This document shows positions 1 to 64,000 of a stretch of DNA of 64,000 bases, in pieces. The notes beneath the pieces are model-generated. The model searched no databases, was not told where the DNA came from, and saw only the letters and a program-made list of their open reading frames with translations. This stretch comes from Alphaproteobacteria bacterium. Lineage in GTDB: Bacteria > Pseudomonadota > Alphaproteobacteria > UBA828. A program made the translations under genes and the position numbers. The stretch spans positions 45,358 to 109,357 of the forward strand of contig JAJEEP010000098.1 of the NCBI GenBank assembly GCA_022820945.1, in the 5' to 3' direction. Position 1 is the first letter of the stretch. Every line of letters begins with the position of its first letter.

Positions 1-1
1 A

Positions 2-124
2 GTTCTTTCCGACGATGAAATCCGCGATGTCCTCGCCTTCATCAAGAGCACCTGGCCCGAGCCCCTGCGTCAGCATCAAGAGGACATGACGCAACACGAA
101 GCCGCGTCTGACCCCCGCAAGTGA
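2..124 (+). CDS. C-terminal fragment of a probable cytochrome c family protein (truncated by window edge)
   Basis: Open frame from position 2: VLSDDEIRDVLAFIKSTWPEPLRQHQEDMTQ...; 'L(S/T)DdEirdVlAfIkStWP' is typical of cytochrome c C-termini; stop TGA at 122-124. Confidence 0.6.
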   Translation, partial: VLSDDEIRDVLAFIKSTWPEPLRQHQEDMTQHEAASDPRK

Positions 125-573
125 ACGACGGCATGACCGATCGGCCCCCGCACCGGCGGGCGCAAGCCTCCTTCTATGCCGCGGCACTGCTCTGGCTGCC
201 GGCGGGCGTGCTCGTGTCGGCCGCGATCCGCTTTGGAACTGCGTCGGTGGCACCCGACGAGGGGGCGGCGGCGCTCATGGCGCTGCCGTCGCTGATCGTG
301 GCCGCGGTCTGTGGCCTGCCGCTGGCCTTGGCCTGCCGGCGGCTGGGGCGGCTCGGCCATGCGCGCACGGCGTGGATCGTGGGCATCGTCCTCGGGGTCG
401 CCACGGTGGCCGCGTCGCTCCCCGCCGGTTTGCTCGGCCCGCCGGGCATCGCCATCGTCGCCGTGGTGCTGAGCCTGCCAGTCTGGATTGCGGCGTTCTG
501 GCTTGGCCGGCGCGCGCGGACGAACGCCGATGCAGGGAGCCCGCCACTGGACGGGCAGGATCGCCGCCCATAG
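121..573 (+). CDS. Small integral membrane protein, unknown function
   Basis: 150-aa ORF with several hydrophobic helices; GTG start overlaps the upstream stop (GTGA). Confidence 0.55.
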   Translation: MNDGMTDRPPHRRAQASFYAAALLWLPAGVLVSAAIRFGTASVAPDEGAAALMALPSLIVAAVCGLPLALACRRLGRLGHARTAWIVGIVLGVATVAASLPAGLLGPPGIAIVAVVLSLPVWIAAFWLGRRARTNADAGSPPLDGQDRRP

Positions 574-629
574 GCTGACCGCGCGCCACCCGTTCGAGCC
601 ACCGTGGCGCATTCAGCCGTGGAGCGCCG

Positions 630-1835
630 ATGGATTTGCGACTGGGTGCGGCGCTGCGCCCTTACTTTCCGCTCGCAGCGGGTGTCCTGATCAATCTCTC
701 GACCGGGATCCTCTACGCGTGGAGCGTTTTCGTAGCGCCGCTCGAAGCCGAGCTCGGCGCCGACCGCGCGACGGTGAGCGGCGCGCAGTCGCTTTGCCTG
801 TTCACCGCGACGATCGGCTGCTTCGTGATGCACCGGCTGCTGCACTGGTTCACGCTCCCGCAGCTCACCCTGCTCATGGCTGCGGTCTCGGCGGCCGGTT
901 TCGCGCTCGCGGGCTTCGGCCAATCGGTCGCGGCACTCTATGTCGGCTACGGCGTGCTCTTCGGCTTTGCCGTCGGCGTTGTCTATTTCGTCGCGATGAC
1001 CGCGGTGAGCATCGACGGGCCGGTGAGATCCAGCATCGCCATGAGCATCAACATGTCGGCAGTCGCCATGGGCGGCATCGCCTGGTCGCCCGGTCTCGCC
1101 ATCCTGATCGCCGCGACGGGGCCGGAGACGACCTTCGGCGTGACGGCTGCGGTGATCTTCCTGGCCATGGCGATCGCCGCCGCGCTCATCGCGCTCTCCC
1201 GCAAGACGCCGCCGGCGACCGGCACGACAGGGCTGTTTCAGGACATACTGACCCACCGGCCCCGCGTGGTGATCGCGATCTTTCTCGGATTTCTCTGCGT
1301 CGCCTTCGTCGCGCTTGCCGTCATCGGTCACGCGGCGACGATGATGGCTGCCTGGGGCGCGTCTGCCGATCAGACCCAGTTCGCGCCAATGCTCTCCAGC
1401 GCTGGCTACGTGGCCGGCGGGCTGGTCGGCGGAATTCTGGTCGATGCGCTCACCGGCCGGCGCGTGCTCGTGGGCGTCGGGCTCGTCATGGGCGTGTTTC
1501 TGCTCGCGCTCTTCTTCGCCCCCGGCGTCGTCATGGGTCTCGCCGCCATTACCGCGGTCGGGATGGCCTTCGGCGTGCTCGCTAGCGCCCACCCCGTGAC
1601 TATCGCGGGCTACTACGGGGCGGCGGCACTGCCGCGGGTCTTCGGCCGCATCGCTCTGGCTTACGGGCTCGGCGGCCTGCTCGGGCCGTTCAGCGCTGGC
1701 GCGATCTACGACGCCGATCAGAATTACGGCACCGCGGTGATCATGATCGCCGTGATCGCGTTCCTGGGCGCGGTATTCTATGCCTGCCTGCCCCGCCGCG
1801 AGCGGCTCGGCGCATCGGCCCGGCGGGCAGCTTGA
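630..1835 (+). CDS. MFS transporter (OFA/oxalate-formate antiporter-like)
   Basis: 401 aa, about 12 hydrophobic segments, N-terminus 'AAGVLINLSTGILYAWSVFVAPLE'. Confidence 0.85.
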   Translation: MDLRLGAALRPYFPLAAGVLINLSTGILYAWSVFVAPLEAELGADRATVSGAQSLCLFTATIGCFVMHRLLHWFTLPQLTLLMAAVSAAGFALAGFGQSVAALYVGYGVLFGFAVGVVYFVAMTAVSIDGPVRSSIAMSINMSAVAMGGIAWSPGLAILIAATGPETTFGVTAAVIFLAMAIAAALIALSRKTPPATGTTGLFQDILTHRPRVVIAIFLGFLCVAFVALAVIGHAATMMAAWGASADQTQFAPMLSSAGYVAGGLVGGILVDALTGRRVLVGVGLVMGVFLLALFFAPGVVMGLAAITAVGMAFGVLASAHPVTIAGYYGAAALPRVFGRIALAYGLGGLLGPFSAGAIYDADQNYGTAVIMIAVIAFLGAVFYACLPRRERLGASARRAA

Positions 1836-1850
1836 GGAGGAGACGGGACC

Positions 1851-2678
1851 ATGCCGCATGTCACGACGAACGACGGGATCCGCCTTCACTACGTGGAGAA
1901 AGGCAGCGGCGCCCCCCTCGTCATGATCCCCGGCTGGTCGCAGACCGCCGCCCAGTTCGAGGCGCAAGTCGAAGGGCTTTCAGCCAGCCGCCGGGTCATC
2001 GCCTTCGACATGCGCGGGCACGGCGAATCGGACAAGCCCGAGCACGGCTACAAGATTCAGCGCCTCGCCATGGACGTGCGCAACGCTATTGAGGCCCTCG
2101 GGCTGGAACGGGTGAGCCTGCTCGGCCATTCCATGGGGTGCGCCGCGATCTGGTGCTACATCGACCTGTTCGGCGAAGCGGGGCTGGAGCGGCTCGTCCT
2201 CGTCGACCAGATGCCCGCCATCACCGCGCGCAGCGAGTGGTCAGAGCAGGAGAAGCAGGACGCCGGCGCGCTCTTCGACGGCGCGAGCCTTTACGAGACC
2301 ATCGGCGCCCTCGCGGGGAAAGAAGGCGTGGCGACCACGAAGGGCTTCATCGGCAGCATGTTCACCGGCGGCTTCCCCACCGAGCGGGTGGCGTGGGTCA
2401 TCGAGCAGAATCGCAAGATGCCGCGCCGCCACGCAGCCACTCTGCTCCTCAACCACGCGACGCAGGACTGGCGCGACCTCATCCCCCGCATCACGCTGCC
2501 GACTCTCATCGTCGGCGGCCGGGTCAGCCTGATCGACTGGCGCTCGCAGGAGTGGATGCACCGCCAGATCGCTGGCTCCCAGCTCGAGATATTCGAGGAG
2601 GCCGACGGCGGCAATCACTTCATGTTCATGGAGAGCCCGGAGCGCTTCAACCGCCTGGTGGACGCGTTCCTCGGCTGA
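1851..2678 (+). CDS. Alpha/beta hydrolase
   Basis: Nucleophile elbow GHSMG, 'FDMRGHGESDKP' motif, C-terminal GGNHF. Confidence 0.9.
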   Translation: MPHVTTNDGIRLHYVEKGSGAPLVMIPGWSQTAAQFEAQVEGLSASRRVIAFDMRGHGESDKPEHGYKIQRLAMDVRNAIEALGLERVSLLGHSMGCAAIWCYIDLFGEAGLERLVLVDQMPAITARSEWSEQEKQDAGALFDGASLYETIGALAGKEGVATTKGFIGSMFTGGFPTERVAWVIEQNRKMPRRHAATLLLNHATQDWRDLIPRITLPTLIVGGRVSLIDWRSQEWMHRQIAGSQLEIFEEADGGNHFMFMESPERFNRLVDAFLG

Positions 2679-2679
2679 G

Positions 2680-4434
2680 CTAGACCCTCGCCTCCACGCG
2701 GATCGTGACGATGTCCGTGTCGTGATATTGCTGGTGGTGGACGGAGGAAGCGAGGTGGCGCAGGAGCCGTAGCGACACCTCCCGTTCTGGTGCGTCGTCG
2801 GATGCCTGGCCCATGAGCGCGATCCGGTCCTCCAGGTTCTCCTCGCCGGGCGCCGCGATGAACTCAAGTACCGCGGCGCTGCCTTCCTTGTAGGCAGTAA
2901 GCAGCAGGCGCCGCGTCCGGTGCGGCGCGCCCTCCGCCTCTTCCTCTTCGTCGTGCCGCAGCAGCGTCAGCATCGCTTCCTCGGCGGCGGCGTCGAGGCG
3001 GTGCGCCATCGCCTCGTTCCAGCCGTTGCGGGTCGCGAAGGTCTGCAGGAACTCCCTGATCTTCGGCAACGACGCGACCTCGAACGGCGCCTGGATGCGG
3101 CGCCGGCGGGGCGCCGCCAGCTCGACGAAGAGCGTGAGCAGAATCGCCGTCATCCCGCCGGCTGTCATGCCGTTTTCCAGCAGCCCGCCGGCGATACCCG
3201 AGACATGCTCGGGGAAGATCACGCCGTTCTGGAAGCCGACCCCGATCCAGAAGGACACCCCTGCAATCAGACCCTTGCGGTAGTCCACCCCGTCCTGGAT
3301 GACGATCCGCATGCCGACCACGAAGAGCAGACCCAGCAGCACGGTGATATAGGCGGCCGCGACCGGCCCCGGTATTGCCAGCACCACGGCGAGCGCCTTT
3401 GGAATGAACGCCACCACGACGAACGCGATCCCGAGCGCGACGCCTACGCTGCGGGCGCCCACGCCGGTGAGCGCGGTGACCGATATGCTGGTGGAATAGG
3501 TCGTGTTGGGCACGGTCCCCATCAGGCCGGAGAGCAGGTTGCCCACGCCGTCGGCGCCCACCGCCCCTTGCACCGCCCGAAAATTCACCGCGCGCGGCTT
3601 GCGCCAGGAGACCCGCTGGATGGCGATACCGTCGCCCACCGTCTCAATGGCGCCGACCAGGGTCACGAAGACGAAGGCCGGCAGGAGGCCCCAGAAGACC
3701 GGCCCGAAGTCGATATCGAAGCCCGGCCAACCGCCCGACGGCACACCCACCCAGGACGCCGCGGCGATACCGGCGACATCGTAGAAGCCGAAGTACCCGG
3801 CAACCCCGCAGCCGGCGACGATGCCGATGACCGGCGCCCAGAGTCTGAGTGCGCCCGTGGCTTTCAGCGAGATACCGCACAGGACGAGCACGGTCACAAG
3901 CGCCGCGAGCGGCGCGCCGAGCTCCGACGTGCCCTCCGGAACCTGCGTCAGCATGCTGAAGACAATCGGCATCACCGTGACCGGGATCAGCATGATGACG
4001 GTGCCCGAGACGGTGGGCGTGAGGATGCGCCGAAGGAGTGAGAGTCGCCACGCAAGCAGGAACTGGAAGAGGGCGGAGATCACCACCAGCGTCGCCAGCA
4101 TCGCCGGGCCGCCCTGGGCAATCGCGCCGACGCAGATCGCGATGAAGGCCCCGGAGGTGCCCATGACAAGGACGTAGCCGGCACCGATTCGCCCGACTCG
4201 GACGGCCTGGAGGACCGAGGTGATGCCGCTGACCAAGACGGCGCCGAAGACCGCCCACGAGAGATAGGATTCCGGCCCGCCGGCGGCGCGGACCACGATC
4301 GCAGGCGTCAGCGCGACGCCGGCGATGCAAAGGACGGCGAGCTGCAGGCCGAGGCCGCAGCTAAGCGCAATGGGCGGTCGCTCGTCCGGCTCGTAGCGAA
4401 CGCCGCCGGGCCGCTCTGAGCCGCCTGTCGTCAA
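2680..4434 (-). CDS. NCS2 (xanthine/uracil permease, SLC23-like) transporter with C-terminal HATPase/RsbW-like domain
   Basis: N-terminal ~450 aa polytopic with NCS2-like segments; C-terminal ~125 aa soluble, 'HRLDAAAEEAMLTLL...EREVSLRLLRHLASSVHHQQYHDTDIVTIRVEA' resembling anti-sigma-factor kinase folds. Confidence 0.8.
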   Translation of the reverse strand: MTTGGSERPGGVRYEPDERPPIALSCGLGLQLAVLCIAGVALTPAIVVRAAGGPESYLSWAVFGAVLVSGITSVLQAVRVGRIGAGYVLVMGTSGAFIAICVGAIAQGGPAMLATLVVISALFQFLLAWRLSLLRRILTPTVSGTVIMLIPVTVMPIVFSMLTQVPEGTSELGAPLAALVTVLVLCGISLKATGALRLWAPVIGIVAGCGVAGYFGFYDVAGIAAASWVGVPSGGWPGFDIDFGPVFWGLLPAFVFVTLVGAIETVGDGIAIQRVSWRKPRAVNFRAVQGAVGADGVGNLLSGLMGTVPNTTYSTSISVTALTGVGARSVGVALGIAFVVVAFIPKALAVVLAIPGPVAAAYITVLLGLLFVVGMRIVIQDGVDYRKGLIAGVSFWIGVGFQNGVIFPEHVSGIAGGLLENGMTAGGMTAILLTLFVELAAPRRRRIQAPFEVASLPKIREFLQTFATRNGWNEAMAHRLDAAAEEAMLTLLRHDEEEEAEGAPHRTRRLLLTAYKEGSAAVLEFIAAPGEENLEDRIALMGQASDDAPEREVSLRLLRHLASSVHHQQYHDTDIVTIRVEARV

Positions 4435-4523
4435 TTCGCACTCTCCCTGTCCTGGAGTGCGAGGCGGACTCTGGCACAGGTTAGCGCTGTAACGAAGTGA
4501 CTTGCGATGAGCGGGCGTCCCCG

Positions 4524-5426
4524 TCAGACGTCGTATTCCAGGCCGATGTCGCGGTAGCGCTCCGGGTCCTCGAGCCAGCGCTGCCGTACCTTCACGAAGA
4601 GCTTGAGGTCGATGGGGCAGCCCAGGATTTGAGACAGCTCGGCCCGTGCCGCCGTGCCGATTGCCTTGATGCGCTGCCCGCCCTTGCCGAGGACGATGCC
4701 CTTGTGCGTCTCCCGCTGCACGTAGATCACCTGCTCGACCCGTGCGCCGCCGTTCCGGGCGCTGGTCCAGCCTTCGGTCTCGACCGCGACGGCGTAGGGA
4801 AGCTCCTGGCGCAGCTGCAGGAAGAGCTGCTCGCGCGTGATCTCCGCCGCAAGCAGGCGCTCCGAAATGTCTGTGAGCTGGTCTTCGGGATAGAGCCAGG
4901 GGCCCGGCGGCATGCGGGCCTTGAGCGCGCCCAGCAGGTCGTCGACACCGTCGCCGTCGAGCGCCGAAACCATGAAAATTTCGGCCGCGAGCCCGGCTTC
5001 CTCGACACCCGCAGCGAGTGGCAGCAGGGCGTGGCGCGGCACCAGGTCGATCTTGTTGAGGGCCACCAAGGTTTCGCGTCCGGTCTCCTTGAGCCGGTCG
5101 ATGATGGCCCTGGTCTCGCCGGTCAGTCCGCGCCGTGCGTCCACCAGCAGCAGGATGGCGTCGGCGTCGTGCGCGCCGCTCCAGGCGGCGTGGACCATCG
5201 CCCGTTCGAAGCGGTGCCGGGCGGCGAAGATTCCGGGCGTGTCGACGAAGACGAGCTGGACTTCGTCGATCACGCGGATGCCGCGCAGCCGGCTACGTGT
5301 GGTCTGCACCTTGGGCGAGACGATGGCGACCTTGGCGCCCACCAGCCGGTTGACCAGGGTCGACTTGCCGACATTGGGCGCTCCCAGCACGGCGACGAAG
5401 CCCGCGCGGGTGCCGCCCTCAGCCAT
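4524..5426 (-). CDS. era: GTPase Era
   Basis: GFVAVLGAPNVGKSTLVNRLVG, KVQTTRSRLRGI, DTPGIF, NKIDLV, KH-domain 'KGIVLGKGGQRIKAIG'; start chosen at MAEGGTRAGF. Confidence 0.96.
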   Translation of the reverse strand: MAEGGTRAGFVAVLGAPNVGKSTLVNRLVGAKVAIVSPKVQTTRSRLRGIRVIDEVQLVFVDTPGIFAARHRFERAMVHAAWSGAHDADAILLLVDARRGLTGETRAIIDRLKETGRETLVALNKIDLVPRHALLPLAAGVEEAGLAAEIFMVSALDGDGVDDLLGALKARMPPGPWLYPEDQLTDISERLLAAEITREQLFLQLRQELPYAVAVETEGWTSARNGGARVEQVIYVQRETHKGIVLGKGGQRIKAIGTAARAELSQILGCPIDLKLFVKVRQRWLEDPERYRDIGLEYDV

Positions 5427-6157
5427 CGCCATCGCTCCTGCCATCGGCGATGCGCGCAAGCAGGGTGCCGGCGGCGCCTTGCTCTGCCGCGCGCTTGGTG
5501 GCGCCGGTGGCGACCGCCTTGCCGAAGCCGGCGACCTCCGCCTCGACCTCGAAGAGGGGCGCATGGGCCGGGCCGCTGGACGAGAGCGTGCGATAGACCG
5601 GGAGCCCGCGCCCCCGCGCTTGCGTCCACTCCTGCAGCCGCGTCTTTGGATCGCGCGGCGGTTCGAGGTCAGCGGTCATCGCCGGCGCCCAGTGGCGGCG
5701 GATGAAGCGCTCGGCGGCATCGAGGCCGCCGTCGATATAGAGGGCGCCGATGACAGCCTCGCAGGCGTCCGCAAGATTGGCTGGATTGTCGCGCCCGCCT
5801 GCGGCGCCCTCGCTGCGGCTCAGCGTGAGACGGTCGCCGAGCGCGAGGTTGCGGGCCACGCCCTCCAGCGCCTCGCGGCGAACCAGCGCGGAGAAGCGCT
5901 GCGAGAGGGCACCTTCGGCCTCGTGCGGGAACGCCTCGTAGAGCATCGCTGCCACGACCATGCCGAGCACGCGGTCGCCCAGAAACTCGAGACGCTGATT
6001 GCTGCCGGCCTGCGTGCCCGCGCTCGGGTGCCGGAGCGCGAGGGCGAGCAGCGCCGGGTGGGCGAAGCGGTGGCCGAGAGCCTCTTCGAGCGAGCCCGCC
6101 GTTCCGGCGTCATCTGCCGCCGGCTCCGGCGGCGGCTCGGCTGCGCCTGCGGGCGCT
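5419..6157 (-). CDS. rnc: Ribonuclease III (N-terminal boundary uncertain)
   Basis: RLEFLGDRVLGMVV signature, NLADACEAVIGALYIDGG, C-terminal dsRBD 'GATKRAAEQGAAG'; overlaps era start; no ATG/GTG/TTG in frame near the expected N-terminus. Confidence 0.9.
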
Positions 6158-6917
6158 AGTCGATCGCCTTGAAGACCCGATCGCCGCGTGTTGCGCTCGG
6201 CCAGTTCCAGACCTCCCCGATGCTGGTTCCATCTTCCAGCGAGTGGAAGATGAACTCGGCCCGGCCCACGAGGTTTTCGGACGGGATGAAACCGACCGAG
6301 GGCACGCGGCTGTCGAGCGAGTTGTCGCGGTTGTCGCCCATGGCGAAGTAATGATCGGCGGGCACGGTATAGATCTGCGTGTTGTCGAGGCCGCCGGTGG
6401 GCGTGGCGTCGAGGGTCATGTAGTTCACGCCGTTCGGCAACGTCTCGCGATACTGGCGGAGCACCCGCTCGCGGCCGTAGCGGTCCGTGTAGCTGTAATC
6501 GTCGACCCGTTCGCGCTTCACCGGCGTCCCGTTGATGTGGAGCACGCCCTTGAGCACCTGGATGCGGTCGCCGGGGAGCCCCACGATGCGCTTGATGTAG
6601 TCGGTCGAATTGTCGCGGGGCAGCTTGAAGACCGCAACGTCGCCCCGGTCTGGCGGGCTGTCGATGATCCGCCCGTCGAACACGTCGATGCTCCAAGGCA
6701 GCGAGTGCGTGCTGTAGCCGTAGGCGTACTTCGACACGAACAGATAGTCGCCGACGAGCAGGGTCGGGATCATTGAGCCGGACGGGATGTTGAAGGGCTC
6801 GATCGCGACGGTGCGGACGATCAACGCGGCAAGCACCGCGTAGATCAGGGTCCGGATGGTGTCCCAGAAGCCGCTGAATCTGCGCTTGGCTGAGCCCTGA
6901 ATCTTGGCGCGCCCCAT
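6156..6917 (-). CDS. lepB: Signal peptidase I
   Basis: PSGSMIPTLLVGDYLFVSK, YIKRIVGLPGDRI, YFAMGDNRDNSLDSR. Confidence 0.97.
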   Translation of the reverse strand: MGRAKIQGSAKRRFSGFWDTIRTLIYAVLAALIVRTVAIEPFNIPSGSMIPTLLVGDYLFVSKYAYGYSTHSLPWSIDVFDGRIIDSPPDRGDVAVFKLPRDNSTDYIKRIVGLPGDRIQVLKGVLHINGTPVKRERVDDYSYTDRYGRERVLRQYRETLPNGVNYMTLDATPTGGLDNTQIYTVPADHYFAMGDNRDNSLDSRVPSVGFIPSENLVGRAEFIFHSLEDGTSIGEVWNWPSATRGDRVFKAID

Positions 6918-6976
6918 GTGCGGTCGGTTCGGTTCCAGCTGTTCGCGGCCCGGGCCGCCCGCTGCCCTCGTTGCCG

Positions 6977-7381
6977 TCAGTCGGTTGCAGGGATTGCAGT
7001 GATCAGCACGACGGCCTGGGCGATCGGTGGCTCATCGGTCATGGTCACGTCGATCCGGCACCTCATGCCCGAAGGCGTGAGCGATTGCAAGCGTTTGAGC
7101 GCACCGCCCGTCAGCTCGATCGTCGGCTGACCGGTGGGCAGGTTGACCACCGCCATGTCGCGCCAGAAGACACCCTGGCGGAGCCCGGTGCCCAGCGCCT
7201 TCGCGCAGGCCTCCTTGGCGGCGAAGCGACGGGCATAGGTTTCCTCCGGCCTCAGCCGGCGCTCGGCGCGTGCGCGTTCGACTGCGGTGAAAACGCGGTG
7301 GGTAAAGCGCGCGCCGAAGCGGTCGAGCGTGCCCGCGATGCGCCGGATGTCGACGATGTCGGCGCCGAGGCCGACGATCAT
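6977..7381 (-). CDS. acpS: Holo-[acyl-carrier-protein] synthase
   Basis: [37 protein letters not shown]. Confidence 0.96.
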
Positions 7382-7427
7382 GGGCCAGGCCGGCGGCTCG
7401 GCAGCGGCGCTCACGGCACGCGCACCA

Positions 7428-8123
7428 TCAGCGGCCGCGGTCCACCAGCACTTGGTCGAAATGAGTCACGTTCGCGGCGGCCGGCTGGGCGTCCCCCTGT
7501 GCGGGTTCAGGGGCGGCCTCGGGGATGGAGATCTCGTCATCCACCTGTTGCCCGGTGTCCAGTCTGGCGCGGCGCTCCTCGTCGAGCACGCGCCTGCGCC
7601 GCAGGCGCCTGGCCTGGCGGTGGTGCTGGTAGTTGCCCACCACCCGTCGTATCGGGAAGAAGAACAAGAGCCACACGACTACCGCTGCCGGCAGGCCGCC
7701 CACCAGCATGGGCAGCAGTACCGTACCCGGCTCCTCGAAGATGGTGCCGATCGTCATGTCGGCGGGCAGTTCCTGACCGCGCTCGTAGCCGAGAATCCAG
7801 GTTCCCAGCCAAATGATTCCCGCCCAGATAAAGGGAAAGGTCCACGGATTGCCGACCGCCGTGCCGATCGCCGACGCGATGATGTTGCCGCGCAGCGCCC
7901 ACGCCAGCACCGCAGCGAGAATGAAGTGAAACCCGATCAAGGGCGTGAACGAGACCGCCGCTCCGCACGCGAAGCCGCACGCGATGGCGTAGGGCGAGCC
8001 TTGCAGGCGTTTGAGTTTGAAGGTCCAGTATCGGAGAACCCGGCCCCAGCCCATGTTGGGCCACACGAACCGCCGCAAGCGGACCCATCGGCTCAGCTTC
8101 TTGCGTCGGCGAAACAGGCTCAA
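7428..8123 (-). CDS. DUF2062 domain-containing membrane protein
   Basis: [36 protein letters not shown]; acpS/lepB neighbourhood. Confidence 0.85.
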
Positions 8124-8360
8124 GGCCGTCCTCGCCTCAGCCCGCGCCCGGCAGGAGTCTCCGCCCCAGCCATGCGCGCGACGCTCGACCGAATGCCACC
8201 GACCGTCTCATCGCCTTCCTCCCAACCGCGGGTCTACCCTTCTTATTTTTCCACCCCAATCCGAGAGTTAGCCCAAGATCGCGCGGTCGTGCAAGGCTTG
8301 GTGCGTCCGCCCGCTCAAACCCCCAGCTTCCGTCGGTGCCATGCGCCGGCGCAGTTCGCC

Positions 8361-8388
8361 TTGCATTTTGTGTGTGATACTGTATATT
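8361..8388 (+). promoter_or_regulatory. Candidate sigma70-like promoter of gcrA
   Basis: TTGCAT (8361-8366), 16-nt spacer, TATATT (8383-8388), in a locally AT-rich patch about 70 bp upstream of the gcrA ATG. Confidence 0.45.
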
Positions 8389-8456
8389 GGGAGTTTAGGG
8401 CACAGCGCGACAATATTTGGACCGGTGCAAGCCCGGCATCGGACGGAGGGACGGTT

Positions 8457-8918
8457 ATGACAGCCTGGACGCCGGAGCGGGTCGCCACCGTGACCCGGCT
8501 GTGGAACGAAGGACTCACGACCGCCGAGATCGGGCGTGCGGTCGGCATGTCAAAGAATGCCGTCGTCGGCAAGGCGCATCGCCTGCAACTGCCGCCGCGC
8601 CCGTCGCCGATCCGGCGCGGAAAGAGTTATTCGCGCACGCCGAAGGCCAAGAACGGCGTGAACGGTGCAAACGGTGTGCATGGCGCGAACGGGCGCAAGT
8701 CGGCAACGACGCCCGCAGGGATCGCGGTGCCGGCAAGATCGCGGGCGCCGGAGACGCCTCTCGCCGTCGGCAGCTCGGCGTGCAAATGGCCCATCGGCCA
8801 TCCGGACGAGCCCAGCTTCCACTTCTGCGGCGAACTTGCGCTACTCGGCAAGCCTTACTGCCTGGAGCACTACCGCAGGGCCTACGTGGCTGTCAGGCCC
8901 CGCTCCGACGCGGCCTGA
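8457..8918 (+). CDS. gcrA: GcrA family cell-cycle regulator
   Basis: MTAWTPERVATVTRLWNEGLTTAEIGRAVGMSKNAVVGKAHRLQL; C-terminal CKWPIGHP...FHFCGELALLGKPYCLEHYRRAY. Confidence 0.93.
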   Translation: MTAWTPERVATVTRLWNEGLTTAEIGRAVGMSKNAVVGKAHRLQLPPRPSPIRRGKSYSRTPKAKNGVNGANGVHGANGRKSATTPAGIAVPARSRAPETPLAVGSSACKWPIGHPDEPSFHFCGELALLGKPYCLEHYRRAYVAVRPRSDAA

Positions 8919-8951
8919 GCCATCCCAGACGGGGCCTCACCGCCGGCGGCG

Positions 8952-9305
8952 CTACGATGCCGGCTGGTCGGGTTCGGCTGAAGGCGACAGCCGCTCGACC
9001 TCGGCATCCATGCGGCCCTGCCACATCAGCGCCCACATGTGAAAATCGCCGGCCAGGCTGAAGAACGGGTAGGTGAAGGTCGCCGGCCGGTTGCGCTCGA
9101 TCAAGAGGTGGCTGATCCAGGCGAAGAAGTAGCCGCACACGAGCGCGGCAATCAGCAGCAGCGGCTCTCCGAGGACACCGGCGACGACAACCAGAGCAAC
9201 GGAACCCGTGGTGCCGACGAAGTGCATCCGGCGCGTCCACGGCCGGCTGTGCTCGGACACGTAGTAGGGCCAGAAGGCTCGATACCGACGGATTCGATCG
9301 CTCAT
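8952..9305 (-). CDS. DUF962/Mpo1-like membrane protein
   Basis: FWPYYVSEHSRPWTRRMHFVGTTGS, ISHLLIERNRPATFTYP, GDFHMWALMW. Confidence 0.85.
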   Translation of the reverse strand: MSDRIRRYRAFWPYYVSEHSRPWTRRMHFVGTTGSVALVVVAGVLGEPLLLIAALVCGYFFAWISHLLIERNRPATFTYPFFSLAGDFHMWALMWQGRMDAEVERLSPSAEPDQPAS

Positions 9306-9452
9306 CGTCGCTGCCTCCATCTCTGTCGCGCGTGCAACGCCGCCATCATGTCGCCCAATTCGTTGCGTTTTCAGGCTATGTTTGTGATTCTACACCATCG
9401 CTCTCGACTCACGATTGCGCGGTGAACCCACACGGTCAGGGAGATCACGCCC

Positions 9453-10010
9453 ATGGCGGCGATGACCACACCCGTCTGCGATTTCGGCTGGAAGGCGGTC
9501 GACTTTCGGCTGGAGGGGACCGACGGCAAGACCTACACGCTCGCGGACTGCGCCGGCGAGCGCGGTACGCTGGTGATGTTCCTCTGCAACCATTGTCCGT
9601 TCGTGAAGGCCGTCATCGACCGCATCGTGCGGGACGTGAACGAGCTCAGGAGCCACGGGATCGGCGCGGTCGCCATCATGCCGAACGACACCGAGGCCTA
9701 TCCCGCCGATTCCTTCCAGAACATGAAGATGTTCGGCAGCCAGCACGGGTTCGGCTTCCCCTATCTCATCGACCGGACCCAGGATGTGGCGCGCGCCTAC
9801 GACGCGGCGTGCACGCCTGACTTCTTCGGCTTCGACCGAGACCTCGGCCTGCAGTACCGGGGCCGGCTCGACGCCTCGCGGATGGAGCCGGTGCCCGACG
9901 CGCGCCGGGAGCTCCTCGAGGCCATGATCCAGGTTGCCGAGTCCGGGCGCGGACCCGAGGAGCAGCTGCCGTCCATGGGCTGCTCGATCAAGTGGCGCGA
10001 AGCCGCTTGA
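9453..10010 (+). CDS. Thioredoxin-like/AhpC-TSA family protein
   Basis: MFLCNHCPFVKAV, IMPNDTEAYPADSF, ACTPDFFGFD. Confidence 0.88.
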   Translation: MAAMTTPVCDFGWKAVDFRLEGTDGKTYTLADCAGERGTLVMFLCNHCPFVKAVIDRIVRDVNELRSHGIGAVAIMPNDTEAYPADSFQNMKMFGSQHGFGFPYLIDRTQDVARAYDAACTPDFFGFDRDLGLQYRGRLDASRMEPVPDARRELLEAMIQVAESGRGPEEQLPSMGCSIKWREAA

Positions 10011-10064
10011 GCCGGTCTCCCTCGCTTTTCGGGCAGGCTGAGCGGCGCTGACGGAGGTACGCGC

Positions 10065-10802
10065 GTGGCGGATATCTTCCGAGAGGTCGATGAGGACCTT
10101 CGGCACGAACGCTATCTCAAGCTGTGGCGGCGGTGGCGCTACTGGCTGCTCGGCGTCGGTGTAGCGGCACTTGGTGCCGCGGTCGCCTACGTGATGATCG
10201 CCGATGCCAGGGAGGGCGCCCGCGAGGCCGAGGGGCGGCAGTTTGCAGCCGCCATGGCCGGCATCGAGGCCGGGCGCGGGTCGGAAGCCGTCGACCAGCT
10301 GGCGTCGCTCGCGGCCGATTCGGAGACCGGATACGCCGCGCTCGCCCGGCTGGCGGAAGCCGATTCGCGCGCCGGGCGCGGGGATGTCAGCGGTGCCATA
10401 TTCGTCTACGACCAGATCGCGGCGGACACCCGGCTCGATCCGCTCTACCGCGACCTGGGCGCCCTGCTTGCCGCGCAACGGCTGGTCGACCGCGCGTCGG
10501 CTGCGGAGGTCAACCTGCGGCTCGCACCCCTGCTGGCAGGCCATTCGCCGTGGCGGCCGCTCGCGGCGGAGCTTTCCGCCATCGTCGAGCTGCGCGCCGG
10601 CAACGAGGCGGCGGCTCGTTCGCTCTTCGCCGAGCTCGTGAGCGACCCCGCTGCGCCACTTGGCTTGCGCCAACGGGCGGCCGAGCTGCTGTTGAGCCTC
10701 GGCGGCAATCTGGAGGAGGCGCTTGCGGGTGGCGCCCAGTCGGCCGAGTGGGGCGATGCCGAAGGCTCGGACGATGCGCCGGCCGGGAGCACGGCGGAAT
10801 GA
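10065..10802 (+). CDS. YfgM-like tetratricopeptide protein
   Basis: N-terminal FREVDEDLRHERYLKLWRRWRYWL plus one TM helix and TPR-like region; immediately upstream of bamB. Confidence 0.8.
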   Translation: MADIFREVDEDLRHERYLKLWRRWRYWLLGVGVAALGAAVAYVMIADAREGAREAEGRQFAAAMAGIEAGRGSEAVDQLASLAADSETGYAALARLAEADSRAGRGDVSGAIFVYDQIAADTRLDPLYRDLGALLAAQRLVDRASAAEVNLRLAPLLAGHSPWRPLAAELSAIVELRAGNEAAARSLFAELVSDPAAPLGLRQRAAELLLSLGGNLEEALAGGAQSAEWGDAEGSDDAPAGSTAE

Positions 10803-12154
10803 GGCGCGCCGCACCGGGAGGAGTTGCGCGGTACGCCACCCTGGTCGGCCTTTGCCTTCTCCTCGGCCTGGGCGGCTGCGACACCGTCTCAGATTGGTTT
10901 AGCGACGACGAGGAGTCGCCGGTGGCCGGCGAGCGACTCTCGGTGATTTTTCTCGAGCGTCAACTGGAGCCGGACCCCGGCGCCGAGGCGCTCACGGTGC
11001 GCCTGCCGCCGGCCTACGTGAACGAAGACTGGCCCCAGTCCGGCGGCTACCCGCACCATGCCTTGCACCACCTCGCTGCCGCCGACGTCCTCGAAGAGCG
11101 TTGGCGGGCCAGGATCGGCAGCGGCACCGACGACGACGGACCCCTTCTCGTGTCGCCGGTGGTGGCCGGCGGTCGCGTCTTCACCATGGATACGGAGAGT
11201 CTGATCTCGTCCTACGACGCCGAAACGGGTGCGAGGCTCTGGGTAGCCGATATGCTGCCGGAAGAGGATGACGAGGGCGCATTCGGCGGCGGTCTCGCGG
11301 TGGCGGGCGGCTGGCTGTTCGCGACGACGGGCCTCGGCCACGTGATCGCGCTGGATGCGGAGACCGGTGCGGTGCAGTGGCAGCAGTCGGTCGGCGAGCC
11401 CGTGCGTTCGCCGCCCGTGGTCTCCGGCGGCCGCGTGTTTGCCATCAGCCACGACAATCGGTTGTGGGCGCTGGATGCCGCTACCGGCGCCGTACAATGG
11501 AGCCATGCAGCGATCGCGGAGAGCGCGGGCTTTCTCGGCGGCGGGGCCCCGGCGGTGGAAGGCGGCATTGTGGTCGCACCCTTCTCGTCCGGCGAACTGA
11601 CGGCGTTCCGGGTCGAGAACGGCCGCACGGTCTGGGCTGACATCCTCGCCGTCCAGGGCGTCCGCATCGGCGCCATCGCCACCTTCAACGATATCGATGG
11701 CAGCCCCGTGATCGACCGCGGCATGGTGTTCGCGATCGGTCACGGCGGACGCATGGTCGCCATCGACGAGCGCAGCGGCCGGCGCATCTGGGAGCGGGAC
11801 ATTGCCGGTCTCGACACGCCCTGGGTTGCGGGCGACTTCATTTTTGTGTTGACCGCAAACGGGGAGCTTCTCTGCGTCGCGCGCGAGAGCGGGGCGATCC
11901 TCTGGGTGCGGCCGTTGCCGCGCTTCGAGGACCCGGAGGATCGTGAGGACCCGATCTTCTGGAGCGGCCCGATCCTCGTCGGCGATCGGCTCATCGCTGC
12001 GGGGTCGGACGGCAGGATACTCGCGATCTCGCCCTACGACGGCAGCATTCTCGGCGGGCGCGATGTCGGGAGCGCCGTTCGCGAGCCGCCCGTGGTCGCC
12101 GATCGGACGCTCTTCCTCGTGACCGACGCAGCGGACCTGATCGCGCTGCGCTGA
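10799..12154 (+). CDS. bamB: PQQ-like beta-propeller outer-membrane assembly lipoprotein
   Basis: Lipobox LLLGLGGC, repeated 'DAETGAxxW' blades; ATG overlaps the upstream stop; upstream of der. Confidence 0.88.
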   Translation: MRRAAPGGVARYATLVGLCLLLGLGGCDTVSDWFSDDEESPVAGERLSVIFLERQLEPDPGAEALTVRLPPAYVNEDWPQSGGYPHHALHHLAAADVLEERWRARIGSGTDDDGPLLVSPVVAGGRVFTMDTESLISSYDAETGARLWVADMLPEEDDEGAFGGGLAVAGGWLFATTGLGHVIALDAETGAVQWQQSVGEPVRSPPVVSGGRVFAISHDNRLWALDAATGAVQWSHAAIAESAGFLGGGAPAVEGGIVVAPFSSGELTAFRVENGRTVWADILAVQGVRIGAIATFNDIDGSPVIDRGMVFAIGHGGRMVAIDERSGRRIWERDIAGLDTPWVAGDFIFVLTANGELLCVARESGAILWVRPLPRFEDPEDREDPIFWSGPILVGDRLIAAGSDGRILAISPYDGSILGGRDVGSAVREPPVVADRTLFLVTDAADLIALR

Positions 12155-12170
12155 GGCTGAGGCCGGCCCT

Positions 12171-13502
<1,332 letters not shown>

Positions 13503-13512
13503 GCGGATGAAC

Positions 13513-15045
13513 TCAACCCTCCGCCTCCAGCTCGTCGCGCAGCGTGCGCTTCAGCACCTTGCCATAATTGTTCTTGGGCAGGCCCGCCACGATGCGGTAG
13601 GCGCGCGGGCGCTTGAAGCGGGCAATGCTCTCCAGGCAGAGCCGGTCGAGCCGGTCTTCGGTGACGCTTTGCCCGTCGTGGGGCACGACGAAGGCGACCA
13701 CCTCTTCCCCCCATTCGGGGTGCGCACGGCCAATCACCGCCGCCTCGCGCACCGCCTCGTCGCGCAGCAGCACCTCCTCGATCTCGCGCGGGTAGATGTT
13801 GGTCCCGCCGGAGATGATCATGTCCTTGGCGCGGTCGAGCAGGGTGAGAAAGCCATCCTCGTCGAAGCGGCCGACGTCGCCGGTGTGCAGCCAGCCGCCC
13901 TTGAGCGCGCTCGCGGTGGCCTCCGGGTTCTCCCAGTAGCCCGGCATCACCACGTCGCCGCGCACGACGATCTCGCCGCTTTCGCCCACGGGCAAGGGCC
14001 GGTCCTCCTCGTCGACGACACGCACTTCGACATCGGTGCGTGCGATCCCGGCCGAGCCCAGGCGTTCGCGATAACGCGAGTGCTCGCTCTCGGCGTGGCA
14101 GGCGCGGGAGAGCGCGGTGATGGTCATCGGCGCCTCGCCCTGGCCGTAGATCTGGGCGAGCTTGGGGCCGAGGGCCGCAAGCGCCCGTTCCACGTCGGCC
14201 ACGTACATCGGGCCGCCGCCATAGACGATGAGGTCGAGGTTGGCGGTGTCGGCGCTGGCGAGCGCCGGGCTGTCGAGCAGCCGCACCACCATGGTGGGGG
14301 CCGCAAACATGCTGAGGCCGGGGTGCCGCTCGATCAGGCTGAGCACCTCCGCCGGCTCGAAGCCGCCGCTCTCGGGAATCACGTTGTTGGCGCCCTTGGC
14401 GATGAAGGGCAGCGCGTAGAGGCCCGAGCCGTGGGAGAGCGGCGCCGCGTGCAGCACGCAATCGTCCGGCGCGATCGGGTTGAGATCGGCGAAATAGCTC
14501 AGCGTCATCGTCATCAGGTTGCGGTGGCTGATGGTGGCGCCCTTGGGCCGGCCCGTGGTGCCGCTGGTGTAGAAGAGCCAGGCGGGATCGTCGGGCCGGG
14601 CTGCGGCGAGGCTTGCGGGATCGTGGCCGAGCATGGCGCGCCAGTCTTCGGAACCGGCGACGAGAGGCGGCGCGAGGCTCGGCATCTCGCCGCGCACGCT
14701 CTCGATTCCCTCGGCGTGGCCTTCGTCGGTGACGCAGAGCCGGCTTCCCGAATTGCTCAGGATGTAGGCGACCTCGCGCGGGTGCAGCTTGGCGTTGACC
14801 GGGACCGCGACCAGGCCCGCGTACCAGATGCCGAACAGCGCCTCCAGGTAGTCCGGCCGGTTGGTCATCACGATCGCGACCCGCTCACCGGGGGCCAGCC
14901 CATGCGCTGAGCGCAGCGCGCCTGCGATCGCGCCGGCCCGTTCGTGGAGCTCGCCGTATCGCGCGGTGACCGCGTCGCCGAGCGAGACCGCCGGCCGTTC
15001 GGGCAAGCTTCGTGCCGTCTTCTCCAACAGCGCTGCGATGTTCAT
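13513..15045 (-). CDS. AMP-dependent acyl-CoA synthetase/ligase
   Basis: LFYTSGTTGRPKGATISHRNL, YGQGEAPM, GWLHTGDVGRFDEDGFLTLLDRAKDMIISGGTNIYPREIE. Confidence 0.95.
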   Translation of the reverse strand: MNIAALLEKTARSLPERPAVSLGDAVTARYGELHERAGAIAGALRSAHGLAPGERVAIVMTNRPDYLEALFGIWYAGLVAVPVNAKLHPREVAYILSNSGSRLCVTDEGHAEGIESVRGEMPSLAPPLVAGSEDWRAMLGHDPASLAAARPDDPAWLFYTSGTTGRPKGATISHRNLMTMTLSYFADLNPIAPDDCVLHAAPLSHGSGLYALPFIAKGANNVIPESGGFEPAEVLSLIERHPGLSMFAAPTMVVRLLDSPALASADTANLDLIVYGGGPMYVADVERALAALGPKLAQIYGQGEAPMTITALSRACHAESEHSRYRERLGSAGIARTDVEVRVVDEEDRPLPVGESGEIVVRGDVVMPGYWENPEATASALKGGWLHTGDVGRFDEDGFLTLLDRAKDMIISGGTNIYPREIEEVLLRDEAVREAAVIGRAHPEWGEEVVAFVVPHDGQSVTEDRLDRLCLESIARFKRPRAYRIVAGLPKNNYGKVLKRTLRDELEAEG

Positions 15046-15211
15046 GCCTGCGCCCCGCTAACCGCATTCCCGTCCCGCTCATCCTATACCGGCGGTGCAA
15101 CGCCAGCGCCACCGAGTACCGGCCGCGCGCGGGCGCGGCACAAACGCTTTGTCCGCCATGCTGGCCGCGGTTATTCTCTTTGCCAGACGCGATTCACAGG
15201 GGGGAGGCAGC

Positions 15212-15685
15212 GTGCCCGAGGCGCAGGTCAAGATGACCGTCAATGGCGAGGAGGTTGCCCGCGAGGTGTCGACCCGCACCCTGCTCGTCGAGTTCCTGCG
15301 CTACGATCTCGGCCTCACCGGCACCCATGTCGGCTGCGACACGAGCCAGTGCGGCGCCTGCAACGTGCACGTCGACGGCGAGTGCGTGAAGGCCTGCACC
15401 ATGCTGGCGGTACAGGCCGACGGCGCGGACGTGCTCACCATCGAGGGCGTGGCCGACGGCGAAACGCTCCATCCCATGCAGGCGGCGTTCAAGGAGCATC
15501 ATGCGCTGCAGTGCGGCTTCTGTACGCCCGGCATGGTGATGTGTGCGCTCGACCTGGTGAAGCGGAACGGGAAGCCGAGCGAGGCGGAGATTCGCGCCTA
15601 TCTGGAGGGCAATTTCTGCCGGTGTACCGGCTACCACAATATCGTGAAGGCCATCGCCGCGGGCGCCGAGGCGATGGCGGGCTAG
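15212..15685 (+). CDS. [2Fe-2S]-binding protein, small subunit type of xanthine oxidase/CO dehydrogenase family (CoxS-like)
   Basis: [45 protein letters not shown]; no large or medium subunit genes adjacent. Confidence 0.93.
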
Positions 15686-15810
15686 GCAATGCGCGAATGA
15701 GTCATATGATCGCCTGTCATAACCAAGGCGCACATCGCCCGGTGCAAGGCGGGCGTCTTGTGGTGTAGAGTGTCAGTGAGCGCCTGGAAGGCGCGGAGGG
15801 GGTAACGAAC

Positions 15811-16290
15811 GTGCTGAAATCGCTTCATATCGACCCGGACAAGTGTACCGGCTGCCTGCAGTGCGAGCTGGCCTGCTCCCACGTGAATGAGGGAGTGTTC
15901 AACCCCGCCAAGTCTCGCATCAAGGTGTTCAACTTCCACGATCAGGGGCGGATGGTCCCCTACACCTGCACCCAGTGCGACGAGGCGTGGTGCATGCAGG
16001 CCTGCCCGGTCGATGCGATCACGCTCGACGCAGAGACCGGCGCCAAGGTGGTCTCCGATGCGCTCTGCGTGGGCTGCAAGGTGTGCACCATCGCCTGCCC
16101 CTTCGGGACCGTGAACTACAACGCGTCCACCGGCAAGGTGATCAAGTGCGATCTCTGCGGCGGCGATCCCGAGTGCGCCAAGGCGTGCCCGACCGCGGCG
16201 ATCACCTATGTGGATGCGAACTGGACCGGCCTCGATCGGATGCGTCAGTGGGCGTCCAAGACCGACGCCGGCGCGCAGGCCGAGGCCTAG
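15811..16290 (+). CDS. 4Fe-4S dicluster/multi-cluster ferredoxin-like electron-transfer protein (AorA-like)
   Basis: CTGCLQCELAC, CTQCDEAWCMQACPVDAI, CVGCKVCTIACPFG, CDLCGGDPECAKACPTAAI. Confidence 0.93.
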   Translation: MLKSLHIDPDKCTGCLQCELACSHVNEGVFNPAKSRIKVFNFHDQGRMVPYTCTQCDEAWCMQACPVDAITLDAETGAKVVSDALCVGCKVCTIACPFGTVNYNASTGKVIKCDLCGGDPECAKACPTAAITYVDANWTGLDRMRQWASKTDAGAQAEA

Positions 16291-16302
16291 GGAGGACTCG
16301 TC

Positions 16303-18147
16303 ATGGCATGGGCAAGGAACGTGCTGCGGGTGAACCTCACCGAGGGCACCTGCAAGAACGAGCCGTTGAACATGGAATGGGCCCAGAAGTACCTGGGCCA
16401 GCGGGGGCTCGCCACGAAGTATCTGGTCGAGGAGACCGACCCGAGGGTCGATCCGCTCTCGCCCGACAACAAGATGATCATGACCACCGGCCCGCTGACC
16501 GGCACCTGCGCGTCGACGGCCGGGCGCTATTCGGTCGTGACCAAGGGCGCGCTTACCGGCGCGATCGCGTGCTCGAATTCCGGCGGCTTCTTCGGCAACG
16601 AGATGAAGAACGCCGGCTACGATATGATCATCTTCGAGGGCCGGTCGCCGAATCCGGTCTACCTCCTGGTGGAGAACGACAGCGCCCAGCTGATCGATGC
16701 CAGCGAGTTCTGGGGCAAATCGGTCTGGGATACCGAGGAGGGGATCAAGGCCAAGCATCAGGATCCGCTGATCCGCGTCGCCTCCATCGGCGTCGCCGGT
16801 GAGGCTGGCGTGAAGTTCGCCTGCGTGGTGAACGATATGCACCGCGCCGCCGGGCGCTCCGGTGTCGGCACGGTCATGGGGTCGAAGAACCTCAAGGCCG
16901 TGGCGATTCGCGGCACGTTGGGCGTCTCGGTCGAGGATGTCGGCTCCTTCATGCAGGCGACCGCCGAGGGCAAGCAGACCCTCGCGGACAACGCCGTCAC
17001 CGGTCAGGGCCTGCCGGCCTACGGCACCCAGGTGCTGATGAACGTCATCAACGAGGTCGGGGCGCTGCCCACCCGCAACCATCGGGACGTGCAGTTCGAC
17101 GGTGCGAAGAATATCTCGGCCGAGGCGATGGCCGAGCCCCGCGCCGACGGCAAGCCCAACCTGGTGACCAACGCCGCCTGCTTCGGCTGCACCATCGCCT
17201 GCGGGCGCATCTCCACGGTCGAGCGGACCCACTACACGGTGGCCGAGCGGCCGGAGTATCAGATCGCCTCCGGCGGCCTCGAGTACGAGGCGGCCTGGGC
17301 GCTGGGCGCGGCCACGGGCGTGGACGATCTCGACGCGCTCACCTTCGCCAACTTCATCTGCAACGAGCAGGGCATCGACCCGATCTCCTTCGGCGCCACT
17401 GTCGGCGCCGCCATGGAGCTCTATGAGGAAGGCGCCATCGGCGACGCCGAGACCGGCGGCATCGAGTGCAAGTTCGGCTCCGCCAAGGCGCTGACCGACC
17501 TCGCCGAGCTCACCGGCAAGGGCGAGGGTTTTGGGGCCGAGATCGGCCTCGGCTCCAAGCGGCTCTGCGAGAAGTATGGCAAGCCGGAGCTCTCGATGTC
17601 GGTCAAGGGCCAGGAGTTCCCGGCCTACGATTCGCGCGGCATTCAGGGCATGGGCCTCGCCTACGCGACCGCGAACCGGGGCGCCTGCCACCTGCGGGCC
17701 TACACCGTCTCGTCCGAGATCCTGGGCGTGCCGGAGAAAACCGACCCGCACGTGACCGAGGGCAAGGCCGGCCTGGTCAAGGCCTTCCAGGACGCGACCT
17801 CTGCGGTGGATTCTTCCGGCCTTTGTGTCTTCACCACCTTCGCCTGGTCGCTCGACGACATCGCACCGCAGATCAACGCGGCCTGCGAGGGCGACTGGAC
17901 GGCGGAGAAGCTGCTGGAGGTCGGCGAGCGGGTCTGGAACCTGGAGCGGCAGTACAACTGCGCGGCGGGCTTCACGGGCAAGGACGACAACCTGCCAGAG
18001 CGTCTGCTCAAGGACGCGGCGAAGACCGGCCCGGCCGAAGGCCTCACCAACGGCCTCGCCCAGATGCTGCCGGAATACTACGAGGTGCGCGGCTGGACCG
18101 ACGACGGCGTGCCCAGCAACGAGACGGTGGAGCGCCTCGCGCTCTAG
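16303..18147 (+). CDS. Aldehyde:ferredoxin oxidoreductase (tungsten/molybdopterin)
   Basis: N-terminal domain 'RVNLTEGTC...YLGQRGLATKYL', GPLTGT..STAGRYSVVTKGALTGAIACSNSGGFFG, 4Fe-4S motif CFGCTIAC with later GLCVF. Confidence 0.95.
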   Translation: MAWARNVLRVNLTEGTCKNEPLNMEWAQKYLGQRGLATKYLVEETDPRVDPLSPDNKMIMTTGPLTGTCASTAGRYSVVTKGALTGAIACSNSGGFFGNEMKNAGYDMIIFEGRSPNPVYLLVENDSAQLIDASEFWGKSVWDTEEGIKAKHQDPLIRVASIGVAGEAGVKFACVVNDMHRAAGRSGVGTVMGSKNLKAVAIRGTLGVSVEDVGSFMQATAEGKQTLADNAVTGQGLPAYGTQVLMNVINEVGALPTRNHRDVQFDGAKNISAEAMAEPRADGKPNLVTNAACFGCTIACGRISTVERTHYTVAERPEYQIASGGLEYEAAWALGAATGVDDLDALTFANFICNEQGIDPISFGATVGAAMELYEEGAIGDAETGGIECKFGSAKALTDLAELTGKGEGFGAEIGLGSKRLCEKYGKPELSMSVKGQEFPAYDSRGIQGMGLAYATANRGACHLRAYTVSSEILGVPEKTDPHVTEGKAGLVKAFQDATSAVDSSGLCVFTTFAWSLDDIAPQINAACEGDWTAEKLLEVGERVWNLERQYNCAAGFTGKDDNLPERLLKDAAKTGPAEGLTNGLAQMLPEYYEVRGWTDDGVPSNETVERLAL

Positions 18148-18175
18148 CCCGCATCGTTCGTCATTCTCGTGACGG

Positions 18176-18214
18176 CGGGGGGCCGCGCGCACCGACGAGG
18201 GCGCCGGTCCCCCG
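18176..18214 (+). other. Strong intercistronic stem-loop between the AOR and FAD-reductase genes
   Basis: CGGGGGGCCG (18176-18185) pairs with CGGTCCCCCG (18205-18214) with one G-U; loop contains GCGC/GCGC inner pairing; no following T-tract. Confidence 0.5.
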
Positions 18215-18319
18215 GCTTGTATCGAGGGTGACGTCACTGAACGCGACGAAATGGGCCATCCCCTGCCGCGCACGGGCGCGGGCCGTGGGGACGGTACGAA
18301 GAGCCAAGCGGGAGCCAAC

Positions 18320-19567
18320 ATGCAGCATGTGATCGTGGGTGCCGGCCCGGCCGGCGTGGTCGCAGCCGAAACCCTGCGCAAGGGCGACCGGAACGCCGAC
18401 ATCGTTCTCATCGGCGACGAGCCGGAGCCTCCCTATTCGCGGATGGCAATCCCCTACGTCCTCGAAGGGATGATCGAGCAAAGCGGGACCTACCTCCGCA
18501 AGTCCGACGGCCATTACGAGGGCCTCGGCATCCAGTATCTCCAAGGGCGGGCGGAATCCGTGGCCCCGGCGGACGGCACGCTCACCCTCAGCGGCGGCGA
18601 GAGCGTCTCCTACGACCGTCTTCTGCTCTCCACCGGCGCGACGCCGCTCAGCCCGCCGGTGCCCGGCCTCGACCTGCCCGGCGTGCACAACTGTTGGACC
18701 CTCAAGGACTGCCGCGGGATCGCCAAGCTGCTCAACGAAGACGCCAACGTTGTGCTCATCGGCGCGGGCTTCATCGGCTGCATCATCCTGGAGGCGCTTG
18801 CCAAGCGCTGCGGCAACCTCACCGTGGTCGAGATGGAAGACCGCATGGTCTCACGCATGATGGACGCCACGGCAGGCGGCATGCTGCAACGCTGGTGCGG
18901 GGCCAAGAACATCCGCGTGCTCACCTCGACGCGGGTCGCCGGCATCGAGGCCGCGTCCGGCGCGGGCGGCGACAAGGCCGTGGTGCTGGACAGCGGCGAG
19001 AGGATCGACGCCCATCTGGTCGTGCTTGCCGTCGGCGTCGCGCCCAATATCGGCTTCCTGGAGGGGAGCGGGATCAGGACCGACCACGGCGTGCTCGTCG
19101 ATCAGCGCCTAGAGACCAGCGCCAAGGGCGTGTTCGCCGCAGGCGACGTGGCCCAGGGCCTCGATTTCTCCACCGGCGAGTACTCGGTGCATGCGATCCA
19201 GCCGACCGCGACCGAGCACGGCCGCATTGCGGCGCTCAACATGCTGGGGCGGCACGCGCACTACAAGGGCAGCCTCAACATGAACGTGCTCGCCACGGTC
19301 GGGCTCGTCTCGAGCTCGTTCGGCAGCTGGGAAGGCGTCGCCGGCGGCGACAGCGGCGTCGCGGTGGATGAGGACGGATACAAGTACCTCCGGCTGGAGT
19401 TCGACGGTGACCATCTGGTGGGTGCGCTCGGCATCGGGCTTACCGACCATGTCGGTGTGATTCGCGGCCTGATCCAGAACCAGACCGCGCTCGGCGACTG
19501 GAAGGAGAGGCTGCAGGAGAACCCGCACCGCGTGATGGAGGCTTACGTCGCCCACAGCCAGACCTGA
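18320..19567 (+). CDS. FAD-dependent NAD(P)/disulfide oxidoreductase family protein (AorC-like)
   Basis: [51 protein letters not shown]. Confidence 0.92.
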   Translation: MQHVIVGAGPAGVVAAETLRKGDRNADIVLIGDEPEPPYSRMAIPYVLEGMIEQSGTYLRKSDGHYEGLGIQYLQGRAESVAPADGTLTLSGGESVSYDRLLLSTGATPLSPPVPGLDLPGVHNCWTLKDCRGIAKLLNEDANVVLIGAGFIGCIILEALAKRCGNLTVVEMEDRMVSRMMDATAGGMLQRWCGAKNIRVLTSTRVAGIEAASGAGGDKAVVLDSGERIDAHLVVLAVGVAPNIGFLEGSGIRTDHGVLVDQRLETSAKGVFAAGDVAQGLDFSTGEYSVHAIQPTATEHGRIAALNMLGRHAHYKGSLNMNVLATVGLVSSSFGSWEGVAGGDSGVAVDEDGYKYLRLEFDGDHLVGALGIGLTDHVGVIRGLIQNQTALGDWKERLQENPHRVMEAYVAHSQT

Positions 19568-19618
19568 GCCACTTCGGCCGCGATCACGGCGCTATCCCGG
19601 AGACGCCGCGAACTCGCC

Positions 19619-19870
19619 ATGAAAGTGACCGTCAAGCTCTATGCCCTTCTGAGCGACTATCTCCCCGCCGGTGCCGTGGACAACCAGGTGGAGCTCGACC
19701 TGGACGCGGGCACCACGCCCGAGGACGTCTTCGCCAGGTTCAACCTGCCCCGCCAGTACTGCTCCATCGTGCTGGTAAACGGCATCTACGTGGAGCCGAG
19801 CGAGCGCGGCTCCCACGCGCTGAGCGAGAACGACACGCTGGCGATCTGGCCGCCCGTGGCCGGCGGCTGA
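19619..19870 (+). CDS. MoaD/ThiS family sulfur carrier protein
   Basis: 83 aa, VKLYALLSDYLP N-terminus, VLVNGIYVEP, LAIWPPVAGG with terminal Gly-Gly. Confidence 0.9.
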   Translation: MKVTVKLYALLSDYLPAGAVDNQVELDLDAGTTPEDVFARFNLPRQYCSIVLVNGIYVEPSERGSHALSENDTLAIWPPVAGG

Positions 19871-19930
19871 GCCGGCAACCGGCCCGCCCAGGCACGAGTC
19901 CCCGTCGCACGTCCAAGCTCCAGCACGCCT

Positions 19931-20218
19931 GTGCCCGAGACTCTGACCGTCGAAAAGGAGATGGCGATCGAGCGCCAGGAGTTCCGGCGCACGCTGCGAC
20001 GCGCGCTCCCGAAGGCAGATATCTCTGAGGAAGGCGACACGATCACGGTCCGCGAGGGGGCCGGCACGCTGGAAATCACGCTCTCGTCCAGGCCGGAGCG
20101 CCGCATCGGCCTTCTCGCGCTGCCGGTCCTCGCCGCGCGCTTCCATTACCGCGGTTACGACGACCCCGCCGGGCACCTCGCCCGGCTCGACATCTCCTTC
20201 CAGCGCGGCGGCGGGTAG
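19931..20218 (+). CDS. Uncharacterised 95-aa protein in AOR cluster
   Basis: In-line ORF with GTG start between the MoaD-like and SRPBCC genes; no recognised motif. Confidence 0.6.
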   Translation: MPETLTVEKEMAIERQEFRRTLRRALPKADISEEGDTITVREGAGTLEITLSSRPERRIGLLALPVLAARFHYRGYDDPAGHLARLDISFQRGGG

Positions 20219-20310
20219 GGGAGGGCGCCGAGACCGTATCGCGCGTTGCGCTCGCCGCCGTTTCCGTCCACCATCGCCGATTGCCTCAAATAAGAAGGGG
20301 AGGACGGGCA

Positions 20311-20754
20311 ATGGCATACACGCGAGCGAAAGTCGTCGAGGAGATCAGCGCGTCGGCTGACCGTGTCTTCGGCGAGATCGGGGCCTTCAACAATCTGACC
20401 GTAATTATGGCGGGCACCATCACGCGGAGCACGCTCAACAAGAAAGGCACGGTGCGGACGCTCAAGGTCAAGGGCGTGAAGGGCGCGCTCGACGAGACGC
20501 TGCTGAAATACGATACGGCGACACGCACGCAGGTCTACGCGATCACCGCCGATCCGGACGATATGGTACCGTTCAGCGACTACACCGCCACCATCAAGGT
20601 GAAGCCGGTTACCTCTCGGCGCAGCCAAGTGGAATGGACCAGCCGCTTCGTGCCGAAGAAGGGCAAGACCAAGGCGGAATGCCTCGAATTCGTCGAAGCG
20701 ATCTATCGCACCGGCATCGCGGGCACCCGGGAAGTGCTCGGGGTCAAGAAGTAA
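20311..20754 (+). CDS. SRPBCC (START/Bet v I-like) family protein
   Basis: ISASADRVFGEIGAFNNL..., alternating beta pattern and long C-terminal helix; RBS GGGGAGG upstream of the ATG. Confidence 0.75.
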   Translation: MAYTRAKVVEEISASADRVFGEIGAFNNLTVIMAGTITRSTLNKKGTVRTLKVKGVKGALDETLLKYDTATRTQVYAITADPDDMVPFSDYTATIKVKPVTSRRSQVEWTSRFVPKKGKTKAECLEFVEAIYRTGIAGTREVLGVKK

Positions 20755-21520
20755 CGCGCGATACCGCCGGCTGCTTCGCTGGCGGATAGATCACCGCTTC
20801 GAGATAGAGGCCGCAGGCCGGCGCCGTCGGGCCGCTCCTGCGCCGGTCGCGGGCTGCGAGCGCGGCGCCCATGTCGGCCGGCGTTCGCCGGCCCTCACCC
20901 ACCTCGACCAGCGTGCCCACGATCGCCCGCACCTGATGGTGGAGGAACGAGCGCGCCCAGGCGCGAATGGCGATTTCGTCTCCCGTTCGTGAAACGGCGA
21001 GGCTCTTCAGAGTGCGGACCGGGGAGTCCGCCTGGCACTTGACGGCGCGAAAGGTCGTGAAGTCGTGGGTGCCTTCCAGCAGGTGCGCGGCTTCCGCCAT
21101 GGCGCCGGCATCGAGCGGACGCGCGATGTGCCAGGCGCGATCCTTCGCGAGCGCGAGCGGCGTCTTGCGATTGACGATCCGGTAGAGATAGACGCGCATC
21201 GTGGCGTCGCGTCTGGCATCGAAGGCGGGCGGCGCCTCGTCCGCGTCGAGCACGACGACCGGCGCGGGCCGCAGGTGCGCGTTGAGCGCCTCGCGCAGCA
21301 CCGCTGGCTCCGCCTGCCGGACGAGGTCCAGGTGGCAGCACTGGCCCAAGGCGTGAACGCCTGAATCGGTGCGGCCCGCGCCGTGCACCCGCACCTGCTC
21401 CCCGCAGAAGCGCTCGACTGCGCGCTCCAGCGCCTCCTGTACCGAGCGCCCGTCGCCCTGGTATTGCCAGCCGACGAAGCCGGTGCCGTCGTATTCGAGA
21501 GTCAGCTTGTAGCGGGGCAT
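20744..21520 (-). CDS. truA: tRNA pseudouridine(38-40) synthase
   Basis: YDGTGFVGWQYQ, GAGRTDSGVHALGQ, FLHHQVRAIVGTLVEVG. Confidence 0.97.
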   Translation of the reverse strand: MPRYKLTLEYDGTGFVGWQYQGDGRSVQEALERAVERFCGEQVRVHGAGRTDSGVHALGQCCHLDLVRQAEPAVLREALNAHLRPAPVVVLDADEAPPAFDARRDATMRVYLYRIVNRKTPLALAKDRAWHIARPLDAGAMAEAAHLLEGTHDFTTFRAVKCQADSPVRTLKSLAVSRTGDEIAIRAWARSFLHHQVRAIVGTLVEVGEGRRTPADMGAALAARDRRRSGPTAPACGLYLEAVIYPPAKQPAVSRVTS

Positions 21521-22449
21521 GGCAGACGTGTTCCGACCGCAATCGGTCGGCCGCGCAGGAAGGCGTCCGTCCCCATCGGCGCCTTGCCGGCGCGCTGGAG
21601 ACGGGTCGGTCGCAGCGTAGCGCCATCGCCGCAGGCGACGGTCAGTGCCGCGTCGATGACCGTTCCCGGCGCCGTGTCGGTCGCCTCGGGAGCCCTCTCG
21701 GCCGCCAGCACCTTGATGCGCTCACCCTCGTGGACAAACCAGACGCCGGGTCTCGGCGCGAGCGCGCGCACGGCGCGCTCGATGCACGCCGCCGGCGCGC
21801 GCCAGTCGATGGCGGCCTCGCGCTTCTCGATCTTCGCGGCATAGGTCGCGCCATCGCTCGGCTGCGGCGTCTCGTCCAGCGTGCCTGCGGCGAGCGCATC
21901 GATCGCCTTCACCACAAGCCGGGCGGAAAGGGCGGCCAATGTGTCGTGCAGCGTGCCGCCTGTGGTCGCGGGCCCGATCGGCACGCGCTCGGCCATGAGG
22001 ATGGGGCCCGTGTCGAGGCCTTCGTCCATCCTCATTATGGTGACGCCGGTCTCCCTATCGCCCGCCATGATCGCCCGCTGAATCGGCGCCGCCCCGCGCC
22101 AGCGCGGCAGCAGCGATGCATGGGCGTTGATGCAGCCGAGCCGGGGCGCCGCCAGCACATCTGGCGGCAGGATCAACCCGTAGGCGACCGTGATCGCAAG
22201 ATCCGCGACCAGCGCCGCGAACGCGTCCTGCACTTCCTCGGGCTTCAGGCTCGAAGGCGTCCTCACCTCGATGCTAGCGGCCTCGGCACGGCCCGCCACC
22301 GGTGTCGGCCGCACCTTGCGGCCGCGCTCCGCAGCCCGCGGCGGCTGTGTATAGACCGCAGCGATGCAATGGCCGCTCGCCATGAGCGCATCGAGAGTGG
22401 GCACGGCGAAAGCCGGTGTCCCCATGAACACCAGCCTCAATGGTTGCAT
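21502..22449 (-). CDS. fmt: Methionyl-tRNA formyltransferase
   Basis: VFMGTPAFAVPTLDAL, INAHASLLPRWRGAAPIQRAIMAGD. Confidence 0.97.
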   Translation of the reverse strand: MQPLRLVFMGTPAFAVPTLDALMASGHCIAAVYTQPPRAAERGRKVRPTPVAGRAEAASIEVRTPSSLKPEEVQDAFAALVADLAITVAYGLILPPDVLAAPRLGCINAHASLLPRWRGAAPIQRAIMAGDRETGVTIMRMDEGLDTGPILMAERVPIGPATTGGTLHDTLAALSARLVVKAIDALAAGTLDETPQPSDGATYAAKIEKREAAIDWRAPAACIERAVRALAPRPGVWFVHEGERIKVLAAERAPEATDTAPGTVIDAALTVACGDGATLRPTRLQRAGKAPMGTDAFLRGRPIAVGTRLPCPATS

Positions 22450-22498
22450 CGATTCCTGCGCGGGGAAGGACCGGCTCGCAAACGGACCCGGTGTCAGG

Positions 22499-23014
22499 CT
22501 AGCCGGCCGCGGCGCGGCGCGCCTTGGTCAGCTTGCGCAGGATGATGCTGCGCTTGACCAGCGACAGGTAGTCCACGAAGAGTACCCCCTCCAGGTGGTC
22601 GATCTCGTGCTGGAGGCAGACGGCGAGCGTGCCGACGGCCGTGATCTCCTGTGCCGCGCCGGTCTCGTCCCGATAGGCCACCGTCACCGACGCCGGCCGT
22701 TCCACCTCGGCGTAGTGGTCGGGGAAGGAGAGGCAGCCCTCCTCGCGGCTCACACGTTCGTCCGAGCGCCACACGATCTCGGGATTGACCAGCTTGAGCG
22801 GCGCCGGCGGTTCGTCCGCCATGTGCACGTCGGCCACGATGCAGCGCCTGGGCACGCCGATCTGGATTGCGGCGAGTCCGATGCCGTCCGCGGCGTGCAT
22901 CGAGTCCATCATGTCGTCGAGCAGCGTGCGCACCTCGTCATCGACGACCTCGACGGGTTCGGAGCGAGCCTTCAGCCGCTTGTCGGGCGCAACGATGATC
23001 GGGCGTATGGCCAT
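22499..23014 (-). CDS. def: Peptide deformylase
   Basis: GIGLAAIQIGVPRR, EEGCLSFPDHYAEV, CLQHEIDHLEGVLFVDYLS. Confidence 0.97.
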   Translation of the reverse strand: MAIRPIIVAPDKRLKARSEPVEVVDDEVRTLLDDMMDSMHAADGIGLAAIQIGVPRRCIVADVHMADEPPAPLKLVNPEIVWRSDERVSREEGCLSFPDHYAEVERPASVTVAYRDETGAAQEITAVGTLAVCLQHEIDHLEGVLFVDYLSLVKRSIILRKLTKARRAAAG

Positions 23015-23114
23015 CGCAATCGACCGTGGGAGAGCTGACGGTTAGCTAATGCGACCCTTGGCCGAGGTCAAGCGCCCCTCACGCTGAAGCGCGGTATCGC
23101 ACGCGGTGTCGCGC

Positions 23115-23921
23115 TCAGCCTTTGGCGTCGCGCCAGGCGATGGCGGCGCGCAGGCCCTGCGTCCGCGCGATCTCGAGGAACTCGCGCTTGGTCGCCGTGC
23201 CCTCGCCCTCGATCAGCGTGTCCTGCTCGAGCGCCATCTCCAGCGTCTCGTCGAAGCCCATCATGGCGCACATGCGATTGATCGTGGCCTTGGTGCGCTT
23301 GAGCAGGGCCGGCTCGATGGCGGCCATGCGGCGGGCGAGCGCAAGCGCGGTCTCCACCTCCTCGCCCACCGGCACGACGCGGTTGACGAGACCGATCTCG
23401 CAGGCGCGGCGGGCGCCGATCTCGTCCTCGCCGGTGAGCAGGATTTCCTTCGCGTGCTTCGGTCCCGCGAGCCAGGGCAGCAGCATGACGACGATGCCCG
23501 CGCCAAAGCGCAACTCGGGCTCGCCGAAGCGGGCGTCCTCCGCCGCCACGGTCACGTCGCAGGCGAGCGCAAGCTCGCAGGCGCCGGCAAGCGCCGGGCC
23601 GCGCACCGCGGCCAGCGTCGGCTTCGAGAGATGCCAGAAGCGCATCACGGTGTCGAAGTCGTCGCGCAGCACCGCGCGCCATTGGTCGACGCCTGCGGGC
23701 GGGGCCGCGGCCTGCTCCTTGAGATCGAAGCCCGAGGAGAACACGCCGCCTGCGCCGGTCACCACCAGTGCGCGGATCGTTTCGTCGGCCTCGACTGCAT
23801 CGCACGCGGCATTGAGCTCCGCCAGCATCGCGCGGTTCATGGCGTTGGCCCGTTCCGGGCGGTTGAGTGTGACCAGCCCGACCGCCTCCCGCCGCTCGAA
23901 CGTAATGCATCGATAGTCCAT
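23115..23921 (-). CDS. Enoyl-CoA hydratase/isomerase family protein
   Basis: LNRPERANAMN, GAGGVFSSGFDLKEQ, GPALAGACELALACDVTVA; start chosen at MDYRCITFER. Confidence 0.92.
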   Translation of the reverse strand: MDYRCITFERREAVGLVTLNRPERANAMNRAMLAELNAACDAVEADETIRALVVTGAGGVFSSGFDLKEQAAAPPAGVDQWRAVLRDDFDTVMRFWHLSKPTLAAVRGPALAGACELALACDVTVAAEDARFGEPELRFGAGIVVMLLPWLAGPKHAKEILLTGEDEIGARRACEIGLVNRVVPVGEEVETALALARRMAAIEPALLKRTKATINRMCAMMGFDETLEMALEQDTLIEGEGTATKREFLEIARTQGLRAAIAWRDAKG

Positions 23922-24142
23922 CGCAGACCTCCGGAACTGATGCGCCAGGCACGACGATACCATTCCGTATCCGCAAGCCCTCCGGCCGCTCTCAGGGAGG
24001 AGCAGGCGATCGCATGACTTGTGTGATTGAGGCCGGCCGTCGGTCGGTCGTGGCATGCGGGCCGGCACTCATTTAGCATAGCGTCGATAGCCGGGCGCTC
24101 GCCCGGCAGGACATTTCAACCCCGGGTTCTCAGGAGGACGCC

Positions 24143-25630
24143 ATGGCCTTTCGCGTCGAAGAAGCCACCATCTCCGGTATTCACGAGGCGTATCGCTCGG
24201 GCGATCTGAGCGCAGCGGAGCTCGTGTCCCGCTATCTCGCGCGGATCGAAGCCTACGATCGAAACGGCCCCGCCCTGAACTCGGTCATCAACGTCAACCC
24301 GCGGGCGGTGGAGGAGGCGGAAGCGCTCGACAAGGCATTCGCCGAGGACGGGCTGACCGGGCCGCTGCACGGCATTCCGGTAGTCGTGAAGGATCAGGTC
24401 GAGACCGCCGATATCGTCACGACCTTCGGCTCGATTGCCGCGAAGGACTACCTGCCGGAGAAGGATGCGACGGCAATCAGGCTGATGCGTGAGGCCGGCG
24501 CGATCATCCTCGCGAAGACGGCGATGCCCGATTTCGCAACCTCGTGGTTCGGCTATTGCTCGGCCATCGGAGAGACCAAGAATCCCTACGATCTCGAGCG
24601 CGATCCAGGCGGGTCGAGCGGCGGCACGGGGTGTGCGGTCGCCGCAAATCTGGGCGCCATCGGCCTCGGTGAGGACACGGGCGGCTCCGCGCGCCTGCCG
24701 GCTTCGTTCGACAATCTGGTGGGGCTCAAGGTCACGCCGGGCCTGATCAGCCGGGCCGGCATGTCGCCGCTGGTCATCTTCCAGGATTCGGCCGGGCCGA
24801 TGTGCCGCACCGTCACCGACACGGCCAAGCTGCTCCAGGTTGTCGCCGGCTTCGACCCCGAAGACCCCTACACTTCAACGGCGGTGATCGCCGGAAATAC
24901 GGATTACGTGGCCTGCCTCGACAAGGACGCGCTATCGGGCAAGACCGTCGGCGTTCTGCGTACGGCCTTCGGCGATTCGTCCAACCCCAACGCGGCAGTG
25001 GTCAACGCGGTCATCGAGGATGCTCTCGGCGCGCTGAGGGGCGCGGGCGCGACCCTTGTGGATATCGAAATCCCCGATCTCATGGACTACATCGTGTATT
25101 CGTCGCTCTACATCAATCATTCACGGAGCGCGATCGACGAGTTCATGGCGTCCCGCCCCTCGTTGGCTGCGGCGAGCGTGCGCGCGCTCATCGACACCAA
25201 GCAGTACCACCCGATGCTCGACCTGCTCGAAGAGATCGGGGAGGGTCCGGAAGACCCCTATTCGGATCCGGAGTATTACCCGCGATACACGACCTCCGAG
25301 AAATTCAGGCGGGTCGTAACCAACGAGATGGGCAAGGCGGGCGCCGACGCGCTGGTCTTTCCCACGACCCAGGTGCAGTCGCCAAGGCGCGACGATCTCA
25401 ACGCCGGGGAATGGAAGACGCTGGAGTTTCCCACCAACACCCTGGTCGGCGCGCAAACCTGGATGCCGGCGATCAGTGTGCCAGCCGGCTTTACGCCGGG
25501 CGGCGTGCCGGTGGGCATGGAGATCCTGGGCCTGCCCTATCGCGAGGGCGACCTGCTGGCGCTCGCCTACTCGTTCGAGCAGGCGACGCAGCACCGCCGG
25601 GCGCCGGCGTCCGCGCCGGAAATCGCCTGA
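24143..25630 (+). CDS. Amidase (amidase signature family)
   Basis: GPLHGIPVVVKDQVET, DPGGSSGGTGCAVAANLGAIGLGEDTGGSARLPAS. Confidence 0.95.
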   Translation: MAFRVEEATISGIHEAYRSGDLSAAELVSRYLARIEAYDRNGPALNSVINVNPRAVEEAEALDKAFAEDGLTGPLHGIPVVVKDQVETADIVTTFGSIAAKDYLPEKDATAIRLMREAGAIILAKTAMPDFATSWFGYCSAIGETKNPYDLERDPGGSSGGTGCAVAANLGAIGLGEDTGGSARLPASFDNLVGLKVTPGLISRAGMSPLVIFQDSAGPMCRTVTDTAKLLQVVAGFDPEDPYTSTAVIAGNTDYVACLDKDALSGKTVGVLRTAFGDSSNPNAAVVNAVIEDALGALRGAGATLVDIEIPDLMDYIVYSSLYINHSRSAIDEFMASRPSLAAASVRALIDTKQYHPMLDLLEEIGEGPEDPYSDPEYYPRYTTSEKFRRVVTNEMGKAGADALVFPTTQVQSPRRDDLNAGEWKTLEFPTNTLVGAQTWMPAISVPAGFTPGGVPVGMEILGLPYREGDLLALAYSFEQATQHRRAPASAPEIA

Positions 25631-25646
25631 CAGATTCGCCCCTGAA

Positions 25647-26666
25647 TTACGCGCCGGAGCGCGTCGCCACCCGGCGGGCGAGCACGTCGAGCGCGAGCGC
25701 GCCGACGATGATCGAGCCCTTGATGATGTCTTGATAGAAGACGTCGATGTCGAGCAGGACGAAGCCGTTGGAAATGGTGGCGATGATGCCGAGGCCCACG
25801 ACCGTCCGCCACATCGAGCCGAAGCCGCCGGCGAGCGAGGTCCCGCCCACCACCACGATGGTGAGCACATCGAAGATGATGACGGGATCCAGGTTGGCCT
25901 GGGCCGAGTTGAGCTGGGATGCCGTGAGCGTGCCGGCGACTCCCATGCAGACGCCGGACAGCACGTAGGTGCTGCCGATCACGGTGCGGACGCGAATGCC
26001 GGAGAGCCGGCTCGCCTCCCGATTGCCGCCGACTGCGTAAATGGCCTCGCCGTAGACGGTCTTGGCGAGCACCAGCCCGCCGACCAGGAGGAAGGCGATC
26101 AGCATCATTCCGGAGAAGGGAAAGCCGTGCCAGCGGCCCGCGCCGAGATCGCCGAAGGCCATGTCCGGCACGACGAAGGCGGCGTTCTTGGTAACGACAT
26201 AGGTAACGCCGCCCAGGATGAATCCCGTTCCTACCGTCGTGATGAACGGGTTGATGTTGACCCCGACAACCAGAACCGCGTTGAGCAGCCCGACGAAGAA
26301 TCCCGCCGCAATGGCGGCGAGAAACGCGTAGGCCGGGTCCACCATGATGCCGACCCCGGCCGCAACCACGGCGCAGAGCGAGTAGCCGGACGCGATGGAG
26401 AGATCGAAGCCGCCGGTCAGGATGACGTAGGTCATGCCCACCGCCATGATCCCGGCCGGCGCCCACTGGGACAGCATGTTGAAGATGTTGCCCTGGGAGA
26501 GGAAGGCGGGATTGCCGATGGAGACGACGATGACCAGGATCACGAAGGCGACGATGATCCCGTAGGTGCGGAAGGCGACGCCGCCATACTGCCGCAGCAG
26601 GCTCGCACCCCGCTCGGCACGGCTCTCGGGCGCGTCCGGCGGCAGCGCGGGAGGACTCTCGGTCAT
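25647..26666 (-). CDS. ABC transporter permease (sugar-type, RbsC-like)
   Basis: Polytopic; QWAPAGIMAVGMTYVILTGGFDLSIASGYSL; overlaps the upstream ATPase gene. Confidence 0.92.
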   Translation of the reverse strand: MTESPPALPPDAPESRAERGASLLRQYGGVAFRTYGIIVAFVILVIVVSIGNPAFLSQGNIFNMLSQWAPAGIMAVGMTYVILTGGFDLSIASGYSLCAVVAAGVGIMVDPAYAFLAAIAAGFFVGLLNAVLVVGVNINPFITTVGTGFILGGVTYVVTKNAAFVVPDMAFGDLGAGRWHGFPFSGMMLIAFLLVGGLVLAKTVYGEAIYAVGGNREASRLSGIRVRTVIGSTYVLSGVCMGVAGTLTASQLNSAQANLDPVIIFDVLTIVVVGGTSLAGGFGSMWRTVVGLGIIATISNGFVLLDIDVFYQDIIKGSIIVGALALDVLARRVATRSGA

Positions 26667-28204
26667 GCCGCAGCCTCCCCTTCGACGCCGAAGGTCATGG
26701 CGAGGACGCGCTCCAGGGACAACTCCCCGCGCTCCAGGATCGTGGCCTGCCGTCCCTTGGCCAGAACCAGCACCCGGTCGGCCAGCTCTACCACCTCCTC
26801 CAACTCCGACGACACCATGACGATGGCCATGCCCTCGTCGGCGAGGCGGCGCATGACGGCGAACATCTCTCCCTTCGCTCCGACATCGATGCCCCGCGTC
26901 GGCTCGTCCATCAGCAGGACCCGCGGCCGGCGATGCAGCCACTTGCCGACGACGAGCTTCTGCTGATTGCCGCCGGAGAGCGTCTCCGTCGGTGCGCCGA
27001 GGCGGCGCGGATCGAAGGCCAGTGAGGCAGCGATCTTCTCTGCCGCCGACTTGCGGCGCCCGCTGCGCACGATGGCGCCGGGCGCGAGGCCGCTCATGTC
27101 GGTCATCGTGACGTTCACGAATCCGCTCTGGCTCAGCACCAGCCCCTGCCCCTTGCGGTCCTCGGGCGCGAGCGCGATCCCGAGCCCCAATGCCCGCCCG
27201 ACGGTGCGCGGCAGCGGCTGCGTGCGCCCATCGATGGTGAGCGTCCCGCTGGCACCGGGCTGAGTGCCGGCAAGCGCGCGAAGAAGCTCGGTCCTGCCGG
27301 AGCCCACCAGCCCCGCGATCCCGAAGATCTCGCCGGCGTGGAGAACGAACGCGATGTTCTGGAGCTTGCCGGGCACCGTAACGCCCTCGACGCGCAATAG
27401 CTCCTCGACGTCGGCAGCGTGACGGCGGGAAGGCGGTGCGCGCAGTTCCGTCCCCAACATGGTGTTGACCAGCTTCTCCTTGTCCCAGGCTTCGACGTCG
27501 GCGGTGGCGACCATCTCCCCGTCGCGCAGGACCGAAACGCGGTCGCACAGCCTGAGCACCTCGTCGAGATCATGGGAGATATAGATGACCGACGCACGCT
27601 CGTCCCTGAGCCGCCCCACCGCCTCGTAAAGGCGCTCGCGCTCGTTGGGACCGAGTGACGCAGTGGGCTCGTCCATGATGAGGATGCGATGGTCGGCTTG
27701 CAGCGCTCGCATGATCTCGAGCATCTGCTGGCTTGCCACCGAGAGATCGCCTGCACGGGCACCGGGGGGGATATCGACCCCGAGGCGGGCGCCGAGTTCC
27801 CGGAAACGCCGTTCCATGGCGCGGCGCTTGACCATGGGGCCTCGCCGCATGGGGCGGCCGAGAAAGACGTTCGAGGCCGCGGTCATGTCCGGGACGACGG
27901 TCAGTTCCTGGTAGATGGCGGCGACGCCTGCGCGCTGCTGGGCGCGGGGGCCGTGCTGCTCCACCGCTACACCGAAAATCTCGACGTTGCCGCTATCCGC
28001 GGTGTAGGCGCCGGTGAGGACCTTGATCAGCGTCGACTTCCCGGCGCCGTTCTCGCCGACGAGGCCGTGAACCTCGCCCTCGCGGAGCACGAAATCGACA
28101 CCCTTCAGCGCCTGGACGCCGGGAAACGTTTTGGAGACGCGCTCGACGCGGACTGCGTCGGGTTCGGCGGACGATGTCACGGGCGGGTCGATCCGTGCCT
28201 CCAC
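26663..28204 (-). CDS. Sugar-type ABC transporter ATP-binding protein (two NBDs, RbsA-like)
   Basis: GENGAGKSTLIKVL, LSVASQQMLEIMRAL, second domain LSGGNQQKLVVGKWL. Confidence 0.95.
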   Translation of the reverse strand: MEARIDPPVTSSAEPDAVRVERVSKTFPGVQALKGVDFVLREGEVHGLVGENGAGKSTLIKVLTGAYTADSGNVEIFGVAVEQHGPRAQQRAGVAAIYQELTVVPDMTAASNVFLGRPMRRGPMVKRRAMERRFRELGARLGVDIPPGARAGDLSVASQQMLEIMRALQADHRILIMDEPTASLGPNERERLYEAVGRLRDERASVIYISHDLDEVLRLCDRVSVLRDGEMVATADVEAWDKEKLVNTMLGTELRAPPSRRHAADVEELLRVEGVTVPGKLQNIAFVLHAGEIFGIAGLVGSGRTELLRALAGTQPGASGTLTIDGRTQPLPRTVGRALGLGIALAPEDRKGQGLVLSQSGFVNVTMTDMSGLAPGAIVRSGRRKSAAEKIAASLAFDPRRLGAPTETLSGGNQQKLVVGKWLHRRPRVLLMDEPTRGIDVGAKGEMFAVMRRLADEGMAIVMVSSELEEVVELADRVLVLAKGRQATILERGELSLERVLAMTFGVEGEAAA

Positions 28205-28251
28205 TCGTCATCGCGTCGCGACTGGGCTCGTCCCGGTCGCGCTGGGATCGC

Positions 28252-28276
28252 GGGGGCGGGGCGCGTCCCCGCCCCC
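28252..28276. other. Perfect 10-bp inverted repeat (stem-loop) between the substrate-binding protein and ATPase genes
   Basis: GGGGGCGGGG-CGCGT-CCCCGCCCCC. Confidence 0.65.
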
Positions 28277-28290
28277 AAAGCATGGCGCCC

Positions 28291-29379
28291 TCAGTACTTG
28301 GGCTCGCTCATCGTGTCGGCGTTTTCCTTCGTGATGATGATGGTTCCGGGACCGTCGGCCACTGCCGGCAGGTCCGCTTCGTTGATGTAGCCGTTGATCG
28401 GCTCACCCTCGAGCGCGGCGATCAGCGCAACGGCAGCGTAATAGGACTCCTCCCACGGCAGCAGCACCGTCGTTTCGTTGTAGGTGCCCGCCTTCACCTT
28501 GGCGATCCCGTCCTTGGTCGCGCCGATGGAGTAGATCCTGATGTCCGTGCCGGGTGTCTTGCCGGCGGCCTCGATCGCCTGCTCGACGCCTCGCGACATG
28601 TCGTCCCAGGACGAGAGGATCACCGTGATGTCGGGATGAGCGAGCAGAGCGTTCTGAATCTTCTCGAGAGCGACGCGCGGATCGAAGTTAGCCGGCTGGT
28701 CCACGACGATCTCGGCATTCGGGAACTTCTCCGCGCCCTGCTGAATGGCCTTCTCCCAGAAGCCGAACAGGTCGGAGCCGACGAAACCGCCGACTGCCGC
28801 CACCTTGCAAGGCTCCGTGCAGGATGCGAGCGCGTGATCGACGTGCGCGTTGTAGTAGGCCTGCCGCTGCATGGTGACCGTCGCCGCCAGCCCCTCGGAA
28901 TAGTCGGCGTCTTCGCACATCGGCAGATCGAGCGAGACGGTGGGCTCGTCGAGCGGCTCGAGATGGCGCTTCCACATCGAGCAGGCGGGCGCAGCCGCCG
29001 TCGGCGCGAACAGGTAACCGTCGAAGCCCTCGGTGATCGCGTTCTGCACCTGCTTGATCTGGGTCGCCGGATTGAAATTGGCGGCGAAGCGCTTGTAGGT
29101 GAACCCGTACTTCTGTGCCGCCGCTTCAAGCCCGGCACGCCGTGCCGAGCAGTAGGGGTTCTGGCCGCACTCGGATAGATAGCCGATCCGGTAGGCCTTC
29201 GACGGCGTGATGTTCCGCGCATCGAACTCCAGGATCTTCTTGGCGTTCGCGACGGGGTCGTCCGCCGCCGCAGGCGTGGCGCCGAGCCCCGCCAGCAATG
29301 CGACGCCCATTCCGATCGCGACGGCCGCCGTCAACGGACCTCTCAGCGCGCGACGCAGTCTATTGCCCGATTTCACCAT
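28291..29379 (-). CDS. Periplasmic sugar-type substrate-binding protein
   Basis: Signal peptide 'LRGPLTAAVAIGMGVALLAGLGATPAAADDP'; periplasmic binding fold; upstream of ATPase and permease on the same strand. Confidence 0.9.
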   Translation of the reverse strand: MVKSGNRLRRALRGPLTAAVAIGMGVALLAGLGATPAAADDPVANAKKILEFDARNITPSKAYRIGYLSECGQNPYCSARRAGLEAAAQKYGFTYKRFAANFNPATQIKQVQNAITEGFDGYLFAPTAAAPACSMWKRHLEPLDEPTVSLDLPMCEDADYSEGLAATVTMQRQAYYNAHVDHALASCTEPCKVAAVGGFVGSDLFGFWEKAIQQGAEKFPNAEIVVDQPANFDPRVALEKIQNALLAHPDITVILSSWDDMSRGVEQAIEAAGKTPGTDIRIYSIGATKDGIAKVKAGTYNETTVLLPWEESYYAAVALIAALEGEPINGYINEADLPAVADGPGTIIITKENADTMSEPKY

Positions 29380-29679
29380 GTCATTCCCCTCCCTGGTTGA
29401 GATGGTCCCGATCGGTCGTGCGATGCTGCCGGGGCACTGGAGATCGACCGGGGACCAACGCACACATGGTCCAAGTTACCCCATTCGCCTGCGGCTCGCG
29501 AGCGCTGCGGACGAGGCAGCGCGATGAGTCCCGCACCCGGGAGCGAGCCTTGCGTTGGGCTTTGAGGAATGAGCCCGGTGGACGTAATCTCTCGGTGGGC
29601 GGGCGCGGTGAACCCGTTGGGCCGGGTCGATCCCGGAGCATGAGTCAGAGTCACAATCACCGAAACGAGGAGACGGTTC

Positions 29680-30852
29680 ATGGTAGGGAGAATGGGAGCC
29701 CTCGCGCTGGCGGCAGCAATCGCCGCCGGAGGCTGGGTCGGCCAGGCAGCGGCCGACGACGATACGGTTGTGGTGGGCGCGGCCATCGCGCTCTCGGGGT
29801 TCGTGGCCCCTTACGACGACCCGCACAAGGGTGCGATCCTGGCGATCGAGGACGTCAACGCCGCAGGCGGTGTGCTCGGCAAGCAGATCGAGTTCGTGAC
29901 CGCCGACACCAAATCCGATCCTGCGCAGGGGGCGAATGCGGCGATCGAGGTGCTGGAGCAGGGCGCCGAGCTGGTTCTCGTGACCTGCGACTTCGACTTC
30001 GGCAGCCCCGCAGCGATCACGGCGCAGAGCCGCGGCAAGATCGCCTTCTCTCTGTGCGCGGGCGATCCCAAGTTCGGCGTCCAGGGGATCGGCGATCTCG
30101 CCTTCTCCATGGGCATCGGCACGCCGGCCGAGGGCGCGATCATGGCCGAATGGGCGCATGCCCAAGGCTGGACCAAGCCGTTCATCTTCAAGGACACGCA
30201 GGTCGAGTACACCAAGAAGCTCGCGGACTACTTCCAGGCGCGCTGGGAGGACGGACTCGGCACCGTGGCCGGCCACGACACCTTCAACGGCCAGACCGAT
30301 ACCTCTGCGGCGGGCCAGATCACCCGCATCAAGGAATCGGACGCCGACTTCATCGCCTTCACCGGTGCCGCCGGCGTGGGCGGCGCGCCCATCATCAAGC
30401 AGATTCGCGCTGCCGGCGTCGATCTCCCGATCATCGGCGGGGTCGCGGTCGACGGCGTCTACTGGCTCGATGCGGTGCCCAATCTCAGCGAGTTCTACAA
30501 CGTCAACTACAGCTCTCTTCACGGCGACGACCCCATCGAGGGGGTGCAGGACTTCTGGGCCAAGTACGAAGAGCGCTTCGGGCCGGCGATCGTCGGCTTC
30601 AGCGTGACCGGCTATGCCATCATCGAGGCCTGGACGCGGGCGGTCGAGCGTGCCGGCACCTTCGAGGCCAAGGCCGTGGCGCTCGAGTTGGAGAAGTTCG
30701 TCAAGGAGCCGCTGCTTTCGGGCGACACCACGTATACGTCCGAGTGGCACATCAACTTCGACACGCCGCTGATGATCACCCAGGTGCAGAACGGCGTGAG
30801 GAGCGGGATTGGGCGCTTCGCGGCAAGCAAGGTGCCGCCGGTCGACTTCTAG
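29680..30852 (+). CDS. Branched-chain amino-acid-type (LivJ-like) ABC substrate-binding protein
   Basis: Signal peptide, VVVGAAIALSGFVAPYDDPHKGAILAIEDVNAAGGVLGKQIEFV. Confidence 0.93.
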   Translation: MVGRMGALALAAAIAAGGWVGQAAADDDTVVVGAAIALSGFVAPYDDPHKGAILAIEDVNAAGGVLGKQIEFVTADTKSDPAQGANAAIEVLEQGAELVLVTCDFDFGSPAAITAQSRGKIAFSLCAGDPKFGVQGIGDLAFSMGIGTPAEGAIMAEWAHAQGWTKPFIFKDTQVEYTKKLADYFQARWEDGLGTVAGHDTFNGQTDTSAAGQITRIKESDADFIAFTGAAGVGGAPIIKQIRAAGVDLPIIGGVAVDGVYWLDAVPNLSEFYNVNYSSLHGDDPIEGVQDFWAKYEERFGPAIVGFSVTGYAIIEAWTRAVERAGTFEAKAVALELEKFVKEPLLSGDTTYTSEWHINFDTPLMITQVQNGVRSGIGRFAASKVPPVDF

Positions 30853-30901
30853 GCGTGGACCCATTGGTCGGCGCCGGCTGCTGTCATCCATGCACTAGCT
30901 T

Positions 30902-31642
30902 GTGACCGCGGCCGACACCCTGGCGACCCTCGGAACGGACGGTGTCACCGTCCGTTTCGGGGGTCTCGCCGCGCTCGAAGACCTGACCCTTGAGCTTGCC
31001 CGGGACGAGATCCTCGGCCTGATCGGCCCGAACGGCGCGGGCAAGAGCACGCTGATCAACGTGCTTTCCGGATTTCAGCGGGTGGTTGCGGGGCGGGTCC
31101 ATGCGGACGACCGCGATATTACCGGCCGCCTGCCCCACGACATTTCCCGCCTGGGCATCGCCCGCACGTTTCAGGCCGTTCGCCTCTTCGCGGGGCTCAC
31201 GGTGCTGGAAAACGTGGCCGCCGGCTTCAGCGGCCGGCCGGTCGGCCGCCGCGCCGCGCGTGCACGGGCCCAGGAAATTCTCGATTGGATCGGGCTCGGC
31301 GACAAGGCGCAGTCCATCGCGGGCACGCTGCCCTACGGCGACGAACGCCGGGTCGGCATCGCGCGCGCGCTTGCGACCGGCCCGGCCTTCCTCCTCCTCG
31401 ACGAGCCCGCTGCCGGGACCAACGAGGAGGATATCCCCAGCCTCATGAGCATGATCGCGCGCATTCGCGACGAGTTCGACTGCGGCGTGCTGGTGGTCGA
31501 GCACAACATGGGCCTCATCATGGGTCTCTGCACCCGCGTCCACGTGATCGACCACGGCCGCACCATCGCCATCGGCTCGCCCCGCGCGGTGCAGGACGAC
31601 CCCGAGGTGAGACGCGCTTACCTCGGCGAGGACGAGATGTGA
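30902..31642 (+). CDS. ABC transporter ATP-binding protein (LivG-like)
   Basis: GPNGAGKSTLINVLSG, GIARTFQAVRLFAGLTVLENV, LLLDEPAAG. Confidence 0.94.
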   Translation: MTAADTLATLGTDGVTVRFGGLAALEDLTLELARDEILGLIGPNGAGKSTLINVLSGFQRVVAGRVHADDRDITGRLPHDISRLGIARTFQAVRLFAGLTVLENVAAGFSGRPVGRRAARARAQEILDWIGLGDKAQSIAGTLPYGDERRVGIARALATGPAFLLLDEPAAGTNEEDIPSLMSMIARIRDEFDCGVLVVEHNMGLIMGLCTRVHVIDHGRTIAIGSPRAVQDDPEVRRAYLGEDEM

Positions 31643-32370
31643 GCCTGCTCGCGGTCGACGATCTGGCAGTGCGCTACGGCCCCATCGCGGCGCTGCGGGG
31701 CGTCTCGATCGCTGTCGACGAGGGCGAGTTCGTCGGCATCGTCGGGCCCAACGGCGCGGGCAAGTCCACGCTGCTCTTCTCGATCACCGGCGCCGTGAGA
31801 GCCCAGAGCGGCAGCGTCAGTTTCTGCGGGCAAACGCTCTCCGGCCTCGCGCCGGAGGACATCGTGCGCCGCGGCATGGCGCTGGTGCCGGAAGGACGCG
31901 AACTCTTCGGCGAGCTCACCGTGGAGGAGAATCTCAGGCTGGGCGCGACGATCCGGCGTGACCGCCGCGGGGTCGAGGCGGACGTGCGTGCGCAGATGGC
32001 GGCCTTCCCCATCCTCGCGGAGCGCCGCCGCGCAAGGGCGGAAAAGCTCTCCGGCGGCGAGCAGCAGATGCTCGCGGTGGCGCGCGCGCTGATGGGCCGG
32101 CCCAGGATGCTGCTGCTCGACGAGCCTTCGCTCGGCCTCGCGCCGCTCATCACCAGGCAGGTCTACGAGACGCTCTCCGGTCTCAATCGCGAGGGCATGA
32201 CCATCCTGGTCGTCGAGCAGAACCCGGCGCGCATCATCGACGTCGCGCAACGCGTCTACGTGCTCCGCTCGGGCCGCATCGCGCGCACCGGCCCGCCCGA
32301 CATCCTGAGTCGGCGGGAGGAGCTGGACGAAGCCTATTTCGGCTTCGACGAGCACGGCCGGGACGCATGA
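31639..32370 (+). CDS. ABC transporter ATP-binding protein (LivF-like)
   Basis: GPNGAGKSTLLFSITG, LVPEGRELFGELTVEENL, LSGGEQQMLAVARALMGRPRMLLLDEPSLGLAP; GTGA overlap. Confidence 0.94.
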   Translation: MSLLAVDDLAVRYGPIAALRGVSIAVDEGEFVGIVGPNGAGKSTLLFSITGAVRAQSGSVSFCGQTLSGLAPEDIVRRGMALVPEGRELFGELTVEENLRLGATIRRDRRGVEADVRAQMAAFPILAERRRARAEKLSGGEQQMLAVARALMGRPRMLLLDEPSLGLAPLITRQVYETLSGLNREGMTILVVEQNPARIIDVAQRVYVLRSGRIARTGPPDILSRREELDEAYFGFDEHGRDA

Positions 32371-33251
32371 CCACCGGCATCCAGGTCGTCGTCGATGCGC
32401 TGAGCGTGGGCTCCCTCTATGCGCTCACGGCGCTCGGCATCGGACTCATCTTCGGCATCATGCGGCTGATCAACTTCGCCCACGGCGAGTTCGTCATGAT
32501 CGGCGCCTACATGCTGATGGCGATCGTGGCCCAGTACGAGCCCTTAGCCATCATCGTCTCCATGGTGCTGGTCGTCGTCCTCTCGCTGCTCTCGGAGCGG
32601 ATCGCCTTCCGCCCCGTGCGTTACGCCAGCCCGACCACGATGCTGGTGACCAGCTTCGCGGTGAGCTACTTCCTCCAGTACCTCTTCGTGATGATCTACG
32701 GCGCCCGGCCCAAGGGCTTCGAGTTCCTCGCCGGGCTCGCCGAGCCCTTCGTCATCGGCACGATCCGCATCCCCAAGCTGAACGTCGCCATCGTCGCCGT
32801 GACGATCGTGCTGCTCGCGGGCCTCGCGCTCTTCCTGACGCGCTCGCGCTTCGGCGTGCAGATGCGCGCAGCCGCGCTCAACTTCCGCATGGCCCGGTTG
32901 CTCGGCGTCCGGGCCGACCGGGTCATCGCCGTCGCGTTCGCGTTGAGCGGCGTCCTCGCAGGCGTCACGGCGATCTTCATCACTGTGCAGGGCGGCACGC
33001 TCTCGCCCGGCATGGGTGTGCAGCTCGCGCTGATCGGCTTCGTCTCCACCATCATCGGCGGCATGGGAAGCCTGGTCGGCGCGGTGCTCGGCGGCTACTT
33101 CATCGGCGTCGTTACCGTTCTCCTGCAGTTCGGCCTACCCCTGGAGATGCGGCCCTATCGCGAGGCCTTCGTCTTCGCCTCGGTGATCATGGTGCTGCTC
33201 GCTCGGCCTCAAGGGCTCTTCCGCGGCGCGGAAGCGCGGGAGCGGGTGTGA
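32367..33251 (+). CDS. ABC transporter permease (LivH-like)
   Basis: ALTALGIGLIFGIMRLINFAHGEFVMIGAY; ATGA overlap. Confidence 0.94.
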   Translation: MTTGIQVVVDALSVGSLYALTALGIGLIFGIMRLINFAHGEFVMIGAYMLMAIVAQYEPLAIIVSMVLVVVLSLLSERIAFRPVRYASPTTMLVTSFAVSYFLQYLFVMIYGARPKGFEFLAGLAEPFVIGTIRIPKLNVAIVAVTIVLLAGLALFLTRSRFGVQMRAAALNFRMARLLGVRADRVIAVAFALSGVLAGVTAIFITVQGGTLSPGMGVQLALIGFVSTIIGGMGSLVGAVLGGYFIGVVTVLLQFGLPLEMRPYREAFVFASVIMVLLARPQGLFRGAEARERV

Positions 33252-34306
33252 TGCAGACCCGGCTGCCGAGCTTCGAGGAGGCGGTGCGCGGCATCTGGCC
33301 GCTGCTCTCGCTCGTCGTATTCCTCGTCGTGCTGACGGCGCTCTGCTCGCTCGGGCCCGTGGTACTGCAACGCGTCGCGACCGATGCCCTGATCAAGCTC
33401 GTCATGGTGGTCGGGCTCTACGTCTTCGTCGGCAATTCGGGGGTGCTCTCCTTCGGCCATGCCTCCTTCATGATGCTGGGCGGCTACGGCGCAGCCTGGC
33501 TCGACGTGCCGGTGCGCTATAAGAGCATCCTGATGGACGAGCTGCCGACCTTCCTTGGCGACGCTGAGTTCCATCCGGGACTCGCTGCGCTGGCCGCGAT
33601 GGGCTGGGCCGGCGCCTTCGCCTTCCTGATCGGCATTCCCCTCATGCGGCTCTCGGGCATCGGCGCCGCGATCGGAACCTTCTCGTGGCTCACCATCGTC
33701 TTCGTCGTCCACGCCGGCTGGGAGGAGATGACCGGCGGCACCAGCTCCTTCAACGGCCTCCCGATCTATGTCGACCTCTGGGTGGCGCTGATCGCGGCGC
33801 TCTTCGTCATGCTCGTCGCCTACCTATTCCAGACCTCGAAGCTCGGACTCGCGCTGCGCGCCTCGCGGGAGGACGAGGTGGCGGCCCGTGCCATCGGCGT
33901 CAACGTGTGGCGCGCGCGGATCGCCTCCTTCGTGGTCAGCGCCATGCTGGTGGCGCTCGGCGGCGTGCTCCAGGGCCACTTCCTGGGCACCGTCAACGTG
34001 ACGCAGTTCTATATCGGCATCACCTTCATCACGATCGCGATGCTGGTGATCGGCGGCACGGGGAGCCTCGCCGGCGCGGTCCTCGGCACGGTCGTTGTCT
34101 CGGTGATCGCCGAACTCCTGCGCCAGCTCGAAAACGGCGTGGAGATCGGCACCCTCGTGCTCGCCGCACCTGCGGGCCTGCGCGAGCTCGGGCTCGCCGG
34201 CGCCATGATGCTGATCCTGATCTTCCGCCCAGCCGGGCTCACCGGCGGGCGCGAGCTCCCGTTCCCCGCCTTTCTTGGCGCCGTCCTCGGCCGCCGATCC
34301 CGTTAG
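33251..34306 (+). CDS. ABC transporter permease (LivM-like)
   Basis: VGLYVFVGNSGVLSFGHASFMMLGGYGAAW, ARIASFVVSAMLVALGGVLQGHFLG. Confidence 0.93.
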   Translation: MQTRLPSFEEAVRGIWPLLSLVVFLVVLTALCSLGPVVLQRVATDALIKLVMVVGLYVFVGNSGVLSFGHASFMMLGGYGAAWLDVPVRYKSILMDELPTFLGDAEFHPGLAALAAMGWAGAFAFLIGIPLMRLSGIGAAIGTFSWLTIVFVVHAGWEEMTGGTSSFNGLPIYVDLWVALIAALFVMLVAYLFQTSKLGLALRASREDEVAARAIGVNVWRARIASFVVSAMLVALGGVLQGHFLGTVNVTQFYIGITFITIAMLVIGGTGSLAGAVLGTVVVSVIAELLRQLENGVEIGTLVLAAPAGLRELGLAGAMMLILIFRPAGLTGGRELPFPAFLGAVLGRRSR

Positions 34307-34324
34307 ATCCCGGAGAGTCAGACG

Positions 34325-35533
34325 ATGAAGCTCAGTGAATCCCGCATCCTCACCACTCATGTCGGCAGCCTGCCGCGCAGCGGCGCGCTCCTGAAGATGC
34401 TGCTCACCTTGGAGCAGGGCGGCTCAGTGGAGCGCGACGCCTTCCGCGCGCAGGTTACCGCCGACATGGTCGAGATCGTACGCCGCCAGGCGGAGGCCGG
34501 CATCGACGTCGCGGGCGACGGCGAGCTGCCCCGCATCGGCTTCTCCTTCTACGTCAAGGATCGGATGACGGGCTTCGGCGGCGAGGCGCAGCGCGGCACG
34601 GTGACCGACTTCGCCAAGTTCCCCGGCTACGCCGCGCTGAAGATGGCGGCGCTGCGCGGCGCCAGCAACGAGGAGGGCGATGTCACCGCGACCGCCTCGC
34701 TCTACAAGATGCCCGAGGCGCAGGAGGCGATCCGCTACGACGACGCCCTCGCCGCCGCGAAGGAGGAAATGGTGCTCTTCGCCGACGGGTTGGCTGAAAG
34801 CGGAACGGCAGACCAATTCGCCGAGACCTTCGTCACCGCGGCAGCCCCCGGCATCATCTCGACCACACTGCTCCGCGCTGCGGACAATCCCGCCTACGAG
34901 ACCGACCGCGACTACCTCTTCGCCCTCGCGGCCGAGCTGAAGAAGGAATACGAGTACATCGTCTCTCAGGGACACATCCTGCAGATCGACGCGCCGGACC
35001 TCGCGCTGGAGCGCCAGATCATGTTCGTGGACCAGCCGCTCGACGTCTTCCTGGAGCGGGCGGCGCTCCACGTGGAGGCCCTCAACGCGGCGCTCGCGGA
35101 CATCCCGCCGGAGAAGACCCGCCTTCACGTCTGCTGGGGCAACTGGGACGGCCCCCATATCGACGACATGGAGCTGGAGCCGCTGCTCCCCATCATCTAC
35201 GAAGCCAAGGTCGGCGCGCTCAGCATCGCCTGCGCCAATCCGCGCCACCAGCACGAGTGGCGGCTGTTCAAGACCCACAAGCTGCCGGACCGCATGGCGC
35301 TCATCCCCGGTGTCATCGACGTGACCACAAATTATCTGGAGCACCCGCAGGTGGTGGCCGACCGCATTTGCCAGTTCGTGGACGCGATCGGCGACCGGGA
35401 GCGGGTTATTGCCGGCTGCGACTGCGGCTTCTCCACCTTCGCCGGCTGGGTCATGGTGCCCGCCGACGTGGCCTGGAAGAAGATGGAGATGTTGACGGAA
35501 GGCGCCCGCATCGCGAGCGAACGGCTCTGGTAG
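34325..35533 (+). CDS. Cobalamin-independent methionine synthase II (MetE C-terminal)-like protein
   Basis: TTHVGSLPRS, GIDVAGDGE, HVCWGNWDGPH, GCDCGFSTFAGW. Confidence 0.88.
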   Translation: MKLSESRILTTHVGSLPRSGALLKMLLTLEQGGSVERDAFRAQVTADMVEIVRRQAEAGIDVAGDGELPRIGFSFYVKDRMTGFGGEAQRGTVTDFAKFPGYAALKMAALRGASNEEGDVTATASLYKMPEAQEAIRYDDALAAAKEEMVLFADGLAESGTADQFAETFVTAAAPGIISTTLLRAADNPAYETDRDYLFALAAELKKEYEYIVSQGHILQIDAPDLALERQIMFVDQPLDVFLERAALHVEALNAALADIPPEKTRLHVCWGNWDGPHIDDMELEPLLPIIYEAKVGALSIACANPRHQHEWRLFKTHKLPDRMALIPGVIDVTTNYLEHPQVVADRICQFVDAIGDRERVIAGCDCGFSTFAGWVMVPADVAWKKMEMLTEGARIASERLW

Positions 35534-35636
35534 GGCGATCCCATTTCACGAAAACGCCCTTGCTGACGGTTGGACCCGGGCCGGAACGGATCATAAGGTA
35601 GCGGGCGGACGGCAGCGGACGAGAAGGACGAAGCCC

Positions 35637-37415
35637 ATGGACGGCGTGCGCCTCGCGATCCTGAACAAGCGCTTCGAGGGCATCTGCCGCAAGATGGCCA
35701 ACACGCTCTTTCGCACCGGCCGCTCCGGCGTGCTCAACACGGCGCGCGACTTCTCGTGCTGCATCGTCACCGCCGATTGCCAGCTGCTGGCGACCGCCGA
35801 GAGCCTGCCGATCCATGTGCTAAGCGGCCCCGACCTGATGGCGGCCTCGATGAAGGAGTTCCACCCGGCGCTTCAGCGCGGTGACGCGTTCCTGCACAAC
35901 TCGCCGTATCACGGCTGTTCGCACCCGGCAGACCACACGATCCTGGTGCCGGTGATCGACGACGACGGCCGGCACCGCTTCACGGTGCTTGCCAAGGCTC
36001 ATCAGGCCGATTGCGGCAACTCCATCGCCACCACCTATCACGGCAGCGCGCGCGACGTGTACGAGGAAGGCGCGCTGATCTTCCCGGCGGTGCAGGTGCA
36101 GCGCGACTACGAGACCATCGAGGATATCGTCCGCATGTGCCGGCTGCGCATCCGCGTGCCGGACCAGTGGTGGGGCGATTTTCTTGCCATGCTCGGCGCC
36201 GCCCGCGTGGGTGAGCGGGAGGTGCTCGCGCTTGCCGATGAGGTCGGCTGGGAGACGCTGGATCTCTTCGCGGACGAGTGGTTTGACTACAGCGAGCGGC
36301 GCATGGTGGAGGCGCTAAAGGGATTGCCTGCCGGCAGCCTCACGGTCGCCAGTGCCCACGATCCCATACCCGGCGCGCCGGAAGGCGTGACGGTCAACGT
36401 CTCCGTGCGGGTCGATCCGGCCGAGGCGCAGATCGAGGTCGACCTGCGGGACAATATGGATTCGCTCCCCTTCGGGCTCAACATGAGCGAGGCCTGCGCG
36501 CGTACCTCGGCGATGGTGGGCATCTTCAACGCGCTGCCCCACACCGTGCCGCCCAACGCCGGCGCGTTCCGCCGCATCGACGTGAAGCTCAGGCGCGGCT
36601 GCGTCGTGGGCATCCCCGAGCATCCGACCTCATGCTCGGTCGCCACCACCAATGTTGCCGACCACATCGCCAACGGCGTACAGCGCGCCATCGCCGAGCT
36701 CGGCGACGGGCACGGCATGGCCGAGGTCGGCGGTGTGATCCCGCCGAGCTGCGGCGTGATCTCGGGCAAAGACCCGCGCAGCGGCGCGCCCTTCGTCAAT
36801 CAGGTCTTCCTCGGCTTTGGCGCCGGTGCGGCGGCGCCTGAGACGGACGCCTGGATCACCATCGCCCATGTGGGCAATGCCGGGCTCTGCTACCAGGATT
36901 CCATCGAGGTCGACGAGATGGTGTTTCCCATCACCGTGAAGGGTCGCCACTTCATCACCGACAGCGGCGGTGCCGGGCGTCAGCGCGGCGGGGCAGGGGC
37001 CTTCGTCGAGTTCGGTCCGGTCGAGGGCTGCCGGCTCGAGGTGGGGTATGTCAGCAACGGCGCGGTCAACCCGGCGAACGGCGCGCGAGGCGGCGGCCAG
37101 GGCGCCGTCGCCTGCCAGTACCGGCGCAACCACAATGGCGAGCTTGTCGCGCTCGACGCCTGCGCTCAGGTGGCGGTGGAGCCGGGCGAGACGATGGTCT
37201 CGATCTCCGCCGGCGGCGGCGGTTACGCGTCGCCTGACGCCCGCGCGCCCGAGCGTGTCGCCCACGACGTGCGGGAGAAGTGGGTCTCGCCCGACGTTGC
37301 GCGCGAGGTCTACCGTGTGGCTCTCGATAGCGCCGGCAACGTCGACGAGGTCGAAACGCGTCGACTCAGGGCCTCGGCAGAGCCCGGCGCTCGCGTGCAG
37401 ACTGCGGCGGAGTGA
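35637..37415 (+). CDS. Hydantoinase B/oxoprolinase (HyuB) family protein
   Basis: MANTLFRTGRSGVLNTARDFSCCI, GDAFLHNSPYHGCSHPADHTILVPV, TDSGGAGRQRGGAGAFVEF. Confidence 0.92.
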   Translation: MDGVRLAILNKRFEGICRKMANTLFRTGRSGVLNTARDFSCCIVTADCQLLATAESLPIHVLSGPDLMAASMKEFHPALQRGDAFLHNSPYHGCSHPADHTILVPVIDDDGRHRFTVLAKAHQADCGNSIATTYHGSARDVYEEGALIFPAVQVQRDYETIEDIVRMCRLRIRVPDQWWGDFLAMLGAARVGEREVLALADEVGWETLDLFADEWFDYSERRMVEALKGLPAGSLTVASAHDPIPGAPEGVTVNVSVRVDPAEAQIEVDLRDNMDSLPFGLNMSEACARTSAMVGIFNALPHTVPPNAGAFRRIDVKLRRGCVVGIPEHPTSCSVATTNVADHIANGVQRAIAELGDGHGMAEVGGVIPPSCGVISGKDPRSGAPFVNQVFLGFGAGAAAPETDAWITIAHVGNAGLCYQDSIEVDEMVFPITVKGRHFITDSGGAGRQRGGAGAFVEFGPVEGCRLEVGYVSNGAVNPANGARGGGQGAVACQYRRNHNGELVALDACAQVAVEPGETMVSISAGGGGYASPDARAPERVAHDVREKWVSPDVAREVYRVALDSAGNVDEVETRRLRASAEPGARVQTAAE

Positions 37416-37424
37416 CCCCCGCGC

Positions 37425-38393
37425 TCACCCGTCGGCTTTGGGGCGCACCTCCTCGGCGAATCCGGTGATGACGTCGAGGGTTTCCTCGATGGTCTCGCGC
37501 AGGACCTGGAGCACGAGGTGGCGCACACCGAGCTCGCGCATCGCCTGGATGTCGCCCGCGATGTCGTCGGCCGAGCCCGTGAGCAGCATCCGCTCGCCCG
37601 TGTCGGCGACGATCGGCTCCGCGCTGGCGCCGTACCAGACGGCCCAGAAGGCGAGGTCGATGCTGGCGGGGTCGCGTCCTTCCGCCTCCGCCATGGTGCG
37701 GAGATCGTCGAGGCCCGCGGCGAAGCGGCCCAGCGTGTCCATCGGGAAGCGCGGGTTGCAGCCGATCGGGAACCAGGCGTCACCGTGGCGCACGGTGCGC
37801 CGCTTGGCGGGCTTGCTCTCACCGCCGACCCAGATGGGCGGATGCGGCTTCTGTACCGGCTTCGGATGGAACAGGATGTTGTCGAACGAGGTGAACTCGC
37901 CCTCGTACTTGGGCGCTTCGGCGGTCCAGAGCTCCTTGTAAATGCGCAGGTACTCGTCGGTCGCCCGGCCGCGGGCCTCGAAGGGCGGGGCGTCGACGGG
38001 CGGGAACTCCTCCGCCATCCAGCCCGCGCCGACACCCACCACGGCGCGTCCGCCGGAGAGCAGATCGATGGTAGAAAGCAGCTTCGCCGTCAGCACCGGC
38101 TGGCGATAGGGCACCACCATTACCGAGGTGAGCAGCCGCATCTCGGTCGTGACGCCCGCGAGATAGGCCATCAGCGCGAGCGGCTCCAGGCACTCGCCGG
38201 CAAGCAAGGTGGGGAAGTTGAGCTTGCCGTCGGGCGAGTAGGGGTAGGGCGAATCGATGCCCTTGGGCACCACGATATGGTCCGGAATCGCGAGGATTCG
38301 GTAGCCCAGCTTTTCGCCGTGCTGGGCGAGAGTCTTGATGTGCTCCGGCACGGCCAGCGGCCCGCCGTTGGGTACGTTGAAGCCGTATTCCAT
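37425..38393 (-). CDS. LLM class (F420-type) oxidoreductase
   Basis: YGFNVPNGGP, TSVMVVPYRQPVLTAKLLSTIDLLSGGRAVVGVGAGW, HPPIWVGGESKPA. Confidence 0.93.
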   Translation of the reverse strand: MEYGFNVPNGGPLAVPEHIKTLAQHGEKLGYRILAIPDHIVVPKGIDSPYPYSPDGKLNFPTLLAGECLEPLALMAYLAGVTTEMRLLTSVMVVPYRQPVLTAKLLSTIDLLSGGRAVVGVGAGWMAEEFPPVDAPPFEARGRATDEYLRIYKELWTAEAPKYEGEFTSFDNILFHPKPVQKPHPPIWVGGESKPAKRRTVRHGDAWFPIGCNPRFPMDTLGRFAAGLDDLRTMAEAEGRDPASIDLAFWAVWYGASAEPIVADTGERMLLTGSADDIAGDIQAMRELGVRHLVLQVLRETIEETLDVITGFAEEVRPKADG

Positions 38394-38518
38394 TCCCCTA
38401 ATCCCGTCAGGTCTGATGATTGCCGCGACATGGCGGCCCGGAGGGCAGTGACGGCGGTTCTAGCGTCATCCCGAGGGGTGCGGCAAGCATCGATCCCGGT
38501 GACAGGCCGCTGGCACGC

Positions 38519-39505
38519 TCACACGTAGCCGTTGTCCTGAAACCAGCGGAGCGCGTCGGCCAGCGCTATTTCGGCAGGCCGTGCCGTATAGCCGAGCTCT
38601 CGCTCGGCCTTGGCTGACGAGAAGAACATCATCTTGCGTGCCATGCGCAGGCTGTCGCGGGTGAGCCGCGGCTCTCCGCCCGCGACGCGGGCCCAGGCTT
38701 CGCCGGCGGCGGCCACCGGCGCAAGCAGCCGATGCGAGAGCCGGATTCGCGGTGCCGGACGCCCCGTGAGCCTGGCCAGGCATTCGAGAATCTCGCGCAG
38801 CGTCATGTCCTCGCCGCCCAGGATGTAGCGCTCGCCCACGGCACCATGCGCGAGCGCCTGCAGGTGGCCGGCGGCGCAATCGTCGACGTGGACCACGTTG
38901 AGGCCGGTATCGACATAGGCCGGCATCCGCCCGGTGGCGAAATCGACGATGATTCGCCCGGTGGGCGTGGGCTTGATGTCGCGCGGGCCGATGGGGGCGG
39001 AGGGATTGACAATCACCGCCGGCACCCCTTCGTCGCGGACCAGCGCGCGCACCGCCTCTTCCGCCAGATACTTGGAACGCTTGTAGTGGCCGATCATGGC
39101 GGCCTCGGTGACCGGCGTCTCCTCGTCCGCGGGCGAGCGGTCGGCGTTGAGGCCGAGCGTGGCGACGCTCGAGGTGTAGACGATGCGCGTGGCACCGGCG
39201 TGGGCCGCCGCGCGCAACAGGTCGCGGCTGCCGTCCACGTTGGTGCGGTAGATCGCCGGCGGGTCGGGGATCCAGAGCCGGTAGTCGGCCGCCACGTGGA
39301 AGAGCGTGTCGCAGCCCCGCGCGGCCTGCTCCAGCGATCGGCGGTCGTTCAGATCGCCGATCGCCCGCTCCACATCGAGGTCGTCGATGTTGCGCGTATC
39401 GCTGCCCTGCCGCGTCAACACGCGCACCGCGTGGCCGGTGTCGAGCAGCGCGCGGGCGACAGCGGAGCCGAGAAAGCCGGTCGCGCCGGTGACGAGCGTG
39501 GTCAT
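38519..39505 (-). CDS. hpnA: NAD-dependent epimerase, hopanoid-associated sugar epimerase HpnA-like
   Basis: MTTLVTGATGFLGSAVARALL, LFHVAADYRLWIPDPPAIYRTNVDGS, NPSAPIGPRDIKPTPTGRII. Confidence 0.85.
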   Translation of the reverse strand: MTTLVTGATGFLGSAVARALLDTGHAVRVLTRQGSDTRNIDDLDVERAIGDLNDRRSLEQAARGCDTLFHVAADYRLWIPDPPAIYRTNVDGSRDLLRAAAHAGATRIVYTSSVATLGLNADRSPADEETPVTEAAMIGHYKRSKYLAEEAVRALVRDEGVPAVIVNPSAPIGPRDIKPTPTGRIIVDFATGRMPAYVDTGLNVVHVDDCAAGHLQALAHGAVGERYILGGEDMTLREILECLARLTGRPAPRIRLSHRLLAPVAAAGEAWARVAGGEPRLTRDSLRMARKMMFFSSAKAERELGYTARPAEIALADALRWFQDNGYV

Positions 39506-40185
39506 GACGAGGCCTCCGGAGGCTTGCCGAACAGCAACCCGCGCTCCTTCCAGGCGAGCCAGACCACGTAGATCGGTGGCAGCGCGACGCCGGCGAGCAG
39601 CAGCACGATCAGGCCCCCGCCCCAGGTGATGGGACCGATGAAGTACATCGCGTCCTCCAGGTGGATCCCCTTGAACATCGGCTGCCGCGCCTGGCGCGTG
39701 CCGGCGCGCTGCTCGATCCGCCAGAACATGAGGAAGAGCGCCGAGACCGAGACCCCGGCGATCAGACCGAGATAAGGCGCCCAGCTGCCGATCCAGCTGT
39801 CTTGCAGGCCGATGCCGATGCAGACGAAGAGCGCCACATGGATGAAGGCGTCGGAATAGTTGTCGTAGTGATAGCCGAAACGGCTGGATTTGCCGGAGAG
39901 CCGCGCCAGCTCGCCATCCATGTGATCGACGAAGTTGGACAGCATGAAGAGCCCGGCAGCGTAGAGGATCTCCGGCCGCGTGCCCATCGCGAAGAGGCCG
40001 CAGGCCGCGAGCCCGAGGAGAAGCCTGACCGTGGTGATGTGGTTCGGCGTGACCGGTGTGTGCACGAGCGGCCGCACCATCCAGCGGGCGAGCCGCTGAT
40101 CCCATGCCACGCGCGGCTTCGTCTTGGCAGGCTCGGCGCCCTCGCCGCCGGCCCCTTCGCTCTCGCCCATCTTGCGTTCGACCAT
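39502..40185 (-). CDS. CDP-alcohol phosphatidyltransferase family protein
   Basis: Canonical motif DHMDGELARLSGKSSRFGYHYDNYSDA; multiple TM segments; ATGA overlap with hpnA. Confidence 0.93.
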   Translation of the reverse strand: MVERKMGESEGAGGEGAEPAKTKPRVAWDQRLARWMVRPLVHTPVTPNHITTVRLLLGLAACGLFAMGTRPEILYAAGLFMLSNFVDHMDGELARLSGKSSRFGYHYDNYSDAFIHVALFVCIGIGLQDSWIGSWAPYLGLIAGVSVSALFLMFWRIEQRAGTRQARQPMFKGIHLEDAMYFIGPITWGGGLIVLLLAGVALPPIYVVWLAWKERGLLFGKPPEASS

Positions 40186-40236
40186 GGGCCGTCATATAGC
40201 CCGAAACGGGGCCGTGACAACGCCGGACATCTCACC

Positions 40237-40962
40237 ATGCGCGCCGTCATCCTCGCCGCCGGAGTCGGACGGCGTTTGGGGCACGATAAGCCCAAGATTC
40301 TGTTGAATTTCGGCGGCCGCACGCTGCTGGAGCGCCATCTTGCCATCCTCGCAGCGCTCGGAGTCGGCGACGTGGTGATCGGCATCGGCCACGAGGCGCT
40401 CGTCATCGAGGATGCGCTGACGGCGTTGGGTCAGACCGATGTCTCGACCGTCTACAACCCGGACTACGAGCAGGGCAGCATCCTCACGCTCTGGCGCGTG
40501 CGGTCCGCGCTTGCGGCGGGCGGCCCGATCCTGCTTATGGATGGCGACGTGCTCTACGACCGCCGCGTGCTTGAACCGCTGGTCGAGACGCACCACGCCG
40601 ATTGCCTGCTGGTGGACCGCGCTTACGAGCCGGGCGACGAACCGGTCAAGGTCGGCCTGGTTGACGGAGCGCCCGCCGATTTTGGCAAGACAATCGATCC
40701 GGCTCTCGACGCCTACGGCGAATCGGTTGGCTTCTTCCGCCTCAGCGAGGGGACGGCAAACGCGCTTGTCGAGAAGGCCGGTAGGATGATCGACGAGGGC
40801 GGCCGGGAGCGCCCCATGGAGGATGCCGTCGCCGCCGTGATCCGCGCCGCCAAGCCACCCTTCGGCTTCGAGGACGTGACCGGCCTGCCCTGGATCGAGA
40901 TCGATTTCCCCGAGGACGTGACGCGCGCCGAGAGCGTTATCCTGCCCAAGCTCGCGGATTAG
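40237..40962 (+). CDS. NTP transferase (phosphocholine/alditol-phosphate cytidylyltransferase-like)
   Basis: MRAVILAAGVGRRLGHDKPKILLNFGGRTLLER, NPDYEQGSILTLWRVRSAL, LLMDGDVLYD. Confidence 0.88.
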   Translation: MRAVILAAGVGRRLGHDKPKILLNFGGRTLLERHLAILAALGVGDVVIGIGHEALVIEDALTALGQTDVSTVYNPDYEQGSILTLWRVRSALAAGGPILLMDGDVLYDRRVLEPLVETHHADCLLVDRAYEPGDEPVKVGLVDGAPADFGKTIDPALDAYGESVGFFRLSEGTANALVEKAGRMIDEGGRERPMEDAVAAVIRAAKPPFGFEDVTGLPWIEIDFPEDVTRAESVILPKLAD

Positions 40963-40992
40963 AAGTCCCTACTTGAGGAGGCCTTTCCGGCT

Positions 40993-41226
40993 ATGGTCGT
41001 TGTGAGCGTCAGCCAAGCGAAGACCCAGTTCTCCCGATTGATCGCGCGCGTAGAGGCCGGGGAGGAGGTCACGATCACACGGCGCGGAGCGCCTGTCGCG
41101 CGACTCGTCGCCTGCAAGCCGCGCAAGAAGCGCCGCCCCAGTCGCCTCGAAGGCAAGGTCGTCATTCCCGACGAGTTCTTCGACCCGTTGCCGGAAGAGG
41201 AGCTGAAGCTTTGGGAAGGCGGGTAG
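40993..41226 (+). CDS. Phd/YefM family type II antitoxin (no adjacent toxin)
   Basis: VSVSQAKTQFSRLIARVEAGEEVTITRRGAPVARLV; acidic C-terminal tail EGKVVIPDEFFDPLPEEELKLWEGG. Confidence 0.9.
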   Translation: MVVVSVSQAKTQFSRLIARVEAGEEVTITRRGAPVARLVACKPRKKRRPSRLEGKVVIPDEFFDPLPEEELKLWEGG

Positions 41227-41319
41227 TCAGCGCGCACCGCCACCCGCCGATTGGACGCAGGCACGCGGCCTCACCATAATGAGCGCCACGCAAGGGGAAC
41301 GCCGCCAGGGAGGCGCACC

Positions 41320-42423
41320 ATGAAGCTCGGCATGTTCATGCACCCGATCCAGGACTTCCGTCGGGGTTATCACACGCTGCTGAAGGAAGACTTCGAGATC
41401 ATCAAGTGCGCCGATGCGGTCGGCTTCGACGAAGTCTGGCTCGGCGAGCATTTCGCGCTTCCCTCCGAGCCGATCCAGTCGCCGCTCATGCTGTTCGCCG
41501 CCCTGGTGCCCCAGACCGAGCGGATCAAGTTCGGCTCCGGCGTCCTCTGCCTGCCCTACCAGCACCCGGCGATCGTCGCCGGCCAGGCGGCCCAGTTCGA
41601 CCACATGTCCGAGGGACGCTTCCTGATGGGCATCGGGCCCGGCGCCACGCCGCCCGACTTCGAGATGTTCAAGATCACCGACCTCGACCGCATGGAGATG
41701 CTGGTCGAGTCCATCGACATGATCCACGGCATCTGGGCCTCGGATCCGCCCTACGAGTTCCACGGCAAGTACTGGGACTTCGAGATCAGGGACAACGTGC
41801 TTGCCGACATCGGCGTCGGCGCCATGGGCAAGCCCTACCAGAAGCCCCATCCGCCGGTGATGATCCCGGCGATGAGCCGGGGCTCCGGCAGCATCCGTCT
41901 CGCCGCCCAACGGGATTGGCTGTTCATCTCCGCCAACTTCGTCCCCGACGACGTGCTCAAGGGCCATTGGCGCGACTATCTCGATGAGCGCAAGAAGCTC
42001 GGACTCGCACCCAACCCCTCCAAGTGGAAGGCGGGCCGCACCCTGCTGATCACGGAGACCGACGAGGAGGCGCGACAATACCTCAGGCGCGAAGACAACG
42101 CCTTCTACTGGTACTTCAAGTACATCATCGGCGTCACCAGCCACGGCGGCTTCGTCCACATGCTGAAGTCGGACCCCGACATGCCGGACGAGGAGGTGAC
42201 GCCCGAGTACTGTATCGACACCATCGTCACCGCCGGCAGCCCCAAGACCGTAGCCAAGAAGATCGCCGAATTCCGCGACGAGACCGGCCCGTTCGAGACC
42301 CTGATCGTCTCGCACCACGACTGGGTTCATAAGGACCTGTGGCGCCGCCACATGGAGCTCACCGCGACCGAGCTCATGCCGCGGCTCCGCGCCGAGATCG
42401 GCTGGCAGGCGGCGGCCGAATAG
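41320..42423 (+). CDS. LLM class flavin-dependent oxidoreductase (luciferase-like)
   Basis: MKLGMFMHPI, DEVWLGEHFALPSEPIQSPLML, IVAGQAAQFDHMSEGRFLMGIGPG. Confidence 0.93.
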   Translation: MKLGMFMHPIQDFRRGYHTLLKEDFEIIKCADAVGFDEVWLGEHFALPSEPIQSPLMLFAALVPQTERIKFGSGVLCLPYQHPAIVAGQAAQFDHMSEGRFLMGIGPGATPPDFEMFKITDLDRMEMLVESIDMIHGIWASDPPYEFHGKYWDFEIRDNVLADIGVGAMGKPYQKPHPPVMIPAMSRGSGSIRLAAQRDWLFISANFVPDDVLKGHWRDYLDERKKLGLAPNPSKWKAGRTLLITETDEEARQYLRREDNAFYWYFKYIIGVTSHGGFVHMLKSDPDMPDEEVTPEYCIDTIVTAGSPKTVAKKIAEFRDETGPFETLIVSHHDWVHKDLWRRHMELTATELMPRLRAEIGWQAAAE

Positions 42424-42431
42424 GCCGACCC

Positions 42432-43919
42432 TTACTCGGTGACGATTTTCACCAGTTGACCGGGGCGGAGTCGCTCGCCTGGGCGCAAGCCGTTCAACAC
42501 GCGGAACCGCTCGGCGCGGAAGTCGTTGAACGGCATGCGGGCCGCGAGCGATTCCGCGGTATCGCCCGGCGCGACCTGGACGACACGGAGCCTGAGCGGG
42601 CGGAGATTGGCGGTCTGCTGCACGCCAAGCCGCCTGAAACTCGCGATCATCTGACGGAAGGGAGTCGAGAGCTCTCTGGTATGCCGCGGTGGAGTCGCGA
42701 AGAAGAAACGGTAGACCCGATTGGGCGCGGCGCGGATCGCGACCAATCGCACGTCGCGCACGCCTGACTTGGTTCGGACGCGCGTGCTGGCGGCGACCGA
42801 TTCCATGCCGTCGACATGGGTTCTCTCAATTCTGGTGAGCGCCACTCTCGACGCCCAAACGCTCCGGAGGTAGCGCCAGGTGCTGATCGAGGGGTTCTCC
42901 AGCCGGGCCCTGTCGAAGCGCATCGTGGCGCCCGACGGGTGCGTGCCCACCACCGCCTCCGGCCCGTTGCGCAAGTGGAATCCGGGCGGCGCCGTGAACG
43001 CGATCCGCAAGATCGGATGCGCGAATGCCCGGCCGCGAACGAAGCCGTCTTCAGGTGAATCGCCGTAGATCATCCCGTTGATCTGGCGCAGGTAGATGTC
43101 GCGGGCGCGCTCGCCGCCGAATTTGGCTTGCGCCGCAGCGGCAGCCTTCGTCACCCGGTCGGCGGTGCGAGGATGGCTCGCGAAAAGGCCCGCCAGCGCC
43201 GCCTCGCCGCGCCTCCCGGCCATCCTGCCGGCGAGTGCCGCCTCTGCCCCCATCGTTTCCAGGAAGCTCGACATGGCGGTCGCGTCGAAGCCGGCGCGGC
43301 TCAGGTAGCGCACGCCCAGCGTGTCGGCCTCGAGCTCTTGGGAGCGCGAATAGCCCTGCACGTAGGCGCCCGCCGCGAGGTTCGCAAAGTCCGAGACGGT
43401 CCGGTTGTCGATGACCGCGCCTAGGATTGCCGCTCCCAGGCCAGCGACGAGACCGTGGCTGTACCGCTCGGCACTGTGGCGGGCCGTCACGTGGCCGATC
43501 TCATGGGCGATCACGCCGGCAAGCTCCGCCTCGTCGTTGGCGAGCGCCATCAGGCCGCGCGTAACATGGACGTAGCCGCCGGGTAGTGCGAAGGCGTTGA
43601 CCTCGGGGCTGTCGAGGACAACGAAGGTGAAGGGCGGCTCGGGCTGTTCTGAAGTTTGTTGGAGCAGCCGACCGAGGCTCGAGACGTAGCGCTGGAGCGC
43701 CGGGTCGTCGTAGAGGCCGCCGAACGCCTTCACCAACTTGGGATGTTCCTGGGCGCCGACCCTTCGCTCTTCCTCGGGCGAGAGGAAGGCTGTGAATTGT
43801 TCCTCACCGGTCGCCGGATTGACCCCGCATCCGCCGAGCAGAAGCGGCGCGGCTGTGGCCAGGGCGAGGCACAGCGCCAGGGCTGCCTGCACAGCCGCCG
43901 CCCGGCGGAGACGCATCAT
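42432..43919 (-). CDS. M48 family metalloprotease lipoprotein with C-terminal LysM-like domain
   Basis: Lipobox LLLGGC; zinc motif IAHEIGHVTARHSAER; C-terminal ESLAARMPFNDFRAERFRVLNGLRPGERLRPGQLVKIV. Confidence 0.92.
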   Translation of the reverse strand: MMRLRRAAAVQAALALCLALATAAPLLLGGCGVNPATGEEQFTAFLSPEEERRVGAQEHPKLVKAFGGLYDDPALQRYVSSLGRLLQQTSEQPEPPFTFVVLDSPEVNAFALPGGYVHVTRGLMALANDEAELAGVIAHEIGHVTARHSAERYSHGLVAGLGAAILGAVIDNRTVSDFANLAAGAYVQGYSRSQELEADTLGVRYLSRAGFDATAMSSFLETMGAEAALAGRMAGRRGEAALAGLFASHPRTADRVTKAAAAAQAKFGGERARDIYLRQINGMIYGDSPEDGFVRGRAFAHPILRIAFTAPPGFHLRNGPEAVVGTHPSGATMRFDRARLENPSISTWRYLRSVWASRVALTRIERTHVDGMESVAASTRVRTKSGVRDVRLVAIRAAPNRVYRFFFATPPRHTRELSTPFRQMIASFRRLGVQQTANLRPLRLRVVQVAPGDTAESLAARMPFNDFRAERFRVLNGLRPGERLRPGQLVKIVTE

Positions 43920-44713
43920 TCGAGAATCTCGATCTGCTCGGGGTGAGTGGCCTCGATCATGGGGCCGTTGAAGGAGTCGATCCAGCCGCGGACGCGCACG
44001 ATACGCCCCTCGTAATCCTCGATGGCGATGCCCGCAGCTTCGAATCGGCGGCGGTCGCGCGGCGCGATGGAGACGGTGAAGTCCTCTCGCCAGTCGTTGC
44101 CGAAGTTGAGGTAGCCGCGTCCCCGTACCACCGCCGCCGCCCTGACCCGCCCCTCGACCAACTGGAAGCTATGGAGCCCGTCGTTAACTTCGCTTGCGGT
44201 ACGCACGCGGTAGCGGGGCTCCGACCAGATGCCGAGACGCGCGGCGCGCGCACCGCGTTCGATGGCGAGCATTTCGGCGACCGCCGCGCGGTCGTCAATA
44301 AGACTGTGCACTCGCGCGAGTCCCGCCGCGAGCAGCGCGCCTTGAATCCAGGTTCCGTCGTCCGTCCGCACCAGATGGGTGCGGAGGCGGCCGTAGCGGT
44401 CCCGCGGGATACCGCCCGATGCAAGGCCGACCCGACGACCTTGCACCAGATGGGCGAGCGTCTGCCGTGCCTTCTCCGCCGGTGACGCCACGCCGGACGC
44501 GGCATCCCCGCTCGCGCGCTTCGGCGGCTCGATGCCGGCGAGGCGCACCGTCTCGCCGTCGTCGAGCAGGACCGTGCTGTCGTCGATGACCTCGACCACT
44601 TCCGCTTCCGTGTCGAGCGCGAGGCCTGTCGGCAACGGGATCGCCGACCCGCTCGCGACGCCCACGACTGGCACGGAGAAGAAGAGGAGAAAGACCGCGG
44701 CGAATCGCGCCAT
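43916..44713 (-). CDS. Secreted thermonuclease (SNase) family protein
   Basis: VIDDSTVLLDDGETVRLAGIEPP, RDRYGRLRTHLV, GALLAAGLARVHS; signal peptide; overlaps the M48 gene. Confidence 0.85.
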   Translation of the reverse strand: MARFAAVFLLFFSVPVVGVASGSAIPLPTGLALDTEAEVVEVIDDSTVLLDDGETVRLAGIEPPKRASGDAASGVASPAEKARQTLAHLVQGRRVGLASGGIPRDRYGRLRTHLVRTDDGTWIQGALLAAGLARVHSLIDDRAAVAEMLAIERGARAARLGIWSEPRYRVRTASEVNDGLHSFQLVEGRVRAAAVVRGRGYLNFGNDWREDFTVSIAPRDRRRFEAAGIAIEDYEGRIVRVRGWIDSFNGPMIEATHPEQIEILE

Positions 44714-44821
44714 GGCGGGAGTATAGCGCTCGCGTTCACGCAAACGCGCGGCTTCTCAAGCCGACGGCAAGGCCGTAATGTCGCCGGGGTCGCGGGCCGC
44801 CCAACGCGGGGAGAGCGCAGC

Positions 44822-46519
44822 ATGGACATGGTGACGATGAACATCATCGATTCCTCGATGGTGTCGATCTGCCGGGAAATGGGGATCACGCTGATGAAGA
44901 CGTCGTATTCGACGATCTTCAACGAAGGGCTCGATTTCACCTGCGCCATCGCCGACACCGACGGCGAGATGGTCTCGGTCGCCGAGTTCTGCCCGGCCCA
45001 GATCGGCGGAATGCCTCTGCTGATCAAGACCTGCGCCGAGGAAATCCCGATCGACCAGATCGAGGAAGGCGACGTTATCGTCCACAACGACCCCTACCGT
45101 GGCGGCCTGCACGTGCCCGAGCACACGCTGTTCAAGCCGGTTTTCGCCGACGGCAAGCTCCTGGCGTTCGTGGTCGCCATCGGCCACATCGCCGAGGTCG
45201 GCGGCATGGTGCCCGGCGGCTTCGCCGGCGAGGCGACGGAGATCTTCCACGAAGGCGTGCGCGTGCCGCCGGTGAAGATCATGAAGCGCGGGCGCGATGT
45301 CGATGCGGTATGGAAGCTGATGCTCGCGAACGTGCGCACGCCGCGATACAACTACGGCGACCTGCGCGCCATGATCGGCGCCCTCGACCTCGGCGAGGCG
45401 CGACTCAAGGAGATGGTGGCGAAGTACGGCCGCGATCTCTGGCAGGAGACCTGCCGCGACCTCATGGACTATTCCGAGCGCCGCATGCGTGCCGAGATCG
45501 CGCAATTCCCCGACGGCCGCTACCACTTCGAAGACACCGTCGAGAACGACGGGATCGAAGACAAGCCCTATCAGCTCAGGGTCGACGTCTTCGTCCAGGG
45601 GGACGAGCTGATCGCCGATTTCTCAGAAACCGACGACCAGGCCAAGGGGCCGATCAACGCCACGCTCGGCGTTACCTGGTCGGCCACCTACAACGCGCTC
45701 TTCCACATGACCGACCCGTCGATCCCGAAGAACTCGGGGTGTTTCCGGCCGATCAAGATCGTGGCCCGGCCCGGCACGGTCGCCAATGTCGACTATCCGG
45801 CACCCGAGGTGGCGGGCAACACGGAGACCCATCCGAGGCTCGCGCTCATCGTGATCGGCGCGCTGGCCCAAGGCGCGCCCGAACGCGCGATGGCGGCGGA
45901 GAGCGGCACCGGTGGCAATTTCGTGTTCGGCGGCCATCATCCCGACTACGACGAATATTTCGCCTGCTACGACCTGATCTCCGGCGGCTGGGGCGGACGC
46001 GACTACGCCGATGGCAATGACTGCGTCATCGCCATCAACGGCAACTGCCGCTTCAACCCGGTCGAAGTGTTCGAGACACGTTTCCCCTTCCACGTCGAGG
46101 ACTTCGCGATGACGCCGGATTCCGGCGGCCCCGGCCGGCATCGAGGGGGCCTGGGCTATCGCAAGACGCTGCGCACGCTGTCGGCCGAGATCACCGCGAG
46201 CCAGTGCACCGACCGGCACCGGATCAAGACCTGGGGCCTCTTCGGCGGCAAGGAGGGGGCGGTGGGTGCGACCCTGGTCCGGCCCGAGGGTGCTGACGAC
46301 TGGCGCCCGGTGACCGAAACCCACGGCAAGGCGTCGTCGTCCAAGTACGCCAACATCCGCCTGCGTCCCGGCGATCGCGTGCGTCTCATCGTCCCCGGCG
46401 GCGGCGGCTATGGCGAACCCAGGGAGCGCGCGCCCGAGGCGGTGGCGGAGGACCTGGCAGAAGGCTACGTCACGCCGGAGGCCGCGCGCCGCGACTACGG
46501 TTACACCGCCGGGGCCTGA
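44822..46519 (+). CDS. Hydantoinase B/oxoprolinase (HyuB) family protein
   Basis: MGITLMKTSYSTIFNEGLDFTCAI, GDVIVHNDPYRGGLHVPEHTLFKPV, TPDSGGPGRHRGGLGYRKTL. Confidence 0.94.
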   Translation: MDMVTMNIIDSSMVSICREMGITLMKTSYSTIFNEGLDFTCAIADTDGEMVSVAEFCPAQIGGMPLLIKTCAEEIPIDQIEEGDVIVHNDPYRGGLHVPEHTLFKPVFADGKLLAFVVAIGHIAEVGGMVPGGFAGEATEIFHEGVRVPPVKIMKRGRDVDAVWKLMLANVRTPRYNYGDLRAMIGALDLGEARLKEMVAKYGRDLWQETCRDLMDYSERRMRAEIAQFPDGRYHFEDTVENDGIEDKPYQLRVDVFVQGDELIADFSETDDQAKGPINATLGVTWSATYNALFHMTDPSIPKNSGCFRPIKIVARPGTVANVDYPAPEVAGNTETHPRLALIVIGALAQGAPERAMAAESGTGGNFVFGGHHPDYDEYFACYDLISGGWGGRDYADGNDCVIAINGNCRFNPVEVFETRFPFHVEDFAMTPDSGGPGRHRGGLGYRKTLRTLSAEITASQCTDRHRIKTWGLFGGKEGAVGATLVRPEGADDWRPVTETHGKASSSKYANIRLRPGDRVRLIVPGGGGYGEPRERAPEAVAEDLAEGYVTPEAARRDYGYTAGA

Positions 46520-46544
46520 GCCGCCGGACACCGCCCTGCCGCCG

Positions 46545-47525
46545 TCACGGTACGGGCAGAGCGTCGTCGAAGAAGCGCAGAATCTGCTCGTCGATCTCAG
46601 CGAGGAAGACGCGCCTCTCGAAGCCTTCCGGATCGCGCCCCGCAGCGCCCACCTCATCGGCCATCGTGGGCGGGAACGGCGTGATGAAGGCGAAGTGGTG
46701 GGCATCCGGGTGCACCACCAGGTGCGCGTAGTCTCCCAAGAGGGCGGCGATGTTTTCCGCGTGCCAGGGCGCACGCAGGACCCGATCGGCACCCAGGCGA
46801 TGGATCTGAGCCGGAACCTTGACGCCAGAGAAGGCCCCTTCGCCGAAGAGCGCGCCAACCGGCGCCACGGCCACAACGGCACGGACTCGCCGGTCCGTGA
46901 GGTCGGGCATCGTCAGGTCGTCGTGCCCTCCGGGCCGGCCATAAGCGCAGAACTGCGGGTCCTCCGCGCGATGGCGCGTGCAGTGGTGCGCGAGCACGCT
47001 CAAGTCCGCCCGGCCGCCGATCAGGGCGAGCACGCTGTAGCCGCCGGCCGAGTGCCCGACCGCCCCGATGCGTTCGTCGTCAATACGTGGGCCGAACTTT
47101 GTGTCGCCAAGAAGCCGATCCAGCACGGCGCCTAGCTGACGCGGGCGCCGGCGCCAGTTCGCCGATGTCCCGCTGTACCGGCCGTCACGCCAGCTGTCGC
47201 CGGCGTGTTCCGGCGCCGCCACGATATAGCCGCGCTCGGCCAGACGGATTGCCGTGTCGCGGTGATTCAGGCGGCCGCCTCCGGTTCCGTGCGACAGCAG
47301 GACGAGACCGTATTGCCCGTTACCGAGCGGCGCCCCTCGGCTTGCGTCCATTGTGAACGGGCCGACAGCCGTCTGTCCGGTCGCCGCCTCGGTCGGATAC
47401 CAGAGCGCGGTGACCAGCCGCTCTCCATCCGACTCGACGTGAATGTCGCGGAAGCCCACGCCCTGGGCCTGGGCGCCCGCGATGGCGAACGTGGCCACCA
47501 CGGCGATCAAGAAGAGAAGTCTCAT
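46545..47525 (-). CDS. Secreted alpha/beta hydrolase (dienelactone hydrolase/PAF-AH-like)
   Basis: Signal peptide [33 protein letters not shown] nucleophile motif; [10 protein letters not shown]-type oxyanion segment. Confidence 0.88.
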
Positions 47526-47657
47526 GAGATGCATCCTGTCCCAACGACCGGCTCGCGGAAAGCCATCCTCCCCGAAGATGCTATGCTCGCCCGGCAGTCG
47601 GCGGCGCAGCGGGTGCGCTTGCGCGCCGGGCTTTTTCCGCGACAATCGAGAGCGCGC

Positions 47658-49298
47658 ATGAGCCGGGAATCGATGGAGTTCGACGTGGTGATCGTGGGCG
47701 CGGGCCCCGCCGGGCTCGCTGCTGCGATACGCCTGCGCCAGCTCGCCGAGGAGTCCGGCCGCGAGCTCAGCGTGACCGTGCTCGAGAAGGGCTCGGAGGT
47801 GGGTGCGCACATCCTCTCCGGCGCCGTCTTCGAGCCGCGCGCGCTCGATGAGTTGATCCCGGACTGGAAGGAGAAGGGCGCGCCGCTCAACACGCGCGCC
47901 GGCAGCGACGAGTTCCGCCTGCTCACCGCAAGGGGCAGCATCAGGATGCCCGGTGCGCTGCTGCCCCCGCAGATGCGCAACCACGGGAACTATATCATCA
48001 GCCTCGGCAATCTCTGCCGCTGGCTCGGTCAGCAGGCGGAGGAGCTCGGCGTCGAGGTCTACCCCGGCTTCGCCGCCGCCGAGGTGCTCTACCACGATGA
48101 CGGCCGGGTCAAGGGCGTTGCCACCGGCGACATGGGTATCGCCAGGGACGGCAGCCAGAAGGCGAGCTACGAGCCGGGCGTCGAGCTGCACGCGAAGTAC
48201 ACGCTGTTCGCCGAAGGGGCTCGCGGCTCGCTCACCAAGCAGCTGGTCGAACGGTTCGACCTGCGCGCGCGCTCGGACCCGCAGACCTACGGCATCGGCC
48301 TCAAGGAGGTGTGGGAGATCGATCCCGGCAAGCACAAGCCGGGCCTGATCCAGCACAGCTTCGGCTGGCCGCTGGACAGCCGCACTTACGGCGGCTCCTT
48401 CCTCTACCACTTCGACGAGAACCTGGTCTCGATCGGCTTCGTCGTCGCGCTCGACTACGAGAACCCGCACCTCTCGCCCTTCGACGAGTTTCAGCGCTTC
48501 AAGACCCATCCGCAAATCCGCCCGGTGCTCGAAGGAGGCCAGCGGCTGGCCTACGGCGCGCGCGCGATCAACGAGGGCGGATACCAGTCGATCCCGGAGA
48601 CCGTCTTTCCCGGCGGTGCGCTGATCGGCTGTGCCGCGGGCCTCCTCAACGTGCCCAAGATCAAGGGCAGCCACAACGCGATGAAGAGCGGCGCGCTCGC
48701 GGCCGAGGCGGCGTTCGCCGCGCTGGGCGAGGCCGAGGACGGGACCAAGCCGCTCGACGCCTACCCGGCGGCGCTGCGCCGCTCATGGGTGATCAAGGAG
48801 CTGAAGCAGGTCAGGAACTGCCGTCCGGCCTTCCGTTGGGGGCTCGTCCCCGGCACCGTCATCAGCTTCATGGAGCTCTGGACCGGCGGCGTGCTGCCCT
48901 GGACGCTTCGCCATCGGCAGGATCACGAAAGCCTCAGGAAGGCCGCCGCTGCGCCGAAGATCGCCTATCCCAAGCCGGACGGCGTCGTCTCCTTCGACAA
49001 GCCGAGCTCCGTCTACCTCTCCAACACCAATCACGAGGAGGACCAGCCCGCGCACCTGACGCTCAAGGACGACGGCGTGCCGATAAAGGTGAATCTCGCA
49101 CTCTACGACGCGCCGGAGCAGCGCTACTGCCCGGCCGGCGTCTACGAAATCGTGGAGGACGCCGACGGTCCGCCACGCCTGCAGATCAACGCGCAAAACT
49201 GCGTGCACTGCAAGACTTGCGACATCAAGGACCCCACGCAGAACATCGTTTGGGTGGTGCCCGAAGGCGGGGGCGGCCCCAACTATGCCAACATGTAG
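47658..49298 (+). CDS. Electron transfer flavoprotein-ubiquinone oxidoreductase
   Basis: [56 protein letters not shown]-terminal [33 protein letters not shown]. Confidence 0.97.
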
Positions 49299-51069
49299 GG
49301 CAGGGGAGGGGGCTACCACGCGTCGGCGGGGCGCGATTGCCCGGCTGAGCGGTGCCGTAGTCGCCTGCCTGATCGGCGCAATGTGCGTCGGCGATCTCAC
49401 GGCAGCCGATCAAGAGGCTCCCCCTATGCCGCCCGAGCCGGCAGCCGACGCGAAACGCAACCACGACTCGGTGATCGGCAGCTATCTCATCGGGCGCCAT
49501 GCCCACACGCGCGGCGACTATGCGGTGGCGTCGCAGCACCTCTGGCGCGCTTTGGAGCGCGATCCAGGCAATCCCGCTCTCTTGCGCCGAACGGTGTCCC
49601 TGCTGGTCGCCGACGGCCGGATCGAAGACGCGGTCGCACTCGCCGAGCGTCTCGTCGACATCGACGATAGCGCGCGGTTGGCCAGCTTCGTTCTCGGACT
49701 GCGGGACGCCCGTGACGGCGACTACGAGCGTGGGTTGCAGCGCATCGAGGGGATTGCGCGAGAGGGTGTCTATTCTCTCCTGCTGCCGCTTACCGAGGCG
49801 TGGTTGCACGTCGGTTCGGGATCCGGGACGGCGGCCCACGCCGCGCTGGCGCCGCTCGCCGAGCGCGATGCCTATCGGCCGTTCTTCCTCCATCATGCGG
49901 GGCTGATGCACGACATCGCCGGTCGCGCGGCGGATGCCGAGGCTCTCCTGCGAGAGTCCGTCGCGATCGGCAGCGGCTCGCATCGCTCGATAAGGGCTCT
50001 CGGCAGTGTCCTGATGCGGGCCGGACGCAGTGTCGAGGCCCGCGCGATTTACGAAGAATTTCGGGCGCAAAATCCTGAGGACGTCCGGATCGAGCGAACT
50101 CTCGCGGCGGTCGAGGCGGGCCAGACGCCGCCGCCGCTCGTCTCCGACGCACGCGACGGGCTGGCGGAGACACTTCTCGGCGCGTCCGCCGCCCTGCCGC
50201 AGCGGGATGGCGGCGAAGCCTCGCTGATCTACGCGCGCCTCGCGCTCTTTCTCCGCGACGATATGGACGCCGCCAGGTTCCTGATCGGCGAGATTCTCGA
50301 AGATGCGGAGAGGCTGGAAGCCGCGGTGGAAGCCTACCGTTCCATCCCCGACGAGTCGGACTTCGCCTGGGCCGCGCGGCTTCGCGCTGCGGCGGCCCTC
50401 TCGGATATCGACCGGGTGGACGAGGCGCTCACGGCGCTCGAGGTCATGGTGGACGAGCGGCCCCGGCGCATCGATGCCGCGTCCGCGCTCGGCGACGTGT
50501 TCAGGAGGGATGAGCAATACGCCGAGGCTGCCGCCGCCTACGACACCGCGGTCGAGCGGATCGAGACGGTCGAGTATCGCCACTGGCGCCTGTTCTATGT
50601 GCGCGGCATTGCGTTCGAGCGCCTGGGCGAATGGCCCAAGGCAGAGGCAGACTTCAAGCGCGCGCTCGAGCTGGAGCCGGATCAGCCGCTGGTTCTTAAC
50701 TATCTCGGCTATTCCTGGGTGGAGCAGCTCCACAATCTCGACGAAGCCAAGTCGATGATCGAGAAGGCGGTCGAGCTCAGGCCGGACGACGGCTATATCG
50801 TCGACAGCCTCGGTTGGGTGGCCTACAGGCTGGGCGACTTCAAGGAGGCGGTCCACCAGCTTGAGCGGGCAGTGGAGCTTGTGGCGGGCGATCCGATCAT
50901 TAACGATCACTTGGGCGACGCCTATTGGCAGGTGGGCCGGGTCAACGAGGCCCGATTCCAGTGGCGCCGCGTGCTCACCCTCGACCCGGAGGACGATCTC
51001 GCCGCCCAGGTCCGGCGCAAGATCGCAGGTGGTCTCTCCGCCGGCGCGGAGGCAGACGAGGCCGAATAG
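49285..51069 (+). CDS. Secreted tetratricopeptide-repeat protein
   Basis: Multiple TPR units (e.g. [64 protein letters not shown]); hydrophobic N-terminus. Confidence 0.88.
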
Positions 51070-51070
51070 G

Positions 51071-51976
51071 TTGCCGGCAGCGATCCGGGTTGAAGCGCCG
51101 GCCAAGCTCAACCTTTACCTTCACGTGACCGGCCGGCGCGACGACGGCTATCACGAGCTGGACAGTCTCGTCACCTTCGCCACGCTCGCCGATACACTGG
51201 AGATCGCGCCAGCCGACGCCCTCTCCCTAACTGTGAGCGGCCCGTTCGCCAGTGCCTTGGATGCTGGCAACAACCTGGCTGCTCGGGCGGCGGTCGCGCT
51301 GGGGGAGAGGCTCGGCCGGCCGGCCCGCGTGCGAATCGCGCTGGAGAAGCGCATTCCCGTCGCGGCGGGCCTCGGCGGCGGCTCGGCGGACGCTGCCGCG
51401 GTGCTGCGCGGCCTCGCTCGATTGTGGAGTCTCGGCCCCGAGCACACGGACGATCTTCAGAGGGTCGCGCTCGGCCTCGGTGCCGACGTGCCGGTCTGCC
51501 TCCACGCACGCGCCGCCTACATGGCCGGCATCGGGGAGACGTTGAGCGCGCCGCCGCGCCTGCCTTCCTGCGCGGCGCTCCTGATAAATCCCGGCGTCCC
51601 GGTACCCACTGGGGCGACCTTTGCAGCGAGGCGCGGGCCGTTTTCGACCGCCGATCGCTTTCGCGACCGTCCACAGGACGCACGTGCTCTCGCCGATCTG
51701 TTGCGCACCCGGCGCAATGATCTGGAACCGCCGGCCCGTGCTCAGGTGCCCGAGATCGGCCACGTTCTTGAACGACTCGGCGCAGCGCCCGGTTGCCTGC
51801 TCGCCCGCATGTCAGGCTCGGGCGGCACCTGCTTCGGCCTGTTCGCGAGCGAAGCGGCGGCCGCGAGTGCCGCTCGCGCCATCAGCGGTGAGCACTCGGG
51901 CTGGTGGATACAGCCGACGCATCTAAATCACGAGGGCAAGACAGCCGACGAGCAGAGTGCTCTTGGTAGGTGGTGA
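51071..51976 (+). CDS. ispE: 4-(cytidine 5'-diphospho)-2-C-methyl-D-erythritol kinase
   Basis: APAKLNLYLHVTGRRDDGYHELDSLV, KRIPVAAGLGGGSADAAAVLRGL, ARMSGSGGTCFGLF; TTG start. Confidence 0.95.
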   Translation: MPAAIRVEAPAKLNLYLHVTGRRDDGYHELDSLVTFATLADTLEIAPADALSLTVSGPFASALDAGNNLAARAAVALGERLGRPARVRIALEKRIPVAAGLGGGSADAAAVLRGLARLWSLGPEHTDDLQRVALGLGADVPVCLHARAAYMAGIGETLSAPPRLPSCAALLINPGVPVPTGATFAARRGPFSTADRFRDRPQDARALADLLRTRRNDLEPPARAQVPEIGHVLERLGAAPGCLLARMSGSGGTCFGLFASEAAAASAARAISGEHSGWWIQPTHLNHEGKTADEQSALGRW

Positions 51977-52027
51977 CAGGGACCAGGGTGTCGGCAATCA
52001 ACAACGCGAGTGAGTGGGAGCACTGTA

Positions 52028-52462
52028 ATGTCGAGAACACCGCAGCCAACGGCGCGGGATATCGAGAACTTGCTGGCTTTTCTGCCCAGGCTCTATGCCG
52101 ATGGCTTTACCCCGATCAAGAGTGTGCATAGCAAGGGCGCAGACGGCGAAATCGTCGCCTTCCCCTGGGCCGAGTACGACGACGTCGTAAACGAATTCAC
52201 GGACTGCATCCGCCGCGACTGCTGGTACGACTATGACTATGTGCCTGCAGACGTGGAGAAAATTATCGAGAGCGAGGAGGCGATCAAAGCGGCGACCCTG
52301 CCGCAGATCCGATCCATGCTCACTTACGTCTTGCGGGGAGAACGCTTCTCGGATGGCTGGTGGGGCCACATGATCGAAGGCGGCTACGTTCGCCGCATTC
52401 TCGAACGCCTCGCAGAACTCGAAGAGGAGCCAGAGGAGAGCGTTGGCCGCTCACGGCGGTAG
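52028..52462 (+). CDS. DUF6508-like protein
   Basis: LLAFLPRLYADGF..., MLTYVLRGERFSDGWWGHMIEGGYVRRILERL. Confidence 0.7.
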   Translation: MSRTPQPTARDIENLLAFLPRLYADGFTPIKSVHSKGADGEIVAFPWAEYDDVVNEFTDCIRRDCWYDYDYVPADVEKIIESEEAIKAATLPQIRSMLTYVLRGERFSDGWWGHMIEGGYVRRILERLAELEEEPEESVGRSRR

Positions 52463-52903
52463 GCGCACCGTCTCCAGCCAGTGGGCCTTCACGATCTCGG
52501 CGACCGAGACCATGTCGTCGAAGGCCGAGGGCTTGACCATGTAGGCGTTGGCGCCGAGCGCATAGCTCGCCGCGATGTCTCGCTCCTCGTCGGAGGTTGT
52601 GAGCACCACCACGGGAATGCGACAGAGCTCCGGCTCGTCGCGCAGCTGCTCCAGCACCTCGGTACCGTTGACCTTCGGCATGTTGAGGTCGAGCAGGATC
52701 AGGCTCGGCCTGGGCGCGGCCTCCGGGTCGGTGTAGTCGCCACGGCGCTTGAGATAGTCCAGCAGCTCGGCGCCATCGTGGACCACATACAGCGGGCACG
52801 TGATGTCCGCCCGGCGCAGGGCCTTCTCGGTAAGAAGGCAGTCGGCGGGGTCGTCGTCTGCCATGAGGAGGACGGTGCGCTCGCTGATATCGGCTCTCGC
52901 CAT
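52451..52903 (-). CDS. Single-domain response regulator (Rcp1-like)
   Basis: LLMADDDPADCLLTEKAL, ILLDLNMPKVNG, VVLTTSDEERD, AYMVKPSAF. Confidence 0.95.
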   Translation of the reverse strand: MARADISERTVLLMADDDPADCLLTEKALRRADITCPLYVVHDGAELLDYLKRRGDYTDPEAAPRPSLILLDLNMPKVNGTEVLEQLRDEPELCRIPVVVLTTSDEERDIAASYALGANAYMVKPSAFDDMVSVAEIVKAHWLETVRLPP

Positions 52904-52920
52904 CCTCCCTCTCCCGGCGT

Positions 52921-53847
52921 CTAAGCGGCGCCGGCCGTGCCGGCCTGCCCCCCGGCCTTGGTCACGAGGCGCAGCGCGAGTGACGGAAAGGCCGCGACGG
53001 CGTCTGCGAACGCGAGAAAATCGATCGGCGTCTCGATGAAGACCGGCTCTGCAGTCCCCGCCCAGGGCAGGTCAGCACGGTCGTCCTTGGACCCGCCAAG
53101 CAGGATCACCGGCAAATCGCGGAGCGCCGGCGCGGCGGCGATCTCGGCGAGCGCATGGCGCCCTTCCGTCTGTTGCAGGCCGGGGTCGAGAAGGACGAGA
53201 TCCGGGCGCGGAGCAGGCGTGCCGTCGCCGTGCGCGTGCCGTCCCTGCAAACGCTCAAGTAGCTCGGCGCCGTTGGTGACGTACGTGAGCGCGTTGCCGA
53301 GGCCCGCAGCCTGGAGCGTCTTGGTCGCCTGCAGACAATGCTCAGGGTCGTCGTCGGCCATGACGATGACCGCAGGCCGCACCGCGTCGCCCGAGCCCGA
53401 CGGAACCGCAAGCTCGTAGCTGCAGCTCTTCAGCCGCAGCACGGCTTCGTGCAGCTTGGCGAAAGTCACCGGCTTCACCAGGTAGGCGTAAGCGCCGAGG
53501 TTGTAGCTGTCCGAGATGTCCAGGCTGGCCTCGGAGGCCGTGAGGATGACAATCGGTATCTTCCTCAACGCCGGCCTGAGGTTGATCTCCCAGAGGGAGT
53601 CGAGCCCCGCCATGTTGGGCATGTTGAGATCGAGCAGGATCAGGTCCGGGCGGGGCGAGGAGGCTGGGTCGGCGAACTTGCCGCTCCGCCCGAGATAGTC
53701 CAGCAGCTCCTGACCGTCCTGCACGAAGCGCAGCTCGTTGCCGAGCCGTGCCTTCTGCAACGTCTTCTTGGTCAGCAGGCAATCCTCGGGATCGTCGTCA
53801 GCCATCAGGATCAGGACCGGCTTGGTGCCCGCGGCGCTCATGGGCAT
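52921..53847 (-). CDS. Tandem receiver-domain protein (second receiver degenerate)
   Basis: REC1: ILMADDDPEDC...LILLDLNMPNM...VILTAS...YLVKPV; REC2: VIVMADDDPEHC...LVLLDPGLQQ...ILLGGS...FIETPI. Confidence 0.92.
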   Translation of the reverse strand: MPMSAAGTKPVLILMADDDPEDCLLTKKTLQKARLGNELRFVQDGQELLDYLGRSGKFADPASSPRPDLILLDLNMPNMAGLDSLWEINLRPALRKIPIVILTASEASLDISDSYNLGAYAYLVKPVTFAKLHEAVLRLKSCSYELAVPSGSGDAVRPAVIVMADDDPEHCLQATKTLQAAGLGNALTYVTNGAELLERLQGRHAHGDGTPAPRPDLVLLDPGLQQTEGRHALAEIAAAPALRDLPVILLGGSKDDRADLPWAGTAEPVFIETPIDFLAFADAVAAFPSLALRLVTKAGGQAGTAGAA

Positions 53848-53848
53848 C

Positions 53849-55468
53849 TCATCGGGGCTGCCGGCGAGGCAGGGTCACCGTAAAGGTGGCGCCCTCGCCC
53901 GGAGTGCCGGTCGCGGTGATCTGGCCGTGGTGGCGCAGCACGATCTTCTCGCAGATCGCGAGGCCGATACCGGCACCCTCGTACTGGTGGCGCGCGTGTA
54001 GCCGCTTGAAGGGCTGGAACAGCTTGCTGCCCTGCGACGGCTCGAAGCCGATGCCGTTGTCTGCCACGACGATGGTGTACGCGGACCCCGGGACGGCGGG
54101 GAGCGGCTCCGCCTCGGCTGCCATCCGCACCGTGACGCGCGACGCGACGCCGGGCTTGCGGAACTTCAGCGCGTTGCCGATGAGGTTGCGGAAGAGTTGA
54201 TCCATCTGGGTGCGGTCCGCCTCGATGGTCGGCGCCTCGGCAACGTCCACTTGGCCCTCTGCTTCCTCCAGCGACACGGAGAGGTCCGAGAGTACGGTTT
54301 CGAACACGTCGTTCAAGGACAGATCCTCGAAGGGCTGCGCCGCCGTGGTAACCCGAGAGAGCGCGAGCAGGTCGCTCACAAGGGTCTGCATCCGGGCCGC
54401 CGCGTCGGTCATGAAGTGGATGTACTGGCGGCCTTCCTCGTCAAGACTCTCCTGCTTCTCCTCCGCGAGCAGGTCGCCGAAGGCCCTGATCTTGCGCAGC
54501 GGCTCCTGCAGATCGTGGGAGGCAACGTAGGCGAACTGCTCGAGCTCCTCGTTGGAGCGGGCGAGGTCGAGCGCGTGGCGCTCCAGCGCCTCCTTCGCCT
54601 GCTTCTGCTCGGTGATGTCGCGCACGACCCCCATGATCCGCACCGGTGTGCCCGACTCCTCGCGCACCAGGATGGAGCGGACGGCGATGGGGAAAGCGGA
54701 CCCGTCCTTGCGGATGTACTCCTTCTCGTATTCGTCGGTGTAGCCGCGCGACAGGAGCTGTGTGTCGACGATCTCGGCCTCCATCGCCGCCCAGCGGGCC
54801 GGCGTGAGCTGCTGATAGGTCACACCGATGAGCTCGTCGAGGTCGTAGCCCAGCATGTCGAGGTAGGCGTCGTTCGCCTCTTCGATGGCGCCGTCCAGAG
54901 CGACAAAGACCACGCCGTCGTGGCTCAGGTCGAAGAGGCTCCGGTAGCGCCTTTCGGACGCTTTGAGCGCATCCTCGTTCTCCTTCAGCTCCGTGATGTC
55001 GCGGACGATGCCCATGAAGCGGATCGGCCGCCCGTCCAGGTCCCGCACCAGGATTGTGCGCAGGCTGATCGGCGCGATCGAGCCGTCCTTGCGCACGTAT
55101 TCCTTCTCGTATTCGTCCGAGAAGCCGCGCCGCATTACCTGGGTCTCGATGATTTCCGCTTCGCCTGCGCGCCACTTCTCGGGCGTGAGGTCCTGATAGG
55201 TGTGCGTGGAGATCTCGTCCCGGTCATAGCCGACGAGATCGAGATAGGCCTGGTTCATCTCCTCGATATGGCCGTCGAGGTCGACGAACACGATCCCGTC
55301 CCGGCTCATGTCGAAGAGAGAGCGGAACCTGTCCTCCGAGGTGCGGCCGACGTCGCGGTCGCGCGTCGCCTCGGCCAGCGCCTGCTCCAGCGCCGCGATA
55401 CGCCGCTCCAGCGCCTCGTTGTCGGCAACAGGGGGCGCGTGTTCCAGCGGTCTCGCCTCAGCCGTCAT
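53849..55468 (-). CDS. Cytoplasmic PAS-PAS sensor histidine kinase
   Basis: Two similar PAS/PAC modules (EDRFRSLFDMSRDGIVFVDLDG... and ERRYRSLFDLSHDGVVFVALDG...), H-box FAYVASHDLQEPLRKI, HATPase NLIGNALKFRKPG, GIGFEP, GAGIGLAICEKIV. Confidence 0.96.
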   Translation of the reverse strand: MTAEARPLEHAPPVADNEALERRIAALEQALAEATRDRDVGRTSEDRFRSLFDMSRDGIVFVDLDGHIEEMNQAYLDLVGYDRDEISTHTYQDLTPEKWRAGEAEIIETQVMRRGFSDEYEKEYVRKDGSIAPISLRTILVRDLDGRPIRFMGIVRDITELKENEDALKASERRYRSLFDLSHDGVVFVALDGAIEEANDAYLDMLGYDLDELIGVTYQQLTPARWAAMEAEIVDTQLLSRGYTDEYEKEYIRKDGSAFPIAVRSILVREESGTPVRIMGVVRDITEQKQAKEALERHALDLARSNEELEQFAYVASHDLQEPLRKIRAFGDLLAEEKQESLDEEGRQYIHFMTDAAARMQTLVSDLLALSRVTTAAQPFEDLSLNDVFETVLSDLSVSLEEAEGQVDVAEAPTIEADRTQMDQLFRNLIGNALKFRKPGVASRVTVRMAAEAEPLPAVPGSAYTIVVADNGIGFEPSQGSKLFQPFKRLHARHQYEGAGIGLAICEKIVLRHHGQITATGTPGEGATFTVTLPRRQPR

Positions 55469-56514
55469 CGATCAGGTCCTCGGCGTAGGCGAAGAGCGCC
55501 GGCATGCCGCCGGTGTGGACGAAGACCGCCGTCTCGTCGGCGCCGACCGCACCGCGCTTCACGTGATCGATGAGCCCGGCCATGGCTTTGCCGGAGTAAA
55601 CCGGGTCGAGCAAGATGCCCTCGGTCTCGGCCACCAGCTTGACCGCGGCGCGCGCCTCCGGCGAGAGCACGCCGTAGTCCTCGCCGATATGGTCCTCGTC
55701 GGTGACGAAGTCGGCGGGCTCGATCGCGAAGTTGAGGTCGAGCGCGCGCGCCGTCGCGCTGGCGACACGCGCGATGTCGAGCTCGCGCGGCTCTTCCCAG
55801 CGGATCGGGCTGATCGCAGCCACGCGCGCTCGGCGGCCGAGCGCGCGCAGGCCCGTGACGAGCCCCGCCGGCGTGTTGTTGGCGCCGCAGATGAAGACCT
55901 GGGTGGGATCGATCCCCGCCTCCTCGAACTGGGCGTCGAGCTCGATCGCCGTGCCGACGTAGCCAAGCGCCGCGAGCACCTGCTGGTCGAGGGCAAAGGG
56001 GGCGATCACGAAGGGGCGCCGGCCGGCGGCTTCCAGCGCGCGGGCTTTCTCGTCGAGCAGCGGCTGGATCCTTTCCATGCTGTCGAGGTCGACCACGGTC
56101 ACGTCGGCACCCATCAGGCGGTCGAGCAGCAGGTTGCCCTGCACTCTCGGTCCCTTGACGCCGTGGATCAGCACCAGCGAAACCGCGAGACCGTGCTTGC
56201 ACGCCGCCGCCGTGATCTGCCGGCACCAGTTGGACTGCGTGTAGGCGCCCGCGACCACGGTGTCGGCGCCCGAATTCAGGATCTCGGCGAAGGTGAACTC
56301 CAGGTGGCGCGTCTTGTTGCCGCCGAAGGCCAGCCCGGTGAGGTCGTCCCGCTTGATGTAGAGGGCGCGCACCCCGATCGCCACGGCAAGCCGGGGGCAG
56401 GGGTCGAGCGGCGTCGGCAGATGCGCGAGCCGGATGCGCGGATGCGCAGCGAGCCGGGCGGCGAGTTCGTCCCTCGTCACCGCTGCCTCCGCCTGTGCCG
56501 CTGCCACCGCCATT
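55465..56514 (-). CDS. PLP-dependent D-cysteine desulfhydrase/ACC deaminase family protein
   Basis: LYIKRDDLTGLAFGGNKTRHLEF, GAYTQSNWCRQITAAACKHGL, LDPVYSGKAMAGLIDHV. Confidence 0.93.
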   Translation of the reverse strand, partial: NGGGSGTGGGSGDEGRTRRPARCASAHPARASADAARPLPPACRGDRGARPLHQAGRPHRAGLRRQQDAPPGVHLRRDPEFGRRHRGRGRLHAVQLVPADHGGGVQARSRGFAGADPRRQGTESAGQPAARPPDGCRRDRGRPRQHGKDPAAARRESPRAGSRRPAPLRDRPLCPRPAGARGAWLRRHGDRARRPVRGGGDRSHPGLHLRRQQHAGGARHGPARARPPSARGCDQPDPLGRAARARHRACRQRDGARARPQLRDRARRLRHRRGPYRRGLRRALAGGARRGQAGGRDRGHLARPGLLRQSHGRAHRSREARCGRRRRDGGLRPHRRHAGALRLRRGPDR

Positions 56515-56617
56515 CCTTTCCCCCGCCGGCTTCCCGGGCATCCTATCGCCGGCAGGAAGCGCCCGGCAACCGATGGGGCGAATGGGCCTGCTGACTGGCG
56601 CCGGCAAGGGCTTCGGT

Positions 56618-58495
<1,878 letters not shown>

Positions 58496-58604
58496 GGCCG
58501 GGCGGATATCTGCGCCCACCGCGCCCGCGACGCAAGGCCGACGGACGCCTCGTCCGTGCATATGCGACAATGACCGACGAATCAGAGTCGAGGGAGTGCA
58601 CTCC

Positions 58605-58937
58605 ATGCTGATCGTCGCCGTCGTCTTCGAGTTCGTGCCCGGCGGGTTCGACCGCATCAAGGCCGAGGTCGTCGATGCCATCGAGAACTCGCGCAAGGAG
58701 CCCGGCGCCCAGATCTACGACTGGGCCATCGATGTCACCGCGCCTAACCGGGCCATTATCTTCGAGGTGTGGGACGATCAGGCGGCGCTCGATGCGCACT
58801 TCACCCATCCCTACATGGACACGCTGGTTGCGGCGCTCACCGCCGCCAACATTCGCGGCGACATCACCCATTACTCGGCGGAGATCTACGACGTGAGCGG
58901 CAAGCGCGACATGGGCTTCCGGTTGCCGACCGAATAG
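58605..58937 (+). CDS. Putative quinol/antibiotic biosynthesis monooxygenase (ABM domain)
   Basis: IYDWAIDVTAPNRAIIFEVWDDQAALDAHFTHPYM. Confidence 0.85.
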   Translation: MLIVAVVFEFVPGGFDRIKAEVVDAIENSRKEPGAQIYDWAIDVTAPNRAIIFEVWDDQAALDAHFTHPYMDTLVAALTAANIRGDITHYSAEIYDVSGKRDMGFRLPTE

Positions 58938-58958
58938 GCGCCGGACGGAGAGACCGCC

Positions 58959-59372
58959 GTGAGCGCCGACCCCATCGCGCCGCCCTTCGACGAGGTTGCT
59001 GCCCGCGCCGTCGTCCAGGCGTTCGAGGACGCCTGGAACCGCAGGGTCGCCGACGAGATTCCGCTCACCTGCACGCCGGACACGCGCTGGCGCTATCGCG
59101 ACGCATTCGTCGAAGGGCGGGACAACATCGTGCCGTTCCTGCGCGCGCGCTGGCCGATCCAGCAGCACTACAGGCTCAGGAAGGAGCTCTGGAGCTTCAC
59201 GGCGAACCGCATCTCGGTGCGCTTCGTCAGCGAGTGGCGCCACCGCGACAGCGGCCAGTGGTACCGGACCTTCGGCAACGAGCACTGGGAATTTGACCCC
59301 GACGGGTTGCAGAGCGTACTCGACCTCTCCGCCAACGACCTCCCGATCGAGGAATCCGAGCGGACGCTCTGA
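58959..59372 (+). CDS. DUF1348/NTF2-like family protein
   Basis: VQAFEDAWNRRVADEIPLTCTPDTRWRYRD, IVPFLRARWPIQQHYRLRKELWSF, WEFDPDGL. Confidence 0.88.
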   Translation: MSADPIAPPFDEVAARAVVQAFEDAWNRRVADEIPLTCTPDTRWRYRDAFVEGRDNIVPFLRARWPIQQHYRLRKELWSFTANRISVRFVSEWRHRDSGQWYRTFGNEHWEFDPDGLQSVLDLSANDLPIEESERTL

Positions 59373-61091
59373 TCACCAGCCCAGCGCGCGGCTCATGCGC
59401 CGGGGGTCGGCGGCGCCTTCGATCTCGCCCGTCTCAAGGTCCTTGCGCACCGCGCAGACGCCGCCTGTCCAGTGCGACCAGTCGTCCAGGCGCTCGATCG
59501 CGTGCCCGCGCGCGGCGAGCCGGTCGCCGGTCGCCTCGTCGATGCGTCCTTCGAGGGTGACGCGGCCGGGATGCGCGTCGTGGGGTGCGAAGGAATCGGG
59601 ATGGCTATACGTGACCAGACGCGGGGCCTCCACCGCGTCCTGCAACTCCATGCCGAAGGCCAGGTGATTCAGGAGCGTTTGCAGGTTCGCCTGAATCTGC
59701 GTGTCGCCTCCGGGGGTCCCGAACGGCATGATCCAGCGATCCGGCGACAGCACGAAGCAAGGGTTGGGCGTGAGGCGCGGCCGCTTGCCCGGCGCGATGC
59801 AGGAGGGGTGGCCCCGCACCGCCCGTGACTGCGCACCCCGAGAGGACACCGCGAGCCCGGTTCCCGGCACCACCGGCGTGTCCCAGCTCGTGTCCGACGG
59901 CGTCGAGCAGAGTGCGTTTCCCTCGCCATCGAGCACGCAGACGATCGACGTATCGGGCGGCGGTCCCGGCGACCCGCCGCGCGCAGAAGCCGGGGCAACG
60001 TAAGCCTCGTGGCCGGGGATCCGGCCGGGGCGCGGCATGCCGGGCGACGCGTTGCGGGGATCGATCGCCTTGCTCCGCTCCGCCGCGTAAGCCGAGCCGG
60101 TGAGCGTATCGAGCGGAACGTCCACGAAGTCCGGGTCGCCGAGATAGGCCTCCCGGTCGGCGAAGGTGAGCTTCAGGGTCTCTGCCACCGCATGCAGGTA
60201 GGCGTCGGAGCCCTGCTCCAGCGTTCCCACGCCCGCCGCCTCGGCAACCGCGAGCGCTTCGAGCAGGAATGGCCCCTGGCACCAGGCGCCGCAGGTGTGC
60301 ACCTCGACCGCCTCGCCATTGAAGCGGAAGCGGCGGGAGACCGAGGGCACGATCTGGCAGCGGAAGGACTCCAGGTCCGCCGCCGCGAGCAGCCCGTCGT
60401 GCTCCCGCTGATGCGCGAGAATCTGGTGCGCGATGTCGCCCCGGTAGAACGCGCGGCGCACCGCCGCGAGGCCGGCCATGCGGTCTGTGCCGACCGCGCG
60501 CTCCTCGTCGCAGAGGAACTGCAGTGTGCGGCCGAGATCGGCCTGCACCAGCCGCTCGCCCGGTGCCGGCACTTCGCCGCCCGGCATCCAGATCGTGACG
60601 TTCTCGGGCCAGTGGCGATACTCGTCGGCGTGGCGACGCACGTAGTCGAGCATGACCGGGTGGCGCGGGAATCCCTCGCACGCATAGCGCACGGCGCGCG
60701 ACGCCACGTCGCGAAAGCTCATGGTGCCCCAGCGCTCCAGCGCCTGAATGCAGGCATCGGGCGCGGCCGGCACCACGGTGCGCCGTACCCCAAGCGGGAT
60801 CTCGCCGCCGTGGCGCTGGATGTAGGTGTCGGGATCGAGCGCCTGCGGCCAGCCGCCGACGCCCGCGATGGTGACGACCTCGCCGGTCTCCGCGAGGCGG
60901 ACGATCATGGGCGCGACGCCTGCGACGCTCACCTGGTCGCTGTAGACCACGCCGAGGGTGAGGATCGCGGCGACGCCAGCGTCGACGGCGTTTCCGCCGT
61001 TCTCCAGCGCCTCGAACGCGGCCAGCGTCGCGAGCTCGTGGCCCGTGCTGACAACGTAGTGATGACCGCGGGCGACGGGGACGACGGACAT
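59373..61091 (-). CDS. Gamma-glutamyltransferase family protein
   Basis: VVSTGHELATLAAFEALENGGNAVDAGVAAILTLGV, NPCFVLSPDRWIMPFGTPGGDTQIQANLQTLLNHLAFGMELQDAVEAPR. Confidence 0.92.
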   Translation of the reverse strand: MSVVPVARGHHYVVSTGHELATLAAFEALENGGNAVDAGVAAILTLGVVYSDQVSVAGVAPMIVRLAETGEVVTIAGVGGWPQALDPDTYIQRHGGEIPLGVRRTVVPAAPDACIQALERWGTMSFRDVASRAVRYACEGFPRHPVMLDYVRRHADEYRHWPENVTIWMPGGEVPAPGERLVQADLGRTLQFLCDEERAVGTDRMAGLAAVRRAFYRGDIAHQILAHQREHDGLLAAADLESFRCQIVPSVSRRFRFNGEAVEVHTCGAWCQGPFLLEALAVAEAAGVGTLEQGSDAYLHAVAETLKLTFADREAYLGDPDFVDVPLDTLTGSAYAAERSKAIDPRNASPGMPRPGRIPGHEAYVAPASARGGSPGPPPDTSIVCVLDGEGNALCSTPSDTSWDTPVVPGTGLAVSSRGAQSRAVRGHPSCIAPGKRPRLTPNPCFVLSPDRWIMPFGTPGGDTQIQANLQTLLNHLAFGMELQDAVEAPRLVTYSHPDSFAPHDAHPGRVTLEGRIDEATGDRLAARGHAIERLDDWSHWTGGVCAVRKDLETGEIEGAADPRRMSRALGW

Positions 61092-61199
61092 GGCAACCTG
61101 CGATTGCGTTGGGCCGGGTCGAGTTGGCGCGGCCGAGTATAGACTGTAATGGTGCGGCGGCGCTTCGCCAGCCGACCAACCTCAGGGGATGAAGAATAG

Positions 61200-61964
61200 A
61201 TGCAACGCGTTTGTCTCGTCATCGGTGCCGGCGCAGGCATCGGCAGCCATGTCGGAAGCCGCTTCGCCCGCGCGGGCTACCACGCGGTACTCTGCCGGCG
61301 GACCGACCGGGAAGGCCTGAACCGGGCGGTCGCGGGTATCGAGGCCGAGGGCGGGGCTGCGTCCGGCTTCCTGCTCAACGCCGTGGCGCCCGATACCATC
61401 GAGGAACGGATCGCCGCGGTCGAAGCCGACATCGGCCCCATCGAGGTGGCGGTCTACAACCTGGGCGCGCAGGTCGGCGACCGCGCGCTCGCGGAGACCA
61501 GCTACAAGGTCTTCGAGCTGGGCTGGCGTCTCGCGACCTTCGGCCTGTTTCGGCTGGCGTCCGCCGTCTGCCCGTCGATGGCCGAGCGCGGCCGGGGCAC
61601 GCTTCTCGTCACGTCCTCCACCGCGGCGATGCGCGGCAACAAGGGCCAGCATTCCCACGCGGCCGCCATGGGCGCGCGGCGCATGCTCTGCCAGAGCCTC
61701 AATGCGGAGTTCGGCCCCAGGGGCATCCACGTCGCGCACATCGTCGTCGACGGCATGGTCGATGCGCCCGATACCCTGGGCAGGATGCTCGGCGAGGAAG
61801 CATTCCAGAAGCTGCGGCAGGAGCAGGGGCTGGAGCACGACGGGCTGCTGCTGCCCGCCGAGATCGCCGACTCCTACTTCCATCTCTCCCAGCAGCACCG
61901 CTCCGCATGGACCCACGAGCTCGACCTGCGGCCGTTCTCCGATACCCCCTGGTGGAACCGCTGA
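61200..61964 (+). CDS. Short-chain dehydrogenase/reductase family protein
   Basis: VCLVIGAGAGIGSHVGSRFARAGYHAVLCRR, VYNLGAQ; TTG/ATG-proximal start. Confidence 0.9.
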   Translation: MQRVCLVIGAGAGIGSHVGSRFARAGYHAVLCRRTDREGLNRAVAGIEAEGGAASGFLLNAVAPDTIEERIAAVEADIGPIEVAVYNLGAQVGDRALAETSYKVFELGWRLATFGLFRLASAVCPSMAERGRGTLLVTSSTAAMRGNKGQHSHAAAMGARRMLCQSLNAEFGPRGIHVAHIVVDGMVDAPDTLGRMLGEEAFQKLRQEQGLEHDGLLLPAEIADSYFHLSQQHRSAWTHELDLRPFSDTPWWNR

Positions 61965-61997
61965 TTTGACCGGTCGCCGCCCCGGCTGGAGACACAC

Positions 61998-62015
61998 TTC
62001 TTTACAATTCTTTAC
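61998..62015 (+). promoter_or_regulatory. Direct repeat TTCTTTAC-AA-TTCTTTAC (minus strand GTAAA-N5-GTAAA): candidate OmpR-family regulator site
   Basis: Two TTTAC elements at 62001-62005 and 62011-62015, 10-bp period, about 125 bp upstream of the 62139 gene. Confidence 0.4.
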
Positions 62016-62138
62016 CGCGCCGAAGCCGCTTATCGGTTGATCGGAATCTCCGGTCGCCGGACGATAGGGTTGGCGACTCGCCTGATGATCTCGATAGGCG
62101 AGGAGGCCGGCGCGCAAGCCGGCAACGAGAATCGGAGG

Positions 62139-62693
62139 ATGACGATGAAGCGGGGCTGGAGACAGAGCATTGTCGGCGGGATCGCGTTGACGGCTGCCAT
62201 CGCGCTCGCCTCCACCATGGTGGCAACATCCGCCCGGGCCGATCATGCGCCGTCATTGGAAGGCGCGCTGGTGGGCGGCGTCATCGGCGGATTGTTGGGT
62301 TCGACGTTCGAGAACAGGTCCGACCGCCTGTTTGCGATCGGCGCCGGCGCGATGCTGGGAAGCCTCTACGGCGCTCACGGCGTGGGGCACCGCCACCACG
62401 GAGGTGTGTATCACCGACCGATGTACGATCACCGCAAGTGGCACGACCGCAGGGCCCATAAGCGCCACTGGCAGGTGCATCCCCGGCGGCACCATCATGG
62501 CCACCACCACGGCTGGAAGCGGCGGCACGCTCACGACCCGGCTTGGCTGCACCAGAAACCCCGACATCGGAACCACCACCACCGCCCCGTGTACGGCCAC
62601 AACACCCATCGGGATTGCCGCGTCCTCGAACACGGTGTGCGGCCGGTCGTCGCGTGCCGGGGCAGGGGTGGCCACTGGCGCATTCTCCAGTAA
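62139..62693 (+). CDS. Secreted histidine-rich, glycine-zipper protein
   Basis: Signal peptide MTMKRGWRQSIVGGIALTAAIALASTMVATSARA, glycine zipper GALVGGVIGGLLGSTFENRSDRLFAIGAGAMLGSLYG, His-rich RRHHHGHHHGWKRRHAHD. Confidence 0.75.
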   Translation: MTMKRGWRQSIVGGIALTAAIALASTMVATSARADHAPSLEGALVGGVIGGLLGSTFENRSDRLFAIGAGAMLGSLYGAHGVGHRHHGGVYHRPMYDHRKWHDRRAHKRHWQVHPRRHHHGHHHGWKRRHAHDPAWLHQKPRHRNHHHRPVYGHNTHRDCRVLEHGVRPVVACRGRGGHWRILQ

Positions 62694-62763
62694 CGAAATC
62701 GGCCGGGCATGCGCGCCATCGGCGCAAACGCGCCGCAGCGTATTGATGTGAGTGGGAAGCAGG

Positions 62764-62840
62764 TGGCGCGCTCGGGAGGATTCGAACCCCCGACCCCCAG
62801 ATTCGTAGTCTGGTGCTCTATCCAGCTGAGCTACGAGCGC
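62764..62840 (-). tRNA. tRNA-Arg (anticodon ACG), CCA encoded
   Basis: Minus-strand GCGCTCGTAGCTCAGCTGGATAGAGCACCAGACTACGAATCTGGGGGTCGGGGGTTCGAATCCTCCCGAGCGCGCCA; 7-bp acceptor GCGCTCG/CGAGCGC, CCAGA-CTACGAA-TCTGG anticodon arm, GGTTCGAATCC T arm. Confidence 0.97.
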
Positions 62841-62930
62841 GCGGAGGGCGCGGCGCCCGGCGCCGGCCACGCGGCGGACCCTATCCAAATCGCCTGAGAG
62901 CCGCAAGGGGGCGGGGCAGGGACCTGCCGT

Positions 62931-63806
62931 TCAACTCCGGTCCAGCTTCGCGAACAGCAGCCAGAAGAAGCCGCCGAGGATCGGCAGCGTGACGGCCAGG
63001 ATGATCGTGGACAACGAGAAGATGATCGGCACCTGCGACTGGTGCGAGGCCGTCATGGTCCAGTTGTAGATCGGCATCGTCGTCTCGGAGCCGCGCAGGA
63101 AGATCGAGCGCAGCAGCTCGTTGAAGGAGAGCAGGAAGCCGAAGATGCCGGCGCCGATGATGCCGGGGCGCAGGATCGGGAACTCGATATCCCAGAAGCG
63201 GCGCCAACCCGTGGCGCCGAGGTCCTGCGCGGCCTCCAGTAGGCGGTGGTCGAAGCGGGTCGCGATGATCAGCACGAGCAGGAGCGAGAACGGCAGCGAC
63301 CACACCATGTGGCCGAGGAAGATCGACCAGAGCCCGAGCCGGAGGTCGAGGAAGGAGCGGACCGAGATGAAGAGCGCCGCCCCCATGGTGAGCCCCGGCA
63401 CGAAGAGGGGGATGAGCGCGATCAGGATCACGCCGCCCGGCCGGCGCATGCGGGGCATGGCGCGGCCCACGGCGGTCGCCACGATCATGCAGACGATGCC
63501 GACCACCACGCCCATGGCGACGCTCTCGTAGAGCGGCTCCCCCCACTTGTTGAACGCGCCCATGAGCTCGTCGTAGTGCTCCATGGTGAGCGGGTAGGGG
63601 ATTCCTGAGAGCGGCCGGCCGCTGAAGGACATCACCGCGAGCCAGACCAGCGGGATGTACATCAGCAGGATGACGATCAGCCCGAGCCACTTGGCGATCG
63701 AAGTCCAGAGCCGCCACGCCGAGAGGCGCCGCCAGAAGAGCGCGCCGCCGTGGCCGATCTGGTCGTCGATGGTCGCCGCCATCCTGTGCTGTGCCCGCTC
63801 GCTCAT
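62931..63806 (-). CDS. ABC transporter permease (PotC-like, polyamine/spermidine type)
   Basis: Polytopic; GHMVWSLPFSLLLVLIIATRFDHRLLEAAQDLGATGWRRFWDIEFPILRPGI (EAA loop). Confidence 0.92.
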   Translation of the reverse strand: MSERAQHRMAATIDDQIGHGGALFWRRLSAWRLWTSIAKWLGLIVILLMYIPLVWLAVMSFSGRPLSGIPYPLTMEHYDELMGAFNKWGEPLYESVAMGVVVGIVCMIVATAVGRAMPRMRRPGGVILIALIPLFVPGLTMGAALFISVRSFLDLRLGLWSIFLGHMVWSLPFSLLLVLIIATRFDHRLLEAAQDLGATGWRRFWDIEFPILRPGIIGAGIFGFLLSFNELLRSIFLRGSETTMPIYNWTMTASHQSQVPIIFSLSTIILAVTLPILGGFFWLLFAKLDRS

Positions 63807-63818
63807 CGCTCTAGCGCC

Positions 63819-64000
63819 TCACCGCCTCAACGTCTGGAAGACGTCGCCGATGGAGCCGAGCCGCCGCGTCGCCAGGATCAGCAGGGTCAGCAGCAGTGCC
63901 AGCACGATGATGACAAAGACCGAGAGCGCGGCTGCGGTCGGGTACTTCAGATTCCGGATCGCGGCTTCCACCGATGGCCCGAGCAGGTTGACGAAGCCGC
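63819..64000 (-). CDS. C-terminal part of ABC transporter permease (PotB-like), truncated by window edge
   Basis: Minus-strand frame ends ...RRLGSIGDVFQTLRR* just upstream of the PotC-like gene; hydrophobic helix preceding. Confidence 0.8.
   Translation of the reverse strand, partial: GFVNLLGPSVEAAIRNLKYPTAAALSVFVIIVLALLLTLLILATRRLGSIGDVFQTLRR

Follow-up and report, generated by a model that had tools for sequence, protein, structure and literature searches.

Why would a nucleobase-type permease end in a domain that resembles an anti-sigma factor? The question was raised by a gene in the window, a stretch of 64,000 nucleotides of alphaproteobacterial DNA. The initial annotation, made from the letters alone, had read this gene as an NCS2 permease with a C-terminal domain of the anti-sigma-factor/histidine-kinase ATPase fold, probably degenerate, and had proposed a transporter-coupled regulatory module or transceptor.

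Gene and Domain Architecture

We found an open reading frame of 584 aa exactly at 2680-4434 on the minus strand, which the initial annotation had left unspecified, with a TTG start codon at 4434, a stop codon at 2680-2682 and a Shine-Dalgarno-like sequence, AGGGAGAG (4441-4448, minus strand), 6 nt upstream of the TTG. The era gene precedes it with a gap of 89 bp, a convergent alpha/beta-hydrolase gene lies 1 bp from its end, and the lepB/era/acpS neighbourhood is common to loci L003-L008. A promoter and terminator scan found none. Residues 28-401 matched Xan_ur_permease (PF00860; E = 1e-43, 150 bits against a cut-off of 27), and residues 451-571 matched HATPase_c_2 (PF13581) at a whole-protein E-value of 2.9e-5; the isolated tail gave E = 1.1e-6 and 29.1 bits, above the cut-off of 27.4. 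These matches agree with the domain content first proposed, both peptides quoted in the initial annotation are present in the translation, and homologs 97-50% identical were found at 39 loci.

The same architecture of permease and tail occurs in a second gene of the source genome. This, together with purifying selection, argues that the tail is neither a chance fusion nor a drifting extension. The NG86 dN/dS values, from pairs that are not independent, were 0.08-0.24 for the tail and 0.02-0.16 for the permease, and so the tail is not the poorly conserved appendage that the initial annotation had named as the contrary outcome. The distances of tail and permease were correlated (Mantel r = 0.72, 0/999 permutations), suggesting that the two parts were mostly inherited together.

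Fold of the Tail

The putative cytoplasmic tail, an RsbW/SpoIIAB-like pseudo-GHKL domain of about 140 aa, comprises residues 441-584 (2683-3114, minus strand). An AlphaFold2 model built with 56 homologs reached a pLDDT of 82.1 and showed the order b-a-a-b-b-a-b-b, with low confidence in the lid region (pLDDT 53-66). When this model was compared with known structures using Foldseek, UsfX, RsbW and SpoIIAB came first (E from 2.8e-7 to about 1e-4; target-normalised TM-score 0.64-0.82) and CheA later (E = 7e-4). In a profile comparison with hhalign, the tails matched a reference of three intact RsbW-like domains from the fetched genomes at 94.7% (E = 5.8e-8), over the N-terminal half including the N-box. 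PF13581 was matched at E ≤ 0.1 by 35 of the 56 aligned tails, and any other family by at most four. No STAS model of Pfam was matched by the tail, so that a C-terminal STAS domain of the SLC26/SulP type is absent. A search of PDB sequences with tail profiles returned nothing relevant, and the case for homology therefore rests on Pfam, the fold and the profile comparison. These three concur in predicting that the tail is a GHKL fold of the RsbW/SpoIIAB type, and the structure prediction, which the initial annotation had suggested as a check, thus bears out its reading of the fold.

The likeness to RsbW, SpoIIAB and UsfX extends to the strand order, the N-terminal helices and the N-box Glu. In contrast to those proteins, the tail is fused to a transporter, lacks the N-box Asn, DxGxG and the G2 glycines, and has no regular STAS or sigma partner nearby. 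The tail also matched, weakly, a model of an RsbA-type anti-sigma regulatory protein (NF041045; 23.5 bits against a curated cut-off of 210), but that model does not describe a transporter.

Loss of the ATP Site and Conservation of Other Residues

Column statistics were taken over 102 non-identical family members, with residue numbers of the window protein. In the degenerate N-box, RLDAAAEEAMLTLL (residues 479-492; 2959-3000, minus strand), Glu486 is kept and the Mg-binding Asn is replaced by Thr490. The family consensus is EE(T/A)LL(T/S)L, and 101 of the 102 members have E485 and E486; the residues listed for position 490 are T, S, V, I and L, never N. The corresponding stretch of intact RsbW reads VDEAVTNVIQHAY. 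The place of the DxGxG box is taken by LEFIAAPGEENLED (residues 523-536; 2827-2868, minus strand), in which the family shows LEF-x(7)-N-x-x-D instead of the VRDHGRQFDP of intact RsbW; E524 is conserved in 100, N533 in 101 and D536 in 95 members, and the DxG position has no Asp in any of the 102. In place of the G2 box stands a C-terminal signature, EREVSLRLLRHLASSVHHQQYHDTDIVT (residues 550-577; 2704-2787, minus strand), without the G2 glycines. Here E-x-S-L-R-L-L-R-H, followed by the invariant H567, corresponds to GGLG-LI of RsbW, and the counts were 99 for R556, 102 for L558, 95 for R559, 92 for H560, 102 for H567 and 96 each for D574 and T577. The residue correspondence at the DxGxG and G2 segments was set by eye, as hhalign aligned the first half only.

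The proposed degeneracy of the tail therefore holds for all 102 members, from which the N-box Asn, DxGxG and the G2 glycines are gone. Judged from these motifs, the tail is a predicted pseudo-kinase in which ATP binding and catalysis have been lost. A polar set remained near-invariant (E485, E486, E524, N533, R556 and H567), and 13 tail columns were conserved in at least 97% of the 102 members, across several phyla. An outer clade of members at most 50% identical (L191-L194, L196 and L197) likewise lacks the ATP motifs and keeps E486, E524, N533, R559 and H567. A tail with intact motifs fused to a permease was sought in this clade (L191-L194 and L196) and was not found.

Permease Part and Putative Substrate Site

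The permease part, with a UapA/UraA fold, covers residues 20-440 (3115-4377, minus strand), as supported by the Pfam match and by a full-length AlphaFold2 model (pLDDT 82, 28 homologs). This model returned UapA (5i6c, E = 5e-17, TMt 0.78), UraA (TMt 0.85), SVCT1 and then SLC26 in Foldseek. Since only permeases were returned for the full-length model, the tail was folded separately.

The protein shares with the NCS2/NAT (SLC23) members UapA, XanQ and UraA the PF00860 match, the fold, and the substrate-site acids Glu264 in TM8 and Asp295 in TM9. It differs at the NAT signature. In the TM10 region, PNTTYSTSISVTALTG (residues 309-324; 3463-3510, minus strand), alignment to UapA and to E. coli XanQ and UraA and the columns of the 102 members showed that the pattern [QEP]-N-x-G-x(4)-T-[RKG] is replaced by T315-S316-I317-S318, only the later T-G being kept. 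Most family members have T/S-S-V/I-S/A where XanQ and UapA have QNNG and UraA has ENIG, a replacement of the Q/E-N-x-G of the known transporters. The TM8 acid is Glu in 54 of 102 members, with R, Q, K or D as the main alternatives; 85 members retain the TM9 Asp. The altered signature and the variable acids suggest that the substrate is probably neither xanthine nor uracil, and that it probably differs among paralogs while the tail stays constant. Annotation by the best family matches would give a xanthine/uracil permease, probably wrongly.

Distribution and Descent

The fusion was found in Alpha- and Gammaproteobacteria, Gemmatimonadota, Chloroflexota, Acidobacteriota, Rhodothermota and one spirochaete, usually with 2-12 copies per genome. 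In the order sample, all eight genomes of the window's genus carried it, as against none of 14 others. At E ≤ 0.001, matches were obtained in 1 of 299 genomes sampled from the window's phylum and 13 of 289 from its class, in 38 of 249 Gemmatimonadota (the phylum of L018; up to 12 copies), 28 of 251 Chloroflexota (that of L027; three of the hits are weak and fall on stand-alone RsbW-like proteins), 16 of 247 Acidobacteriota (that of L013) and 1 of 247 from the phylum of the spirochaete, L011. The only free-standing relatives of the tail were distant and intact: RsbW-like proteins from Chloroflexota and from a single alphaproteobacterium.

The initial annotation had called for a count of this architecture. 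In the 18 genomes having the family, 64 of 76 full-length NCS2 permeases were tailed, and the tailed family is the main NCS2 type in these genomes. In line with the proposed coupling to a transporter, the inspected copies of the tail are joined to a permease. The source genome carries two intact copies and one fragment, and a PF00860 search of it returned the two tailed permeases only. The fragment (L044; G000:C147:116202-116369), a third tail of about 55 residues beside PIN-domain/antitoxin-like ORFs, is a pseudogene remnant. Two members of the permease clade, L146 (G326:C63) and L148 (G325:C152), have an open permease frame and no tail, and no tail remnants were detected downstream of either.

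In the tree the family stood on a long branch, apart from XanQ, UacT, UraA and L136. The outgroup was limited to L136 and the three E. coli proteins because several canonical tail-less NCS2 genes missed the family profile. The E. coli relatives lack a C-terminal domain, whereas the family described here has one. Among the named loci, phyla were intermixed across starred branches (12 label changes against a minimum of 6), which indicates horizontal transfer, although mis-binning of metagenome-assembled genomes (MAGs) can mimic single cases. One probable case of mis-binning is L022: the contig bears the title Gammaproteobacteria, yet its permeases and the genes beside them are almost identical to those of Gemmatimonadota loci. 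The family is a distinct branch of NCS2/SLC23-fold transporters, and the data point to an undescribed family of regulated transporters. Our literature search, with preprints and most subscription journals outside its coverage, found no paper on this architecture or on an expansion of NCS2 transporters among sponge symbionts.

Each of the 39 named loci lies in a MAG, and for at least 13 the MAG set can be matched to published sponge samples. Twelve loci carry the codes RHO, IRC and APA, which we read as the sampled sponges Rhopaloeides, Ircinia and Aplysina (PMC8163846); 277c, the code of L009, belongs to a specimen of Petrosia ficiformis (PMC8941161). As the main NCS2 type, also in marine-sponge bacteria, the family may have substrates that matter for sponge symbiosis. 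Single-contig genomes are represented in the outer clade, which may be non-symbiotic.

Possible Function of the Tail

We give about an even chance to a model in which the tail, as a non-catalytic module on the cytoplasmic side, would dimerise and tune the transporter in cis, by analogy with STAS in SLC26. The last transmembrane helix would run into the pseudo-RsbW domain, which, without ATP binding or catalysis, would dimerise and exert allosteric control over the transporter. The Arg-rich PRRRR junction that follows the last helix suggests a cytoplasmic location; dimerisation and control of transport by the tail are likewise inferred. RsbW/SpoIIAB domains form dimers, and so do NCS2 transporters. 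Action in cis is favoured because no conserved operon partner emerged: among 178 neighbouring proteins scanned, no family recurred in more than three. The tail follows the final TM helix, the position of the regulatory cytoplasmic STAS domain in SLC26 (PMC6497670). SLC26/SulP transporters thus resemble the present family in having a related transmembrane fold and a cytoplasmic domain at this position, but they carry the RsbV-like STAS, whereas the family here carries an RsbW-like relative of its partner kinase. An apparently inactive relative of RsbW, the natural partner kinase of STAS, would thereby occupy the place of STAS on the sister family SLC23/NCS2, making testable the general idea that partner-switching modules serve as plug-in regulators of elevator transporters. 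Since L146 and L148 keep an open permease frame without a tail, some copies may be able to do without it.

A purely structural role would by itself leave the invariant E486, E524, N533, R559 and H567 unexplained, and these look like a binding site. The conserved polar residues might form a new site for a nucleotide or metabolite that gates the transporter, a reading we consider unlikely; the near-invariance of the polar set despite loss of the canonical site, and its persistence in the divergent outer clade, speak for it, but the lid region of the model is of low confidence. That the tail is still an active ATP-dependent kinase or ATPase with unusual motifs would fit the retention of the catalytic-type Glu486, but is very improbable, given that no member has the residues through which RsbW and SpoIIAB bind Mg-ATP, namely the Asn, DxGxG and the G2 glycines. 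Hardly credible at all is decay, with the fused RsbW domain no longer functional and free to drift. All GHKL motifs are lost, the dN/dS of the tail is somewhat above that of the permease and two clade members are tail-less, as such decay would predict; the low dN/dS of the tail, its strongly conserved columns and its retention through deep paralogs and horizontal transfers nevertheless largely refute it.

The main rival, possible though on the unlikely side, is a transceptor: at the membrane the tail would bind a sigma factor or a soluble STAS (RsbV-like) protein and release it according to the transport state, linking substrate uptake to gene expression or partner-switching. The nearest folds, being anti-sigma factors, are consistent with this, as are two lineages in which a STAS gene adjoins the permease. 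In Gemmatimonadota one paralog (L100, the same locus as L151) is followed directly by a stand-alone STAS gene, which its two closest orthologs, L152 and L153, also have (STAS 94% and 69% identical); in L012 another lies upstream. Against these two cases about 0.2 would be expected by chance in 12 genomes, a rough and post hoc estimate based on 57 tail copies, about three stand-alone STAS genes in each genome and a gene content assumed to be some 4,300 per genome. Moreover, in L100 (L100:6318-8060) and its orthologs L152 and L153 the TM8 Glu is replaced by Arg and the TM9 Asp by Cys, as expected of a sensor that no longer transports, and from these substitutions L100-type paralogs are perhaps non-transporting sensors. 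However, genes for STAS proteins, sigma factors or PP2C do not recur near other tailed copies, no STAS gene adjoins the permease at the window locus, more distant orthologs of the STAS-linked paralog have none within about 1.5 kb, and a genome with as many as 12 tails would require many partners or one shared. A wider form of this idea, that symbionts share by horizontal transfer a whole family of transceptors with varied substrate sites, some perhaps non-transporting, all reporting through the pseudo-RsbW tail to STAS/sigma partner-switching, is doubtful; if true, membrane nutrient sensing would directly control gene expression.

Other Genes near Tailed Permeases

Individual loci adjoin TRAP and DASS transporters, an aminotransferase, PKS/ACP genes, a hydantoinase or a GBBH-type dioxygenase. 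Eight loci (L018, L020, L021, L022, L025, L026, L028 and L035; Gemmatimonadota-, Acidobacteriota- and Rhodothermales-type) contain tandem pairs of divergent tailed permeases, sometimes split by an aminotransferase-III-like or transporter gene, and the paired permeases might form heterodimers. Polyketide synthase and acyl-carrier genes adjoin tailed permeases at L019:7942-11715, L024:4820-7339, L028:3-1709 and L035:1-2093. In the outer clade, L191, L193 and L194 adjoin hydantoinase A/B, or a GBBH/TauD-type dioxygenase with a BCCT-like transporter, or a 3-hydroxyacyl-CoA/carnitine-dehydrogenase-like gene; these neighbours offer leads to the substrate, namely hydantoins and carnitine-type compounds. 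Small genes for DUF1330 or YCII-like dimeric alpha/beta-barrel proteins adjoin tailed permeases at L121, L135, L017, L026 and L128.
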